From Methylocystis parvus OBBP (GTDB lineage: Bacteria > Pseudomonadota > Alphaproteobacteria > Rhizobiales > Beijerinckiaceae): a stretch of 64,000 nucleotides of DNA. Positions 1 through 64,000 of the stretch are shown here, in pieces (position 1 is the first letter of the stretch; the number at the start of each line of letters is the position of its first letter). The stretch spans positions 310,001 to 374,000 of the forward strand of contig NZ_CP092968.1 of NCBI RefSeq assembly GCF_027571405.1, in the 5' to 3' direction. Position numbers and translations under genes: made by a program. The notes beneath the pieces were generated by a model that was given only the letters and a program-made list of their open reading frames with translations, did not search any database and was not told where the DNA came from.

Positions 1-563
1 GTCCGGAGCCAGGTCGAAAAAGCCCCGTTCGGTTGAAGCCGGACGTAAAGCTCCAGCCTTCCATCCCAATTGGGCGCGTTGGCGAGCGAGTAAGAGCGGC
101 CGATCGATCCGTCGGATATCGTCGCCTTGACAAATTGTCCGGCGGTGAATTGCGCCGCGACGCCAAAGGCCGGATCGTCTTCATATTGGAGCGCGAGACG
201 CACGGCGCTCGAGCCGGCAGGCGTCATCTCGACGAGCGTTGCGCGTCGCTCTGGAAGCGCGGAGAAGCTGATCGCCGACTGGTCGAAGGGCGCGTGCAAA
301 GCGAGATCGCTCCGCGCCTGTGACCGGCAAAGCAGAATGTCGCCCGCCGCGCGCTCCGCCTCGCCCAGCGCCGAGCTGCTATGGGACATGAGTTCGACGT
401 CTCCGCTCGTGCGGCCGACGCGGCAGGCGCCGCAACCGCCCTCTCGGCAGGAGGAAGGGAGATAGATGCTGGCGCGTTCGGCGGCGTCGAGCAGCGTCTC
501 GGACGGCTCGGCGTTGAAAGCGACCGTCGCGCCGTCGCGCGTAAGGAGATTGACCTTGAACAT
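1..563 (-). CDS. MmoC-like NAD(P)H:[2Fe-2S] oxidoreductase, 3' end cut by window edge
   Basis: The first 187 residues are visible and the gene runs off the left edge. The N-terminal plant-type ferredoxin domain has cluster ligands Cys39, Cys44, Cys47 and Cys79 in the C-x4-C-x2-C...C pattern. The start of an FAD-binding domain follows, with an RSYS flavin motif at 156-159. The order ferredoxin-FAD-(NAD) and the wording around residues 79-187 resemble MmoC, the reductase of soluble methane monooxygenase, and BenC-type oxygenase reductases. No mmoX, Y or Z is seen here. The gene lies downstream of the class II hybrid cluster protein gene on the same strand, so it may supply electrons to Hcp, as Hcr does in enterobacteria, although Hcr carries its ferredoxin domain at the C-terminus. 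That role is inferred. The ATG at 563 is the natural domain start. An oxygenase partner to the left of the window is the alternative. Confidence 0.8.
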   Translation of the reverse strand, partial: MFKVNLLTRDGATVAFNAEPSETLLDAAERASIYLPSSCREGGCGACRVGRTSGDVELMSHSSSALGEAERAAGDILLCRSQARSDLALHAPFDQSAISFSALPERRATLVEMTPAGSSAVRLALQYEDDPAFGVAAQFTAGQFVKATISDGSIGRSYSLANAPNWDGRLELYVRLQPNGAFSTWLR

Positions 564-603
564 GTCTGGTTCCGGTTCGAGGGCCGTTCTACGGTAAGCT
601 GGC

Positions 604-648
604 CTCCTCCTTCGAGACGCAAGCTTCACTCGCTCCTCAGGATGAGGC
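604..648. repeat. Dispersed intergenic palindromic element, copy 1
   Basis: A short GC-rich element with the core CTTCGAGACGC ... CTCCTCAGGATGAGG. It recurs in inverted form at 691-746 and again near 40420-40470. All copies lie between genes. The type resembles the small palindromic repeats scattered through Rhizobiales genomes. Confidence 0.7.
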
Positions 649-690
649 CAGTGGACGCGAACTCCTCAGGAGGCAAAGGTTCGACTGGCT

Positions 691-746
691 GAAGGAGCCC
701 CTCATGCTGAGGAACCCGCAAAGCGGGCGTCTCGAAGCGCGAGGGG
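691..746. repeat. Dispersed intergenic palindromic element, copy 2 (inverted)
   Basis: This is the reverse-complement relative of the element at 604-648: CCTCATGCTGAGG, then CGTCTCGAAGCGCGAGGGG. With copy 1 it forms a large imperfect inverted repeat between hcp and the reductase gene. That could fold in the transcript or act as a processing or termination site. Confidence 0.65.
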
Positions 747-761
747 CGTCAGCGGGCATTG

Positions 762-789
762 GGCCAACGCCCGAATCCGGGCGTTGGCC
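762..789 (-). terminator. Perfect hairpin directly after hcp
   Basis: A 12-bp perfect stem (GGCCAACGCCCG and its complement) with a four-base loop ends seven bases before the hcp stop codon on the plus strand, so it is immediately downstream of hcp in the transcript. No U-tract follows, so it may stabilise the hcp message rather than terminate it. Confidence 0.4.
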
Positions 790-796
790 TGGATCG

Positions 797-2461
797 TCAC
801 GCCGCGCGGGCCAGTGACGCGGCGATATCCGCTTTGGCGTCGCCGACGGGTTGGATGCCGAACTTCTCGACCAGCACGTCGACCAGCGCCGGCGTGAGGA
901 AAGCTGGAAGCGTCGGTCCCAGCCGCACATTGCGCACGCCGAGCGCGAGCAGCGTGAGGAGAACGGCGGCGGCCTTCTGCTCGAACCATGAGACGATGAG
1001 CGACAGCGGCAGTTCGTTGACGCCGACGCCGAAGGCTTCGGCGAGCTTCGTGGCGACGACCAGCGCCGAATAGGCGTCGTTGCACTGGCCCATGTCGAGC
1101 AGGCGGGGCAATCCGCCGATCGTGCCGAAGTCGTGCTTGTTGAATCGATATTTGCCGCAGCCGATGGTGAGGATCACCGTGTCGTCTGGCGCTTCGTCCG
1201 CGAAATCGGTGTAGTAGTTGCGGCCCGGCGCCGCGCCGTCGCATCCGCCGACGAGGAAGAAATGGCGGATCGCGCCGCTCTTCACCGCGTCGATCACCTT
1301 GTCGGCGACGCCGAGCACTGTGTCGCGCCCGAAGCCGATGGTGATCGTCTTCTCCGGCGCGTCCTCGGTAAAGCCCGGCAGCGCCTGCGCGGCCTGCGCA
1401 ACGACGGAGAAATTCTCGTCGGCGATGTGGCGCACGCCGGCCCAGCCGACAGGCCCCGCGGTGAAAATGCGTCCGCGATAGCGCGGCTGCGGCTCGATGA
1501 GGCAGTTGGACGTCATGACGATGGGGCCGGGGAACTCCGCGAATTCCTTCTGCTGATCCTGCCAGGCGCCGCCGTAATTTCCTGCGAGATGCGGATAGGC
1601 CTTGAGCTTGGGATAGGAATGCGCCGGCAGCATTTCGCCATGCGTATAGACGTTGATCCCCTTGTCTTTCGTCGCCTCCAGAATGGCGTGCAGATCCTTG
1701 AGGTCGTGGCCCGAAACGAGGATCGCCTTGCCCTTGACCGGGGTTACGCGCACGCTGGTTGGCGTCGGCGCGCCGAAGGTTCCCGTGTTGGCGGCGTCGA
1801 GCGCCTCCATCGCGACGAAATTGGCGCGGCCAAGCGCGAGCGACTCCTCGAGAAGCGCGCCAATATCCTTTTCTTCGCGCGCGAGCGTGTCGAGCGCGCG
1901 TTCGACGGCTTCATAGATCGCCTCGCGCTCCTGCCCGAGGACGCGCGCATGATAGGCATAGGCGCAGACGCCTTTCAGGCCGTAGAGAATGAGCGAACGC
2001 AGGCCGACCGCGTCTTCGCCCAGGATCGCCGCGTCCTTGCGGACCGCCGCTTTCTGCGCCTGGGCGAGCAGGTCGGCCATGTCTTTCGCGGGGACGAAAG
2101 ACGCGGGGCCGGACAGCGTTTCCGGCATGGAGGCGACGGCGCGGGCCGCGTTTTCGTAAAGCGCCCTGGCGCGGTCGCGGACGTCGCGCGCCTGCTGGAT
2201 CAGCTCGACGAACTTGACCGCGTTGAAGTTGACGTTGGTGAGCGTCGTGAAGAAGGCGAAGAGGATGAAACGGTCGGCTTCGATATCCGTGGCGCCAAAG
2301 CGGCGCGCGCGATGCAGATATTGGCCGGCGCCCTCGCAGACATAGAGCAGGACGTCCTGCAGGTCGGCGGTCGCCGCATCCTTGCCGCACATGCCCTTTG
2401 CGCCTGCGCAGCCGGCGCCTTCATCCGACCGATAGGTCTGCTCGCATTGATAACAGAACAT
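797..2461 (-). CDS. hcp: Hybrid cluster protein (class II), NO reductase / protein S-nitrosylase
   Basis: A 554-residue hydroxylamine-reductase-like hybrid cluster protein of normal family length. The N-terminal cysteines C3, C6, C18 and C25 follow C-x2-C-x11-C-x6-C. This is the class II (Escherichia coli type) spacing that binds a [2Fe-2S] cluster, not the class I clostridial spacing. The hybrid-cluster ligands are recognisable further on: [15 protein letters not shown], the persulfide-type cysteine in [14 protein letters not shown] and DMGQCNDAY. Family members reduce nitric oxide or mediate S-nitrosylation in the cytoplasm under low oxygen. The ATG at 2461 is chosen because GGGAGGAAAAT precedes it and the protein then begins MFCYQCEQT as in homologues; an upstream in-frame start would add 12 unconserved residues. 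nsrR lies just upstream and a [2Fe-2S] flavoreductase downstream. Confidence 0.95.
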
Positions 2462-2489
2462 CCGATTTTCCTCCCGACGACGTCGATGT

Positions 2490-2530
2490 GGCGTCAAATC
2501 AGTATTAAGAATGCGTATTATGGGCGAAAA
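2490..2530 (-). promoter_or_regulatory. Candidate NsrR-controlled promoter region of hcp
   Basis: The short, locally A/T-rich gap between nsrR and hcp holds AGAATGCGTATTATGGG on the plus strand. A similar string, AAATATGCGTCAATTGGG, lies upstream of nsrR near 3033-3050. The shared ATGCGT-x-ATT core could be an NsrR operator, but no clean palindrome is visible. Confidence 0.3.
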
Positions 2531-2567
2531 AAGTCAAGCCACGCGAATGTCGCGCGGCGTCACGCTT

Positions 2568-2999
2568 TCAGACGGGCAGATCGAGAGGGGGGAAAGCGGA
2601 TGTTTTTTCGAGGCAATCCGCGAGAGTGAAGCGGTCGAGTTCCCTCAAAAATCCTTGTTCGGCGCGGGCCAGCATGCCTTTCAATCGACAGCGCGGCAAA
2701 AGCGCGCAGTTGCTGCCTTGCGCGCTGAAACATTCGACAAGCGGCTGGTCGTCGAGGCGTCGAATAATGTCGCCGATGCGAATGTCTCGCGGATCGCGCG
2801 CGAGCCGGACGCCGCCCTGCGCGCCGCGAATGCCTTCGAGATATCCGGCCGAGGTCAGTTCCTGCAGAACTTTCGCCATATGGTGTCGCGACACGCCGAA
2901 ATGATCGGCGATCGCCGCCGCGCTCATGATTTCGGGGTTATGGTCGGCAAGGAGGATCAGCGCCCGCAAGCCGAAGTCTGTGAAGGTCGTCAGCCGCAT
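2568..2999 (-). CDS. nsrR: Rrf2-family NO-sensing repressor NsrR
   Basis: A 143-residue Rrf2 protein with an N-terminal winged helix-turn-helix (about 1-60, including SAAAIADHFGVSRHHMAKVL) and the three cluster cysteines C90, C98 and C104. These ligands (C-x7-C-x5-C) match NsrR-type repressors, which lose DNA binding when nitric oxide attacks their Fe-S cluster. The gene is 106 bases upstream of hcp on the same strand, the classic target arrangement, so NsrR probably represses hcp and perhaps itself. An IscR-type role is less likely given the cysteine spacing and the neighbour. Confidence 0.9.
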   Translation of the reverse strand: MRLTTFTDFGLRALILLADHNPEIMSAAAIADHFGVSRHHMAKVLQELTSAGYLEGIRGAQGGVRLARDPRDIRIGDIIRRLDDQPLVECFSAQGSNCALLPRCRLKGMLARAEQGFLRELDRFTLADCLEKTSAFPPLDLPV

Positions 3000-3066
3000 G
3001 GCGAGAATCTAACACGGTATTCGTAATTCGGAAATATGCGTCAATTGGGAAACCATCCAGTCTACC

Positions 3067-4194
3067 TCACTCTCCCGCGAGCGCCATATCGTCGCGGTGG
3101 ATGATCTCGTCCGGCCCCGTATAGCCGAGCAGCCCCTCGATCTCCTTCGTGGAGCGGCCGACGAGCTTCACGGCGTCCAGCACGTCATAGGTCACGAGGC
3201 CGCGGCCGATTTCGCCGCCGAGATGGTTGCGGATGACGATGCAGTCGCCGCGCGAGAAGGAGCCCTCGACGCGGGTGACGCCGGCCGGCAGCAGGCTCTT
3301 GCCGGCGCGTAGCGCGCGCTCGGCGCCTTCGTCGATATGCACGGCGCCTTTCGGCTCCAATGAGCCGGCGATCCATCTCTTGCGCGCCGTCACCGGATTG
3401 GACGGCGTCAAGAACCATGTGCAGCGCTCACCCTTGCGGATGCGCTCGATTGGCGCCTCGGCGCGGCCGTCGGCGATCACCATATGCGCGCCGCCCGTCG
3501 TCGCGATCTTCGCCGCCTCGATCTTGGTGCGCATGCCGCCGCGCGAATATTGCGAGGCGGCGCCGCCGGCCATGGCCTCGATCTCCGCCGTGATGCGCGG
3601 CACGATGCGCAGATGCCTGGCTCTCGGGTCCGTCGCCGGAGGGGCGGTGTAAAGCCCGTCGACGTCGGAGAGCAGCACGAGCAGATCGGCGCTCGCCATG
3701 GTGGCGACGCGCGCGGCGAGACGGTCATTGTCGCCATAGCGGATTTCCGCCGTTGCGACCGTGTCGTTCTCATTGATGACGGGGACCGCGCGCAGCGACA
3801 GAAGCCGATTGAGGCATTCGCGCGCATAGAGATAACGGCGGCGCTCTTCTGTGTCGCCGAGCGTGACCAGCACCTGCCCGGCGGTAAGGCCGCGCTCGTG
3901 CAGCGCCTCGGCCCAGAGGCGGGCGAGCGCGATCTGGCCCACGGCGGCGGCGGCCTGCGAATCCTCGAGCGGCAGCGCGCCATGCGGAAAGCCCAGAACG
4001 CTGCGACCCAGAGCCACCGCGCCGGAGGAGACGACCAGCACGTCGGCGCCGCCGCGATGCAGCGACGCAATGTCGTCGGCGAGCCTGATCAGCCAGTTCT
4101 GCTTCGCCGCCGCCGCTTTGGGGTCGACGAGAAGGCTCGACCCGACCTTGACGACGATGCGGCGGAAGGAGGCGATGTCGGGAATATTGGTCAT
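3067..4194 (-). CDS. proB: Glutamate 5-kinase
   Basis: A 375-residue glutamate 5-kinase, the first enzyme of proline synthesis (glutamate + ATP to glutamyl-5-phosphate, cytoplasmic). The amino-acid-kinase domain spans about 1-260 and begins [14 protein letters not shown]. It contains the [14 protein letters not shown] loop and the VINENDTV and DVDGLY signatures. A PUA domain follows at the C-terminus, giving the usual two-domain length. The ATG at 4194 matches relatives; a GTG 27 bases upstream is possible. Neither proA nor obgE adjoins it here. Confidence 0.95.
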
Positions 4195-4330
4195 AGCGGG
4201 GAGATGGGCGCGCCTTGTCACGAAGGAGGGCGAGAGTTAGCCCATGGGGCGAAGCAGGGCAAATGGATCAGCCGCCGCTTTGCAGTCTCGCAGAAGCTTC
4301 GGCGCGTAAATTTGGGAAGCGGAGGATCGG

Positions 4331-4711
4331 ATGAGGAAGGTTGTGCGCGAGGTCTCGCTGTCGCTGCTATTCACGCTTGCCGGCGTGGGCTGCGCGCTTG
4401 CGGGCGATCCCACCGGCGTCTGGCTGCGCGAAGGCGGCAAGGCGACCGTGCGCATCTTGCCTTGCGGCGGCGCGCTTTGCGGGACGGTCGCTTCGGTGCG
4501 TGACCCCGACAGCCAGGCGAAAGTGGGACAACGCGTCTTTTACGGCATGACGCCTTCGGGCGACGACAAATGGTTTGGCCGCGCCTTCAATCCCGACGAC
4601 GGCAAAACCTATTCCGGCGCGATGACGCTTTCGGGCGATCATCTCACCACCGCCGGCTGCGTGCTCGGCGGCCTGATCTGCAAGTCCGTCGGCTGGTCGC
4701 GCATGCGATGA
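4331..4711 (+). CDS. Exported DUF2147-family protein
   Basis: A 126-residue protein with a cleavable signal peptide (hydrophobic run at about 8-24 ending at ALA) followed by a single DUF2147-like domain. The family pattern is visible: a GVWLREGGKATVRI opening, a CGGALCG cysteine pair, a central FGRAFNPDDGKTYSG segment and a late CVLGGLICKSVGWSR. Members are periplasmic or secreted lipocalin-like proteins of unknown function. GGAGGATCGG precedes the ATG. The next gene, encoding another small exported protein, follows within about 70 bases, so the two may be co-transcribed. Confidence 0.75.
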   Translation: MRKVVREVSLSLLFTLAGVGCALAGDPTGVWLREGGKATVRILPCGGALCGTVASVRDPDSQAKVGQRVFYGMTPSGDDKWFGRAFNPDDGKTYSGAMTLSGDHLTTAGCVLGGLICKSVGWSRMR

Positions 4712-4781
4712 TCCTTCGCACTCGACCGTGTCATCATGGCTGGCGATAATGGCGGGCGACTCGGTTGGAAGGAGAGGCGGC

Positions 4782-5126
4782 GTGAAACATTTGGCCGGAC
4801 TAATCGTCATTGCCGCAATTGCCGGCGCGCCGGAGCGGGCGGACGCAAGGCCGATCACGCTCAGCTGCCAGCATTCGGATAATGTCTACGCGGCGCCTTA
4901 TACCGTGCGCATCGACGCGAACAACGCCATGCTCGTCATCAATGACGACGGGCGTACGGATGTCTACCCGATCGAATCCGTCAAGGATCAGAAGGGCGAC
5001 CGGCAGGTGACGGCGGCGGGCAAGCTGCTGGATTCGCACGTCACCGTCAGTCTCTCCGGCAAAAAGCAGCTTTGGTACGCCGACGCCTTTACCGATCGCG
5101 TCTTCGCAATCGACTATTGCGACTGA
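4782..5126 (+). CDS. Small exported protein, function unknown
   Basis: With the GTG at 4782 (preceded by GGAAGGAGAGGCGGC) this is a 114-residue protein with a normal signal peptide (KHLAGLIVIAAIAGA, cleavage near ADA). An ATG 54 bases upstream gives an implausible charged lead. The mature part is short and probably beta-rich, with two cysteines (LSCQHSD near the start, DYCD at the very end) that could form a disulfide. I do not recognise the family. It lies just downstream of the DUF2147 gene on the same strand and converges with the PsiF-like gene. Confidence 0.65.
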   Translation: MKHLAGLIVIAAIAGAPERADARPITLSCQHSDNVYAAPYTVRIDANNAMLVINDDGRTDVYPIESVKDQKGDRQVTAAGKLLDSHVTVSLSGKKQLWYADAFTDRVFAIDYCD

Positions 5127-5136
5127 GGAGAAAAGA

Positions 5137-5427
5137 TCACTCCGGCTTTTTCGCGGTCGCGTCGGTCACGCATTTCTTGGTGAAGCTCTTCTTGGCCGCG
5201 CCTTTCAGTTTCTTTTCCAAGGCCGCCGCGTCGCAGGTCGTCGTGGCCGCGTCGCGCTCGCATTTCTTCATGAAGCTGTTCAGCGCGGCGCCGGCGAGCT
5301 TTTTGTCGGCGGCTTTCGCCGCGCAATCCGGCGCCGGAGCCGGCGCGGACGGCGTCTCCTGGGCTTGCGCGAGGGAGAGGAAGGAAAGGCCGAGAGCAAG
5401 GCCAAGGAAAATGGCGAGCTTCTTCAC
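5137..5427 (-). CDS. PsiF-repeat exported protein
   Basis: A 96-residue protein with a signal peptide and two copies of the PsiF repeat (KKLAGAALNSFMKKC and KKLKGAAKKSFTKKC), separated by a cysteine-containing spacer. PsiF was named as a phosphate-starvation-inducible protein in enterobacteria; its biochemical role is unknown. The GTG at 5427 is preferred because GGAGGCAGTC stands directly before it and it yields a proper signal sequence (KKLAIFLGLALGLSFL). An in-frame start at 5508 would add a long charged leader. The gene converges with the exported-protein gene ending at 5126. Confidence 0.8.
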   Translation of the reverse strand: MKKLAIFLGLALGLSFLSLAQAQETPSAPAPAPDCAAKAADKKLAGAALNSFMKKCERDAATTTCDAAALEKKLKGAAKKSFTKKCVTDATAKKPE

Positions 5428-5548
5428 GACTGCCTCCGTGTTAAACAGGAACTCCTTGAACGCCGAGCGGCGTTCACGGAGCATAGGGGGCGTCGCAAGG
5501 CGCGGCAAGCCGCGTCGCGAGGCCCGCCAAGGGGAGCGAGGGCCATAA

Positions 5549-6421
5549 ATGACGCTGACAGCCGAACTTCTGCCCGGCGTTCCCTTGATCGAAAGTCCGT
5601 TTTTTGAGCATGATCTGGCGACGCTTCCCGCCGAAATTCGATCCGTCGCGCGTCAATTGCACGATCGCGGCTATGCGATCATCGATTTTCCGGATGCGGA
5701 TTTCGATCGCAAGGCCGAGTCGATCAAAGCGCGGCTCGCCGCGAGATTTGACTGGCGCGAGCCGGGAGCCTGCTCGGTCAGCGCCCGCGTTCAGGACGCC
5801 TGGCGGTTCGACGAGGATGTGCGCGGCGTCGCCTGCAACGCGTCCATTCTCGAGCTTCTCTCGACGCTCTACGGGCGGCAGGCCTTTCCGTTTCAGACCT
5901 TGAACTTCCCCGTCGGCACGCAACAGCCCGTTCACAGCGACCATATTCATTTCTGCTCGATCCCCGAGCGCTTCATGTGCGGCGTATGGGTGGCGTTAGA
6001 GGATGTGCATGCGGACGCCGGGCCCTTGTTTTACTTCCCCGGTTCGCATGTCTGGCCGAGCTATGGAAATGAACATGTCGGCGCCTCGCCGGACGCCGGG
6101 GCGGTGCTGAAATACATCCGGCTCCACGAAGCCATGCCCGAGAAATTCGGCGTCGCTCGCGAGACCTTCATTGCCCGCAAGGGGCAGGCGCTGATATGGG
6201 CGTCAAATCTCCTGCATGGCGGCGCCGCGCAAAACGATCTGACGCGTTCACGCTGGAGCCAGGTGACGCATTATTTTTTCGAAGGCTGCCGTTACACGAC
6301 TCCTCTGAAAAACGACGTGCTGAAGGGCAGGATCACCAACCGCCGGGCGCTCGACGCGCGTCGCGCCGGCGGCGGCGTCATGACGCGGATCGCCGCAGGG
6401 CTCGCGCGATTGCGCATCTAG
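5549..6421 (+). CDS. Phytanoyl-CoA dioxygenase (PhyH)-family Fe(II)/2-oxoglutarate oxygenase
   Basis: A 290-residue protein with the double-stranded beta-helix pattern of PhyH enzymes. The facial triad is readable as H129-x-D131 (VHSDHIHF) and the distal H223 (NLLHGG); arginines in LTRSRW about ten residues later are candidates for 2-oxoglutarate binding. Such enzymes hydroxylate or demethylate small metabolites or lipids in the cytoplasm, and the substrate cannot be read from the sequence. The gene is divergent from the PsiF-like gene and stands alone. Confidence 0.75.
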   Translation: MTLTAELLPGVPLIESPFFEHDLATLPAEIRSVARQLHDRGYAIIDFPDADFDRKAESIKARLAARFDWREPGACSVSARVQDAWRFDEDVRGVACNASILELLSTLYGRQAFPFQTLNFPVGTQQPVHSDHIHFCSIPERFMCGVWVALEDVHADAGPLFYFPGSHVWPSYGNEHVGASPDAGAVLKYIRLHEAMPEKFGVARETFIARKGQALIWASNLLHGGAAQNDLTRSRWSQVTHYFFEGCRYTTPLKNDVLKGRITNRRALDARRAGGGVMTRIAAGLARLRI

Positions 6422-6542
6422 GGCCGGCGGCGGCGAAGGCGGCTGCCTGTTGCGTTTCTAATATCGTTTTTCTAGCATCGGGAGTTCAAATTTCGATAGT
6501 TACGCTGCTCTGCTTCAGACCTCAAAGTTCAGCCCATGCATT

Positions 6543-6583
6543 TCTCTTCGCGTCTTTTTTGATCTCTTCGCGTCTTTTTTTGA
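6543..6583. repeat. Two-copy tandem repeat upstream of kinase gene
   Basis: Two head-to-tail copies of TCTCTTCGCGTCTTTTTTGA (20 and 21 bases) lie in the leader region about 100 bases upstream of the ethylene-receptor-like kinase. Their T-runs make a local A/T-rich island. No function can be assigned. Confidence 0.6.
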
Positions 6584-6681
6584 TATTGGGTTTCTCCCAA
6601 ATCAGCTTCGAGCGGGAATTTCTCGAGCCGCACGAAGGCGATCCGGGGGTTTGCGAAAGCCGCCCCGCAGGAGTGAGCGTT

Positions 6682-8268
6682 ATGTTGTCTTCGATAAGCG
6701 AGTGGATCTTCGGCGTCTCCGGTCTGGAGCCGCATGGATATTGCCTCCTCTGGGAGCCTTGGCTGATCTGGCTTTACGCCATTTCCGACGGCGCGACCGC
6801 GCTGGCGTATTTCTTTATTCCGGTAACGCTCATCGTCGTTGGAAGACGGCGCAGCGACCTCGTTTACCGGCCGATGCTGATGCTCTTCGCCGCCTTCATC
6901 CTTCTTTGCGGCACGACGCACTGGCTCGATTTGTTGACGCTCTGGGCGCCGCTTTACGGATTGCAAGGCGTCGTCAAGGCGGCGACCGCGCTTGCGTCCG
7001 TCACGACCGCCGCGGCGCTCTGGTGGATGCTTCCCGAATTTCTCGCTCTTCCTTCAGTCGCTCAGTTGAGCGAGGCGAACGCCGCGCTGCTCGAAACCGA
7101 GGAGCGGTTGGCGCATGCGCAGAAGATGGAGGCGATCGGCCAGTTGACCGGCGGCATCGCGCATGACTTCAACAACCTTCTCCAGGTCGTCGTCGGCTCT
7201 CTCAGCGTCATTGAGCATCAAGTCAAGCTCGGCCGCGGGAACGAGATCATGCCCGCGGTCGCAGCGATAAAGAGAGCGACGAGCAACGCCTCCAGCCTGA
7301 TCGATCGAATGCTGGCCTTCTCCCGCCGGCAGACCCTGCTTCCGCGCGTGATCGAACCCGACAATCTCATACGCAGCATGGAGGAAATGCTGCGAAGAAC
7401 GCTGGGGCCGGAGATCGAGCTGGATATGAGGCTGGGCGACGGTCGCAGGGTCGTCAATTGCGATCCTTCGCAACTCGAAAGCGCTGTTCTCAATCTGGCG
7501 ATCAATGCGCGAGACGCCATGCCGAATGGCGGCGCGCTGACAATCTGCACGGCGGACAGAGAGATCGCCGCCAATCCCCGCGATCCCGATCTTGCGCCCG
7601 GCGCTTATGTCGAGATCGCCGTCTCCGACAGCGGCGTCGGCATGAGCCAGGAAGTTTTGGATCGCGTTTTCGAGCCGTTCTTCACGACGAAGTCCACCGG
7701 ACGGGGAACGGGTCTCGGACTGTCGCAGCTATATGGCTTCGTCAAGCAATCAGGCGGCTTCGTGAAGATTGAAAGCGCGCCGGGCGAGGGCGCGACCGTG
7801 CGCATACTCCTGCCGGCGCACGAAGCGCCGCCGATTCGGGAGATGGAGACGGAGACCATCGACATATATGCCGACTCCGACTGTCCGTTGCGCCTGCGCA
7901 GGACGCTCGTGGTCGAGGATCAGGTCGAGGTTCGTTCGCAGATCGTCGCCTGTCTCGAGGAAATGGGCGGCTCGGTGAGAGAAGCCGGCGACGGGACCGA
8001 AGGATTGAGGGCGCTGCAATCAGGCGAAATCTTCGACCTTCTGATCACGGATGTCGGCTTGCCCGGCTTGAGCGGCGCGCAACTCGCGGAAGCGGCCCGC
8101 GCGGCCTATCCCAAACTGCCGATCCTGATCATAACCGGCTATGCCGGGAAGTCGCTGGAGACCGTGAGGATGGACTCGAATATGGAGATCCTGCGCAAGC
8201 CGTTCACTTTGGAGGAGCTGGTTGCGCGCGCGCGTGGGCTTCTTCATCAGCCGGCGACGGCGGGGTGA
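6682..8268 (+). CDS. Hybrid histidine kinase with ethylene-receptor-type (ETR1-like) sensor domain
   Basis: A 528-residue kinase. Residues 26-120 form three membrane helices carrying the ETR1 ethylene-binding pattern: D36 in SDGATALAYF, Y43, I46-P47, and the Cu(I)-ligand pair C76 and H80 in LLCGTTHWLD (Cys65 and His69 in Arabidopsis ETR1). A dimerisation segment with phospho-acceptor H161 (GGIAHDFNNLL) follows, then the ATPase domain with DSGVGM and GTGLGLSQ boxes, and a C-terminal receiver with D457 (LLITDVGLPG). The ATG at 6682 is preceded by GCAGGAGTGAGC and places the helices right at the N-terminus, as in plant and cyanobacterial receptors. Ethylene or copper sensing is inferred from conserved residues. 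No separate response regulator adjoins it, so output must pass through its own receiver to a distant partner. Confidence 0.85.
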   Translation: MLSSISEWIFGVSGLEPHGYCLLWEPWLIWLYAISDGATALAYFFIPVTLIVVGRRRSDLVYRPMLMLFAAFILLCGTTHWLDLLTLWAPLYGLQGVVKAATALASVTTAAALWWMLPEFLALPSVAQLSEANAALLETEERLAHAQKMEAIGQLTGGIAHDFNNLLQVVVGSLSVIEHQVKLGRGNEIMPAVAAIKRATSNASSLIDRMLAFSRRQTLLPRVIEPDNLIRSMEEMLRRTLGPEIELDMRLGDGRRVVNCDPSQLESAVLNLAINARDAMPNGGALTICTADREIAANPRDPDLAPGAYVEIAVSDSGVGMSQEVLDRVFEPFFTTKSTGRGTGLGLSQLYGFVKQSGGFVKIESAPGEGATVRILLPAHEAPPIREMETETIDIYADSDCPLRLRRTLVVEDQVEVRSQIVACLEEMGGSVREAGDGTEGLRALQSGEIFDLLITDVGLPGLSGAQLAEAARAAYPKLPILIITGYAGKSLETVRMDSNMEILRKPFTLEELVARARGLLHQPATAG

Positions 8269-8547
8269 GCGGCCGCCCGCTGAAGGCGTTCGCGACTATC
8301 CTGCGGATGGAAGCGAAGCTTTACGTCGCGCGCAACCCGCGTGCGCCGAAGTTTCCAGACCTTGCGGATTTAGAGCCGGTTGGCGAGCGTGACTTACTCA
8401 AAAGCCAGCGTTGAAAATCCTAGTTGCGACCTTGCCGGGACAGAAGCTTCGCGTTTCATGGCCAGTGTGAAGCCGGCTCTTCACAAACTAGATAAGATGA
8501 TGCATAGGCATGCACCGCTCGGCGCGTGAAGAGATCCAGTTGGAGAA

Positions 8548-9663
8548 ATGTTGTTCAGTTATAGACTCTCTCGCGTTGCTCGTTATAGTATGGCTATCCT
8601 GGCTGTGAGCTTGGCGGCATTCGCGAGGACCTGGTTTGCAGGGCTCCTTGTTAATCATCCGTTTGTCCCATTCTTTTTTGCAACACTGTTCGTTGTCGTC
8701 TTCGGGGGCGCTGGCCCTGGTATTGTGGCGACAATGGGGTCCGCATTATTGGTGACCTATCAATTTCTCGAACCGATCGGCTCCCTAAGGGTTGCTGCGG
8801 GAGACGATCGAGTTCGCTTATTAATTTTCATCTCTATCGGGGTTATCATGAGCGTCGTCGCGGCGCGGATTCGTCGCAGCCGAGAGGCTCAAATCGAGGC
8901 CGCCACGCTTCGAACTCAACAGGCGTCGATAGAGGCGCTTAAGCGGTCGGAACATGCTCTGAAAGACGCTGACCTCCGAAAGGACCAATTTCTTGCTACG
9001 CTCGCCCATGAGCTTCGGAACCCACTGGCGGCCATACGCAGCGCGACATACGCGCTCTCGCAGGAAGGCCCAATGGAGACAAAGGAAAAACGCGAGCGCA
9101 AGGCCATCTCAATCGTCGATCGACAAGTCGATTATTTGATACGCCTCGTCGACGACCTTTTGGACGTTTCACGCATTACCACCGGCAATATCAAGCTTAG
9201 AATCGAACGCCTCGACTTGGGGGAGGTGTTACGAAGTTCTATCGAGACGGCTAACCCGGAAATTGACCTCGGCGAACACGATGTTGAGGTGGATGTGGCG
9301 ACAGGACTCGTGGTTAAAGGCGATTTGGTGCGTCTCACCCAAATTTTCGCAAATCTCTTGACCAACGCGGCCAAATATACAGATCGCGGCGGGATAATAA
9401 GTGTTGTCGCCGAGCGGGCGGAGGGCCATGCGATAGTCACAGTCCGCGACAATGGCATCGGCATTCCGCAGGAAATGCTGCCGCGCGTCTTTGATCTATT
9501 CGCGCGGGTGGACTGTAGCGGAACTCGCGAACAAAGTGGGCTCGGCATTGGGCTCGGATTGGTGAAGAAGCTCGTAGAGCTTCACGGCGGAGTCGTGGAG
9601 GCGCATAGCGAAGGAACGGGGCGTGGCAGCGCCTTTATTGTTCGGTTGCCGCTTGCAAAGTGA
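8548..9663 (+). CDS. Sensor histidine kinase with DUF4118-like membrane domain
   Basis: A 371-residue kinase. Four hydrophobic segments in residues 10-110 with a GGAGPGIVAT motif resemble the DUF4118 (KdpD-type) membrane bundle. A coiled linker leads to the phospho-acceptor H154 (TLAHELRNPLAA), followed by ATPase boxes NLLTNAAKYT, DNGIGIP and GLGIGLGLVKKLVELHGG. GGAGAA precedes the ATG. There is no receiver domain and no partner regulator next door. The gene is visibly more A/T-rich and uses third-position A/T more freely than its neighbours, suggesting a separate origin. Confidence 0.85.
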   Translation: MLFSYRLSRVARYSMAILAVSLAAFARTWFAGLLVNHPFVPFFFATLFVVVFGGAGPGIVATMGSALLVTYQFLEPIGSLRVAAGDDRVRLLIFISIGVIMSVVAARIRRSREAQIEAATLRTQQASIEALKRSEHALKDADLRKDQFLATLAHELRNPLAAIRSATYALSQEGPMETKEKRERKAISIVDRQVDYLIRLVDDLLDVSRITTGNIKLRIERLDLGEVLRSSIETANPEIDLGEHDVEVDVATGLVVKGDLVRLTQIFANLLTNAAKYTDRGGIISVVAERAEGHAIVTVRDNGIGIPQEMLPRVFDLFARVDCSGTREQSGLGIGLGLVKKLVELHGGVVEAHSEGTGRGSAFIVRLPLAK

Positions 9664-9987
9664 AAGTCGGCATCGCCAATAGCGATGCGTCGTCGTCTGC
9701 TATCTTCCGATATTTGATAAAACGCTCAAGCAAGACCGCCGCATCCGAGGCGGCGCCGGCTGTTTCCAACATGCGGGACGCTGACAAGCGCTATCGAGAC
9801 GGGAAGCGCTTGGGGCTCGGATGGACGTTCGGCCGTCGTCTTTCGACGGCATGGCAGGCCGCCAAAGTGTGGCGAGACGAGGCGCAGCGCATAAGCGCTG
9901 CGCAGAGTCCGCGCCGGCTGCCGCTCCGGCGCGCGTCACAATGCAGAATAATGGCGCGTCTCCGCTCGCTTTGAGACGCACGCCTTC
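9664..9987. other. Intergenic stretch without a supported gene
   Basis: Reading frames here are short, arginine-rich and lack a ribosome-binding site. One piece near 9838-9875 (CTTTCGACGGCATGG, then GCCGCCAAAG) recurs in similar form near 10451-10485, so the two gaps around the small membrane-protein gene may share a degraded ancestor. Confidence 0.4.
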
Positions 9988-10260
9988 TCACCGCTTGCGA
10001 AAATATCCGGCCATTCCGACAAGCGACAGTGGAAAGCCTATCATCAGCCCGATCAGCAAGAGGATAACCACGGCGCCGGGAAACAAATAAAGGGCGATGA
10101 CCAAAAGTAAGAGCCCGATCCCGATGGCGCGCAACGATCTTTGTTTGCTTAGTTCCACATGCTTCGAGGCGTCGGCCGTTGATTGCACCCACAGATGCAC
10201 AGGATTATCCTGATCTGACATCAGTACTATTTCAATACGATGATCGGGCGGCATGGCCAT
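9988..10260 (-). CDS. Small membrane protein, function unknown
   Basis: A 90-residue protein whose second half is one long hydrophobic region (about 52-85, GIGLLLLVIALYLFPGAVVILLLIGLMIG broken by a proline) that could make two closely packed helices. It ends with a basic GYFRKR tail. The N-terminal half is polar. The start at 10260 is chosen because GGAGGG lies seven bases upstream; another ATG is only two codons later. It stands between tRNA-Trp and the DUF4118-like kinase, with no operon partner and no recognised family. Confidence 0.5.
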   Translation of the reverse strand: MAMPPDHRIEIVLMSDQDNPVHLWVQSTADASKHVELSKQRSLRAIGIGLLLLVIALYLFPGAVVILLLIGLMIGFPLSLVGMAGYFRKR

Positions 10261-10582
10261 AGGATGACCCTCCATTCAGAATCGCCGCAGCATGATTAAG
10301 TTACCAAAATTCGCGCCTCTTGATGGCGAAACGAAATTGCGCCGCGTATTGATTGGGGAAGATAGGGCGGGGGCTCGACAATCGGTGCTGTGACCAATCC
10401 GGCCACACGTCGCTCGAGCGCGCGCCGCAGACCAGATTGGCTCTGGTCGCAGCGCCTTTCGACGGCGTGGGCGGCAGCAAAGCGCCACAGGGCAGGGAGC
10501 AAGGGAATCGTTTGTTACGCGGAGAGTTGCATTGGCTGAGATCGCCAGGAGAATTTTTTATCTAAGTCTTTGATCTTATTGG
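10261..10582. other. Intergenic region upstream of small membrane protein
   Basis: No reading frame here has a start, ribosome-binding site and protein-like composition together. The region includes the recurring string near 10451-10485 noted for the gap at 9664-9987 and the 3' flank of tRNA-Trp. No clear promoter was identified. Confidence 0.4.
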
Positions 10583-10655
10583 CAGGAGTGGAGGGGCTCG
10601 AACCCCCAACCCCCGGTTTTGGAGACCGGTGCTCTACCAGTTGAGCTACACTCCT
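10583..10655 (-). tRNA. tRNA-Trp (CCA anticodon)
   Basis: A complete cloverleaf on the minus strand. The acceptor stem AGGAGTG pairs with CACTCCT and the discriminator is G. The D-loop reads TAGCTCAACTGGTAGAGCA, the anticodon loop CTCCAAA gives CCA, and the T-arm contains GGTTCGAGCC. The 3' CCA tail is not encoded. Confidence 0.95.
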
Positions 10656-10722
10656 GCGGCGCCGAAGCGCGCGCCTTATTGCCGCAACAGCGCCGCCGAC
10701 GCAAGCGCTGTTTGCCCTCGCG

Positions 10723-11265
10723 TCAGGAATTTCCGCCCGCCAGCAGAGTGACGGCGCGGCGGTTCTGAGACCAGCAGGAGATGTCGTCGCAAGTGGCGAC
10801 GGGACGCTCCTTGCCGTAGCTCACCGTGCGGATGCGGGAGGCCGCGACGCCGCGCGAGACGAGGTAGTTCCTGGCGGCTTCGGCGCGCTGGGCGCCGAGC
10901 GCGAAGTTATATTCGCGCGTGCCGCGTTCGTCGGCGTGACCCTCGATCGAGAAACTGTAGCGGCCGTAGCGGTTGAGCCATTCGGCCTGCCGGTCCAGCG
11001 TCGCCTGGGCCGTGGAAGTCAGCTCCGTCGAATCCGTTTCGAAGAAGACGCGGTCGCCAATATTCTGGGCGAAATCCTGGGCGCTGCCCGGCGTCGCCGG
11101 AAGGCCGCTGCGCGAGACGCCTCCACGTCCGCCGGGTCCGCCCGCGCCGCCCCCGGCGAGGTCGCCGGCTTCCTCCGCCGCGTTCTTCGCGCATGCCGCC
11201 ATGGCCAAAGCCGCCGAAAGGGCGACAGCAAATTTGGCGCAGCGGGCCGCGGCGGAAACCAGCAT
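10723..11265 (-). CDS. pal: Peptidoglycan-associated lipoprotein Pal
   Basis: A 180-residue outer-membrane lipoprotein of the Tol-Pal system, which keeps the outer membrane tied to peptidoglycan during division. The signal peptide ends at a lipobox with acylated C25 (LAMAAC). A glycine-rich linker (38-50) follows, then the OmpA-like peptidoglycan-binding domain (about 62-178) with GHADERGTREYN and LGAQRAEAARNYL. AGGAG precedes the ATG. In most alphaproteobacteria pal sits between tolB and cpoB; here cpoB is about 20 kb away and no tol gene is in view. Confidence 0.95.
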   Translation of the reverse strand: MLVSAAARCAKFAVALSAALAMAACAKNAAEEAGDLAGGGAGGPGGRGGVSRSGLPATPGSAQDFAQNIGDRVFFETDSTELTSTAQATLDRQAEWLNRYGRYSFSIEGHADERGTREYNFALGAQRAEAARNYLVSRGVAASRIRTVSYGKERPVATCDDISCWSQNRRAVTLLAGGNS

Positions 11266-11432
11266 GGAAAACTCCTGTTACAGGGACCGACTGCGGTCAG
11301 TCCTAGTCCCGCAGGGTTAAGCGAAGGTTCCATCAACCTTTATCGAGGATGTGTGGAACCCGTCACATTTGAGCGAATTATTCCTTTCATTAATAAACGG
11401 TTAATTGGTTAATAAAGTATGAATGGCCCTGC

Positions 11433-11902
11433 TCAGGGCTTGTAGACGACGCCATCCGCGCCTTTCCAGCCGCCTTTCAGCTCCGCGAAGCGGAGGTCCT
11501 CGTCGAATTTCCGGGCGCCGCCCGGCTCGACGAACTGGCGCTGGTCGGAGATCGGCCAGGCAGGTGGGGCGGATGAGCGAGAAGTAAGCGTCCTCCGTGC
11601 AATCGGCGGGCCGCTGCGCCGCCTTCGGCGCGCAATCGAGATTGGCGCCCTGCGGGAAAAGCGCCGTCGCTCTGAAGAAGATCTCATAGCCGCGTATCTC
11701 CCCGGCGATCATGTCGAAATCCGCCCTACGCGTCGTCTCGTAGGAGACGAGCGTGAAGGGCGCTTTGATTTTCCGGATCAGATTGTTCACAACCGCCCGG
11801 GCGCGTTCGTCCGTCGGTCGGCAGGCGAAAAAGCAGGCGGAGGCGGCGGCGAGGGTGAAAATCGCCGCGAACGCAAGGGCGTTGCTGGCCGCTATTGTCC
11901 AT
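11433..11902 (-). pseudogene. Frameshifted gene for a small membrane-anchored protein
   Basis: Protein-like sequence runs through at least two frames. In one frame a hydrophobic helix (NALAFAAIFTLAAASACFFA) is followed by VVNNLIRKIKAPFTLVSYE and then DAYFSLIRPTCLAD. Near 11555 the protein-like reading moves to another frame, DQRQFVEPGGARKF to a stop after GVVYKP. The helix frame also has no good start codon; the nearby ATG at 11902 is in a different frame. Either the gene is decayed or the assembly has indels. I do not recognise the family. It is upstream of pal on the same strand. Confidence 0.5.
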
Positions 11903-12064
11903 CCCCAAGATGAGTTCTGGCGGCGGAGCCGCTGTTTTTTGGCGACAAAGTCGCTGTGGCGTTTGTCAAGAAAAGGTAGTCAAGCTGTCAAAAAGCCGCA
12001 ACCTTCTTGCCCATCGCGCCGGCGCGACTAACATTAGGATGCGGCGCTCATTGGGGAGGATCAG

Positions 12065-12514
12065 ATGAACGAAGGGATTGCGCCGTTTCTGTCGCCGCTA
12101 ACGCTGATCGTCGGCGGCGGCCTGCTCGTCATCGGCGTTCTCTCGCTCTTCGACCTTCACTATTTGAAGTCCAAAACGCAGGAGAAGATCGCCCTCATCG
12201 CGGGCCTCGCCTTGATCCTCGCGACCGAAGCCATGTTCGTCACGAGCGGGGCCAGCGGCCGCTATTTCGAGGGCCAGAAGATCGACGTCACCGATTGCGA
12301 GTTTCAGGTCGAGCGCGACTTCCCAATGGAACGCAAGGCCAATCCGCGGCTGATCGAGCAGAAGATCAAGTCCTGCATGGACAATCTCGGCTATGACTGG
12401 AGCGAGGGTCACGAGCACTGCCAGGAGGCGCGCCTCTCGACCAACGCCTTCTGCTATATGCCCCGCGCGCCGATGCAGCGCAGCATCGTCGCCTTCCAGA
12501 TGCATTTCGAGTAA
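12065..12514 (+). CDS. Two-helix membrane protein, function unknown
   Basis: A 149-residue protein preceded by a strong GGGGAGGATCAG site. Residues 9-30 and 40-62 are membrane helices. The C-terminal 85 residues are polar with four cysteines (DCEF, SCMD, HCQE, FCYM), probably exported and disulfide-bonded. No family is recognised. It converges with xseA with only one base between the stop codons, so it cannot have its own long 3' untranslated region without running into xseA. Confidence 0.65.
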   Translation: MNEGIAPFLSPLTLIVGGGLLVIGVLSLFDLHYLKSKTQEKIALIAGLALILATEAMFVTSGASGRYFEGQKIDVTDCEFQVERDFPMERKANPRLIEQKIKSCMDNLGYDWSEGHEHCQEARLSTNAFCYMPRAPMQRSIVAFQMHFE

Positions 12515-12515
12515 A

Positions 12516-14054
12516 TCAGAACAGGGAGCCCTGTTCGCCGCCCCCATTTTTCCGAGGCTTGCGCTTCGCGGCCGATGGCGACTCCGGCGCATCCGTCTGC
12601 CCGGCGCGCGCGGCGATGCGGCCATCCGCGAATTCGATTGTCAGCGCGGCGCCGGGGAGCGCCTGCGCGACGCTGCGGACGAGGGCGTCATGCTCGTCGC
12701 GCACAAGGGCGAAGCCGCGTTCGAGCACTTTTTTGTGACTCAATGAGTCCAGCAGGCGGCCGAGACGTTCGACGCGGTCCTGCTTCTGGAACAATTGGGT
12801 TTTCCAACTGAGACGCATGCGCGCGGCGACATTATCGATGCGCTGTCTCGCGCCGGCGTTTTGGTGGCGCGCGAGGGCGACATTCGCGTCGAAGCCGGCT
12901 CTCAGCCGCGCGCCGAGACCTTTCAGCCTCTCCCTTTGACCAGCGAGCTCCGCCTGCGGCGAATGCCGCGAGAGGAGGCGGGCCAGCTCCGCGAGCCGGA
13001 GACGGCGCGCGTCGCGCCTTGCGCGCAACGTCGCTTTGAGAAGCTGCGTCGAGCGGTCGAGTCTTTGTCGCGGCGTCTGCAGCAACTGCTCGGGGGTCGG
13101 CAAAAGCCGACCCAGCGTCGCAAGCTGCGTGCGACGCTGCTCCATCGCCCGCGATTTCGCGCTCGCGAGGCGGCGCGCGCGGGCGGCGAGATGTTCGGCA
13201 AGCTCGGCGCGAACCGGCACGACTTTCTCCGCCGCGCCTGTGGGCGTCGGCGCGCGTAAATCGGAGACGAAATCGATCAGCGTGGTGTCCGTCTCGTGGC
13301 CGATGGCCGAGATGAGCGGGATCGCGCTCGCCGCCGCCGCCCGCACGACGATCTCTTCGTTGAAGCTCCACAGATCCTCGAGCGAGCCGCCGCCGCGCGC
13401 GACGATGAGCACGTCGGGACGGGGGAGCGGGCCGCCCGGCGCGAGCGCATTGAAACCTTCGATCGCCGCCGCGACCTCCGCCGCGGACGTGTCGCCCTGC
13501 ACGCGCACCGGCCAGACGAGAACGTGGCGGGGGAAGCGGTCGCTCAGGCGATGCAGAATGTCGCGAATGACCGCGCCTGTGGGCGACGTCACGACGCCCA
13601 CGACCTGCGGCAGGAAAGGCAGGGGCCGCTTGCGCGCTTCGTCGAAGAGCCCTTCGGCCGCGAGCTTCTTGCGCCTTTCGTCGAGCAGCGCCATCAGTGC
13701 GCCGACGCCCGCCGGCTCCATCGCCTCGATGACGATCTGATAGGACGACTTGCCCGGGAAGGTCGTGATGCGCCCGGTGGCGACGACCTCCAACCCCTCC
13801 TGCGGCCGCGTGCGCATGCGCTGGAAGGTTCCCTTCCAGATGACGGCGTCGAGCCGCGCGCCCTGATCCTTCAGGCAGAAATAGGCGTGGCCGGAGGCGT
13901 GCGGCCCACGATAATTGGAAATCTCGCCCCGCACCCTGACGCGCCCGAACCGGTCCTCCACCGTGCGCTTGAGCGCATTGGCGAGTTCCGTGACGCTGAT
14001 TTCGGGGGCGTTGCTGAGTGCGGCGCCGGATTCCGGCGGGTCGAGGTCGGACAT
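12516..14054 (-). CDS. xseA: Exodeoxyribonuclease VII large subunit
   Basis: A 512-residue XseA. With XseB it degrades single-stranded DNA to oligonucleotides during repair. The N-terminal OB-fold (about 15-110, [18 protein letters not shown] and GHAYFCLKD) is followed by the catalytic region with [30 protein letters not shown] and [25 protein letters not shown] long basic coiled-coil section follows. The ATG at 14054 (MSDLDPPES) is chosen over one 75 bases upstream that adds a basic leader. XseB is not nearby. Confidence 0.95.
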
Positions 14055-14608
14055 TGGCGGAGTATAGCGAGGCGAAGCGCGCGCCTGAAGTCGCGGCCAT
14101 TTGGGCGGAAACGCGTTCCACATCTCCATGCCGCGCTCATCAATTCAGATGGCTAAAATTTCTACAACGCTGCCTGAATAGGCATCGCGCAAGCCGCCAG
14201 GCTCCTTAGCCCAAACCGACGAAAAGCTTCCTCAAAACGATTAATATCCCAATTATGACAATCACTTGAGTCTGGGCCCGAATGACGTTCGCGGATACGA
14301 GGACGTCCCGAATTCTCAGGCACGGTATTTGAATTACACGTCGCAGGTCAACGAAGACCCCGTACCACGGTTGCGCAGCCATTGCAGGCATGGCGCGGGG
14401 GTGACGTCTCGTTTCCTATATCAGCGGAAGCAGACACAACGGCTTCGATTTGACCTGCGCTCAAACCTTAGCCGACGAATCGCTCTCGCAGCCGCAACCT
14501 TGGCGGGGTTGAGCCGCGAGGATTGTTTATGTCGAACAAGACAAAGCTTGGGCTTCGATTTATACGTCTTTATCTCCCCTCCGCCGATATCCAACGGGTT
14601 CGCGCCCA
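14055..14608. other. Long intergenic region upstream of the nitrate reductase fusion gene
   Basis: About 550 bases with lower GC than the flanking genes and no convincing gene. A 61-codon minus-strand frame ending at 14206 has no ribosome-binding site and no family resemblance. The region probably carries the promoter and leader of the nitrate reductase gene, but I could not point to a sigma-54 or NtrC site. Confidence 0.4.
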
Positions 14609-17600
14609 ATGACCGGCGCGGCGGCTTCGGTCAAAAGCGTCTGTCCCTATTGCGGTGTCGGCTGCGGCATTGTGATGGATGTGGCCGACGGCAAGATCGT
14701 CAAGGTTTCGGGGGACAGACAGCATCCGACCAACTTCGGGCGGCTTTGCACCAAAGGCGGCTCCAGCGCACAGCCGGTCACGGCGCCGGGGAGGCTCGAT
14801 CGCGCCTATCTGCGCAACGGACGGAAGCACGATCCTGGACCGGTCCCGATGGCGGCCGCGATCAAGGAGACCGCGCGCCGTCTGCGCGAAATCATCGATC
14901 GCGACGGTCCCGACGCTGTTTCGCTTTATGTCTCCGGCCAAATGTCGCTAGAGGCGCAATATCTCTCCAACAAACTTACTAAGGGATTCATCGGAACCAA
15001 CAATATCGAATCCAACTCGCGCCTGTGCATGGCCGGCGCCGGCGCCGGCTACAAGCTGTCGCTCGGCTCCGACGGTCCGCCCGGCTCGTATCAGGATTTC
15101 GACAAGGCTGATCTGTTCTTCGTCATCGGCGCCAATATGGCCGACTGCCATCCCATCCTGTTCCTGCGGATGATGGACCGGGTCAAGGCGGGCGCGAAGC
15201 TGATCGTCGTCGATCCGCGCCGCAACGCCACTGCGGAAAAGGCGCATCTTTTTATGCAGGTGAAGCCGGGAAGCGATTTGTCGCTGATGAATGGCCTGCT
15301 GCATCTGCTCGTGAAAGGCGGCAAGACCGATCCGGCCTTCATCTCCGAATTCACCGAGGGCTGGGACGACATGCCCGCCTTTCTCGACGATTACCCGCCG
15401 GAAAAGGTCGCTGACGTCACCGGCCTGCCGGAAGCCGACATCCGCAAGGCGGCGGACTGGATCGGTGAGGCGAAGGAGTGGATGAGCTGCTGGACCATGG
15501 GGCTGAACCAGAGCGTCCATGGAACCTGGAACACCAACGCCATCTGCAACCTGCATCTCGCCACCGGGGCGATATGCCGCCCCGGCAGCGGCCCCTTCTC
15601 CCTGACCGGCCAGCCCAACGCCATGGGCGGCCGTGAGATGGGCTATATGGGCGGCGGACTGCCTGGGCAACGCTCGATTCTGGCCGAAAAGGACCGCGCC
15701 TTCGTCGAAGACTTGTGGGACGTCCCTCGCGGGACCCTCCGCACGCAGCTCGGGGGCGGCGCGATCAACATGTTCGAGCGCATGGCGGCGGGCGAAATCA
15801 AGGCCTGCTGGATCATCTGCACCAATCCGGTCGCGACGGTCGCCAACCGCAAGACGGTCATCGCTGGGCTGAAAAAGGCCGAACTTGTGGTGACCCAGGA
15901 CGTCTTCCTCGACACCGAGACCAACATTTACGCCGACATTCTGCTTCCCGGCGCGCTCTGGGCCGAGGCGGAGGGCGTGATGATCAATTCCGAGCGCAAC
16001 ATGACGCTCATGACCGAAGCCGTCCGGCCTCCGGGCGAAGCCATGGCGGATTGGCGCATCATCGCCGAAGTCGCCCGCGAAATGGGCTATGGCGACGCTT
16101 TCGCCTATCAATCGGCGTCGGAGATTTTCGAGGAAATCAAGCGCGCCTGGAATCCGAAGACCGGCTACGACATTCGCGGCGCAAGCTATGAAAGGCTGCG
16201 CGAGGGACCGCTGCAATGGCCTTGTCCTCCCGAAAGCGATCGGGACCGCAACCCCATTCGCTATCTTAATGATGGCGTCAGCCAGACGTTGCGCCTGAAT
16301 GAAAGCGGCGCTACGCCAACGATCTCCTTCGCGACCGAGACGGGAAAAGCCCGTTTTTTCGCCCGGCCCCATTTGCCGCCAGCGGAGATGCCGGACGCCG
16401 ACTATCCGATGGTGCTGAACACCGGACGGTTGCAGCACCAATGGCACACCATGACCAAGACCGGAAAAGTCGCGACGCTTAACAAGCTCAATCCGGGACC
16501 TTTTGTCGAAATCAATCCCGAAGACGCCGTTTGTCTGAACATTCGCGACAAGGATCGCGTCGAAATCCGCTCGCGGCGCGGGCGGGCGATCCTGCCGGCC
16601 GTCGTGACCGATCGCGTGCGATCGGGCGATTGCTTCGCGCCTTTCCACTGGAACGACATGTTCGGCGACGATCTGGCGATCAACGCCGTCACCAATGACG
16701 CCGTCGATCCGATCTCGCAGCAGCCCGCTTTCAAAATTTCCGCCGTCGCCTTGACGCGACTCGAGCCCGATCCCGTCTCCCTTCCGAAAAATGATGAGAT
16801 CGCCCCCGCCATCGCTCACCTTGGCGAGGCCGCGCCGATTCATTCCTCCAAAGAACTCGCCTCCAAAGAACTCGCCTCCAAGGAACTCGCCTCCAAGGAA
16901 CTCGAAATGAAAAACGTCGATGCTCTGGCCGGCATTCTCGGTCTCGACGCCGCGCCGACGATCACTCTGGACGACCGGGAAAAAGCTTATCTTCAGGGCT
17001 TTCTGAGCGGTTTACGTCATGACGCGTCGCGCCAGAGCGGCGGCGTGCCATATCTCCCGGCGTCCGCCCCGCTTCAGGCCCCGAAACGGGATTTGATCGA
17101 CGGCCTCTTGGCCGGTCTTTTCGCGCGAAGCTCATTGCCCAAAGGCGGGCAATTGGCGGCGTTCTGCGCCGCCGAGGCGACGACGGCGCCGCCAAAACCT
17201 GAAATTCTTGTCCTTTGGGCCTCACAGACAGGAAATGCAGAAGGTTTCGCCGCCAAATGCCGGGATCGTCTGGTCGCGCTGGGACATGGCGTGAACCTCT
17301 CCGGCATGGACGGCGTGGCCGTCGGCGAATTGACCGGCCGTCCGTATCTCCTGCTCCTCGCGAGCACCTTTGGCGACGGCGATTCGCCGGACAATGGCGC
17401 GGCGTTCTGGACCGCCTTGCAAGCCCAGGACGCTCCGAAGCTCGGCGCAGTGAAATATGCCGTGCTGGCCTTCGGCGATTCCAGTTACGATCAGTTTTGC
17501 GGCTTCGGCCGCAAGCTCGATGCGCGGCTGGAGGCGCTGGGAGCGCAACGCCTGATCGCTCGCGTCGATTGCGAGCCGGATCATGAGCAAGCCGCCAGCG

Positions 17601-18847
17601 GCTGGCTTGGCGCCGTCGTCGCCGCCTTGGCTGAGGCGCCGGTCGCAGCAGCGCCTGTTCTATCTCCCGCACATGCGCCGGCGCCCGCGGGTGACGTTGC
17701 TGAACCGCCGGCGTGCGCCGCGCAGCCGGCCTTCAGCCGCGCCACGCCCTTTCAGGCGCGCATCTCGGTCAACCGGCTGCTGAATGGACCAGGCGCGCAG
17801 AAGGAAACCCGGCAGATCGCCTTCGATCTTGAGGAGTCCGGCTTTTCCTATGACGCCGGCGATGCGCTCGGCGTCTGGCCGATCAATTGTCCCGAGCTTG
17901 TCGCCGAGTTGACGGCCGTGATGAAGGCGTCGGCGTCAAGCTTTGTCGCCGTTAAGGAGAAAGGCGATATGCCTTTGTCCGAAGCCCTGCTTCGGCATTA
18001 CGAAATCGCCCGACCGACGCCGGATTTGCTCAAATTCGCAGCGGAGCGGTCGAAATCGGACGATCTGCCCGCATTGTTGAAGGAGGAGAACAAAGAGCGA
18101 TTGAAGGATTGGCTCTGGGGACGGCAGATCGTGGACATTCTGCGCGATTTCCCGGTCGAAGCCTCTCCGCAGGATTGGCTTGGCGTGTTCAAACGATTGC
18201 AGCCGCGCTTTTATTCGATTTCCTCCAGCTCTAAGGCCTGTCCCAGCCAAGTGCATTTGACCGTTTCGACGGTCCGCTATGGCCTTGGCGGAAAGAAACG
18301 CGGGGGCGTCTGCTCGACCTTTCTCGCCGATCGCGCCGAAACGACGGGAGCCGGAATATTCCTGCAAAAATCTGTGCATTTCCGTCCACCGAAAGATCCG
18401 GCTCTGCCAATGATCATGGTCGGGCCGGGAACCGGCGTCGCGCCCTTCCGAGCTTTTTTGCAGGAGCGCCAGATTACAGGCGCCAAAGGGAGGAACTGGC
18501 TGTTCTTCGGCGAACAGCGCGCGGCGACGGATTTTTACTACCGCGACGAACTGGAGGCGGTGCAGGCCGCCGGCTATCTGCACCGCCTCGACACGGCCTT
18601 TTCCCGCGATCAGGCTAAAAAAATCTACGTTCAGGACCGCATGATCGAGCAAGGGGCCGAACTATGGGCCTGGCTTGAGGAGGGCGCCCATTTCTATGTC
18701 TGCGGCGACGCCAGCCGCATGGCCAAGGACGTCGATCGCGCGCTCCGACAGATCGCGCAAACGCATGGCGGCATGGATGCCGACGCCGCGGTCGCCTATC
18801 TGGCCAAAATGAGCCAGGAAAAGCGCTATGCTCGCGATGTTTATTGA
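14609..18847 (+). CDS. Assimilatory nitrate reductase fused to a CysJ-like flavodoxin/FAD/NADPH reductase
   Basis: A single 1412-residue polypeptide. The front part is a molybdopterin oxidoreductase of the NasA/NarB type: [4Fe-4S] cysteines C12, C15, C19 and C47, the bis-MGD domains to about 600, and a dinucleotide-binding C-terminal domain to about 720. A linker at about 746-765 consists of four SKELA-like units. From about 860 a flavodoxin domain begins ([11 protein letters not shown]). It is followed by an FAD domain with [10 protein letters not shown] and [10 protein letters not shown], then an NADPH-binding domain with [17 protein letters not shown] and the terminal [13 protein letters not shown] and RYARDVY typical of CysJ. 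The protein should carry electrons from NADPH through FMN/FAD to the molybdenum site and reduce nitrate to nitrite in the cytoplasm. This fused form is annotated in other alphaproteobacteria as a bifunctional nitrate reductase/sulfite reductase flavoprotein. No nitrite reductase or transporter adjoins it. Confidence 0.92.
16847..16906 (+). repeat. 15-bp tandem repeat inside the nitrate reductase fusion linker
   Basis: Four in-frame copies of TCCAAAGAACTCGCC (the last two with AAG, the final one ending GAA) encode SKELA x3 and SKELE. They sit between the molybdopterin half and the flavodoxin half. Near-identical units imply recent slippage and probably variable linker length between strains. 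Confidence 0.9.
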
Positions 18848-18928
18848 TGCCGTCCACCAGGAGGCGCCGTCGTTTTTCCGGCAAGAAGCTCGTCCAGAAA
18901 ACCATTCGGTCGGACGTTACGGTGATTA

Positions 18929-19081
18929 CGGTGACATGACGCCCATTGCTGAAATTATCCGTTCGGCGAAGATCGGCTGGCGCCGATTATCGCGCAAGGT
19001 GACGTGATGCGAGCGATGCGCGGTCATGAGGAACTTGCTACATGGAGCAGGAATTCCTGCAATTGGTAATCACTGTAATTT
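18929..19081 (+). repeat. Diverged direct repeat R1 bounding the TonB/DJ-1/two-component cassette
   Basis: About 150 bases resembling 24625-24784 in the same orientation. Shared blocks include GAAATTATCC, ATCGG-TTGGCGCCG-type sequence, GTGATGCGAGC and CTGCAATTGGTAA. It includes a possible 23-codon reading frame at 18936-19007 (EIIRSAKIGWRR in its middle) that has a counterpart in R2. Confidence 0.75.
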
Positions 19082-19118
19082 GAGGATTTGGATTCTCGAC
19101 CGAGATTCGCTGCGACGC

Positions 19119-19961
19119 TCACAAGCTTCTTGATTTTGCGTAGGCAGCCGCCGCAGCCAATCGCATTTCCTTTTTTAGTCCGACGAACATGCCGTCGATC
19201 ATCCTGGTCACGTCCTTCGGGGCCGTCTCAGGCTCCCCCGCGTGAAAAGGCGGATCAGGCGCGTATTGCGCGAGAAGCTGGACGCCCTGAGCGTATTTCT
19301 CGTCGCGTAATTGGCCGACGAGGGATAGCGCGAAATCGAGCCCGGCCGTGACTCCTTCGGCAGTGATGCGATTGCGGTCTTGGACAAAGCGTCCTTCAGC
19401 CGGGATCGCGCCGACGATGGGAAGAAGCGGCTTCGTCGCCCAATGTGAGGTCGCGCGGTAGCCGTCGAGCAGGCCGGCCGCGCCGAGAAGCATCGAGCCC
19501 GTGCAGACCGAAGTGACATATCTGGCTTTGCGACCGGCGTCACGAATGAAAGCCACAGTCGCATCGTCGCGCATTGCCGCGAGCGTTCCTTGCGAGCCGC
19601 CTGGCGCGCAAATAATGTCGAATGCGGGAGAGGCGTCATCGAAGCGCATGGATGGCGTGAAGACGAGCCCCGTATCGCTACGGACCGGTTCGAGCGACTT
19701 GGCGACGATGTCGACCTTCGCGCCCATCAGATTGGCGAGCATGTATTGCGGTCCGACCATGTCGAGCGCCGTAAAGCCGGGATAGATGAGGAAGGCGATT
19801 TTCTCCTTCCCCATCCAGTTTGCCGGCATGTCCGACATGTCGTGCTTCGGCGAGGATTCCGCGCGCTTGGCTTCGGCTGCGGCAGCCGCCGCGCCGCTCG
19901 CCAGCAAAGCGCCAAAGGCCGCGATCGCTTCTCCGAGTTGGCGCCGATCGAGTTCGGTCAT
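19119..19961 (-). CDS. Exported DJ-1/PfpI protein resembling isonitrile hydratase
   Basis: A 280-residue protein. An N-terminal leader (LDRRQLGEAIAAFGALL, then an alanine run to about 30) looks like a Tat-type export signal. The core (about 53-240) is a DJ-1/PfpI domain with the nucleophile-elbow cysteine C153 in SVCTGSMLLGAAGLL followed by GYRATSHW. ITAEGVTAGLDFAL and AQYAPDPPFHAGEPETAP match the isonitrile hydratase (InhA) branch of the family. The ATG at 19961 follows TAGGAGTGACG, which overlaps the last codons of the upstream TonB receptor gene; only eight bases separate the two, so they are translationally linked. A periplasmic role on a ligand imported by that receptor is inferred. Confidence 0.8.
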   Translation of the reverse strand: MTELDRRQLGEAIAAFGALLASGAAAAAAEAKRAESSPKHDMSDMPANWMGKEKIAFLIYPGFTALDMVGPQYMLANLMGAKVDIVAKSLEPVRSDTGLVFTPSMRFDDASPAFDIICAPGGSQGTLAAMRDDATVAFIRDAGRKARYVTSVCTGSMLLGAAGLLDGYRATSHWATKPLLPIVGAIPAEGRFVQDRNRITAEGVTAGLDFALSLVGQLRDEKYAQGVQLLAQYAPDPPFHAGEPETAPKDVTRMIDGMFVGLKKEMRLAAAAAYAKSRSL

Positions 19962-19969
19962 CGTCACTC

Positions 19970-22309
19970 CTACATTCGCACGGAAAGGTTGGCGAAGAAC
20001 GTCCTCCCCTCGCCCGGCATGACGCGGCCCGCGAGGTAGGGATATTGCACAAAATATTGCTGATTCCCCAGGTTTTTGCCGTTGATCGCGAAGGTGAAGT
20101 TGTCGTGTTTGAAGGTAAGCGCCGCATCGAACGTGACATAGCCGCCCGTCGCCCAGGGGCGGCCGATCTCGATGACCTGTCCAGAGGCGGCGTAGAGCCC
20201 CGCGCCGAACGACCACCCCTTGAAGAACCCGTCAAAGGCGTAGTTACCCCAAAGACGCCCTGAGTCAGGCGGCGCGAGATTGAGCGGCGCGTTCTGGAAC
20301 CGCGGATTTTCGTCCTTCGAGACTTTGGCGTCGATATGCGCGTAGCTCGCAAGGAACGAAAGGTTCGACAATGGCTGCCAGACGAGATCCGCCTCGAAGC
20401 CATGCGAACGCCACTCGCCCGATTGCCGCTGCGTCAACGTCCCCGGCGGCGTCAGCGGCACATTTGTCCGCGTCAGATCAAAATAGGCGAGCGTGCCGGA
20501 GAGACCCATTGGCCCGTCGAGCTTGACGCCGGCTTCCCATTGCTCCGAACCTTCGGGTTTCGGCGCCACGCCCGCCGCGCCGTTGAAGAAGGTGACCGGG
20601 CGCAAGCCCTGTGCGTAGCTTCCATAGACCGACAGCCAGTCGGTGACGTCGAGCAGAGCCCCGACGCGCGGCAGGAACTGCGTCGTGCTGGAATTGAATC
20701 TGGTCGGCGGCGTGAGCGCGGCTTCGGTCGAAGAGATATCGATGAAGGCGACGCGTCCGGCGGCAAGAATATGCAGGCGGTCAAAAATGGTCGATTGAAG
20801 CTGAGCGGTCACGCCGGCGTTTTGATAGGCGTTATCGACGCGGCTGAAGATCGTGTAAAAATCCTGCCCGGGGAGCGGATAGGCGTAGGGCGGATAGAAC
20901 GGCGCCCGGAAGTCGATGAGGATCGGATACAGCGGCGCGAAGCCGCCCAGGCCCCACAAGTCCAGAATGCTCTTGATATTGGGATCTGGCGGCGTGGCGT
21001 TAGCTCCCGCCATATAGCCCTGATCCCATACGCGATTGAAATCGCCGCCGAGCAGAAGCTTGTTCTGCGTCGGCCCGGCGTCGAACTTCGTCATCACATT
21101 GGAGGTGACGGAGACTTCCTTGGTTTGCTGGCTCATGATCGTATTGAGCGCATAGAATTGGCTGGGACTCCCAATGACTCCGGGGCCGCCGAGAAAGGCC
21201 AGGGTCGGATCGAGATAGAAGGTCGGCTCATTGCCGAGCGTCGTCTGCGAGGGCTCGTAGATGCTCGACGACGAGAAGCGCGCGCTCGTGAAAGTGGAGA
21301 AGGTCTCGTTAAATTTATGGTCGAAGCGCACGGTGACGCCGGACGACTTGGTCGTCGTCGCCGGCAGGCCAGGATTGGCCAGAAAGGCTGTCGGCCGGAC
21401 GGAATAATAGGTGTGATCGACCGTTCCGATCGCGGGCAGCCCCGGATAATCCGGCTGGTCTCGCCGGGAAATCAACCCTTGCACGATCAGCGACGTCGCG
21501 TCCGTCGGCGCGAATTTTATCGTGGGATTGATCGTGTAGCTGCGACGGCGGATCACGTCGATATTCGAGCGCGTCGTTTCATATTGCGCGGTCAGCCGGA
21601 ACATCACGCTCTTGTTTTCGAAGAGCGGTTGATTGATGTCGATATAGGGACTCGCATAGCTGTAGCCGCCGCCGCGAATCCCCGCCTCCGCGAAGCGTTC
21701 CGGCGTCGGCAATTTGGAGACGATATTGACGACGCCGCCGACCGGACTCTGCCCGCCCTGGAAAAGAATGCTCGCGGGACCTTTGATGACCTCGACGCGC
21801 TCGACATTGGCGAGGAGATCGCGAACGCCGTAATCATAGTAATTGGGCAGGCCGTCAATATAACGCTCGGCGCGCATGCCTCTCAGGCTCGGACCGACGC
21901 CGCCAGGAAAGACAGGCGGCGCCGGCTGAAGGCCCGAAACGTTACGAAAGACCTCGGCTTGCGAAATGGCCTGCTGGTCGTCGATGACCTTGCGCGGAAT
22001 GACCACGATCGACATTGGCAGTTCTTTGATCGGCGTTTCGAACCGCGTGGCGCGCGACGTCAGCGCCTGGTAGCCGCGCACCGGGCCGGCCGTCGTCTGC
22101 TGGATCGGGGAGCCGTTCTCAATGACGGCCGGGACAGCAGGCGCGCCATTGGCGAGTCCGGAAGGACGTGCGTCGGATCGTTGCGACCCACGCCTCACGC
22201 TCGCGCCGACGTTGATCGTGGGCAGATTTTGCTGGGCGAAGGCTTCGCCCGCGAGAAAGACGATCAGCGCGCAGGCGCTGACAGTCTTGAGAAGATTGCG
22301 ATTGAGCAA
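19970..22309 (-). CDS. TonB-dependent outer-membrane receptor (siderophore type)
   Basis: A 779-residue receptor with a signal peptide (cleavage after AFAQ), a plug domain of about residues 85-195 (IPRKVIDDQQAISQAEVFRN, RGMRAERYIDGL, VERVEVIKGPASILFQG, GGVVNIVSKLP) and a 22-strand barrel ending in an aromatic-poor VRM. The plug wording is that of ferric-siderophore receptors such as FhuA or FpvA. The TTG at 22309 is accepted as start because AGGAGG stands six bases upstream and the signal peptide begins there. It is the first gene of an operon with the DJ-1-like protein. The neighbouring divergent two-component system may control it. A copper-chelator ligand is an alternative to a siderophore in a methanotroph. 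Confidence 0.9.
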   Translation of the reverse strand: MLNRNLLKTVSACALIVFLAGEAFAQQNLPTINVGASVRRGSQRSDARPSGLANGAPAVPAVIENGSPIQQTTAGPVRGYQALTSRATRFETPIKELPMSIVVIPRKVIDDQQAISQAEVFRNVSGLQPAPPVFPGGVGPSLRGMRAERYIDGLPNYYDYGVRDLLANVERVEVIKGPASILFQGGQSPVGGVVNIVSKLPTPERFAEAGIRGGGYSYASPYIDINQPLFENKSVMFRLTAQYETTRSNIDVIRRRSYTINPTIKFAPTDATSLIVQGLISRRDQPDYPGLPAIGTVDHTYYSVRPTAFLANPGLPATTTKSSGVTVRFDHKFNETFSTFTSARFSSSSIYEPSQTTLGNEPTFYLDPTLAFLGGPGVIGSPSQFYALNTIMSQQTKEVSVTSNVMTKFDAGPTQNKLLLGGDFNRVWDQGYMAGANATPPDPNIKSILDLWGLGGFAPLYPILIDFRAPFYPPYAYPLPGQDFYTIFSRVDNAYQNAGVTAQLQSTIFDRLHILAAGRVAFIDISSTEAALTPPTRFNSSTTQFLPRVGALLDVTDWLSVYGSYAQGLRPVTFFNGAAGVAPKPEGSEQWEAGVKLDGPMGLSGTLAYFDLTRTNVPLTPPGTLTQRQSGEWRSHGFEADLVWQPLSNLSFLASYAHIDAKVSKDENPRFQNAPLNLAPPDSGRLWGNYAFDGFFKGWSFGAGLYAASGQVIEIGRPWATGGYVTFDAALTFKHDNFTFAINGKNLGNQQYFVQYPYLAGRVMPGEGRTFFANLSVRM

Positions 22310-22531
22310 GGTGGCCTCCTGTACTGCTCGCTCCTCGGCTTTATCAGCCGTCGGAACGCTGTCTAGGAGACGAAACTTTCATGGAGATAACCTGGGCCGA
22401 CCGCGCGAAGACTTCGCCGCGTTGTTGCAATTTTATCATACTTTGCATTAGGGTTCCGTCGAACCGCTTGCGGCGGAGCGAAACATGTCAAATCCATTCC
22501 TCACGCGCGGGCGACCGCGCGAGCCTGTTTC
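22310..22531. promoter_or_regulatory. Divergent promoter region between receptor operon and two-component genes
   Basis: This 222-base gap separates the minus-strand receptor operon from the plus-strand regulator and must carry promoters for both. It is A/T-richer in its centre (GTTGCAATTTTATCATACT). I could not identify a Fur box or a clear direct-repeat operator for the response regulator by eye. Confidence 0.5.
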
Positions 22532-23212
22532 ATGCGCGTCCTGCTAATCGAGGACGAGCCGGAGATGGCGCGCGCGCTCGGCGTTCGTCTCGGACGCTCC
22601 GGCTTCATCGCGGACTATGTCAGCGGGATCGAAGACGCGCGCGCCGCCCTGCAATGCCACCGTTATGCATTGGCGCTTGTCGACCGCCGCTTGCCGGATG
22701 GCGATGGCCTGGAGCTGCTTCCGGAGTTGAAGCATTCTCAGCCCGGCATTCGCGTTCTCGTCTTGACGGCGTTTCACGCGGTGAGCGATCGCATTTCCGG
22801 CCTCGACGCCGGCGCCGATGATTATCTCGCCAAGCCTATCGATCTCGACGAGTTGATGGCGCGGATCCGGGCCTGTCTTCGTCGCGGCGATGTGGCGCCT
22901 GCGCCGCCGGCGATCCTCGGCGCGCTCTCCTTCGATTTCGTCACGCACCAGGTGTCCGTCAAAGGAGTTCCGCTCGTCTTGCACCGCCGCGAACTCGCCT
23001 TGCTCGAAGCGCTGATGCGAAATGCGGGCAGGCTCATTCTGCGAGATCAACTGCTGGAGGAAATCTATGGGTTCGAAGATGACGTGCAAATGAACGCATT
23101 GAACATCCTTGTGTCCCGTCTGCGCAAAAAGCTCGACGATCTCGATGCTGGCGTGGAAATTCATGCCGCGCGCGGCATTGGATATATGCTTACAAAAGCG
23201 ACGCTGGCGTGA
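22532..23212 (+). CDS. OmpR/PhoB-family response regulator
   Basis: A 226-residue regulator. The receiver domain spans 1-115, with acidic pocket E7/D8 (LLIEDEPEM), phospho-acceptor D51 (LALVDRRLPDGDG), T-loop VLVLTAF and K101-type lysine in DDYLAKPIDLDEL. The winged-helix DNA-binding domain spans about 125-222, with RRELALLEALMRNAGRLILRDQLLEEIYG and the RGIGYML wing. The following kinase gene overlaps its stop codon by four bases. It is divergent from the TonB receptor, which is the likely target. It resembles the copper/metal-responsive and antimicrobial-peptide-responsive subgroups in general form only. Confidence 0.92.
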   Translation: MRVLLIEDEPEMARALGVRLGRSGFIADYVSGIEDARAALQCHRYALALVDRRLPDGDGLELLPELKHSQPGIRVLVLTAFHAVSDRISGLDAGADDYLAKPIDLDELMARIRACLRRGDVAPAPPAILGALSFDFVTHQVSVKGVPLVLHRRELALLEALMRNAGRLILRDQLLEEIYGFEDDVQMNALNILVSRLRKKLDDLDAGVEIHAARGIGYMLTKATLA

Positions 23213-24582
23213 GGCGTTCTCTTTCCTTTCAACTCGTCGTCAGTCTCGCCATCGCGCAGTTCATTGCAATCGTCTTTCTCGTTCCCTTTATCGAATTTTT
23301 TGTCTCCGTATCGGGCATAACAAAGAGCTCTTCAATCGCGCCGGACGCATGGGGCGCATACCGAATGCGGGCGCTGTTGCAAGAGTCGATAAAGCGGACG
23401 CCGGACGGACGCGTCATGATCGAACCGACGGCGGCTCTCCAGCAATATGCCCGCGAAAATGCTCAGGCGCGTTACGCGGTCTTTGATATCGCGACAAAGC
23501 AGGCGCTGTCCGGCTCTTCGTCAGAACTTGTGACCGCGCTTGATTGCCTCGATCATATCGACGCGTCTTCGATAAAGTTCCGCCTCGCCGATGATCCGGA
23601 CAAGCGTTCGCAAGGAAATCTGGCGGTCGTCACAACGCCTCTCGGCGATTACGCCCTCGCCATCTATGGCTACCGCTTTTCCTGGGCGGATCTCTCCGAG
23701 GCTGCGAAGGTTTTCTTGTCCCTGCATACCGCGCTCGTCATCACGCCGGGCAGTCTGGGGGCGGCGCTCCTCGCCTGGCTCGTTGTGCGTCACGGACTTT
23801 CGCCGTTACGCGTTGCGGCAAATGACGTAGCTTCCATCGACGTCGACTCCCTCCATCGGCGGCTTTCGGTCGAACAAGCGCCGCGGGAAATCGCGCCCTT
23901 TATCGAGGCGATGAACCGGGCTCTGGAAACGCTCGACAGAGGCGTCACCGCACAACGACGCTTCGCCGCCAATGTCGCGCATGAATTGCGCACGCCCATC
24001 GCCATCATGCGCGCCCATGCGGACAATCCGGACGATCAGGCTTTCCGGCGGGACATGCGGAGAGATATTCGAAGAATGCAAACGATTGTCGAACAATTAT
24101 TGGCGGCGGCGAGTCCTTCCGTTCGAAGCCGTTCGACAGCGAGCGCGATCGACCTTGGAGCGTCGGTGTTGGCGCTCATCGCCGACTATACGCCGTTGAT
24201 CGTCGAAAACAGGCGCCGGATCGAATTCTCTGGTCCGTCTACGCCATTTATTGTCAATGCCGATAAATGGGCCCTTGAGTGCGTCGTTTCCAATCTCCTG
24301 GATAATGCGCTTCGCGCCGAACCGGATGGAGGCGTCATTGAGGTTCGAGTCTTGGCGGACGCCATCATTGAAGTTATCGACCACGGGGAGGGCGTCGCTC
24401 CCCCGGATCGCGAGCGAATCTTTGAACCGTTCTGGCGGCGTGACGCCAAAATCAAAGGCGCCGGGATTGGTCTGGCGATTTCGAAGAGCCTCGTGGAGTG
24501 CATGGGAGGCTCGATCTTTGTCGCCGACACTCCCGGCGGCGGCGCGACATTTCGAATTGCGCTCGGCTCGAGTCATTCCTGA
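23209..24582 (+). CDS. Membrane sensor histidine kinase partnered with the upstream regulator
   Basis: A 457-residue kinase starting at a GTG that overlaps the regulator's stop (GTGA). TM1 is at about 8-33 and a periplasmic sensor of about 130 residues follows. TM2 is at about 168-190, then a HAMP-like linker, phospho-acceptor H258 (NVAHELRTPIAIMRAH) and ATPase boxes NLLDNALRAEP, DHGEGV and GAGIGLAISKSLVECMGG. The dimerisation helix after the histidine is shorter than usual (NPDDQAFRRDMRRDIRRM). The sensor domain is not recognised. Tight coupling with the regulator and proximity to the receptor suggest it senses the imported ligand or its metal. Confidence 0.9.
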   Translation: MRRSLSFQLVVSLAIAQFIAIVFLVPFIEFFVSVSGITKSSSIAPDAWGAYRMRALLQESIKRTPDGRVMIEPTAALQQYARENAQARYAVFDIATKQALSGSSSELVTALDCLDHIDASSIKFRLADDPDKRSQGNLAVVTTPLGDYALAIYGYRFSWADLSEAAKVFLSLHTALVITPGSLGAALLAWLVVRHGLSPLRVAANDVASIDVDSLHRRLSVEQAPREIAPFIEAMNRALETLDRGVTAQRRFAANVAHELRTPIAIMRAHADNPDDQAFRRDMRRDIRRMQTIVEQLLAAASPSVRSRSTASAIDLGASVLALIADYTPLIVENRRRIEFSGPSTPFIVNADKWALECVVSNLLDNALRAEPDGGVIEVRVLADAIIEVIDHGEGVAPPDRERIFEPFWRRDAKIKGAGIGLAISKSLVECMGGSIFVADTPGGGATFRIALGSSHS

Positions 24583-24624
24583 GCCAGAGAAATCATCAAA
24601 AGGCTGACCTCGACTTAGGGAATT

Positions 24625-24784
24625 GCGGCGACGTGGCGCCATTTACTGAAATTATCCATTCGACGAAAATCGGTTGGCGCCGGATGACGTGACGGGAACG
24701 ACGATGTGATGCGAGCAACGCGCGTTGCGGGGCGCTTGTTGGAGGGGGAAGGAGTTTCTGCAATTGGTAACGTCACCGTAATTT
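24625..24784 (+). repeat. Diverged direct repeat R2 bounding the TonB/DJ-1/two-component cassette
   Basis: The partner of R1 (18929-19081), same orientation, just after the kinase gene. It holds a possible 19-codon frame at 24633-24692 (GTG start, EIIHSTKIGWRR inside) aligned with the one in R1. Several differences between the two frames are synonymous. Confidence 0.75.
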
Positions 24785-24896
24785 GCTCAGGACGGCGACG
24801 CGTCGAGGAGAAGAAAACCCACGCAAAGAACCGCCGAGGCAAAGCGCGGCCACATGAAAGCTCTCCACATTTTACCTGAGCCTTTTCCAATTTAGA

Positions 24897-24936
24897 CAAA
24901 AAAACGGCGCGGGGATCGCCCGCGCCGTTTTATTTC
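24897..24936 (-). terminator. Intrinsic terminator of the porin gene
   Basis: On the minus strand, AAAACGGCGCGGGC pairs with GCCCGCGCCGTTTT around a short loop and is followed by a T-run. It lies directly downstream of the outer-membrane protein gene stop at 24951. The symmetrical A/T flanks could let it work in both directions. Confidence 0.85.
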
Positions 24937-24950
24937 GATTTCTCAATCGA

Positions 24951-25811
24951 TCAGTATTTCCGCACCAGCGGGCCGGGAGGCGGCGGGGGCGGGGGGACCA
25001 GCGTCGGGATGATGTAGCGGAAGCCGAGCCGGATGTCGTTCGAGGCGAGATAGAAGCTCTGAACTTCGCGCGCGCAGACCGGCGTGCCCTGGCAGACGAT
25101 CTGGTTCGTCGACATCTTGCCCATGTCGAGATAGCGATACGCCACTTCAAGCTTCAGGTTCGGCGTGACATTGTAGGCGAGACCCGCGCCGACCTGCCAG
25201 GCGAAGTTCGTCTGGGTCTTGTCGGAAGCGTAGCCGAAGCCGCCGGCCGGCTGGGCCGAGATGTCGTACCAATTGTTCAGGAAGTTCGTGGCGAAGCCGA
25301 CGCCGCCGCCCACGAAAGGCGTGATGCCGTACCAGGTGCCGAGGTCGAAATAGGCGTTCGCCAGGAAGACCGCGGCGCTGTGCTGGCCGTGATAGAGGTC
25401 GTGGCAGCGCGCCGCGATGCCGCAAGGCGAGAAGCCCGGGGCGCTCCAGATGTCCGTATAGCTCTGGATCGCGCTATATTGGGCGGCCGTGCGATATTCG
25501 CCGGTGACGTCGAAGCGGAACCAGTTGTTGAACTGGTAGCCGACGCCGGCGCCCGCAAAGGCGGCGTCGCCAATGGAATAGCCGTTGAAGAGCGGCGCGG
25601 GCACGACAACCGTCGGATCGGCGAAAGTCGAGCGCAGGCTGCTCAACTCATAGGCGCCGACGCCCACATCGCCGCGCAGATACCAGCCGCCGAATTCAAC
25701 GGGCGGCGGCGGCTCGATCGGCGGGGGCGGCGGCAAAAGATCGGCCGCCTTTGCGCCGCCGGCTCCGGCGACGATTGCGGCCGCTAAAAGGAGGGCGAGT
25801 GAACGGCCCAT
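24951..25811 (-). CDS. Omp31/Omp25-like outer-membrane beta-barrel protein
   Basis: A 286-residue protein with a signal peptide (cleaved after AKAA), a proline-rich stretch (PPPPPIEPPPPVEFGGWYLRGDVG) and an eight-strand-type barrel with alternating aromatic residues. Examples are NAYFDLGTWYGITPFVGGGVGFATN and LAYNVTPNLKLEVAYRYLDMG. It belongs to the same broad family as the three tandem porins at 46.8-50.0 kb but is clearly diverged, with extra loops containing two cysteine pairs. It also carries an additional proline stretch (VPPPPPPPGP) just before the C-terminal RKY. GGGGAAG precedes the ATG. The role is probably a porin or surface structural protein. Confidence 0.85.
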   Translation of the reverse strand: MGRSLALLLAAAIVAGAGGAKAADLLPPPPPIEPPPPVEFGGWYLRGDVGVGAYELSSLRSTFADPTVVVPAPLFNGYSIGDAAFAGAGVGYQFNNWFRFDVTGEYRTAAQYSAIQSYTDIWSAPGFSPCGIAARCHDLYHGQHSAAVFLANAYFDLGTWYGITPFVGGGVGFATNFLNNWYDISAQPAGGFGYASDKTQTNFAWQVGAGLAYNVTPNLKLEVAYRYLDMGKMSTNQIVCQGTPVCAREVQSFYLASNDIRLGFRYIIPTLVPPPPPPPGPLVRKY

Positions 25812-25969
25812 GATTACTTCCCCTTTTGCGTAAAGAGGGCCGCGAAGCGGACCCGTGGCGCTTTGCCATCGGGAGTAAACATGACCGAGAAGACTTAAAG
25901 CGAAGTTAACCTTACCGCTTAACCAGAATTCTCCATAAGTAACTATATTCCTTAAGCCTTGAGGGCGTG

Positions 25970-26015
25970 AAAAAGGCGCGGCGGCCCGATGATTTCGTGG
26001 CCGCCGCGCCTTTTT
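25970..26015. terminator. Strong bidirectional terminator after glmM
   Basis: AAAAAGGCGCGGCGGCC and its exact complement GGCCGCCGCGCCTTTTT form a 17-bp stem with a 12-base loop. It lies 14 bases downstream of the glmM stop on the minus strand, with A-runs on one side and T-runs on the other. Confidence 0.9.
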
Positions 26016-26028
26016 CCGGTCGCAAGCC

Positions 26029-27375
<1,347 letters not shown>

Positions 27376-27526
27376 CTCCATCCCTTTTCGTAAGACAAGC
27401 GCAATTTCACGCGGAGTTAGACGTCAGTGTGACGCCGACAAACTGCACCATTCGTCGATCGGCGTATTCCCTAATTTGAATCATAAGTTAATTTGCATGT
27501 CGAACTTGGCTTTAAAAGGATCGAAA

Positions 27527-27877
27527 ATGCGAACGATTATTTACCACAACCCGGCCTGCGGCACGTCCCGCAAAGTCCTGGCCGCCTTGCGCGAGGCGGG
27601 ATACGAGCCGGAGATCGTCGAATATTTGAAGACCCCGCCGGATCGAAAGACGCTGGAGGGCATTTTGAAGCGCATGGGGAAGAATGTGCGCGACATTCTG
27701 CGCAAGCGGGGCGCGCCCTATGAGGAGCTGGGCCTCGATAATCCGAATCTGTCCGATGACGAGATTTTTGCCGCGATCGAGAAGCATCCGATTTTGATCG
27801 AGCGGCCGATCGTGATCTTTGGCGACAAGGCGGCTTTGTGCCGGCCGGCCGAGACGCTTCAGGAGCTGATTTCATAA
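27527..27877 (+). CDS. ArsC-family (glutaredoxin-dependent) arsenate reductase-like protein
   Basis: A 116-residue thioredoxin-fold protein with the ArsC signature HNPACGTSRK (catalytic C11) and the anion-pocket arginine region KHPILIERPIVIFGDKAALCRPAE. Family members reduce arsenate with glutaredoxin in the cytoplasm, though many chromosomal copies (YffB/Spx-like) have unknown substrates. The ATG at 27527 follows AAAAGGATCGAAA; an earlier in-frame ATG adds an unconserved leader. No ars operon is nearby. It lies between ftsH and glmM on the opposite strand. Confidence 0.85.
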   Translation: MRTIIYHNPACGTSRKVLAALREAGYEPEIVEYLKTPPDRKTLEGILKRMGKNVRDILRKRGAPYEELGLDNPNLSDDEIFAAIEKHPILIERPIVIFGDKAALCRPAETLQELIS

Positions 27878-27986
27878 GGCTCGGCTTGCTCTGCGAATTT
27901 AAGGTTAAGAAAGAGTAACGCTGTCTCCTTCGCGCGCGTCTCGCTAAGTTCTCTTTGGATAAGGAAACGACAAGCGGGGCGGTGCG

Positions 27987-28232
27987 ATGGAAGAACGTCG
28001 GCGATCGGTGCGACGACGGACGCTGCTGACGGGAAGAATCGTGTTTCGCGACATGTCGACATTCGAATGCGTCGTGCGCGATCTCTCCGAAGCCGGCGCG
28101 CGCCTGCGTTGCGATCAGCAGGTCGTCTTGCCGGAGGCGTTCTGCCTCGCGATCGAGAAGCTCGGCGAAAAACGGCCGGCGCGCGCGATCTGGCGGCGCG
28201 ACGGCGACATCGGATTGGCCTTCGTTTCTTAG
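27987..28232 (+). CDS. Single-domain PilZ protein
   Basis: An 81-residue protein consisting only of a PilZ domain. The N-terminal arginine cluster (ERRRSVRRR) corresponds to the RxxxR cyclic-di-GMP-binding motif, and DLSEAGARLRC to the D/N-x-S-x-x-G motif. A final IWRRDGDIGLAF strand is typical. It probably binds cyclic di-GMP and acts by docking to a partner. It follows the arsC-like gene by about 110 bases and ends in a shared terminator with ftsH. Confidence 0.85.
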   Translation: MEERRRSVRRRTLLTGRIVFRDMSTFECVVRDLSEAGARLRCDQQVVLPEAFCLAIEKLGEKRPARAIWRRDGDIGLAFVS

Positions 28233-28250
28233 TGACAAGCCGCTTCAAAT

Positions 28251-28280
28251 AAAAAGCCCGGCGCGACGGCCGGGCTTTTT
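28251..28280. terminator. Bidirectional terminator between pilZ and ftsH
   Basis: AAAAAGCCCGGC-GCGACG-GCCGGGCTTTTT forms a stem flanked by an A-run and a T-run. It sits 18 bases after the pilZ stop and seven bases after the ftsH stop on the other strand, so it can end both convergent transcripts. Confidence 0.9.
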
Positions 28281-28286
28281 GTTTTC

Positions 28287-30209
<1,923 letters not shown>

Positions 30210-30319
30210 TTGATATTCCGATAGGGCGGCGCCAAAGCAGGACGATTCCCGCGAAGCGCTCCGAGTTGGAAATAATCTAGGCGCGGCTCCGTTCCTTGCC
30301 AAGACCGGCCGGGCTGAGG

Positions 30320-31348
30320 TCAGGCGTCGCCGCAGTCGTCGCGGCGGCCCGCGCGTCGGGGCGGCGCCGGGCCAAGCGAGACCGCGCCTCGCCCAAACTC
30401 CAACAGGAGCCCGGCAAGAGTGAGGCGCCGAGGCGCGCCCGATTGCAGGGCCCGCGACAGGAGCAGTGCGGCGCGCTCCAGCCGGTCGAGCCGAAGCCGC
30501 GCGCGCGGCGCTAGTCGCTCGATTTCGTCCCCAAGAATGCGCAGCAGGATTTCCAAAGGGAGGTCGCGCAGTTTGGACGGATCGAAGCGCGCGAGACCAG
30601 CGTCGCTGTCGATGCGCGCGGCCTCTCGCGCCGCCGCCGCGCAGGCGTCGAGCGCCGCGTCGGCCCGGGCGGCGCGCCGCCCGAGCCTCAGCAAGGCCTC
30701 GGCGTCCAGACCCTGAGCGGCCAAAAGCGGCGCGAGCTTGCGCATCCGGGCGCGCGCATAGGCTTCGTCGCTATTGGACGGATCGGTGAAGAAGGGGTGA
30801 TCCGCCTGCTCGCAGAGCGCGACGAGTGCCGATTTGCGCATGTCGAGGAGCGGGCGCAACAGCGCCGCGTCCGCGCATCGCGACGCGGCGGCCATACCGG
30901 CGAGACCGGAAATTCCGGAGCCTCTCGTCAGCCGAAAGAGAATCGTCTCCGCCTGATCGTCGGCGTGATGCGCCGTGACGATGGCCGCGCCGCCCATCTC
31001 CCTGGCGCAGGCTGCGAGCAAGGCGTAACGCGCTTCCCGGGCGCGCTCCTGAATGCGCGTTACGGGCTTCTCGCCCTCCCAGCGCAGCAAATAATGGCGA
31101 AACCCGAGCGCCTTCGCCCATTTTCCGACCTGTTCCGCCTCGGCGCGCGCGGCGGGGCGAAGGCCGTGGTCGACGACGGCGACGGCGATCTCATGCGCCG
31201 CCCGTTCGGACCAGCGGGCGCAAAGCAGCATCAGCGCGACCGAGTCCGGCCCGCCCGACACGGCGAGGAGCAGTTTCTCGTGCGGCCTCAGCAGGTTGAG
31301 CGCCGACGCCTCGCCCAAGGTCAGAACCCGCTTCGCGTGGTCGGCCAA
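30320..31348 (-). CDS. tilS: tRNA(Ile)-lysidine synthetase
   Basis: A 342-residue TilS, which converts the wobble cytidine of tRNA-Ile2 (CAU) to lysidine. The PP-loop ATP motif is [14 protein letters not shown] (about 28-41), and [17 protein letters not shown] is the family's second signature. The C-terminal part is short, as in other alphaproteobacteria. The start is uncertain: the TTG at 31348 gives a plausible [14 protein letters not shown] opening, 16 bases after the cpoB stop, and no in-frame ATG lies nearby. It is part of the cpoB-tilS-ftsH run. Confidence 0.9.
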
Positions 31349-31364
31349 ATCGCGCGTCGCGCGG

Positions 31365-32393
31365 TCAGCATTGCAGCTTCTTGCTCTCGCGCGCCGCCGC
31401 GTCGCGGATGCGCGGCGCCGAGCCCGGATATTTGACGCCGATTTCGTTGTAGGAGGCGCAGGCCTGTTCTCTCGCGCCCATGGCCCCGAGCGACTGGCCG
31501 AGCCGCAGAAGCGCGTCGGGGGCCTGCGCGGACTGGCCGAATTTCTGCGAGATTTCGAGATATTTCTCCGCCGCCTCGCGATGGCGGCCGCGCAGGAAGA
31601 AGCTCTCGCCGAGATTGAAGGTCGCCGCCGGAGCGTATTTGCTCTTGGGGTTCTTGGAGAGGAAGGCTGCGAGCTCCTTCTCCGCCGCCTCGAATTTGCC
31701 GGCCTTCAGCGTGGCCACCGCCTCCTCATATTCCTCCTTCGGGCCGAGGGGGATGGCGGCCGGCGTCGGCGCGATTTCGGGCAAGGCGGCGGGCTGGTCG
31801 CCGACGAGGCGGCCATGGGCGATGTCCATGGGCTGTCCGACCTCGCGCGCCGCCGGCGCGGTCGTGACCGAGCCGGCGGCGGTCTTATTGGGAAGCGGAG
31901 CGGAAGGGGCGGTCGAGCCGAGCGGCTTCGGCGCGCCGGGAGCGGCGGGGTCCGTCGCCGGATCGAAGGCGTCGCCGCGTTTCAGGCCAGTGGAGGCGGC
32001 CGGGACAGGCGCGGCGGCCGGCGCAGGGGCGGAGGCGACAGGCGCGGGCGCCGGACGCGGAGCGGTCGCATCGGCGCCATGGGGTGCGGCGTCCCGCGCG
32101 GCGCGGAGCTGTTCCTCCAGCACCTGAACCTTGTGCTGCAATTCTTCGTTCTGGCCGGTGAGGCGGCGAATGTCGCGTTCGAGCCTGTCTATACGCGTCA
32201 TCATCGCCGCGGCGTCGGGACCGGCGCCGTCGATCTCGCCGGGCGGCGAGCCGTCATATTCCGCAGGCGGGCGATTATAGCCTTGTGCGAGGTCAAGCTC
32301 GGAATCGCGTCTGGCCGAGCCATACGGGTCGTAGGCCAGCGCGGCGCCCGCGCTGAGGAAGAGGGCGGCGGAGAGGGCGATGCGTGAGATCAT
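31365..32393 (-). CDS. cpoB: Cell division coordinator CpoB (YbgF)
   Basis: A 342-residue periplasmic protein. The signal peptide ends near ALAYDP. A coiled-coil oligomerisation segment (about 62-92, MTRIDRLERDIRRLTGQNEELQHKV) is followed by a long alanine/proline-rich linker. A C-terminal TPR domain from about 215 begins EEYEEAVATLKAGKFEAAEKELAAFL. CpoB links Tol-Pal to peptidoglycan synthesis at the septum. The ATG at 32393 gives a normal signal peptide; an in-frame extension to 32591 is arginine-rich and unlikely. pal, its usual upstream neighbour, is instead at 10.7 kb. Confidence 0.92.
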   Translation of the reverse strand: MISRIALSAALFLSAGAALAYDPYGSARRDSELDLAQGYNRPPAEYDGSPPGEIDGAGPDAAAMMTRIDRLERDIRRLTGQNEELQHKVQVLEEQLRAARDAAPHGADATAPRPAPAPVASAPAPAAAPVPAASTGLKRGDAFDPATDPAAPGAPKPLGSTAPSAPLPNKTAAGSVTTAPAAREVGQPMDIAHGRLVGDQPAALPEIAPTPAAIPLGPKEEYEEAVATLKAGKFEAAEKELAAFLSKNPKSKYAPAATFNLGESFFLRGRHREAAEKYLEISQKFGQSAQAPDALLRLGQSLGAMGAREQACASYNEIGVKYPGSAPRIRDAAARESKKLQC

Positions 32394-32580
32394 GAGCGTG
32401 GATATGGAGATGCGACGGCCGCGCTGAAAGCCTTGCCAATCCGGCAAGCGCCGCATCATAGGCGCGGTTTGGGCGTAATTGCGGCGGGCAATGGCTGCGT
32501 TTAAGACTGGCGCGATTTCGGAGCCGGTTTTGAAAAAGCGCATATTCCTGAAAAATGTTCTGGCCGATCTTGGCGAGGCC

Positions 32581-33456
32581 ATGTGGCGCATGGGCCGCCG
32601 CGGCTCTCACCTTCCCGTGAGGGATGTGTTTGACGTCGCCGCCGTGGTTTGCGCGCTCTTTTGGGGTTCGACCGTTTACGCCCTGAATCCCGCCCCCGAA
32701 ACCGGCGTCTGCTCGCTCGAAAGCGCGACCCCCGCCACTGTCGCCGCCATTGACAAGGATTTTGATCTCCTGCTCGACGATGGTCGCCGCGCCGCCATTT
32801 CCGGGCTCGAATTTCCGCCACCCGTCGCCCAGGGCGCTCCCGGCCTTCGGGCGCAGGCGCGTAAGCGCCTATCGGATTGGCTCGCCGGCCGCGACGTCTT
32901 TCTCGGCGCCTTCGCCGCGTCGCCTGATCGATGGGGGCATGTTCCGGCGCGGGTCTTCGCGCCTCGAGGCGAGACGCCCGACGCGCCGCTCGTCTCGGTC
33001 GGGGAGGCGCTGCTGGAGGAGGGGCTGGCGCGCTTCCGGCCGGATCGCGCGGCCGCGCCTTGCGCCGCCGCCTATCTCGCCGCGGAGGCGCCGGCGCGGG
33101 AGGAGGGAAGGGGGATTTGGGCCGATCCGGCGGCGCGGGCCGTCAACGCCGGGAGCAAGGAGGCGGCGCGCGCCTTGCTGCAGCGCAAGGGAATAATCGT
33201 CGTCGAAGGCCGGATCGCCAGCTTTGGCGAGACGCGCGGCGCGATCTACCTGAATTTTGGCCAAAAGCGCGCGGAAGATTTCGCGATCGTGATTTTGCGC
33301 CGCAATTTGGCTATCTTCCAGGCGTCGGGAATCGAGCCGAGAAAACTGATCGGGCGGCGAGCGCGGGTGCGAGGGCTGATTGAGACAGGTTTGGGACCGC
33401 GCATGGAAATTTCCGCGCCAGCTGACATCGAAATTCTTGAAGACGCCAAGCCATAA
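32581..33456 (+). CDS. Exported thermonuclease (SNase)-like protein
   Basis: A 291-residue protein with a signal sequence (FDVAAVVCALFWGSTVYA) followed by an OB-fold region with staphylococcal-nuclease-like features: ARKRLSDWLAGRDVFL, WGHVPARVFAP, and VGEALLEEGLARFRPD followed by AAYLAAEAPAREEGRGIW. A second beta-rich domain (about 198-290, IIVVEGRIASFGETRGAIYLNFG) resembles an OB-fold nucleic-acid-binding domain. Catalytic arginine/glutamate residues are not clearly all present. In-frame ATGs at 32491 and 32590 are alternative starts. The following M48 protease gene begins within its 3' end, suggesting coupling. Confidence 0.7.
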   Translation: MWRMGRRGSHLPVRDVFDVAAVVCALFWGSTVYALNPAPETGVCSLESATPATVAAIDKDFDLLLDDGRRAAISGLEFPPPVAQGAPGLRAQARKRLSDWLAGRDVFLGAFAASPDRWGHVPARVFAPRGETPDAPLVSVGEALLEEGLARFRPDRAAAPCAAAYLAAEAPAREEGRGIWADPAARAVNAGSKEAARALLQRKGIIVVEGRIASFGETRGAIYLNFGQKRAEDFAIVILRRNLAIFQASGIEPRKLIGRRARVRGLIETGLGPRMEISAPADIEILEDAKP

Positions 33457-34921
33457 ATTCGCCGGGCGGGCGCTGGCCGTCGCCTGCGCCTTTTTTCTTG
33501 CCGACTGCGCCGAGCTCGAGCGGCAGGGGCAGATGTTCGAGCCTGCGACGCCGCCGCCCCCGCAAACCGGAAAACCGCCCGCGCCGCCGAAGACGGAAAA
33601 TCGCGGCTCGATCCAGCACAAGGAGCTGCTCGCCCAGTTCGGCGGCGAATATCAGGCGCTGGCGGCGGAGCGCTATCTCGACAATATTCTCGTCAAGCTG
33701 GCGCAAGCGAGCGATACGCCGGGGCAGCTCGTCTACAAGGTCACGATCCTCAATACGCCGGTCGTCAACGCCTTCGCGCTTCCGTCCGGCAATCTCTATG
33801 TCACGCGCGGGCTTCTGGCGCTGGCGGGCGACGCCTCGGAGGCGGCGGCGGTGATGGCGCATGAGATCGCCCATGTCACGCTGCGCCACAGCGCCCTGCG
33901 CGCCGAGAAGGAGCGCGAGGCGGCCGTGATTTCGCAGGCGGCGACGGTCATTCAGAGCCGCCAGAAGGGCGAGGAGGAACGCTCGAAGCAGCGCCTTTCG
34001 GTTGCGAGCTTCTCGCGTCAGCAGGAGCTCGACGCCGATGAAACCGGCGTGAAGGTGATCGCGCGGGCGGGCTTCGATCCGTATGGCGCGGCGCGGTTTC
34101 TCACCGCGCTGGGCCGCTCCTCCGAACTGCGCGCCGCGCTCTACGGCAAGCGCAAGGATTCGATGGGCTTCGACATCATGTCGACTCATCCCTCGACGCC
34201 CGAGCGCGTCTCCCGGGCTGTCGGGGTCGCCCGGCAGATCAGCGCGCCGGGCATCGGCAATCGCGACCGCGCCGGCTATCTCGCCGCCATTAACGGCGTC
34301 GCCTTCGGCGACGATCCGATGGAGGGCTATGTCCGCGACCGGAAATTCACGCATCCGCGTCTGCGCTTCACCTTCACCGCGCCAGAAGGCTTTTTGCTGG
34401 AGAATTCCAGCGAAGCCGTATTCGGCGTGCGGCAGTCGGACAATGAGGCGCTGCGGCTCGATACGGTGCGCAACCCGCAATTCGAAAGCCTGGAGGCTTA
34501 TGTCGGCTCCGGCTGGGTCGACGGACTGCTGCCATCCTCGGTGAAGAAGATCGACGTCAACGGCCTGCCGGCGGTGACGGCGGTGGCGCGCGCGGGCGAA
34601 TGGAATTTCCGCATCGCCGTCATCCAGTCGGGCGAGTATCTCTATCGACTGATCTACGCCGCGAAGGCGCTGACCGATCAGGCCGAAAAGGAGTTCATGG
34701 AGTCGATCATGACTTTCCGGCGTCTCACGCCGGAGGAGGCGCGAGAGGCGCATGGACTTAAAATTTCCGTAATCTCGGCCGGCCTGGGGGACACCGTCGA
34801 GAGCCTCGCGGCGCATATGACGACGCCAAATCGGCCTCTCGAATACTTCCGTCTTCTCAATGGCTTGGACGAGAGCGAAGGAATCGTGGCGGGAGAGCGT
34901 TACAAAATCGTAACGGAGTAG
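33437..34921 (+). CDS. M48-family metalloprotease, lipoprotein
   Basis: A BepA/LoiP-like protease of 494 residues from the TTG at 33437. This start gives a compact lipoprotein signal with lipobox LADC (C24). A TTG at 33380 is an alternative, but its leader is too long. The peptidase domain holds the zinc motif H142-E-x-x-H146 (MAHEIAHVTLRHS) and the third-ligand region QQELDADETGVK. The C-terminal part (about 300-494) ends in a LysM-like segment (GDTVESLAAHMTTPNRPLEYFRLLNGL). Such proteins act in the periplasm on misassembled outer-membrane proteins. It overlaps the thermonuclease-like gene by 20 bases. Confidence 0.85.
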   Translation: MKTPSHKFAGRALAVACAFFLADCAELERQGQMFEPATPPPPQTGKPPAPPKTENRGSIQHKELLAQFGGEYQALAAERYLDNILVKLAQASDTPGQLVYKVTILNTPVVNAFALPSGNLYVTRGLLALAGDASEAAAVMAHEIAHVTLRHSALRAEKEREAAVISQAATVIQSRQKGEEERSKQRLSVASFSRQQELDADETGVKVIARAGFDPYGAARFLTALGRSSELRAALYGKRKDSMGFDIMSTHPSTPERVSRAVGVARQISAPGIGNRDRAGYLAAINGVAFGDDPMEGYVRDRKFTHPRLRFTFTAPEGFLLENSSEAVFGVRQSDNEALRLDTVRNPQFESLEAYVGSGWVDGLLPSSVKKIDVNGLPAVTAVARAGEWNFRIAVIQSGEYLYRLIYAAKALTDQAEKEFMESIMTFRRLTPEEAREAHGLKISVISAGLGDTVESLAAHMTTPNRPLEYFRLLNGLDESEGIVAGERYKIVTE

Positions 34922-35039
34922 GGCCGCCGCGCCCGGGAACATGACGCAACCCCGCGGGTTGAACGCTTAGAGTTGTTCAAAACGCGCGGATATCTCGCAT
35001 CGTCATATCCAAGAGATAGCGCGCTATGGAGATTTGACC

Positions 35040-35924
35040 ATGGCGTATCTTCCGGGACTCGGCAGGGAGCTTATGAAGGCGGCGGCAGACGCCCCTTTTC
35101 TCGAGCGCGAAGAGGAAAAAGGGCTGGCCATCGCGTGGCGCGACAATGGCGACCGGGTTGCGCTTCACAAGCTGACATCGGCGCATATGCGGCTCGTCAT
35201 CGCCATCTCCGCCAAGTTCCGCCATTACGGCCTGCCGATCGCCGATCTGGTGCAGGAAGGGCATGTCGGCCTTCTCGAAGCGGCGGCGCGATTTGCGCCG
35301 GAGCGCGACGTTCGTTTCTCGACCTACGCCACCTGGTGGATCCGCGCGTCGATCCAGGATTACGTGCTGCGCAACTGGTCCATCGTGCGCGGCGGCACCA
35401 GCTCGACGCAAAAGGCGCTCTTCTTCAATCTGCGCCGCTTGCGCGCCCGGCTGGCGCGGGAGCCGCAGGCTTTCTCCGACGGGGACGCCTATGAGAGCAT
35501 CGCGCGGACGCTTGGCGTCTCCCGCGCGGATGTGGAGATGATGGACTCCCGCCTCTCGGGCTCCGACGTCTCGCTCAACGCGCAGCTTGTCGACGACGAC
35601 TCGGCGGGCTCGGCCCAGCGCATGGATTTTCTTGTCGACGGCGCGCCGCTGCCCGACGAGGTCGTGGAGCACAATCTCGACTCGGACCGTCGCGCGCGCT
35701 GGCTGAAAGACGCTCTTGCGATCCTTTCCGAACGCGAATTGCGGATCGTTCAGGAGCGGCGCCTCACCGAGAATCTGGTGACGCTGGAGACGCTCGGCGA
35801 CAAGCTCGGCATCTCGAAGGAGCGCGTTCGTCAAATCGAGAGCCGCGCTTTGACCAAGCTGCGGCGCGCGCTGTCCAAGCTGAAGGATGACGAAGTGACC
35901 GACGAAGCCGCGCCGATGGCGTAA
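35040..35924 (+). CDS. rpoH: RNA polymerase sigma-32-type factor (RpoH2-like)
   Basis: A 294-residue sigma factor. Region 2 is DLVQEGHVGLLEAAARFAPERDVRFSTYATWWIRASIQDY and the RpoH box is QKALFFNLRRLRARL. Region 4.2 carries the helix-turn-helix TLETLGDKLGISKERVRQIESRALTKL. The SSTQKALFFNLRR wording is closer to the alphaproteobacterial RpoH2 branch than to the main heat-shock RpoH1, though this needs a tree. The ATG at 35040 is preferred over a TTG two codons upstream. Regulation is not evident. It ends in a terminator shared with carD. Confidence 0.92.
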   Translation: MAYLPGLGRELMKAAADAPFLEREEEKGLAIAWRDNGDRVALHKLTSAHMRLVIAISAKFRHYGLPIADLVQEGHVGLLEAAARFAPERDVRFSTYATWWIRASIQDYVLRNWSIVRGGTSSTQKALFFNLRRLRARLAREPQAFSDGDAYESIARTLGVSRADVEMMDSRLSGSDVSLNAQLVDDDSAGSAQRMDFLVDGAPLPDEVVEHNLDSDRRARWLKDALAILSERELRIVQERRLTENLVTLETLGDKLGISKERVRQIESRALTKLRRALSKLKDDEVTDEAAPMA

Positions 35925-35939
35925 TGGCGGAAAATAAAA

Positions 35940-35975
35940 GGCTCTCCGTTCGAAAGAACGGAGAGCCGAATTTTT
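35940..35975. terminator. Bidirectional terminator between rpoH2 and carD
   Basis: GGCTCTCCGTTC-GAAA-GAACGGAGAGCC is a perfect 12-bp stem with a GAAA tetraloop, A-rich on the left and followed by GAATTTTT on the right. It separates the two convergent genes. Confidence 0.92.
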
Positions 35976-35995
35976 GTGGGCCGAGAGCGCGCCTA

Positions 35996-37633
35996 TTAAG
36001 CGGCGCGATCCACATCCTCCTCGTCAGGCTCGTCCGCCACATCGGCGTCAGCCTTCTGTCCGCGGCGCGGTCCTTTCTGGAGGAAGGATTCGATCAGCTT
36101 CAACGCTTCCGAATCGATCAGCTTGCGGACGGCGGCGACTTCACGGGCCATGCGGTCGAGCGCAGCCTCATAGAGCTGACGCTCCGAGTAGGACTGTTCC
36201 GGCTGCGTGTCCGAACGGTAGAGGTCGCGAACCACCTCGGCGATCGTGACGAGATCGCCCGAATTGATCTTCGCCTCATATTCCTGCGCGCGGCGCGACC
36301 ACATGGTGCGCTTGATCCGCGCCCGTCCGGAGAGCGTGCCGAGCGCCTTTTCGACCACGCCCGCCTCAGCGAGCTTGCGCATGCCGACATTGGCGACTTT
36401 GCTGGTCGGGACCTTGAGGATCATCTTGTCCTTGATGAAGCTCACCACGAAAAGCTCGAGGCTGAAGCCCGCGACCTCCTGCGTCTCGACGCCGACGATC
36501 TGACCGACGCCATGCGCCGGATAGACGATGAATTCATTGAGCTTGAAGCCGTGCTTCGGCGCAGCCGGCTTCGCCTTTGCGGGCGCCGGCGTGGGCTTCG
36601 CCACGGCTTTGGTGTCGATCGCAGTCTTTTCGGCGGCGACGGGCGTCGCCGTCGCAACGGGGGGCTCGCTTTTTTTTGCCAATTTTTTGTCTTCGCCGGC
36701 TGTCGTGGTTGAGGAGGTCTTACCAGCCGCCAAGGGCGCCGCCGGGGCGACGCTCTGAGCGGGGGAAGGGGGTGCAATGTCGCGCGCCGGTTTGGGCGCG
36801 GCCTGAGTGGCTGCGGGCGCAACGGCCTTGGCGGCGCTCGGCGCGGCCGGAGCCGCCGCCTTCGCCGATCCGGCCGGCTTCGCCATTTGCGTCGCCTTGG
36901 CCGTCTCGATCGCCTTGGGAGCCTCGACGGCCTTGACCGCCGGAGCAACCTTCGCCGTCACGGGCGTTTTGAGGGCCGCAGTCTTGGCGGTTGGGGTCTT
37001 GGCGGTCAGCGCCTGGGCGGTCGCCTCAGCCGCGATGGGGGCCCTGGGCGCCTTCGTCTCGACGGCCTTCGCCTTGGCCGCGACCGGAGCCTTTCCGGAA
37101 ACAACAGGGTTTTTCACGGCTTTGGCGGCGGCCTTTGCGGGGGTCTTCGACGCATTGGCGACGGCCTTGGACGCGCTCTTCGCAACCGTCGCCTTCGACA
37201 CGGCGCCGCGAGCGGCCGAGCTTTTGCTCGGCGCGGCGGCGCGCGCGGACGTCGTCGTCTTCGCGGTTGCTTTCGTCGTCGCTTTGGTCACGCTCTTCGC
37301 AGCCGTCTTCGCCCCGTTGGTCTTCGCGGCGGTTTTGGTCGAGTTGGAAGCTGTTTTCGTCGCCGCGCTCGCTGCGGACTTCGCGGCGCTCTTCGGGCGA
37401 GCCGCCGCGGAAGCCTTGCTTTTCACCGTAGATTTCGCGACCGTCTTGCCGACCGCGCTCTTCTCAGACGCGCTCTTGCCGGCCTTGTTCTTGGCGCTGC
37501 TGGCGGGGGCTGTGGCGGACGCGGCCCGGTCCCGCGCGGATTTGGCCGCGCTCTTCGCCGAACCCCGGGAACGCGAGGCCGAGGAAGTGACGCCGGCCCC
37601 TTTCTTTTTCTCGTTCTTCGTGGCGGACGGCAT
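35996..37633 (-). CDS. carD: CarD-family RNA polymerase-binding regulator with long histone-H1-like N-terminal tail
   Basis: A 545-residue protein. Residues 361-545 are a complete CarD/CdnL protein: the RNA polymerase interaction domain HGFKLNEFIVYPAHGVGQI with a Tudor-like fold, then a helical domain with the conserved MWSRRAQEYEAKINSGD tract that contacts the upstream fork. Residues 1-360 are almost only alanine, lysine, threonine, serine and proline with repeated AAK, TAK and KSA units, like histone H1 tails. Typical CarD proteins are about 170 residues and lack this tail. A GGGAG site precedes the ATG, and frame and codon bias are unbroken across both parts, so the extension is real. It probably binds DNA non-specifically and may compact the nucleoid while CarD stabilises open complexes. 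Confidence 0.9.
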   Translation of the reverse strand: MPSATKNEKKKGAGVTSSASRSRGSAKSAAKSARDRAASATAPASSAKNKAGKSASEKSAVGKTVAKSTVKSKASAAARPKSAAKSAASAATKTASNSTKTAAKTNGAKTAAKSVTKATTKATAKTTTSARAAAPSKSSAARGAVSKATVAKSASKAVANASKTPAKAAAKAVKNPVVSGKAPVAAKAKAVETKAPRAPIAAEATAQALTAKTPTAKTAALKTPVTAKVAPAVKAVEAPKAIETAKATQMAKPAGSAKAAAPAAPSAAKAVAPAATQAAPKPARDIAPPSPAQSVAPAAPLAAGKTSSTTTAGEDKKLAKKSEPPVATATPVAAEKTAIDTKAVAKPTPAPAKAKPAAPKHGFKLNEFIVYPAHGVGQIVGVETQEVAGFSLELFVVSFIKDKMILKVPTSKVANVGMRKLAEAGVVEKALGTLSGRARIKRTMWSRRAQEYEAKINSGDLVTIAEVVRDLYRSDTQPEQSYSERQLYEAALDRMAREVAAVRKLIDSEALKLIESFLQKGPRRGQKADADVADEPDEEDVDRAA

Positions 37634-38071
37634 ACGCGGAACACTCCCTATTCGCCCCGCTGTGGAGACGGGGCGGATTTGCAGACCTCTCGCTTTTCCG
37701 GCGCGGATGCCCGCCCGGACGGCAAGTTTATCGATCTGACACCTAAGCTAGAGCCACGGGCGACGCAGTCGGGCTGAGGACACAACGGTCAAGCGCGCGC
37801 TTTCTCTTGCTGTGAGGCAAACTTGCGAATACAGCCGGTCGCCTGAAGGAACGGCTATCCTCTACGCATTATATATCATGCTGTGGAGCAAAAATCAAAG
37901 ACGTCCCTCGGCCGGGGACGGCTGCGAGGGTTGGGAATCGCTTCGCAACGCGTGGAGAACGTTAGCTATTTCTGTTCGTTAAGGATGTGGAAACTATTTG
38001 CCGCGCCCGAGCTGGCGCCTAATTGTTAACGTGGTGCGAATCGGCGCCCATAAGACGGGCGCCGTTCCTGA
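37634..38071. other. Intergenic region carrying the carD promoter
   Basis: About 440 bases with no supported gene. An A/T-rich patch near 37868-37880 (GCATTATATATCATG) is the best candidate for a -10 region, but on the plus strand no gene follows. The minus-strand promoter of carD should lie between about 37650 and 37850. Confidence 0.4.
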
Positions 38072-38410
38072 TCAGTCGCCCTGTCCGGCTTCAGACGAAA
38101 AATGCGCCTCGTATTTGCCGGGTTTGCCGTCCCATTCCTTGGCGTCGGCCGGCGGCTCGCGCTTGATGGTGATGTTCGGCCAGTTCTGCGCCATCTCGGC
38201 GTTGAGCTGAAGCCACTTCTCCAGCCCTTCCTCCGTATCCGGCTTGATGGCCTCGGCCGGGCATTCCGGCTCGCAGACGCCGCAATCGATACATTCGTCC
38301 GGATGGATGACGAGCATGTTCTCGCCCTCGTAGAAGCAGTCCACCGGACACACTTCCACGCAATCCATATATTTGCACTTGATGCAGTTTTCCGTGACGA
38401 CGTAAGTCAT
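38072..38410 (-). CDS. fdxA: 7Fe ferredoxin FdxA
   Basis: A 112-residue ferredoxin with one [3Fe-4S] and one [4Fe-4S] centre. The N-terminal cysteines C9, C12, C17 and C21-Pro ([16 protein letters not shown]) are followed by [14 protein letters not shown]. The C-terminal tail ([18 protein letters not shown]) is characteristic of the proteobacterial FdxA group. It is a cytoplasmic electron carrier and its partner cannot be inferred here. In many alphaproteobacteria fdxA lies beside carD, and that pairing is kept: carD follows on the same strand after the intergenic gap. Confidence 0.95.
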
Positions 38411-38555
38411 GAGGGGTACCTTGGAAGCTCCGCGGAAGCTCCGCGCGCATTGTTGCGCTAGCTAGCGTTTTTAATGCCGTCGTGCAAGGCATGCATGAAA
38501 CCCAATTTGGCGCCGCCGCGACAAGGCCCCGAATGGCGCTTATGACAGGCTGATA

Positions 38556-39443
38556 ATGACGGACATCGGATATAGGGACGCATCGACCGCCACGCAGACG
38601 ATCACTGCGCGCGCATTGCTGCTCGGCGAGCGCATCGACACGATGGGGCTCGAACGCGCTGACCTCGTGTCGACCGCGCCGCTCGCCTTTCATGCGGGGC
38701 AGGCGGGCTTCGCCGTGCTCTATCGCTTCGGCGTCGCGGTGCTCTTCGGCCTGTCGCCGCTCGAGGAGGACGAGATCGTCACCAAGATCGGCGCGCGCGT
38801 CGCCGGCGCCTCGCGCGGCGACGACGAGACGCTCGTCATCGAGACCGCGCATGAGGGCGAAGACAAGGCGCTGCCCAATGGCCGCCTTGCGGTGAAGGAT
38901 CTTTCGGAGGCGCGGCTCCTGGTTATCGCGGACGCGCTTGCGAAGAGCGTTGCGCTGGCGCGCGACGAAAGGCGCGTGAACGCGGTCTTCGACACGGTCG
39001 AACCTTTCGCCGCGGAGCTTGCGAGCAAAGGCCGGCCGCCCTGGCGCCGCAAGGCCATGCTCGAACTCATCGGGCAGACCTTGCTCGTGCGCCATCGCGT
39101 TTCGGGCCGCGTCGCCGTCGAGGACAAGCCAGACGTCTTGTGGGACAGGCCCGATCTCGAACGTCTCTATGCGCGTCTCGAAGATGAATATGAACTCGAA
39201 GCGCGCGGGCGCACGCTCAATGCGAAGATCGACGTGATCGGCGAAACGGCGCGCGCGCTCACCGATCTCATCGACGCCGACCGTTCGGTGCGGCTCGAAT
39301 GGATCATCATCGTGCTCATCGCGATGGAATTCGGACTTTCGCTGTTCCAGATCTTCGTCGATCAGCGCCCGAAGGCGCAACATGCGGCTTCGGCCTCCGC
39401 CCCGATCGCCGCGCCGGAAAGCCATTTGAAGCTCGGCAATTGA
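38556..39443 (+). CDS. RMD1/YagE-family (DUF155) membrane-anchored protein
   Basis: A 295-residue protein with the DUF155 fold. The N-terminal alpha/beta part includes LYRFGVAVLFGLSPLEEDEIV. A helical section (WDRPDLERLYARLEDEYELEARGRTLNAKIDVI) follows, then one C-terminal membrane helix (EWIIIVLIAMEFGLSLFQIFV) with the family's RLEW entry. In yeast, RMD1 relatives affect meiosis and mitochondrial translation; the bacterial role is unknown. Its last 82 bases overlap the 3' end of miaA on the opposite strand. Confidence 0.8.
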   Translation: MTDIGYRDASTATQTITARALLLGERIDTMGLERADLVSTAPLAFHAGQAGFAVLYRFGVAVLFGLSPLEEDEIVTKIGARVAGASRGDDETLVIETAHEGEDKALPNGRLAVKDLSEARLLVIADALAKSVALARDERRVNAVFDTVEPFAAELASKGRPPWRRKAMLELIGQTLLVRHRVSGRVAVEDKPDVLWDRPDLERLYARLEDEYELEARGRTLNAKIDVIGETARALTDLIDADRSVRLEWIIIVLIAMEFGLSLFQIFVDQRPKAQHAASASAPIAAPESHLKLGN

Positions 39444-40285
39444 TGCCGCGCGAAAGTGAATTGGCGCTTCGCGTAGCGTCGCGTGTCGATCTTGCCGCGC
39501 ATGATCGCTTCATCGAGCGTCGCATGTCCGTCGAGATAAGCGACGAGGCCGGGCACGCCATGCGCCCGCATGGCTGGGAGCGCCGGGTCGAGCCCTCTGT
39601 CGCGTAGGCATGCGACTTCCTCGAGCGCGCCCGTCTCCATCATCCTGTCGAACCGCGCGTCGATGCGGGCGTAAAGCGTCTCGCGTTCCGGCGCCAGAAA
39701 GAAAGCCGGACATCGCGCGACGTCGAGCAAAGGCGCGCTGCGCGGCCCTTGAAAGGAAGCGAGCGGCTTGCCCGTGGCTGCGAGAACTTCCAGCGCGCGC
39801 AAAATTCGCTGCGGATCGGTGGGGCGCAGGCGCGCCGCGGTCTCCGGATCCTTGGCCGCGAGCTCGGCATGCAGCTCTTGCGGGGTCTTTTCCTGCGCGG
39901 CGTCCCGAACTTTCGCGCGTACGTCTTCCGGCACGGCCGGAATGTCGGAAAGGCCGTAAAGCGCCGATTTGAAATACATGCCGGTGCCGCCCGTCAGAAC
40001 CGCCGTTACGCCTTTTGCATCGAGTTCATCGAGAGTCGTTGCAAGATCGGCGAGATAGCGGCCGACGGAATAGTTCACGCCGGCGTCGACATGGCCGAAC
40101 AGCAGATGCGGCGCTTCCGCTTCCTCCTGCGGCGTCGGCCGCGCCGTGATGATGCGCAGGTCGCGATAGACCTGCATGGAATCGGCGTTGACCACCGCGC
40201 CGCCAATGCGCTTCGCCAGCTGCAAAGCGAGGGCGGACTTGCCCGAGGCGGTCGGACCTGCAATGAGAAAGGCGCGTGCGGTCAT
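39362..40285 (-). CDS. miaA: tRNA dimethylallyltransferase
   Basis: A 307-residue MiaA that isopentenylates A37 of tRNAs reading UNN codons. The P-loop is GPTASGKS at residues 10-17. The substrate motifs are NADSMQVYRDL and LTGGTGMYFKSALYG, and the C-terminal RRYAKRQFTFARHQ is also diagnostic. The ATG at 40285 matches homologues; an upstream TTG would add six residues. The C-terminus is extended past the normal QLPSFKWL end by about 19 alanine-rich residues, which creates the antisense overlap with the DUF155 gene. Confidence 0.95.
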   Translation of the reverse strand: MTARAFLIAGPTASGKSALALQLAKRIGGAVVNADSMQVYRDLRIITARPTPQEEAEAPHLLFGHVDAGVNYSVGRYLADLATTLDELDAKGVTAVLTGGTGMYFKSALYGLSDIPAVPEDVRAKVRDAAQEKTPQELHAELAAKDPETAARLRPTDPQRILRALEVLAATGKPLASFQGPRSAPLLDVARCPAFFLAPERETLYARIDARFDRMMETGALEEVACLRDRGLDPALPAMRAHGVPGLVAYLDGHATLDEAIMRGKIDTRRYAKRQFTFARHQLPSFKWLSGAAIGAEAEAACCAFGR

Positions 40286-40378
40286 GACGCTATTGCGGCG
40301 CAAATGAGCGAGATGTCAAAGGCCATCCTTTTGGGAGCGACATCGCCTTTTCCGATCCCGAGAAGCGCGCAGTTTGGC

Positions 40379-40474
40379 GCGCGTCTCGAAGGTCGAGGAA
40401 AGGAGCGAGTTGTCGCGACCTCGTCCTTCGAGACGCGAGCTTCGCTCGCTCCTCAGGATGAGGGCGCTCGGCCA
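40379..40474. repeat. Dispersed intergenic palindromic element, copies 3 and 4
   Basis: CTCGTCCTTCGAGACGCGAG ... CTCCTCAGGATGAGG at 40420-40470 is a clean copy of the element seen at 604-648. A partial inverted copy (GCGCGTCTCGAAGGTCGAGG) stands just before it. The pair lies between miaA and serB. Confidence 0.7.
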
Positions 40475-40485
40475 AAAGGCGCCAC

Positions 40486-41370
40486 ATGAAGCTCGTCGCG
40501 ACCTTTGTCGCGGGGCGGGGCGCGTCGCTCTGCGAGGCGGCGATCCGTCGCGCGTTACAGGACGGCGGCGCTGCGGCCTTCTCTCTAGATTGGCTCGCCG
40601 CCGACATCGCATGCGATGCATTTTTTGAAAGCGACGATCTCGTTTCATCGCGTGCGCGCCTTCAGGCGTCGCTTACCGGACAAACGTTCGACGTCGTCGT
40701 CCAGCCCGTCCAGGGGCGCCGCAAGAAGCTGCTCGTCGCCGATATGGACTCGACGATGATCGAGCAGGAATGCATTGACGAGCTTGCGGGGCTGGTCGGC
40801 ATTCGCGACCGCATCTCCGTCATCACCGAGCGCGCCATGGCAGGCGAGCTGAATTTCGAGACGGCTTTGCGCGAACGCGTCGCGCTTCTCGCGGGCGTGA
40901 CGCTGGATCAGATCGAGATGCTGGCTGCGCGCATCACGCTCACGCCCGGCGCCCGCGCTCTGGTGCAGGCCATGCGCGCGCATGGCGCGTATGCGGCGCT
41001 CGTCACGGGCGGCTTCACGCCTTTCACCGAACCTGTCGCCGCGCGCATCGGTTTCGACGAGACATTCGCGAACCGGCTGGAGATTGTCGATCGCGCGCTG
41101 ACGGGCGTTGTGAAGGATCCCGTGCAGGGCAGGGAAGGCAAGCGCGCCGCGCTCGCGGGGTTGCGCGAGCGTCTCGGGCTGGCGCACGACGCGACGCTCG
41201 CCATCGGCGACGGCGCCAACGATCTCGACATGCTGCGCGAAGCGGGCCTAGGCGTCGCCTATCACGCCAAGCCGAAAGTGGCGGAAGCGGCCCATGCGCG
41301 CGTGGACCACGCGGATTTGACGGCGCTGCTTTACGCGCAGGGATATCGGCGCGAGGAATTTGTCGCTTGA
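40486..41370 (+). CDS. serB: Phosphoserine phosphatase
   Basis: A 294-residue HAD-superfamily enzyme, the last step of serine biosynthesis. The nucleophile motif is D86-x-D88-ST (VADMDSTMIEQECIDELA). Motif II is LVTGGFTPFTEPVA and the metal-binding motif is AIGDGANDLDML. The N-terminal 75 residues form the short regulatory-like domain normal for proteobacterial SerB. The gene starts within about 15 bases of the palindromic repeat, so its promoter probably overlaps the repeat. In this organism serine metabolism also feeds the serine cycle for formaldehyde assimilation. Confidence 0.95.
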   Translation: MKLVATFVAGRGASLCEAAIRRALQDGGAAAFSLDWLAADIACDAFFESDDLVSSRARLQASLTGQTFDVVVQPVQGRRKKLLVADMDSTMIEQECIDELAGLVGIRDRISVITERAMAGELNFETALRERVALLAGVTLDQIEMLAARITLTPGARALVQAMRAHGAYAALVTGGFTPFTEPVAARIGFDETFANRLEIVDRALTGVVKDPVQGREGKRAALAGLRERLGLAHDATLAIGDGANDLDMLREAGLGVAYHAKPKVAEAAHARVDHADLTALLYAQGYRREEFVA

Positions 41371-41374
41371 GCGG

Positions 41375-41854
41375 TCAGGCGCCGTCGTAAGCGCGCCGCA
41401 GCGCCGCCAGATCGAGCTTTTTCATTTTCAGCATCGCCTCGGCGACGCGCCGGGCCCGCGCGGGGTCGGCGTCCTTCATCATCTCGGCGAGCGCTTTGGG
41501 CGCGATCTGCCAGGAAAGCCCGTAGCGGTCCTTCAGCCAGCCGCACTGTTCGAACTCCCCGCCCTCTCCAAGCGCATTCCACAGGCGGTCGATTTCCGTC
41601 TGGTCATCGCACTCGACCTGAAAGGAGATCGCGTGATTGAAAGATTCGAATTGTCCCGCGCTGAAGGCCATGAAGGGGCGGCCGAGCAGGGTGAACTCGA
41701 CGATCTTGACCGAACCCGCCGGGCCGCTGGGGCTGTCGGCGGGGAGGGCCCTGACGCTGTCCACCCGTGAATCGGGGAGGAGCGAGGCGTAGAAGGCGGC
41801 GGCTTCCTCCGCCTTCTCCGCATACCAAACGGTGGGAATGATGCGCGGCGCCAT
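41375..41854 (-). CDS. VOC-superfamily (PhnB / 3-demethylubiquinone methyltransferase-like) protein
   Basis: A 159-residue glyoxalase-fold protein of the PF06983-like type, with IIPTVWYAEKAEEAAAFYASLLPDSRV, EFTLLGRPFMAFSAG and FNHAISFQVECDDQTEIDRLWNAL. The third metal-ligand position of true glyoxalases is not obvious. Despite the family name these are not methyltransferases, and the function is unknown. It converges with serB at a distance of four bases and is followed on the same strand by degP, but the 39-base gap suggests separate transcription is possible. Confidence 0.8.
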   Translation of the reverse strand: MAPRIIPTVWYAEKAEEAAAFYASLLPDSRVDSVRALPADSPSGPAGSVKIVEFTLLGRPFMAFSAGQFESFNHAISFQVECDDQTEIDRLWNALGEGGEFEQCGWLKDRYGLSWQIAPKALAEMMKDADPARARRVAEAMLKMKKLDLAALRRAYDGA

Positions 41855-41893
41855 CGTTCGTCCTCAGTTCGAGCGCGCGGCGGCGCCGGGCGC

Positions 41894-43381
41894 TTACTCC
41901 ACCGGCAGCGCTACGAAATGCGCGTCGCCGGCCCCGTTCGCGACGATAAGCAGGGCGGTCTTCTTGCCTGCCTCCTTCAGCGCCTTGATTTTCTTCACGG
42001 CGTCAGCCGGATCGTTCACCGGCTCCTGGTTGACCTCGAGAAGAATCTCGCCCGCCTGCAACCGTTTCTCGGCCGCGTTGGAGGAGGGATCGACAGAGGT
42101 GATCAGCACACCGCTCTTCACCGCTTCCTTGATCTGGAAACGCGCGCGCAGATCGTCGGTCAGGCGGGAGAGCTCCATGCCGAGGGCGCTCTGCGACGAG
42201 GGGCCCGTCGATTCCGGCTTGTCCTTGTCGCCCGATTCTTTCGACGCGACCTTCTCGCCATCCTCGAGGCGGCCGAGCTTGACCTTCTTGGTCTCCTCCT
42301 TGCCGCTGCGCATGACGACGAGCTCCACGTCCTTGCCGACGGGCGTCGCGGCGACGAGCTTCGGCAGGTCGCGCGACTCCTTGATCGGCTTGCCGTCGAA
42401 TTTCACGATCACGTCGCCGGCCTTGATGCCGGCTGGCTTGGAGGGACCTTTGTCGTCGACGCCGGCGACCAGCGCGCCGCGCACCGCGCCGAGATTGAGC
42501 GTCTCCGCGATCGCGTCGTCGACATTCTGGATGCGCACGCCGAGCCAGCCGCGGCGCGTCTCGCCATATTGCTGAAGCTGCTCGATCACCGGCATGACGG
42601 TGTTGGCGGGCGTCGCGAAGCCGATGCCGACTGAACCGCCCGAAGGCGAAAGGATCGCCGTGTTGATGCCGATGACTTCGCCGTCCAGGTTGAACAGCGG
42701 ACCGCCGGAATTGCCTTTGTTGATGGAGGCGTCCGTCTGGATGTAATTGTCGTAGGGGCCGCTGTCGATATTGCGGTTGCGCGCCGAGACGATGCCCGCC
42801 GTGACCGAACCGCCGAGGCCGAAGGGATTGCCGACCGCGAGCACCCAATCGCCGACGCGCGCTTTGTCGCTGTCGCCGAACTTCACCGCCTTCAGCGGCT
42901 TCTCCGGCTTCACCTTCAGAACGGCGACGTCGACCTTCTGATCCTTGCCGATGATCTCCGCCTTCAGCTTCTGGCCGTCGTTGAAAATCACAGTCACTTC
43001 ATTCGCGTCGGCGACGACGTGATTGTTGGTGATGACGATGCCGGCCGGGTCGATCACGAAGCCGGAGCCGAGCGACGAGGATTTGCGCTGGCGCGGCATG
43101 TCCGGCACGCCCTGGCCCTGACGGCGCTTGAAGAACTCTTCGAAGAGGTCGTCGAAAGGCTGGCCCGGCCCCATCCCCGGCGGCATGCCCGGCATTTCGC
43201 CGCCGCCCTTGCCGCGCTTGGCGTCCACGGTCTGGGTCGCGGAAATATTCACGACCGCGTCGGAGACCTGCGCCGAGAGATCGGCGAGCGAATCGGGACC
43301 CTTGGCGAAAGCCGGGCCGGCGAGCCACAGAGAGGAGGCCGTCGCGAGCGCCAGAGCGGCGCGACGAAATGCGGACATCAT
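41894..43381 (-). CDS. degP: Periplasmic serine endoprotease of the DegP/DegQ (Do) family
   Basis: A 495-residue protease. The signal peptide is cleaved after AFA (26). The catalytic triad is H121 (ITNNHVV), D151 (QKVDVAVLKV) and S225 (NKGNSGGPL). Two PDZ domains follow (about 290-380 with GWLGVRIQNVDD, and 405-490), separated by a charged linker. A Gly/Pro/Met-rich LA-loop (60-80) is as in DegP. An AGGAG site sits nine bases before the first of two adjacent ATGs. It follows hflK-hflC on the same strand, a standard alphaproteobacterial protein-quality-control operon. Confidence 0.95.
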   Translation of the reverse strand: MMSAFRRAALALATASSLWLAGPAFAKGPDSLADLSAQVSDAVVNISATQTVDAKRGKGGGEMPGMPPGMGPGQPFDDLFEEFFKRRQGQGVPDMPRQRKSSSLGSGFVIDPAGIVITNNHVVADANEVTVIFNDGQKLKAEIIGKDQKVDVAVLKVKPEKPLKAVKFGDSDKARVGDWVLAVGNPFGLGGSVTAGIVSARNRNIDSGPYDNYIQTDASINKGNSGGPLFNLDGEVIGINTAILSPSGGSVGIGFATPANTVMPVIEQLQQYGETRRGWLGVRIQNVDDAIAETLNLGAVRGALVAGVDDKGPSKPAGIKAGDVIVKFDGKPIKESRDLPKLVAATPVGKDVELVVMRSGKEETKKVKLGRLEDGEKVASKESGDKDKPESTGPSSQSALGMELSRLTDDLRARFQIKEAVKSGVLITSVDPSSNAAEKRLQAGEILLEVNQEPVNDPADAVKKIKALKEAGKKTALLIVANGAGDAHFVALPVE

Positions 43382-43512
43382 GCGTGCTGTCTCCTGGGAC
43401 AAAAATTCCGGCGCAATGTCGCAGAAAAACGAGGCCTGCGCCAGTTATCTGATTTTATTACATTTACTCGGGCGGCAGCTGTCCGTCGACCATCGCCGCC
43501 GCCTTCCAGCGC

Positions 43513-44439
43513 CTATCGTTTTTGCGTCGGGGCGGGGGAAAGCTCAGCCGCTTTTGGCGTCGAAACGCCGTCGGGAGCCGAGAAAAAACGGAAAAATTCG
43601 GATCGCGGACTGACGAGGAAGCGCGTTTCGCCCGGCTTGAAGGCGGTCTCATAAGCCTGCATCGAGCGATAGAAAGCGAAGAAGTCCGGATCTCTTCCGA
43701 AACCTTCGGCGAAGATGCGATTGCGCTCGGCGTCGCCCTCGCCCTTCACCTGATCGGCCTGTTGCTGCGCTTCAGCCTTGAGCACCACCACGTCGCGATC
43801 GGCCTTGGCGGTGATTTTCTGCGCCTGTTCGGAGCCCTGGGCGCGATATTCGGCGGCCTCCCGCTGCCGCTCGGTCTGCATGCGCCCGAAGACCTTTTCG
43901 GAAATCTGCTGCGGCAGGTCGACCCGGCGGATGCGAGCGTCCACCACTTCGACGCCGAAGCGGCGCCCTTCGGTATCGGCCTGCTGCTTGATCTTCGCCA
44001 TCAGCGCGGAGCGCTCGTCGCGCACGATCTGCTGCTGATTCGCCTCTGACAGCACGCGGCGCACGGCGGAGTTCAGCACCGAGCCGAGCTGATTGTTGGC
44101 GCCCTGCACGCTGTTCACCGACTGATAGAATTTCAGCGAGTCGATGATGCGGTAGCGAATGAAGCTGTCGACTTCGAGTCGCTGATTGTCGGCGGCGAGC
44201 ACTTCGAGATTCGGGCTTTCGACGTCGAGAATGCGATTGTCGAAAGTGACCACGTTCTCAATGAGCGGCAGCTTGAAATGCAAACCGGGCTCGGTGATGA
44301 GCCCGCGTCCCGCGACCGGCTCGCCGAAGCGGAGGACGAGCGCCTGTTCCGTCTGATCGACGGTGAAAAGCGCCCCGCCCAAAGCGGCGAAGGCGATCGC
44401 CGCCAGAAGGGCGAAGACGAAAAGAAAGCCGTTCTTCAC
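43513..44439 (-). CDS. hflC: FtsH modulator HflC
   Basis: A 308-residue SPFH/prohibitin-family membrane protein. A single N-terminal helix (VKNGFLFVFALLAAIAFAA) is followed by the SPFH domain (about 25-190, VDQTEQALVLRFGEPV and VVDARIRRVDLPQQISEKVF) and a coiled-coil tail with ERQREAAEYRAQG. The GTG at 44439 has GGAGGTCAG upstream and overlaps the hflK stop codon by four bases. With HflK it forms the large membrane cage that encloses FtsH; both ftsH genes of this window are possible partners. Confidence 0.95.
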   Translation of the reverse strand: MKNGFLFVFALLAAIAFAALGGALFTVDQTEQALVLRFGEPVAGRGLITEPGLHFKLPLIENVVTFDNRILDVESPNLEVLAADNQRLEVDSFIRYRIIDSLKFYQSVNSVQGANNQLGSVLNSAVRRVLSEANQQQIVRDERSALMAKIKQQADTEGRRFGVEVVDARIRRVDLPQQISEKVFGRMQTERQREAAEYRAQGSEQAQKITAKADRDVVVLKAEAQQQADQVKGEGDAERNRIFAEGFGRDPDFFAFYRSMQAYETAFKPGETRFLVSPRSEFFRFFSAPDGVSTPKAAELSPAPTQKR

Positions 44440-45572
44440 TTCTGACCTCCCTGAAAGGGCGCGAAGGAGGGCAGGGGAACGAAGGGCGCGACCGAGGCGC
44501 CGCCCTTGGCCGGGTCGTCGAGAATCACTTTCTCGGCGCCGCCCAGAACGCGCTCCATCGTCTCGATGTAAAGGCGCTGGCGGGTGAGCGCGGGCGCGTT
44601 CTTGTACTGGTCGTAGATCTTTTCGAAACGCGCCGCCTGGCCGCGGGCCTCGGCGACGGTCTGTTCCCGATAGGCTTCCGCTTCCTGCTCGATGCGGGCG
44701 GCGGCGCCGCGCGCTTCCGGCACGACCCGGTTCGCATAGGCGTCCGCCTCGTTGCGCATGCGCTGCGCGTCCTGCTGCGCGGCGGTGACGTCCCGGAAGG
44801 CGGCGATAACCTGCTGCGGCGGATCGACGGACAGCAGCAACACCTGCAGCACCAGCACGCCGCTGTGATAGTCGTCCAGAATCTTCTGCATCAGCGCCTG
44901 ACAGGCGGGCTCGATCACCTTGCGGTCGGCGGTGAGGATCTTCTGGATCTGTGACTGGCCGACGATCTCGCGCATTGCGCTTTCCGCGACAGCCTTCACC
45001 GTGGTCTGCGGATTGGCGACATTGAAGGCGTAATCCTCCGGCTTCGAGGGATCGATCTGCCAGACGACGCGGAATTTGACGTCGGCGATGTTCTCGTCGC
45101 CGGTCAGCATCAGGCTTTCCTCGGGCGCTTCGGGACCAAGCCGAACGGCCTGGCTGTTGCGGCGGCGACCGTCGGCGTGGCCTTCCTCCCGGAAGCCGAC
45201 ATCGGTGACATTGCGGTCCGTGACGGCGAGCTTGATCACCGAGCCGATAGGGGCGGGCAGGTTGTAATTGAGGCCGGCCTGCGTCTTGCCGCGATACTTC
45301 CCGAAGATCTGGTTGAGGCCGATCTCGTTCGGGCCGACCGTGTAGAAGCCGGAAAACAGCCAGGCGAGCAAAGTGAGCAGAACGAGGATAGCGAGACCGC
45401 CGCCGCCAAAGCCGGTCGGAAGGAACTGCTTGAGACCTTCCTGGCTGCGGCGCAGCAATTCCTCGAGGTCGGGCGGCTGACCGCCGCCGGGTCCCTGGCC
45501 CCATGGCCCGCCGGGCTGGCCCCAGGGATTATTGTTCTGATTGCGCGGGCCGCCTTGATCGCTCCAGGGCAT
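44436..45572 (-). CDS. hflK: FtsH modulator HflK
   Basis: A 378-residue SPFH protein. The glycine/proline/asparagine-rich N-terminus (MPWSDQGGPRNQNNNPWGQPGG broken by repeats) is cytoplasmic, the single helix lies at about 58-78 (GGLAILVLLTLLAWLFSGFY), and the SPFH domain follows with YTVGPNEIGLNQIFGKY. The coiled coil is at about 265-335. The segment GHADGRRRNSQAVRLG in the SPFH domain looks longer than in some relatives. It is the first gene of hflK-hflC-degP; the promoter should lie in 45573-45699. Confidence 0.95.
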   Translation of the reverse strand: MPWSDQGGPRNQNNNPWGQPGGPWGQGPGGGQPPDLEELLRRSQEGLKQFLPTGFGGGGLAILVLLTLLAWLFSGFYTVGPNEIGLNQIFGKYRGKTQAGLNYNLPAPIGSVIKLAVTDRNVTDVGFREEGHADGRRRNSQAVRLGPEAPEESLMLTGDENIADVKFRVVWQIDPSKPEDYAFNVANPQTTVKAVAESAMREIVGQSQIQKILTADRKVIEPACQALMQKILDDYHSGVLVLQVLLLSVDPPQQVIAAFRDVTAAQQDAQRMRNEADAYANRVVPEARGAAARIEQEAEAYREQTVAEARGQAARFEKIYDQYKNAPALTRQRLYIETMERVLGGAEKVILDDPAKGGASVAPFVPLPSFAPFQGGQK

Positions 45573-45699
45573 TTTTTCTCGCGAATGTTTTGTGGCCTCT
45601 GGCGCCGCAGCTTCGCCGCGCCTCCGATGTTATAGGCATTCGACGTCGTGGCTTCAATGACGGTCGGTCTACAGCCTGTCGAGGGAAAGGGGTGCGCCG

Positions 45700-46083
45700 A
45701 TGATCCGCGATTTTACGAATTACGCCGCGAATGAGAGGACTTTTCTCGCCTGGGTCCGCACCGGAATCGCGGTGGTCGCGCTCGGTTTCGTGATCGAGCG
45801 TTTCAATCTGTTCCTGATTGCGCTGGCGTCCGCTTCGGGCGCAGCGCCGGCGATGCACGGATTTCGCCAGTTTGCGACGCCGAGCGGCCGATATGGCGGA
45901 ATGGCGCTGGTCGGCGCAGGCGTTCTCATGATCGTCATCGCGACGATTCGTTTTTTACAGACGGCGCGTCTGCTGGAGGACGGGAGCGATCACCCGCCGA
46001 GGCGAATCCGTACGACGCTCTTCGCTTTGTCGGCGATCGTGATGGGAGTCGCCTTCTTCAGCGGCTATCTGGCGATCGGCTGA
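45700..46083 (+). CDS. YidH-family (DUF202) membrane protein
   Basis: A 127-residue protein with three membrane helices and the DUF202 signature TNYAANERTFLAWVRTGIAVVALGFVIERF at the N-terminus. The helices are at about 20-45, 66-88 and 104-125. Family function is unknown. The stop codon directly abuts the stop of a 32-codon gene on the opposite strand. It is divergent from hflK. Confidence 0.85.
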   Translation: MIRDFTNYAANERTFLAWVRTGIAVVALGFVIERFNLFLIALASASGAAPAMHGFRQFATPSGRYGGMALVGAGVLMIVIATIRFLQTARLLEDGSDHPPRRIRTTLFALSAIVMGVAFFSGYLAIG

Positions 46084-46182
46084 TCAGCCGCCGAACCACA
46101 CATAGGCGAAGGACACGAGCAGCGCCAGGGCGAAGCCGATCAAGGCGTTGATGAGGAAGTTGTTATTGCCCAAATCATCCAT
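46084..46182 (-). CDS. 32-residue single-helix membrane microprotein
   Basis: ATG at 46182 with GAGGGTTCGGCC just upstream. The peptide begins MDDLGNNNFLINALIGF, continues with a hydrophobic run and ends FGG. That gives a short polar N-terminus and one membrane helix of about 20 residues. Its stop codon abuts that of the DUF202 gene. The length is below usual gene-calling limits. The good ribosome-binding site and clean helix support it, but there is no family match. Confidence 0.55.
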   Translation of the reverse strand: MDDLGNNNFLINALIGFALALLVSFAYVWFGG

Positions 46183-46257
46183 GGCCGAACCCTCAGTCGC
46201 GGATCTCAGGGGCGCCATTGTCGCAGCCGGGGCCCACTGTCGCGGCCGGTGCGCGGC

Positions 46258-46347
46258 TGGCGGAGACGGTGGGATTCGAACCCACGATAGGGTTTCCCCT
46301 ATAACGATTTAGCAAACCGTCGCCTTCAGCCTCTCGGCCACGTCTCC
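46258..46347 (-). tRNA. tRNA-Ser (GCT anticodon)
   Basis: A 90-base class II tRNA on the minus strand with encoded CCA. The acceptor GGAGACG pairs with CGTCTCC. The anticodon loop TTTGCTAAA gives GCT. A long variable arm follows (TTATAGGGGAAACCCTAT region), then T-loop GGTTCGAATCC. Confidence 0.95.
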
Positions 46348-46763
46348 GTTCGTGCGCCATTTCGGCGCACGGCAAGCGACATATGCCAAAGCGTCCGTCT
46401 CTTGGCAAGGGAACGCTTCGCCGTCCTTTTCGCGCGCCGAAGTTGCGCGGCGGCCCGAATCAGTGGGCGCCTTGGGGGCGCTCTTCGGAGGGCGGCCGTT
46501 TCGGCGCGCCCCTGCGGCGTCCGCCGCCAATCTGCTCAGTTTTTGGACGGCTCGAAGACGAAGGCGTGACATCGGTGCAACAGCTTCAATGAAACCGCAG
46601 GCCAAGACCGGATTGCGCCTGAGTTTTGATTGACTGTGCGAAGGGCGAATTCGATTGATGGGTCATGGCTCAAGGCGGGGATTCGTTTTCCGGCCGAGCC
46701 TGGCAACAGCGTTGGAGTCGTACGCTTGGGTGCGCTCCGATGAAATTTGTTTAAGAGGCTGGA
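46348..46763. other. Intergenic region between tRNA-Ser and the porin cluster
   Basis: About 415 bases. Reading frames are short and arginine-rich with no ribosome-binding site. The last 80 bases are the leader of the first porin gene. No promoter boxes can be given with confidence. Confidence 0.4.
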
Positions 46764-47681
46764 ATGAAGAAAGTCGCTCTTTCGGTCGCCGCTTTGGCGC
46801 TGACCGCCGGCTCCGCGCTCGCCGCGGACCTTCCCTCGCGCAAGGGCCCGCCGGTCCTTCCGCCCCCGCCCCCGCCGCCGCTGTGGACGGGCTTTTATGT
46901 CGGTCTGAACGCCGGCGGCGGCTGGTCCAGCAGCACCACGACCAATGTCGTGACCAGCCCGCTGGGCAATCCGCTCCTGCCGCTGTCGCCGTTCGGCGTT
47001 TCCGAGTGGCTCAACGTCTCGGCCGGCGGCACCGGTTCGCTGTCGAGCGGCAGCAATGGCGGCTTCCTCGGCGGCGGCCAGATCGGCTACAACTATCAGT
47101 TCTACAACAGCTTCGTTGTGGGCCTCGAGGCCGATATCCAGGGCGTCGCGACGAGCGGCAGCGGCCAGTCCGCGCTCACCGTGCTCCCGACGACCTTCGC
47201 CGGCATCAACTCGGTCACCGGCATTTCGGTCTCCAAGAGCCTCGACTATATCGGCACGGTTCGCGGCCGTCTCGGCTGGCTCGCCCTGCCGACCCTGCTG
47301 ATCTACGGCACGGGCGGTCTGGCTTATGGCGGCGTCAACTCGACCACGGGCATCTTCCAGCAGGCCGACGTGCCGTTCGTCGACAATTTCGGCACGACCT
47401 CGGCCGGCGCTTTCTCGGACACGCGCGTTGGCTGGACGGCCGGCGGCGGCGTCGAATGGATGTTCTGGCCGAACTGGTCGGCGAAGGTCGAGTATCTGTA
47501 CTACAACCTCGGCACCGTGACCTACAGCGCCGGCTCCCGTCTGGCCCTGCTCGCGCCCGCCACCCCGCTGTGGGCGCACGCCACGCAGACGTCGACCAGC
47601 TTCAACGGCAACATCGTCCGCGCCGGCGTCAACTATCACTTCAACTGGGGCGCTCCGGCTCCGGTCGTCGCGAAATACTGA
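46764..47681 (+). CDS. Omp31-like porin paralogue 1 of 3
   Basis: A 305-residue outer-membrane barrel protein. The signal peptide (MKKVALSVAALALTAGSALA) is followed by DLPSRKGPP, a polyproline stretch and WTGFYVGLNAGGGW, where the barrel begins. Other barrel landmarks are GGFLGGGQIGYNYQFYN, LDYIGTVRGRLGWL, GTGGLAYGGV, VGWTAGGGVEWMFWPNWSAKVEYLYYNLG and the C-terminal GVNYHFNWGAPAPVVAKY. The three neighbouring copies share signal, polyproline and strand sequences and differ mainly in the surface loops (about 48-90 and 125-160 here). It is followed by its own terminator, so each copy is probably transcribed alone. Confidence 0.9.
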   Translation: MKKVALSVAALALTAGSALAADLPSRKGPPVLPPPPPPPLWTGFYVGLNAGGGWSSSTTTNVVTSPLGNPLLPLSPFGVSEWLNVSAGGTGSLSSGSNGGFLGGGQIGYNYQFYNSFVVGLEADIQGVATSGSGQSALTVLPTTFAGINSVTGISVSKSLDYIGTVRGRLGWLALPTLLIYGTGGLAYGGVNSTTGIFQQADVPFVDNFGTTSAGAFSDTRVGWTAGGGVEWMFWPNWSAKVEYLYYNLGTVTYSAGSRLALLAPATPLWAHATQTSTSFNGNIVRAGVNYHFNWGAPAPVVAKY

Positions 47682-47706
47682 GCGAAATTTACGTTTCGAG
47701 CGAGGA

Positions 47707-47732
47707 GCCCGGCCGCAAGGCCGGGCTTTTTG
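47707..47732 (+). terminator. Terminator of porin 1
   Basis: AGCCCGGCC-GCAA-GGCCGGGCTTTTT: a nine-base stem, tetraloop and T-run 25 bases after the stop codon. The same structure follows porins 2 and 3. Confidence 0.9.
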
Positions 47733-47918
47733 TGTCTTTGGCGCCACAGTCGGCGAAGAAAGCGACGGCGGCGAGGCGAAATTGGCCGTCTTCGCTTTGA
47801 CGTCAGGCGTCTCAGGCCTCAAAACAGTCGACGGCTAGGGAGCGCGTTCCGCGCGTGGTCTTACGGGTTCTTTTAGCGAGGGGCGCTGTTCGCCCTCCGA
47901 ATTAGAGATGAGGCAGGT

Positions 47919-48839
47919 ATGAAAAAGATTGCTCTTTCCCTTGCTGCGCTGGCGGTGACCGCCGGCTCCGCGCTCGCCGCGGACCTTCCCTCGCGCAAGG
48001 GCCCGCCGGTCCTTCCGCCGCCGCCGCCCCCGCCGCCGCTGTGGACGGGCTTCTATGTCGGTCTGAACGCCGGCGGCGGCTGGGCCAACTCGACCGCCAT
48101 CCAGACCGTTGGCGGCCCGCTCGCAGTTGCGAGCCCGCTGGTTAACCCGGCAGGCTTTGTGCCGCTGGCGAACGCTTTCGCCATCGCCGGCAGCTCCTAT
48201 TCGACGGGCGGCAGCAATGGCGGCTTCATCGGCGGCGGCCAGATCGGCTACAACTTCCAGTTCTACAACAACTTCGTTGTGGGCATCGAAGCCGACATCC
48301 AGGGCATCGCCGGTTCGTCGTCAAATTCGGCCCCCAGCTTCTCCGCCGCGCCGGTCATCGGCTTCCCCGGCGAAGTCGTTTCGGGCGCGACGGTTTCCCG
48401 TCGCAACCTCGACTATATCGGTACGGTTCGCGGCCGTCTTGGCTGGCTCGCCACGCCGACTTTGCTGCTTTACGGCACGGGCGGTCTGGCCTATGGCGGC
48501 GTCAGCATGAACACGGCTTGGGTGGGCGTTGAAGCGCCGACCTTCGGCGCCTTCCCCGGTTTCGGCGCGACGGCGTTCTCCGACACGCGCGTGGGCTGGA
48601 CGGCCGGCGGCGGCGTCGAGTGGATGTTCTGGCCGAACTGGTCGGCGAAGGTCGAGTATCTTTACTACGATCTGGGCAATGTGACCGCGAACGGCACCGC
48701 CACGATCGCCGCCCCCGCGGCGCTGATCGCCGCGACCGCCCTTCAGTCGACGACGCATTTCAACGGCAACATCGTCCGCGCCGGCGTCAACTATCACTTC
48801 AACTGGGGCGCTCCGGCTCCGGTCGTCGCGAAATACTGA
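47919..48839 (+). CDS. Omp31-like porin paralogue 2 of 3
   Basis: A 306-residue barrel protein closely related to the copies on either side. The signal peptide (KKIALSLAALAVTAGSALA), an eight-proline run and the barrel strands are almost the same, but the loops are distinct (VGGPLAVASPLVNPAGF, APSFSAAPVIGFPGEVV, VGVEAPTFGAFPGFG). Its 5' leader contains GATGAGGCAGGT before the ATG, as does copy 3. Its downstream segment (TTTGTGTCTTTGGCGCCACAGT) also matches that of copy 1, so the whole transcription unit, not only the coding part, was duplicated. Confidence 0.9.
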   Translation: MKKIALSLAALAVTAGSALAADLPSRKGPPVLPPPPPPPPLWTGFYVGLNAGGGWANSTAIQTVGGPLAVASPLVNPAGFVPLANAFAIAGSSYSTGGSNGGFIGGGQIGYNFQFYNNFVVGIEADIQGIAGSSSNSAPSFSAAPVIGFPGEVVSGATVSRRNLDYIGTVRGRLGWLATPTLLLYGTGGLAYGGVSMNTAWVGVEAPTFGAFPGFGATAFSDTRVGWTAGGGVEWMFWPNWSAKVEYLYYDLGNVTANGTATIAAPAALIAATALQSTTHFNGNIVRAGVNYHFNWGAPAPVVAKY

Positions 48840-48876
48840 GCGAACCGGCTTCCAGCCTGCGGTTCGTCAAAGAAGA

Positions 48877-48904
48877 AAGCCCGGCCGAAAGGCCGGGCTT
48901 TTTG
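48877..48904 (+). terminator. Terminator of porin 2
   Basis: AAAGCCCGGCC-GAAA-GGCCGGGCTTTTT, 40 bases after the stop codon; a GAAA tetraloop hairpin with a T-run. Confidence 0.9.
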
Positions 48905-49090
48905 TGTCTTTGGCGCCACAGTTGGCGAGAAAGGGGCGGCAGTAAGGCGAAAGCGTCCCCCTTTGCTTTGACTATGCGCGTCTCAAGCCTCAGAACCGGG
49001 GCGGATCAAAGGAGCGTTCTTCGCGCCCGGGTCCAAGGGTTCTTCGAGCGAGGCGGACTGATCGTCCTCTGAGTTAAAGATGAGGCAGGT

Positions 49091-50038
49091 ATGAAAAAGT
49101 TTGCTCTTTCGTTTGCTGCGCTGGCGTTGACCGCCGGCTCCGCGCTCGCCGCGGACCTTCCCTCGCGCAAGGGCCCGCCGGTCCTTCCGCCGCCGCCCCC
49201 GCCGCCGCTGTGGACGGGCTTCTATGTTGGTCTGAACGCCGGCGGCGGCTGGGCCAGCAGCAACTCCGTCACCATCGGCTCCACGCCGATCTTCACGAAT
49301 CCGGCCGGCCCGGCCGCCGGCATCATCGCCGCTCACGCCGGCCCGGCGGCGCTCAGCGCTTCGGGCATCATCGGCGGCGGCAATAATGGCGGCTTTATCG
49401 GTGGCGGCCAGATCGGCTACAACTACCAGTTCTACAACAACTTCCTGGTTGGCATCGAAGCCGACATCCAGGGCGTTGCGGCGAGCGGCGGCAGCCGCAC
49501 CGGCGCTGGCGCCGCTCTTGTCGGTCCCGGTTCGGGCGCGACGGGCACGCCGATCACCACCTCCTTCTCGGTTTCTCAGAGCCTCGACTATATCGGCACG
49601 GTTCGCGGTCGCCTCGGCTGGCTGGCGACCCCGACGCTGCTCGTCTACGGCACGGGCGGTCTGGCCTATGGCGGCGTAAGCTCGTCGGCGGCCTATTTCT
49701 CGACGAACCCGGCCTATCCGGCGCTCTCGGGGCTGTCGGCCGCCTGGGGTTCGGCTGGCGCCTTCTCCGACACGCGCGTCGGCTGGACGGCCGGCGGCGG
49801 CGTCGAGTGGATGTTCATGCCGAACTGGTCCGCGAAAGTCGAATATCTGTATTTCGATCTCGGCTCGGTGACGTACAATCTCGCGCCGACGGGCTCGATC
49901 GCCTTGGCCGGCCCGGTTGGCCAGCCCTGGTGGCTGAACGCCTCGCAGGTGAGCGCGCGCTTCAACGGCAATATCGTCCGCGCGGGCGCGAACTACCACT
50001 TCAACTGGGCGGCTGCCCCGGTTGTTGCGAAATACTAA
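49091..50038 (+). CDS. Omp31-like porin paralogue 3 of 3
   Basis: A 315-residue barrel protein, the longest of the three. The signal peptide (KKFALSFAALALTAGSALA) and strands match the other copies. The loops are the most extended and rich in Ala/Gly/Pro (IFTNPAGPAAGIIAAHAGPA, SGGSRTGAGAALVGPGSG, STNPAYPALSGLSAAWG). The C-terminus is GANYHFNWAAAPVVAKY. GATGAGGCAGGT precedes the ATG. Loop differences among the copies suggest selection for surface variation or altered pore behaviour. Confidence 0.9.
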   Translation: MKKFALSFAALALTAGSALAADLPSRKGPPVLPPPPPPPLWTGFYVGLNAGGGWASSNSVTIGSTPIFTNPAGPAAGIIAAHAGPAALSASGIIGGGNNGGFIGGGQIGYNYQFYNNFLVGIEADIQGVAASGGSRTGAGAALVGPGSGATGTPITTSFSVSQSLDYIGTVRGRLGWLATPTLLVYGTGGLAYGGVSSSAAYFSTNPAYPALSGLSAAWGSAGAFSDTRVGWTAGGGVEWMFMPNWSAKVEYLYFDLGSVTYNLAPTGSIALAGPVGQPWWLNASQVSARFNGNIVRAGANYHFNWAAAPVVAKY

Positions 50039-50060
50039 GAGACGTCGCGTCTCGAAAAGA

Positions 50061-50089
50061 AAAGCCCGGCCGAAAGGCCGGGCTTTTTG
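50061..50089 (+). terminator. Terminator of porin 3
   Basis: AAAGCCCGGCC-GAAA-GGCCGGGCTTTTT, about 25 bases after the stop codon, nearly the same as the terminator of porin 2. Confidence 0.9.
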
Positions 50090-50162
50090 GTTTTTCTAAG
50101 GAATTGTCTGTAATTGTGATCGCCTAACTTGTGCTTGGCAATTTGAGGAACGGGGATATTTC

Positions 50163-50927
50163 GTGCATCCCGATGATTTCTTCGATTTGATCGACCGCTT
50201 GGCCTCTTCCGATCGCATTGATCTGGCGTCGAAAATCATCGACGACTTTGCAAAGCACTGGGGGCTTTGCAACGTCGCCTATGCGGCCCTCAATATGCCG
50301 ACTCCCGGCGCGCCGCGGCCGCTTCTATCCGTGACCTACTCGCCGGAATGGCAGAAGCATTATGCTCAGAATGGCTATGTCGATCTCGACCCCATCGTGC
50401 GCTCGGGCCTTGGCGGCATACTTCCGATCGACTGGGCCGATATCGACCGCGGCGATCCAATCATCCGGAAGTTTTTCGGCGAAGCGCAGGAGCTCGACGT
50501 CGGCTCCAACGGCCTGTCCATTCCGATTCGCGGAAGGCTCGGCGAATTCGCTCTCTTCACCATTACGTCCAACGAATCGCCGGCGGAATGGCGCGCCATG
50601 AAACGCGAACTCCTGCGCGATCTCATGGTGGTCGCTTTCAATTTCCACGCCGCCGCTTTGCGGTCCTGCGGCGTCGCTGAAGAGACGGCGGTGCATCTCC
50701 CTTTGCGGGAAGCAAGCTGTTTGCGCTGGAAGGCGCTCGGCAAGACCGATGAGGAAATCGGGCGCATTCTGGGCATCACCTCGCACACGGTGCGCTTCCA
50801 TCTGGAGTCGGCCCGGGCGCGCCTAAATACAGCCAACACAATGCATACTGTCGCCAAGGCGCTGGCGCTCGGCCTCATCAACATGTCTTATGAACCGACC
50901 CATCTGATACCGAAGAAGCGCGGCTGA
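50163..50927 (+). CDS. LuxR-family autoinducer-binding transcriptional regulator
   Basis: A 254-residue quorum-sensing regulator starting at GTG 50163. The N-terminal autoinducer-binding domain (about 15-170) shows YAQNGYVDLDPIVRSGL with the ligand-contacting tyrosine and aspartate, and DWADI. The C-terminal helix-turn-helix (about 180-245) is LPLREASCLRWKALGKTDEEIGRILGITSHTVRFHLESARARL. A luxI homologue begins 78 bases after its stop codon on the same strand, making this the cognate receptor. A 20-bp palindrome overlaps its stop codon. Confidence 0.93.
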   Translation: MHPDDFFDLIDRLASSDRIDLASKIIDDFAKHWGLCNVAYAALNMPTPGAPRPLLSVTYSPEWQKHYAQNGYVDLDPIVRSGLGGILPIDWADIDRGDPIIRKFFGEAQELDVGSNGLSIPIRGRLGEFALFTITSNESPAEWRAMKRELLRDLMVVAFNFHAAALRSCGVAEETAVHLPLREASCLRWKALGKTDEEIGRILGITSHTVRFHLESARARLNTANTMHTVAKALALGLINMSYEPTHLIPKKRG

Positions 50928-50946
50928 CCTCCCATTTTTGGGAGGT
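50927..50946. promoter_or_regulatory. lux-box-like palindrome upstream of luxI
   Basis: ACCTCCCATTTTTGGGAGGT is a perfect eight-base inverted repeat with a TTTT centre, 20 bases long like classical lux boxes. Its centre is 68 bases before the luxI ATG, a distance that suits activation of luxI by the LuxR protein. A terminator is unlikely because no T-run follows. Confidence 0.7.
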
Positions 50947-51004
50947 GATAACCTACTGACTTTCAATCAAATTCTCCTTGTCAGAAACTGATAAGGGGTT
51001 GGGG

Positions 51005-51652
51005 ATGATCAGGATTATTCCGGGGGAATGGCGCGGGCGCTATCCCCGGCTGATTGACGAAATGCACAAATTGCGGCGCAATGTGTTTCACGAGCGCCTC
51101 AAATGGCAGGTGACGGTCATCAATCGCTGGGAGATCGACGGTTACGACGCGCTCGATCCGCTTTATGTCCTGGCGCTGGACGAAACCGAGCGGGTCGTCG
51201 GCGGTTTGCGATTGCTGCCGACGACCGGCTTCAACATGCTGAACGACACTTTCCCGCAATTGCTGCCGGATGGGGCGCGCATTCACAGCCCGCTGATCTG
51301 GGAGTCGAGCCGCTTCACCGTCCGTATGACCGGCGACGGCCGTCTTGACGGGCCGACGATCGGCCGCGCCACGGCGGAGCTGGGAATGGCGCTCAATGAG
51401 ATCGGCAAGGCGGCGGCGCTTACCCATGTCGTCACGGTCTATGACCGCGCAATGCACCGCATGTTGGCTCGGGTCGGCTGCGCCGGAGAGCCGCTCGGCC
51501 CGCCGCAAATGATCGGCGGCGTCGAGACCTACGCGGTCCTTTACGAAGTGGGGGACGAGTGGGACGCGCGCGTGCGTTCGCTTGCAGGGGTGAACCAGAT
51601 TTCCTTCGAGCCGGCGATCGTCGAGACGATGCGGACGCGGTTCGCAATCTAA
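51005..51652 (+). CDS. LuxI-family acyl-homoserine lactone synthase
   Basis: A 215-residue autoinducer synthase that joins S-adenosylmethionine with an acyl carrier (ACP or CoA) to make a homoserine lactone signal. The conserved residues of the family are readable: R and F in LRRNVFHERLKW, the tryptophan, E-x2-G-x-D-x-LDP (WEIDGYDALDPLYVL), the arginine in GGLRLLPTT, and E-x2-R in WESSRFTV. The ATG at 51005 gives the standard N-terminus; an upstream TTG at 50978 would add nine residues. The acyl chain cannot be predicted. Confidence 0.93.
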   Translation: MIRIIPGEWRGRYPRLIDEMHKLRRNVFHERLKWQVTVINRWEIDGYDALDPLYVLALDETERVVGGLRLLPTTGFNMLNDTFPQLLPDGARIHSPLIWESSRFTVRMTGDGRLDGPTIGRATAELGMALNEIGKAAALTHVVTVYDRAMHRMLARVGCAGEPLGPPQMIGGVETYAVLYEVGDEWDARVRSLAGVNQISFEPAIVETMRTRFAI

Positions 51653-51693
51653 AGACGCGACTGTAAGGATGAACTCATGAGCTGGGGCGTTCA

Positions 51694-52005
51694 ATGATTC
51701 ATGTATTGACTGATCAGAATTTCAGGCTGTTCGACTCGAGGATCGAAGAGACCTACCGGCGACGGCAGACGTCGTGCAGATGTTGCTGTCGAGGGCGGAT
51801 CGAAGAGGATGCGTTTTACGAAGCGCGCGCCCGGTCCGACAAAAGTCTGGATTGGCTGCGTCGGCTCGTCCGGGACATAGATACGCTGGCGCAGAAAGTA
51901 GAAGCCGCCCCCTTGCGGCGGCGGCGCTCACGGATCGCTGCATCCAAGAAGCCGCCAAGCGCTCCGCAGGTGCGGAAGGCCCCGGCGCGATCGGCGCGCC
52001 GATAG
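51694..52005 (+). CDS. Small arginine-rich protein downstream of luxI, uncertain
   Basis: A 103-codon frame beginning MIHVLTDQNFRLFDSRIEE. This opening resembles the N-termini of many LuxI proteins (MIH-x-T-x-x-N pattern, then an EE-x-x-R-x-R-like helix), but the rest is basic and shows no synthase motifs in any frame. It could be a degenerate luxI fragment, an independent small gene or a chance frame. No strong ribosome-binding site is present; GAACTCATGAGC lies upstream. Confidence 0.4.
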   Translation: MIHVLTDQNFRLFDSRIEETYRRRQTSCRCCCRGRIEEDAFYEARARSDKSLDWLRRLVRDIDTLAQKVEAAPLRRRRSRIAASKKPPSAPQVRKAPARSARR

Positions 52006-52070
52006 CGAGATGAGAGACGACGCGCGTCCGCCCCCGCGCCGCGCGTCGACTGGTCGCTCCGACCGTTCGC

Positions 52071-52151
52071 TCAGTTCACGTAAGCGGTGATCGCGAAGGT
52101 GACGGCGGCGGCGGCGGCGAGAATAGAGACGATGGCGGTGAAAGAATTCAT
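52071..52151 (-). CDS. 26-residue membrane microprotein
   Basis: ATG at 52151 with GAGGGAAGCGCC directly upstream. The peptide (MNSFTAIVSILAAAAAVTF, then AITAYVN) is a single hydrophobic helix with small residues. The clean ribosome-binding site and helix support translation. There is no family match. Confidence 0.5.
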   Translation of the reverse strand: MNSFTAIVSILAAAAAVTFAITAYVN

Positions 52152-52208
52152 GGCGCTTCCCTCTGCCTTGGACGTTGGCCCCGGCGCCCGCTTTCTGGGT
52201 TCTAACCG

Positions 52209-52370
52209 ATGGCGCGACGAAATAACGCACCCGGATCGAAAAAGGCGCAAGCGGGAAAAGTTGCTGCGCTGCAAGAACGCATCGCGGCGAGACTCGGCTA
52301 CGCCACAGCAAGCAGGGGCGTCAAAACCAGCAAAATCCGCAACCCGCGACATCACGCCGCATTGCAATGA
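52209..52370 (+). CDS. 53-residue basic small protein, uncertain
   Basis: A frame from ATG 52209 to TGA 52370 encodes a lysine/arginine-rich peptide with an amphipathic helix (AGKVAALQERIAARLGYA) and a basic tail (TSKIRNPRHHAALQ). No good ribosome-binding site is seen, and the frame sits in an otherwise empty gap between the LOV regulator and the 26-residue microprotein gene. Composition is protein-like, but support is weak. Confidence 0.3.
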   Translation: MARRNNAPGSKKAQAGKVAALQERIAARLGYATASRGVKTSKIRNPRHHAALQ

Positions 52371-52408
52371 CGATCACTCTTGGACTTGGCGACGACGCCT
52401 GATTAAAA

Positions 52409-53872
52409 TCAAGCGATTGCTTGAAGCTTGGCTTTCAGGTCGCCAATTTCCGTCTCCGCGCGAATCTGGTCGGTGACGTCATATTGCACGCCCAGGAAGT
52501 AGATGAGCTTGCCTTGGGCGTCGAAAAGCGGCGTGACGTTCAGCTTGTTGTAGAAGAGGGTTCCGCTCTTCCGGTAATTGCGCAAGATCACGTCGACCGG
52601 CTGCCGGTTCCTGATCGCTTCGCGCAACCGCCGAAGTCCTTCCTGGTCGCGGTCCTCCGCCTGCAGGAAGCGGCAATTGCGGCCGATAATCTCTTCGGGG
52701 TCGTAGCCGGTAATGAGTTCGAATCGTTTGTTCGCATAGACGATTGGGGCGTCGTCGAGGTCGGGATCGGCCAGGGTCACGCCGTTGACGCAGCTATCGA
52801 GAATAGTCGTGAGGATTTCCGGGATGATCTCCGACTCTTTCCGCACCGAAAACATCTGCGCCTTGGGTTGGCTCCTCGCCTTCGCCCAGATCCGGTAAGC
52901 TGAGGGAGCCATCCCGGCGTAACGACGGAAGGCGCGGCGAAAGCTCGCCTCGTCGATAAAGCCGGCGCTGGCCGCGAGCTTCTTCACCGGCTTGGCGCTG
53001 GTCTCGAGAAGCGTGCGCGCGGTTTCGACGCGAATGCGATCGATGAAAGTCTTGGGCGACTCGCCGCATGCCTGCTTCAATCTGCGATGCAGCGTGCGTT
53101 CGGAAGTCGAGAGCGCCTTTGCGAGATCCTGTGCGTTGAACGCGGCGTCGGATTGTCTGACGATCCGCTCGGCGTCGGCGAGAAAAGCGTCCGCGCCGCC
53201 GCTGAGCACATTCGGCGTATATGCCGCGCCGCGCGCGGCGCCTCTGGCGGGCGCCGCTTCGCCCAGCGTGAAATCCGCCGCGATGCGTCCCGCTTCCTGG
53301 CCGCAGAGCGTGCGGATGACGTGCAATCCGACGTCGATCCAGGAGAGAGGGCCAGCGGCGGTGACGACGCGCCGGTCGTCGATGAGGCGCGCGCCCCATG
53401 CTGTGTCGGCGCGTGGATAACGTTTCTTCAGGTCTTCATGGTGCCACCAGCTCGTCGTGCAGCGGCGTCCCTCGAGCAGACCCGCTTCGCCGAGAAGAAA
53501 GACGCCCGATCCGCAACCGCCGATCAGCGCGCCGCGCGAGTGATGGCGCCGCAGCCATGCCGCCGCGGCGGCGAATGCGGACATTTCCGGCGCCCTGCCG
53601 TCGGCTTCGGGCGCGAAGCTCGGAACGATGACCGCGTCGCAGAGGGCGATCTCGTCGAACGACGCCTTTACGTCGAGAGCGCCGCCGGCTCCGTCGCGGA
53701 CCGGCCGGCCGCCGGCGCTGGCCGTGACGACCTGAAAATCCGGCGCGCCCACGGTATCGCCCGGCGGAATCGCCGCCAATATTGCGCGGCGCGCGAGCGT
53801 GAGAAGATCGGAAAGGCCGAGGAACGCGGACCCCAGACACCCGTCCAATCCGACGATGACGATCTTGATCAT
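52409..53872 (-). CDS. DJ-1/PfpI - AraC - LOV three-domain transcriptional regulator (putative blue-light sensor)
   Basis: A 487-residue protein. Residues 2-190 form a DJ-1/PfpI (GlxA-type) domain with the elbow cysteine in IGGCGSGVFLLGEAGLL. Residues about 230-330 are an AraC DNA-binding domain (LAKALSTSERTLHRRLKQACGESPKTFIDRIRVETARTLLE, then AASAGFIDEASFRRAFRRYAGMAPSAYR). Residues about 355-470 are a LOV photosensor: the flavin-adduct cysteine C400 lies in the canonical GRNCRFLQ, the FMN contacts N432 and N442 are in NYRKSGTLFYN, and Q463 is in the final GVQYDVTDQ. All core LOV residues are present, so light-driven cysteinyl-flavin adduct formation is expected. A GTG nine bases upstream is an alternative start; GAGGAGG abuts the ATG. 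GlxA-AraC proteins are common, but a C-terminal LOV on one is unusual. Target genes are unknown; it is divergent from ftsH copy 2. Confidence 0.88.
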   Translation of the reverse strand: MIKIVIVGLDGCLGSAFLGLSDLLTLARRAILAAIPPGDTVGAPDFQVVTASAGGRPVRDGAGGALDVKASFDEIALCDAVIVPSFAPEADGRAPEMSAFAAAAAWLRRHHSRGALIGGCGSGVFLLGEAGLLEGRRCTTSWWHHEDLKKRYPRADTAWGARLIDDRRVVTAAGPLSWIDVGLHVIRTLCGQEAGRIAADFTLGEAAPARGAARGAAYTPNVLSGGADAFLADAERIVRQSDAAFNAQDLAKALSTSERTLHRRLKQACGESPKTFIDRIRVETARTLLETSAKPVKKLAASAGFIDEASFRRAFRRYAGMAPSAYRIWAKARSQPKAQMFSVRKESEIIPEILTTILDSCVNGVTLADPDLDDAPIVYANKRFELITGYDPEEIIGRNCRFLQAEDRDQEGLRRLREAIRNRQPVDVILRNYRKSGTLFYNKLNVTPLFDAQGKLIYFLGVQYDVTDQIRAETEIGDLKAKLQAIA

Positions 53873-54056
53873 CCTCCTCACCGAATTCTTTTTTTTGGCG
53901 AATTATGGACTCGATTTGGCTATTTCGCCATCCTGACCTAGGATGACCCCAACCTCATCTTGGGAAAAGGCGAGGGCATCCGTCCTCCGCCCAATGATGT
54001 AATCCGAGCGATGACGTTGTCAGAATTTCTGCGAGGTCACGCCCTAGGAGGTGGAA

Positions 54057-55979
<1,923 letters not shown>

Positions 55980-55999
55980 GCGGCCAACAAGGAAAGATG

Positions 56000-56030
56000 A
56001 AAGGCCCGGCGCGAGCCGGGCCTTTCTCTT
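56000..56030 (+). terminator. Terminator of ftsH copy 2
   Basis: AAAGGCCCGGC-GCGA-GCCGGGCCTTTCTCTT: an 11-base stem with a pyrimidine tail, about 20 bases after the ftsH stop codon. Confidence 0.85.
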
Positions 56031-56203
56031 TGGGCGATCAATGGAATGTCGCAGCGCCAAATCAACGGATTGCGCCCATCGGGCGATGGCGGTTTTTGCC
56101 GCTATATTGGCGACAAAGTCACTGTTGTCCGGCTGCATAGAAAGCATGATGCGACAGCTTCGGGGAAACCCCTCGAGAGCTCTCAATATGGAGGAGTTGA
56201 CTA

Positions 56204-56986
56204 ATGAGCTCGACGACTAGCGCAGCTGCTGGCGCAGCTGCTGGCGCAGCTGCTGAGGTAGAGTCCGTAGTCGATCTGCGTGGCATGTGGATTGGCTTGG
56301 CTCTGCTGAACACGTTTTATCTGATCGTGCGCATTTACGAGCAGATCTATGGCTGGCGCGCCGGCCTTGATTCGTTCGCGCCGGAGTTCCAGACCTACTG
56401 GATGTCGATCCTTTGGACCGAGATCCCGCTTGAGCTGGTTTCGGGCCTTGGCCTCGCCGGCTATCTGTGGAAGACGCGCGACCGCAACGTCGACGCGGTT
56501 TCGCCGCGCGAAGAGATGCGCCGCCTGGTCGTTCTGGTGCAGTGGCTCGTCGTTTACGGCATCGCCATTTACTGGGGCGCGTCGTTCTTCACGGAGCAGG
56601 ACGGCACCTGGCACATGACGGTGATTCGCGACACGGACTTCACGCCGTCGCACATCATCGAGTTCTACATGAGCTACCCGATTTATTCGGTGATCGCGGT
56701 TGGCGCGTTCTTCTATGCGAAGACCCGCATTCCGTATTTCGCTCATGGCTACTCGCTGGCGTTCCTGATCGTGGCCATTGGCCCGTTCATGATCATCCCG
56801 AACGTTGGCCTGAACGAGTGGGGCCACACCTTCTGGTTCATGGAAGAGCTGTTCGTGGCTCCGCTGCATTGGGGCTTCGTGTTCTTCGGCTGGATGGCGC
56901 TGGGCGTGTTCGGCGTGGTTCTGCAGATCCTGATGCGCATCCATGCGCTGGTCGGCAAGGAAGGCGTCGCCCTCCTCACCGAGTAA
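56204..56986 (+). CDS. pmoC: Particulate methane monooxygenase subunit C (stand-alone)
   Basis: A 260-residue integral membrane protein of the PmoC/AmoC family, with six or more helices. The copper-site residues are conserved: D133, H137 and H150 (EQDGTWHMTVIRDTDFTPSH), which match D156, H160 and H173 of the Methylococcus enzyme, and the second-site N-x3-H in GLNEWGH. Other hallmarks are MSILWTEIPLELVSG and FWFMEELFVAPLHWGFVFFGW. GGAGGAGTTGACTA precedes the ATG. No pmoA or pmoB follows, so this is one of the monocistronic pmoC copies known in type II methanotrophs. The first 20 residues contain an Ala/Gly repeat. Assembly with PmoAB from another locus, or a role in assembly or copper handling, are the options. 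Confidence 0.96.
   Translation: MSSTTSAAAGAAAGAAAEVESVVDLRGMWIGLALLNTFYLIVRIYEQIYGWRAGLDSFAPEFQTYWMSILWTEIPLELVSGLGLAGYLWKTRDRNVDAVSPREEMRRLVVLVQWLVVYGIAIYWGASFFTEQDGTWHMTVIRDTDFTPSHIIEFYMSYPIYSVIAVGAFFYAKTRIPYFAHGYSLAFLIVAIGPFMIIPNVGLNEWGHTFWFMEELFVAPLHWGFVFFGWMALGVFGVVLQILMRIHALVGKEGVALLTE
56222..56257 (+). repeat. 12-bp tandem repeat in the 5' end of pmoC
   Basis: Three copies of GCAGCTGCTGGC encode the AAGA units in the cytoplasmic N-terminus of PmoC. The tract is slippage-prone and probably differs in length between strains. Confidence 0.85.
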
Positions 56987-56997
56987 TCGCGGACAAA

Positions 56998-57029
56998 GCC
57001 GCCCGCGCCCTTTGGCGCGGGCGGCCCAC
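56998..57029 (+). terminator. Hairpin downstream of pmoC
   Basis: GCCGCCCGCGCC-CTTT-GGCGCGGGCGGC is a perfect 12-bp stem 12 bases after the pmoC stop. It lacks a T-run, so it may be a 3' stability element that allows some read-through into the 40-codon gene that follows. Confidence 0.55.
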
Positions 57030-57051
57030 TAAAACAACGGAGGCAAAGCCA

Positions 57052-57174
57052 ATGATCGCCAATCTTCTCATAGCGGCGTCGCTGCTTTCGCCCCTGGCCT
57101 TCTGGTTCGCCGCGCCGCGCCGGGTTCCGGCGCACGTCAAGAGCCGCTGCAGGGCGAGAAATAGAAGCTTTTGA
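57052..57174 (+). CDS. 40-residue membrane microprotein downstream of pmoC
   Basis: ATG at 57052 with an excellent CGGAGGCAAAGCC site. The peptide begins MIANLLIAASLLSPLAFWF, one membrane helix, and ends in a strongly basic cytoplasmic tail (RRVPAHVKSRCRARNRSF). It lies 65 bases after pmoC on the same strand, just past the hairpin, so it may be expressed with pmoC. There is no family match. A small partner of the monooxygenase is conceivable but unproven. Confidence 0.55.
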   Translation: MIANLLIAASLLSPLAFWFAAPRRVPAHVKSRCRARNRSF

Positions 57175-57383
57175 GATTGGTCCTGTCTCCCAGCTGGACG
57201 TCTCTTTACCCGCCGATGCCGCGAGATGAGCGGCGCCGCGCGGGTAAGCTTTTGATAAACGCCTTTTCTCTTTTCTTCCGCAGGTCGCGTTCAAGCCAGC
57301 GCTTGCATTGTAAATTCATCCCGCTCGACTAGATCGAGAAGTGCGGCGCGCCATCACGTCGCGGCGACATCGGGAGAGTCCTC

Positions 57384-57875
57384 ATGAATGATTTGCTCGT
57401 CATCGCTTTTCCCTCGGAAGCGAAAGCCGAGGCTGTCAGGCAAAAGCTGTTCGACATGCAGAAGGAATATTTGATCGAGATGGGCGACGCCGTCGTCGCC
57501 GTCAAAGACGCCGAAGGCCATATCAAGCTCAACCAGCTTTTCAACACAACCGCGATCGGCGGCGTTTCCGGAATGTTTTGGGGCGCGCTGATCGGTCTCA
57601 TCTTCATGATGCCGCTCGCCGGCGCGGCGCTTGGCGCGGCTTCGGGAGCGGTCTCGGGCGCGCTCACCGATTTCGGCATCGACGACAAATTCATGAAGGA
57701 GGCTGCGGAGGTCATCCCGCCCGGCGGCGCGGCGCTTTTCGTGCTGGTGCGCAAGATGACGACCGACAAGGTTCTCGAAGGATTGAAAGGCGCGGGCGGA
57801 ACCGTGCTGCGGACCTCTTTCGAAAAGTCGAAGGACGAAGCGATCCGCGCGGCGCTTTCCGCGCATGCGAGCTGA
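57384..57875 (+). CDS. DUF1269-family membrane protein
   Basis: A 163-residue protein. The N-terminal ferredoxin-like part (NDLLVIAFPSEAKAEAVRQKLFDMQKEYLIEMGDAVVAV) is followed by a glycine-zipper membrane hairpin (GGVSGMFWGALIGLIFMMPLAGAALGAASGAVSGAL) and a C-terminal repeat of the alpha/beta unit (PPGGAALFVLVRKMTTDKVLEGL). This layout is typical of DUF1269, a family of unknown function often linked to stress. GGGAGAGTCCTC precedes the ATG. It ends at a strong terminator. Confidence 0.85.
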   Translation: MNDLLVIAFPSEAKAEAVRQKLFDMQKEYLIEMGDAVVAVKDAEGHIKLNQLFNTTAIGGVSGMFWGALIGLIFMMPLAGAALGAASGAVSGALTDFGIDDKFMKEAAEVIPPGGAALFVLVRKMTTDKVLEGLKGAGGTVLRTSFEKSKDEAIRAALSAHAS

Positions 57876-57906
57876 GGCAGGCGCAAGCGTCGCGACGGCG
57901 CGTGAA

Positions 57907-57940
57907 CAAAAAAAGCGGCGCTTCGGGCGCCGCTTTTTTC
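57907..57940. terminator. Bidirectional terminator between DUF1269 gene and membrane-protein gene
   Basis: AAAAAAAGCGGCGC-TTCGG-GCGCCGCTTTTTT: an A-run, stem and T-run located between two convergent genes, 30 bases after one stop and about 20 before the other. Confidence 0.92.
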
Positions 57941-57958
57941 TTGAGATCGCTATCGCTT

Positions 57959-58624
57959 TTACGCGACCTCTTCCCCCTTCTCGCGGCGTTGCGCGTGGAA
58001 GGTCATCCACAGGCTGACCGCGACGAAAATCAAGCCGAGAAGCGCGACCATGATGAAAAGCGAGGACCGCTGAACGATCGCCATCGCCGGGACGAAGAGC
58101 GCGAGAATCAGGCCGACGACGCAGATCTGCCATGCCTCCGCATGCACGCCCGCGACGAATGTGCCGAGTGCGAGCAAGACCATGAGATTGAGGCCCGTGG
58201 CGTTGACGTCGACCAGCGCGCGCATGGTCGGCGTGTATATCAGCCACATCGCGGCGAGGAAGGCCGCCCAGTGCAGCACTTGCGTCCAGACCAGCTTGAT
58301 CTGCTCCGGCCGCGTCCCGGCGTGACGCCAGCCGACATAGATGCAGAGCGCGCAATAGACGATCGTCAGCAGCTCCCAATAAAAGCCGATCGGTTCGCCG
58401 GTGAAGGTGACGAGGCCGATGCCGATCACGGCCATCGACAGCATGATGATGTAGGGAAGGTCGATCTTCAGCACGTCGACGAAGAGCACTTCCGCCGATT
58501 GCGTCTTGATCTCCTCTATGCCTTCCTCGATCGCGGCCACCCAAGACCCTTCGGACTCGCTTTCCTGCGGCTTCGCGGCCTCCTTATGCGGTTCGGCGGG
58601 CGTCTCTTCCGAGGTGTTGGACAT
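57959..58624 (-). CDS. Polytopic membrane protein, function unknown
   Basis: A 221-residue protein. The N-terminus (1-50) is acidic and soluble (EETPAEPHKEAAKPQESESEG). Six hydrophobic segments follow from about 57 to 212, including LPYIIMLSMAVIGIGLVTF, LLTIVYCALCIYVGW, VLHWAAFLAAMWLIYTP and LFIMVALLGLIFVAVSLW. AGGATCTTCAA precedes the ATG at 58624. Family not recognised. The even spacing of the helices and absence of charged residues inside the membrane do not suggest a transporter of known type. Confidence 0.65.
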   Translation of the reverse strand: MSNTSEETPAEPHKEAAKPQESESEGSWVAAIEEGIEEIKTQSAEVLFVDVLKIDLPYIIMLSMAVIGIGLVTFTGEPIGFYWELLTIVYCALCIYVGWRHAGTRPEQIKLVWTQVLHWAAFLAAMWLIYTPTMRALVDVNATGLNLMVLLALGTFVAGVHAEAWQICVVGLILALFVPAMAIVQRSSLFIMVALLGLIFVAVSLWMTFHAQRREKGEEVA

Positions 58625-58872
58625 TTGAAGATCCTTTTCGAGAAGCGCTAAACACGAACGCGCCCTGTTTTCGCGCTGAAGGCCGGCGGAAAATGCTTCC
58701 GGAGGATAGAGCGGGCCCGAAAGCTCGGCAACCGCCGCAGTCTGTCCGGTTTGCGTGTTGGCCTCGCAGCCGGGTTGGCGTCGCCAGCGCAAAAGTCTCA
58801 GTGGCAGGTTCCGATGAAGAAAGTTCTACTCCTCGCCAAGCTCAAACATTGCGACGGGCGCTCGCTCGAGCT

Positions 58873-59175
58873 TCAGGGACGCTGATCCTCCTCCGTCCGC
58901 TTTTTTAGTGGCGGCGCCACATAGTCGAGCGCGGTGACGGAGGCGAAGCCGCCGATCCAGGCGCCCGCGGCGGCGAAGAGGACATAGACCCAGTTGGAGG
59001 TGTAGCTGATGACGGCGAAGGCCGAGAGCAGATACCAGGCGCTGCTCCAGCTCGCGGCCGCGACGCGCCGGCGCGTCGACACCGCCGCGTTGAAGAAAAC
59101 GTAGACGGCGTCCGTCGCCGCGGTCGACGCGAGCACGCCCGCGGCGACCAGCGGATCTATCGTCGGGAATTCCAT
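58873..59175 (-). CDS. Small membrane protein, function unknown
   Basis: A 100-residue protein with three hydrophobic segments (DPLVAAGVLASTAATDAVYVFF, SWSSAWYLLSAFAVISY, WVYVLFAAAGAWIGGFASVTAL) and a basic/acidic tail (KKRTEEDQRP). The ATG at 59175 lies four bases below the stop codon of the upstream small exported-protein gene, so the pair may be an operon. No family is recognised. Confidence 0.55.
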   Translation of the reverse strand: MEFPTIDPLVAAGVLASTAATDAVYVFFNAAVSTRRRVAAASWSSAWYLLSAFAVISYTSNWVYVLFAAAGAWIGGFASVTALDYVAPPLKKRTEEDQRP

Positions 59176-59179
59176 CGCG

Positions 59180-59425
59180 TCAGCGATAAAAATGCTCTTC
59201 CTGAAGCTTTGTCGTTCGTGTCGGCGCAAATTCAGCGCGACAGGCGGAGCTCAGCCGGGACATGTTCCCTTCGAGGCAGCTCTCGATTTCGGAGACGAAA
59301 GGAATATCCGAGCTGCAGAAGCGTACGGCGTCGCCCATGCAGGCGGACCGCTCCTGCGCTGTGCCCTGCGCGAAGGCCGGCGAGGCGGCGGCGACGAAAA
59401 GCGGGATCATGAGAATTTTACGCAT
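59180..59425 (-). CDS. Small exported cysteine-rich protein
   Basis: An 81-residue protein with a signal peptide (RKILMIPLFVAAASPAFA) and a mature part with four cysteines in the pattern ACMGDAVRFC ... SCLEGNMSRLSSAC. This is a cysteine-rich repeat seen in many small rhizobial periplasmic proteins. GGGAGGAGTTGCA precedes the ATG. It is followed by the small membrane-protein gene with a four-base gap. Function unknown; disulfide-bonded periplasmic location inferred. Confidence 0.7.
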   Translation of the reverse strand: MRKILMIPLFVAAASPAFAQGTAQERSACMGDAVRFCSSDIPFVSEIESCLEGNMSRLSSACRAEFAPTRTTKLQEEHFYR

Positions 59426-59546
59426 TGCAACTCCTCCCAAATCTTCTCAACCGCCAGCATATGTGCGCGCGGCCGAACCTTCGCAAGCCGCGTCCGCGAG
59501 CGTGGTTACGACCGGGTTAGAGGCGAGGCGGGGTGGGGAAGACGAC

Positions 59547-59633
59547 TCAGCCGACGATGACGACCGCCGCGCCGGCGATCACGGCGAAGAGCAGCGAGAA
59601 GAGGACGGCGTTGGCGATTGGCGGTCTGATCAT
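59547..59633 (-). CDS. 28-residue membrane microprotein, uncertain
   Basis: From ATG 59633 to TGA the frame reads MIRPPIANAVLFSLLFAVIA and ends GAAVVIVG, a single membrane helix with an N-terminal arginine. The ribosome-binding site is weak. It is similar in style to the 26- and 32-residue microproteins elsewhere in the window. Confidence 0.4.
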   Translation of the reverse strand: MIRPPIANAVLFSLLFAVIAGAAVVIVG

Positions 59634-59728
59634 GCCGGTTTAGGGTGGAGAAGGTCCGCAAGCGATTCAATACGCCATTAGCGCGCGCGTCCATGAGTCG
59701 CGGGCCTCATGGACGGCTGGAGACCCCG

Positions 59729-59902
59729 GTGCAGGAAAGCCTGATCATCAAATTGCAAAGCTTCGCGGACGCTCTCGAAGAAGCGATCGATCATATCGAG
59801 TCGCTGGAGGCGCTCGTGAGCGCGCTCGAAAAATCTCATCCCGAGGCGGTCGACCGCGCGCGGGCGCTCGTCGCGGCGGGCAAGAAAGATCAACATTTCT
59901 GA
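59729..59902 (+). CDS. Small helical protein, function unknown
   Basis: From the GTG at 59729 (GGAG six bases upstream) this is a 57-residue protein predicted to be two amphipathic helices (ESLIIKLQSFADALEEAIDHIESLEALVSALE and HPEAVDRARALVAAGKK), possibly a short coiled coil. An ATG at 59693 would add 12 residues. No family is recognised. Confidence 0.5.
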   Translation: MQESLIIKLQSFADALEEAIDHIESLEALVSALEKSHPEAVDRARALVAAGKKDQHF

Positions 59903-60022
59903 ATCGGCGAAGCTTCGTAGCGGGATGGATTGGTCGAGCGCGGGCGCCGGGCTTCATCTTGCAGCCCGTATTTTCGCTTTAGAGTCGTCCGATCGAATCG
60001 TTGCAGCAGAGGCGCGCGGATC

Positions 60023-60397
60023 ATGAAAAGGATTGTCTTCGTCGGGACGTTGCTGTTAGCGGGCGCCGGAGCGGCGCTCGCGAAAGGCGGCATGCAGACC
60101 TGGATTTTGGTTTGTTCGAAGAGTCTGGCGCAAGGCGAGTGCAATCTGACGACGGCCGCCCGCTGGTATCATCTGCCGTCCGCGCAGCCTTCCGCGACGA
60201 GCCCCGCCGTCAAGGCGGCCAAGGCGCAGATTTCCGGATCGCTCGACTCGGGCTCTTACCTTTCTGTCGAGCAGTTTCCGGCCGGGGTCTCGATGGGGCC
60301 GCGAGGCGACGTCTTCAGAGCCTGCAACGCCACCGGCGCCACGCCCGCCGACGCTCAGACGGCGGAATGGGCGCAGCGCGGAGAATGTTTGCGTTAA
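60023..60397 (+). CDS. Small exported protein, function unknown
   Basis: A 124-residue protein with a signal peptide (KRIVFVGTLLLAGAGAALA). The mature part has four cysteines (LVCSKS, GECNLT, RACNAT, GECLR) that could form two disulfides, and a conserved-looking QTWILVCSKSLAQGECN opening. No family is recognised. A terminator hairpin follows. It is not in an obvious operon. Confidence 0.6.
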   Translation: MKRIVFVGTLLLAGAGAALAKGGMQTWILVCSKSLAQGECNLTTAARWYHLPSAQPSATSPAVKAAKAQISGSLDSGSYLSVEQFPAGVSMGPRGDVFRACNATGATPADAQTAEWAQRGECLR

Positions 60398-60427
60398 CCC
60401 ACGCGCGCCGCTTGGCGCCGTTATTTT

Positions 60428-60456
60428 TTGGGCGCCTGCGGGCGCCCAAGCTTTTT
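60428..60456 (+). terminator. Terminator after small exported protein gene
   Basis: TTGGGCGCC-TGC-GGGCGCCCAAGCTTTTT: a stem of nine to ten bases with a T-run, about 30 bases after the stop codon at 60397. Confidence 0.85.
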
Positions 60457-60581
60457 GCGGCTGCACATTTCTCAGGCGCATATTGCGCGGCGACGCCTCG
60501 AAAGTATTAATTTTTCACTAAAAATCGTTGGCCCGACGATTGCGTTCCAGTCTCGACCGTCGAGATCGGAGGTTTCGCAGC

Positions 60582-60830
60582 ATGAGGAGATTTCTCACCG
60601 TCGCCCTGTTTCTCGCCGCCCTCGCGCCGGCCCGCGCCGAACCCGCGGGGGAAAGCGTCGCGCCGAAATCAACGGAAAATAGCGACACGCAGGAGTTCTT
60701 CGACGCAAGAGGCCGGCCGATCGGCAGCGTGACGAAGATCGGCGGCGTGACTTATTTCAATGGTCCCGACGGGAAGCTGGTCGGCGCGGCCGAGATGATC
60801 GAAGGACGCCGGGTGTACAAGACTTATTGA
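60582..60830 (+). CDS. Small exported protein, function unknown
   Basis: An 82-residue protein with a signal peptide (RRFLTVALFLAALAPARA) and a short mature domain (TQEFFDARGRPIGSVTKIGGVTYFNGPDGKLVGAAEMIEGR). Its Gly/Asp-turn rhythm resembles tiny beta-hairpin 'DARGR..G' repeats. CGGAGGTTTCGCAGC precedes the ATG. The end of the gene shows a ten-base duplication (GACTTATTGA twice) that places the stop in the first copy. No family is recognised. Confidence 0.6.
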   Translation: MRRFLTVALFLAALAPARAEPAGESVAPKSTENSDTQEFFDARGRPIGSVTKIGGVTYFNGPDGKLVGAAEMIEGRRVYKTY

Positions 60831-60878
60831 GACTTATTGAGGGCCTCGCGCCCGCCCTCCGGCAGGTTCTTGGCGAAG

Positions 60879-62162
60879 CTAATTCTTTAAATAAACATAG
60901 CCCGGGTTCAGACCCCCGGGCACGGGGATGTCGGATGATTTGTAATTGGAGTTGAGGATCAGATTCGACGCCTTGCTCACAAATAGGGAATTGGCGACGA
61001 CGATCGTGAAGGCCGAGGCCCTGGAGACGTCCTTGCTCGTTTCGACATAGAGCTGGTTCTTCGGCAGATAGATCGTGCCGTGCAAAGTCGGCGCGTTGTC
61101 GCTGTAGATGTAATGGGCCTGTCCCGCCGGCGCGTCCCGGTCCTCATAAAAGAGAAGGCCCGCCAGGGGACCGCTGGTCGGCGCGGTGAGATTGATCGTG
61201 GTGTCTTGCCCGAACCAGAGCGTCGCGCCGGCGCCGGTCAGGAAAATGCCGGCGCCGTTGGTCGTGAAGCTCGAACCGCCATCGACCTTGAGCGGTCCGC
61301 CGCTCATGACGTAGACGCCGGGCGAGAGCGTGACGGACGCTCCCGCCGTCACGTGGAGACCGCCGCAATAGACGCCCGGCATCAGCGTCAGCGTGCCGCC
61401 GCTCACAATCTGGTTCGTATGGGCGCAGGCTCCTACGCTCGGCGCGGGCCGAGAGGCGAGGGGATCCTGTACGACAGGACAATCGGTGATCGGCTTCGGC
61501 GCGAACTTGCCCTTGACGCCGCCGCTCGAGCAAATGGCGCCGGCCGAGAGCTGCGCCGCGCCATGCGTATAAATGGCGTGCGGATCCTTGGAGTTGGCCT
61601 GCACCGCGCAGAACTGCGCGGTCACTTGGGCTTGCGTTTGAGCGTAAACGGTTTTGGCCGCCGCCGGCTCCAGCGCCAGGGCGCAAATCGGGTAGCCGAC
61701 GGCGGAGGCGCTCGCCTTGGCGCTCAACTGCACTCTCGGAGATTTGAACAGCAACGGCGTGTAGGTCGCGGTGACCGAGACTGTGATGACCGTCTTGCCG
61801 TTGGAGAGCGCCGCGTCGACGGCGGCGTTGCTGAGGAGGCCGTCCGCGCCGTTCAGCGACGACAGCGCATAATTCCGGGCAATGGAAAGGACGGAGTCGG
61901 CGGACCCCATCTGCGCAAGGCGGAGCTCCCTGCCTGCCTGAAGCGCGCCGGTGTCGGCCGCGGCCTGAAGCTTGCCCCTATAGACGCCCATCATGCCGTA
62001 ATCGATCGCAATGCCGGAAATGCCCAGCAGCGGCACAAGCGAGAGCGCGAAAATGATCCCGACATTGCCGCGCCGGTCGCCGGAAAATGCGCGAAGGAGC
62101 TTTGAGGGAATAAACAAGATGATCTGCGTCCAAACGGAGCAGCGGGACAAGCTGCAATCCAT
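60879..62162 (-). CDS. TadG-like (Flp pilus-type) membrane-anchored protein
   Basis: A 427-residue protein. The N-terminus carries the TadE/TadG-type anchor: GDRRGNVGIIFALSLVPLLGISGIAIDYG (about 28-56), in which the RRGNV-x-I-x-F-A motif precedes one helix. VYRGKLQAAADTGALQAGRE follows, the usual Tad sequence. The rest is a long secreted beta-rich region with strand-turn repeats (GGTLTLMPGVYCGGLHVTAGASVTLSPGVYVMSGG) resembling a right-handed beta-helix. No other tad/cpa genes are in view, so it may be an orphan surface protein. The ATG at 62162 is used; the signal anchor does not depend on the choice. Confidence 0.85.
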   Translation of the reverse strand: MDCSLSRCSVWTQIILFIPSKLLRAFSGDRRGNVGIIFALSLVPLLGISGIAIDYGMMGVYRGKLQAAADTGALQAGRELRLAQMGSADSVLSIARNYALSSLNGADGLLSNAAVDAALSNGKTVITVSVTATYTPLLFKSPRVQLSAKASASAVGYPICALALEPAAAKTVYAQTQAQVTAQFCAVQANSKDPHAIYTHGAAQLSAGAICSSGGVKGKFAPKPITDCPVVQDPLASRPAPSVGACAHTNQIVSGGTLTLMPGVYCGGLHVTAGASVTLSPGVYVMSGGPLKVDGGSSFTTNGAGIFLTGAGATLWFGQDTTINLTAPTSGPLAGLLFYEDRDAPAGQAHYIYSDNAPTLHGTIYLPKNQLYVETSKDVSRASAFTIVVANSLFVSKASNLILNSNYKSSDIPVPGGLNPGYVYLKN

Positions 62163-62375
62163 ACATAGAGACGAAATCTTGAGCGTTTGTGAGCGTTTCC
62201 CGGCGTTAAGGGCGTTCGAGATAGAGATTCCGGTAACCCTGTGATCTTGTAACCCCGTGATCTTGGCCGCGACGCGCCGCCGCGCATTTGCGGCGCTCTT
62301 TAATGAAGCGGGTAGGGATAGCTTACGAAAGCTTGGCTATAAACGCTCAGGGCGCAGTCGAAGGATTGGCTCGAG

Positions 62376-62421
62376 AGGCGCCCCGGCGCATGGCCCCCAA
62401 AACATGCGCCGGGGCGCCTTT
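62376..62421. repeat. Long perfect hairpin downstream of tRNA-Thr
   Basis: AGGCGCCCCGGCGCAT and its complement form a 16-bp stem with a 13-14 base loop. It lies 26 bases past the 3' end of tRNA-Thr on the minus strand. There is no T-run. It may end the tRNA transcript or be a stand-alone palindrome. Confidence 0.6.
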
Positions 62422-62447
62422 GGCGTCGAAGGGAACGTCGAATTGAT

Positions 62448-62523
62448 TGGTGCCGGTTGAGGGATTCGAACCCCCGACCTACTGATTACAAATCAGTTGC
62501 TCTACCAGCTGAGCTAAACCGGC
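62448..62523 (-). tRNA. tRNA-Thr (TGT anticodon)
   Basis: A 76-base tRNA on the minus strand with encoded CCA. The acceptor GCCGGTT pairs with AACCGGC, and the D-arm is TAGCTCAGCTGGTAGAGCA. The anticodon loop ATTTGTAAT gives TGT, and the T-arm contains GGTTCGAATCC. Confidence 0.95.
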
Positions 62524-62563
62524 TATCCCACGATTCAACTAATCATCCAAGGCGCGCGCGAGG

Positions 62564-63421
62564 TCAATCCTTGGGCGCGCCGAGGCGTATTTGGACGGTG
62601 GCGAGCGTCGCCGCGCAGGCGTTGGAGACGTTGAGGCTTTTGATCGGGCCGGGGAGGGCGAGGCGGGCGACGAGGTCGCAGCGCTCGCGCGTCAGGCGGC
62701 GCAGGCCTTTGCCTTCCGCGCCGAGCACCAAGGCCAAAGGCTTTGAAAGCGGAATCGTTTCGATGGGCTCCGCGCCCTCGGAATCGAGGCCGACGACGCT
62801 GTAGCCGCGCTCGCGCAGCTCGTCCAAAGCGCGGGAGAGATTGACGACCGACACAATCGTCACATGCTCCAGCGCGCCGGACGCGGCCTTGGCGAGGACG
62901 CCTGTGAATTCCGGACTGTGGCGCTCGGTCACGATCAGCGCGTCCACGCCGAAGGCGCAGGCCGTGCGCAAAATGGCGCCGACATTATGCGGATCCGTGA
63001 CCTGATCGAGCGCGAGCACGAGGCCGCTCTTCGACTCGATGTCGGAGACGTCCGCCTCGGGGAGCGGACGCGCCTCCAGCAGAAGCCCCTGATGCACCGC
63101 CTCTTCGCCGAGATGGCGCGAGAGGTCGCGCGCGTCCGCCAGTTTCGGTTCGAGCCCGGCGGCCTGCGCCAGATCGGCGATGCGGGGCAGGGCGTTGTCG
63201 GTTGCATAGAGCGCCAGCAGCTTGCGGCGCCCGCCCTTCAGCGCCTCCCGCACCGCATGCGCGCCATAAAGCGTCACGACTTCGGGAGAAGGGCCGCGAA
63301 ACGGGCCTTTCGGCGGCTCGTTCCGGCTGCGCTCGCGCGGCTCCTGCGGGCGCCCTTTGGGGCGTTCGTCGCGCTTGCGCTTGTCGCCCGCTCGATCTTT
63401 TGGCGGCGGCCGGCGGCTCAT
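62564..63421 (-). CDS. rlmB: TrmH-family 23S rRNA (guanosine-2'-O-)-methyltransferase RlmB-like
   Basis: A 285-residue SpoU/TrmH (SPOUT) methyltransferase with all three motifs: [32 protein letters not shown] and [15 protein letters not shown]. The N-terminal substrate-binding domain begins near 48 ([17 protein letters not shown]). Before it lies a basic, disordered leader (about 1-45, rich in Arg/Lys/Pro). The ATG at 63421 overlaps the ispE stop codon by four bases, indicating coupling. The target position on 23S rRNA (G2251 in E. coli) is from family knowledge. Confidence 0.9.
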
Positions 63422-64000
63422 CGCAGCGCCGCCGTCTTCACCCACCATTCGGGGCGCTGGAGACGAATCGCCCGCGCGGCCGTCGCGGCGGCGCGGGGCG
63501 TCGAGAAGATTGCGAAGCAGGTCGCGCCCGAGCCCGACATGCGGGCGAGCCGGCAGCCGCGCGCGCCGCGCAGCACCGCCAGGACGTCGACGATGACGGG
63601 GGCCTGCAGGCAGGCGGCGTCTTCGAGATCGTTGCGACCCTTGGCGACGTCGGCGAGAAACTCCACGGGCGGCGCGCCGCTTCCAATGTCGGGATGCTGC
63701 GGGCTCTCGACATTCTGTCCAGGCTGCAGGCCGAGCTTCTGGAAGATGAGCCGCGTCTCGACCGGGACGCCGGGATTGATCAGCACGGCCGGCAAGACGG
63801 GAAGGCGCAGCAGCGGGCCGAGCGATTCGCCGGCGCCGCGCATCATTCGCGCCCGTCCGGCGAGACAGACGGGAACGTCGGCGCCCGTTGCGCGCGCGGC
63901 TTCGTAAAGGCGCGCATCCTCCGGCGCCAGCCCATTGGCCTGAGCGAGCAGCCGCAGCGCGGCCGCGGCGTCGGACGATCCGCCGCCAATCCCCGCCGCG
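63418..64000 (-). CDS. ispE: 4-diphosphocytidyl-2-C-methyl-D-erythritol kinase, 5' end cut by window edge
   Basis: The visible C-terminal part (about 193 residues) begins within the GHMP-kinase ATP loop ([18 protein letters not shown]). It continues through the second domain, with [17 protein letters not shown] and the C-terminal loop [13 protein letters not shown]. IspE phosphorylates CDP-methylerythritol in the non-mevalonate isoprenoid pathway. The rest lies beyond position 64000. Its stop codon overlaps the start of rlmB. Confidence 0.93.

Follow-up and report, generated by a model that had tools for sequence, protein, structure and literature searches.

The window, that is, the whole 64,000-nucleotide stretch of DNA that was analysed, encodes a protein, LOV-TF, which is probably a flavin-binding, blue-light-gated one-component regulator of its own promoter, of the divergent ftsH gene and of a lone pmoC gene located behind ftsH. 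Its DNA binding, light dependence, regulatory sign and purpose are what we infer; the model is supported by the domain architecture, residue conservation, synteny, operator-like repeats and linkage of LOV-less paralogues to pmoC. Architecture and photochemistry are already known, LOV-TF being a further member of a published protein kind (PMC4416707, in its available text). The association of LOV-TF with ftsH and lone pmoC through a shared repeat was not found in print in open-licence PMC, where no paper connects LOV-TF, or a methanotroph AraC protein, to pmoC or ftsH. An earlier, sequence-only reading of this DNA likewise mentions neither the pmoC that stands alone behind ftsH, nor the shared operator-like repeat, nor the link between paralogues and pmoC.

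A LOV domain joined to a GlxA-type AraC regulator

As the sequence-only reading had claimed, translation gives a single frame that runs from ATG to stop without a break and carries three Pfam domains, all scoring above their curated cutoffs:

52409..53872, minus strand: LOV-TF, orthologue of McLOV-TF; DJ-1/PfpI, AraC HTH and LOV domains, 487 aa
53315..53764, minus strand: DJ-1/PfpI domain, residues 37–186; Pfam DJ-1_PfpI, 46 bits (cutoff 26.6)
52892..53125, minus strand: AraC HTH_18 domain, residues 250–327; Pfam, 83.7 bits (cutoff 33.6)
52469..52783, minus strand: LOV core, residues 364–468; Pfam PAS_9, 78.1 bits (cutoff 27)
52673..52675, minus strand: codon of the adduct cysteine, Cys400; Cys in 94 of 95 alignment rows

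The first two domains reproduce the GlxA/FtrA-type layout, in which a two-HTH AraC domain comes after the DJ-1/PfpI domain. Residues 47–329 match the NCBIfam model of FtrA (GlxA-type) with 145 bits against an equivalog cutoff of 425; judged by its sequence, LOV-TF is a relative of FtrA and not FtrA itself. LOV-less relatives of this type share the DJ-1/PfpI and AraC domains but stop after the latter (P0101, P0102 and P0104–P0121, 325–346 aa, among the matches listed), and the paralogues encoded in the same genome are 52–53% identical to LOV-TF. An enzymatic role of the DJ-1 domain was rejected, Cys120 being present in only 69 of 95 rows.

The LOV N-cap begins at about residue 351. The top NCBIfam match of the whole protein is the LOV half of YtvA_fam (residues 354–484, E value of 2e-44, 152 bits), which together with the PAS_9 score confirms the assignment of the C-terminal PAS domain. 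The match falls short of the equivalog cutoff for the full-length model (250), which is no surprise for a LOV domain that sits on a different protein. The LOV part is closest in sequence to Pseudomonas short LOV proteins, and the best sequence relatives in the PDB are the short LOV proteins 7r5n, 3sw1 and 7a6p (E value of ∼1e-31). A Foldseek search with the AlphaFold model of LOV-TF (34 sequences; mean pLDDT 80.7) ranks PpSB2-LOV first and a DJ-1-fold isocyanide hydratase lower down; with a pTM of 0.46, the packing of the domains is uncertain. Classification as a short LOV protein was rejected because effector domains are present (Pfam), and classification as an EL222-type LOV-HTH protein because the HTH is of the AraC rather than the LuxR/GerE type.

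The protein search scored 7,988 candidates and listed the best 120 of 495 matches. All three domains occur in at least 94 matches (precomputed Pfam list; 94 among the best 120 of 495 matches), the lowest identity among these 94 listed matches being ∼56%. One of them, P0002, is the window's own protein, which is thus counted twice in the 95-row alignment of the 94 matches with P0001. LOV domains contact their flavin through two asparagines and a glutamine. LOV-TF shows a PAS fold with the cysteine set within G-x-N-C-R-F-L-Q, together with N432, N442 and Q463; Cys400 is kept in 94 of the 95 rows and the other three residues in all of them, so that the photochemical set is intact at the positions first claimed. 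The N-cap is equally well preserved (P351, 94/95; D359, 95/95; C361, 94/95; T366, 95/95). In P0089, glycine replaces the adduct cysteine and the remaining LOV motif is kept; an adduct is therefore not possible there.

The named organisms among the matches listed belong to Methylocystis, except for one Hyphomicrobiales metagenome-assembled genome (P0031). Among 397 family genomes from 43 genera, full-length LOV-TF is restricted to this genus, where it occurs in 21 genomes; a further genome, G034, carries the gene split over two contigs. In another genus of the family (G239, C52:3646–4101), a 163-aa LOV frame is 70% identical to the LOV domain of LOV-TF. The proposed methanotroph host is corroborated by pmoCAB operons in the same genome and by a protein labelled Methylocystis parvus that is 88% identical to LOV-TF.

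The architecture, which the sequence-only reading did not know to be described, received a name in 2015 together with measurements of its LOV domain, and its novelty is thereby ruled out (PMC4416707). The domain-architecture search suggested at that stage recovered the triad in at least 94 matches, of a kind that was already published. According to the available text of that paper, El-Arab, Pudasaini and Zoltowski described in Methylocystis the transcription factor McLOV-TF, in which the LOV domain is C-terminal to an amidotransferase-like domain and an HTH; a fragment of residues 337–490 binds flavin, bleaches in blue light and recovers with a time constant of 130 s, and the full-length protein is insoluble (PMC4416707). 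The isolated LOV domain is dimeric already in the dark, and light-driven dimerisation is therefore not established. McLOV-TF and LOV-TF share genus, domain order and N-cap elements, and residues 337–490 correspond to the LOV part here; the equivalence of the N-cap residues (Pro, Asp, Cys and Thr near the flavin) derives from the paper's text, not its alignment figure. That available text names no target and contains no occurrence of ftsH, pmoC, methane or operon (PMC4416707).

Two other systems join a LOV and a DNA-binding domain in one protein. EL222 differs from LOV-TF in the family of its HTH, which is LuxR-type, and in having the LOV domain placed first, and the engineered BLADE, which combines an AraC DNA-binding domain with LOV as LOV-TF does, is man-made and has no DJ-1 domain (available text of PMC9614035).

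The N-cap cysteine was likened by El-Arab et al. to that of fungal ENV1, said to couple light and oxidative stress (PMC4416707, available text). This likeness and the presence of Cys361 in 94 of 95 rows speak for a LOV module that is mainly a redox or oxidative-stress sensor, in which the flavin and Cys361 would adjust ftsH and pmoC to the redox state. We consider this distinctly unlikely, given that Cys400 and the flavin-contacting residues are conserved equally tightly and that the LOV domain of the orthologue bleaches in blue light.

El-Arab et al. also proposed that McLOV-TF competes with a short LOV protein (PMC4416707, available text), which by pairing with LOV-TF would dampen it. Across 39 genomes of the genus, 17 encode both proteins, 5 LOV-TF alone, 5 a short LOV protein alone and 12 neither, a co-occurrence in favour of this proposal (Fisher p value of 0.004 for all genomes and of 0.007 for the 30 better ones, kinship being ignored). 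However, a search of this genome at E≤1e-10 turned up no counterpart of the short LOV protein with which McLOV-TF is paired, and competition was rejected for this genome; short LOV is missing from 5 of the 22 LOV-TF genomes, and the operator-like repeat described below occurs in 0 of 13 short-LOV promoters. Competitive dimerisation thus appears highly improbable. An 863-residue frame at L004, part of an 885-aa multi-PAS ORF, lacks the N-x-R-[FIML]-L motif. The short-LOV loci L107, L109, L110, L112–L114, L116 and L117 are mostly preceded by a small gene with repeated W-C-P/T-Q-V-V-E-L-E, and mostly have nearby a membrane-protein gene with K-x-S-F-[AS]-T-N-[AT]-[GS]-A-F.

The ftsH–pmoC neighbourhood and its direct repeats

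The neighbours assigned by the sequence-only reading, LuxR, LuxI and a divergent ftsH, are as claimed. On the ftsH side, the following features were identified:

53896..53920, plus strand: candidate operator, direct repeat 1, TGGC-N17-TGGC, between LOV-TF and ftsH
53916..53944, plus strand: possible ftsH promoter, TTGGCT-N17-TAGGAT, found by eye; overlaps the second half-site
54057..55979, plus strand: ftsH, membrane AAA+ protease; second ftsH of the genome
56087..56111, plus strand: candidate operator, direct repeat 2, upstream of the lone pmoC
56204..56986, plus strand: lone pmoC (particulate methane monooxygenase subunit C); Pfam AmoC, 362 bits

In all 20 loci (18 fetched genus loci, L089–L106, the window and L171), LOV-TF and ftsH stand head-to-head. 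This constancy and the repeat in the shared intergenic region uphold ftsH as the candidate target already suggested from the sequence. pmoC lies directly behind ftsH in 9 of the 11 loci with enough flank (the window and L090–L097, pmoC of L097 being cut by a contig end); in the remaining LOV-TF loci ftsH is itself truncated by the end of the contig. The two exceptions count against the model: in L089 (G002) the next pmoC is 5.3 kb beyond ftsH, and in G034 (L035, same contig as L171) there is none within 5.9 kb. The lone pmoC of the window is identical to the two pmoCAB1 copies of the genome, save for a 4-residue insertion near the N terminus. Another ftsH (28290–30209, minus strand), 89–90% identical to the pmoC-linked one, lies 24 kb away in the window; no repeat was found in the 400 bp upstream of it.

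Lone spare subunits of this kind have a counterpart in ammonia oxidisers, where AmoC3 is a lone stress-response membrane subunit of the related monooxygenase; we know of no LOV regulator accompanying AmoC3. The same pairing of ftsH with a monocistronic pmoC as in the window is reported in Methylocystis SC2 and Rockwell, with screening of pMMO folding as its guessed role (PMC3794950, available text). Regulation is not considered there, and neither AraC nor LOV occurs in the main text of that paper.

Repeat 1 is a 21-bp direct repeat present in 18 of 18 unique LOV-TF/ftsH intergenic regions (19 sequences), where any other TGGC spacing occurs in at most one. It lies within a conserved 52-bp block with a mean conservation of 0.87, compared with 0.39 for the 20 bp on one side and 0.62 for 96 bp on the opposite side. 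An extended form is found in 17 of the 18 regions and has a rate of ∼0.01 per 175 bases on one strand of the fetched sequence (the sites themselves included), and a longer pattern of repeat 1 is unique in the genome at up to three mismatches. Its second half-site overlaps the possible −35 element of ftsH; the promoter scan did not call an ftsH promoter, its sole call being on the other strand. Repeat 2 ends 92 bp upstream of pmoC and is present in 9 of 9 LOV-TF loci in which the ftsH–pmoC gap was read, as well as in L121. AraC sites have a direct-repeat geometry of about 21 bp. The predicted sites described here show this geometry, a direct repeat with 21-bp spacing at a promoter.

Searched with a degenerate pattern, the 4.53-Mb genome yields 13 matches against one for the reversed control, a count that is partly circular because the pattern was derived from these very sites. 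Four of the 13 fall within two pmoC-locus stretches, namely repeats 1 and 2 and a pair at 3006265–3006324 in a paralogue–pmoC intergenic region. Six of the other nine were inspected (all except L186, L187 and L194); four are in predicted ORFs, and L193 and L195 are outside. The pmoCAB operons were rejected as targets, as none of the 10 upstream stretches read (including six operon pmoC, three lone pmoC and one ftsH) contains the repeat within 600 bp.

LOV-less paralogues and loci that lack LOV-TF

Two LOV-less paralogues in this genome adjoin two other pmoC genes. Throughout the genus, in a survey of at most three scored candidates per genome, 27 of 36 LOV-less paralogues have a pmoC no more than 500 bp away; 23 of them stand head-to-head with it and four point at it. 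The same 21-bp repeat is present in 16 of 18 unique paralogue–pmoC head-to-head intergenic regions (23 loci); inspected by eye, those of L141 and L149 do not contain it. In its AraC domain, LOV-TF is 57–62% identical to three of the paralogues. At L140, ftsH follows the paralogue-linked pmoC, and gene positions suggest further loci of this arrangement. Among named loci, pmoC adjoins 8 of 9 LOV-less relatives from Methylocystis or Methylocystaceae; no pmoC was seen in the flanks examined of the Methylocystaceae metagenome-assembled genome L014 or of the named loci outside Methylocystis that encode LOV-less relatives (L020–L022 and L024–L033), and the link is therefore not general to all relatives.

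Loci without LOV-TF show that the repeat does not strictly follow this protein. In L121 (G005), remnants matching residues 3–59 and 418–486 of LOV-TF persist at 5143–5496, ftsH–pmoC is intact and both repeats are kept; L164 retains repeat 1 with no LOV-TF match left, and L165 and L170 have the repeat before ftsH with no LOV-TF. In L122 and L123, LOV-TF is gone, the ftsH–pmoC order is kept and the block survives as a near-match whose first half-site reads AGGC. L163 is also without the repeat, and these last three loci may reflect one loss event. Repeat 2 is absent from the ftsH–pmoC gaps of L122, L123, L127 and L163, L127 being a different locus with a tilS-like-linked ftsH. Overall, the repeat occurs in 1 of 10 ftsH copies with pmoC but without LOV-TF (L121), and in 2 of 17 other ftsH copies adjoining neither gene (L163 and L164 left out). 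That loss of LOV-TF always entails loss of the repeats was rejected as a rule, since L121 and L164 retain repeat 1. Persistence or occurrence of the repeat without LOV-TF (L121, L164, L165 and L170) means that its presence does not prove binding by LOV-TF; by its distribution, the repeat looks like an operator of a regulator family that includes LOV-TF, not dependent on LOV-TF alone.

These loci bear on the possibility that the gene order is merely inherited, LOV-TF regulating distant genes and the block being the ftsH core promoter or the site of another factor, for example a LOV-less paralogue. The near-match block and ftsH–pmoC order in L122 and L123, and the repeats of L165 and L170, speak for it. 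It is nevertheless unlikely: the head-to-head pair is constant whereas genes further out vary between loci, the same 21-bp repeat lies between a paralogue and a different pmoC, and other ftsH copies mostly have no repeat.

Predicted light control of ftsH and lone pmoC

In the model that we favour, blue light would form a Cys400–FMN adduct in the C-terminal LOV domain, and the resulting change would pass through the N-cap to the preceding AraC domain, a short signal path since the N-cap stands close behind that domain. A LOV-TF dimer would then occupy the 21-bp direct-repeat operators differently, its local targets being the LOV-TF promoter, the divergent ftsH and the lone pmoC. For the isolated LOV domain of the orthologue, binding of flavin, bleaching in blue light and dimer formation have been shown (PMC4416707, available text).

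The likeliest purpose would be membrane-protein turnover and PmoC supply for particulate methane monooxygenase (pMMO) in the light, perhaps pMMO repair. FtsH removes membrane proteins and serves the repair of photosystem II D1. This known work and reports of light inhibiting methanotrophy lead us to infer a role in pMMO upkeep; inhibition is described for lakes in some reports and stimulation in others (PMC7362727, available text). A more specific scheme, analogous to D1 repair, is a light-triggered repair cycle in which blue light, through the LOV-AraC regulator, would switch on a dedicated FtsH that removes damaged PmoC and the nearly identical spare PmoC that replaces it; the regulator would have arisen by fusion of a LOV domain to a member of the GlxA-type family whose genes accompany lone pmoC in Methylocystis. 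We put this cycle forward tentatively, as possible rather than probable.

The locus thereby joins a published photoreceptor-regulator without a found target, lone pmoC–ftsH pairs of unproven function and the effects of light on methanotrophy, and ftsH, lone pmoC and their shared repeat make the target question testable. Should light prove to control the locus, there would be a deletable and testable regulator of methane oxidation in lit waters, and LOV-TF would be a natural counterpart, with a candidate operator, of engineered AraC-LOV switches.

The quorum-sensing genes, also put forward as a target by the sequence-only reading, fare poorly: 5 of the 18 fetched loci (L096, L099, L101, L103 and L106) have no lux match, and no TGGC-N17-TGGC repeat was found in the 400 bp upstream of luxR. 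Also upstream of luxR, three tandem genes for β-barrel outer-membrane proteins with an N-terminal proline run occupy positions 46764–50038 of the window, and similar β-barrel genes stand at the same place in many of the fetched loci.
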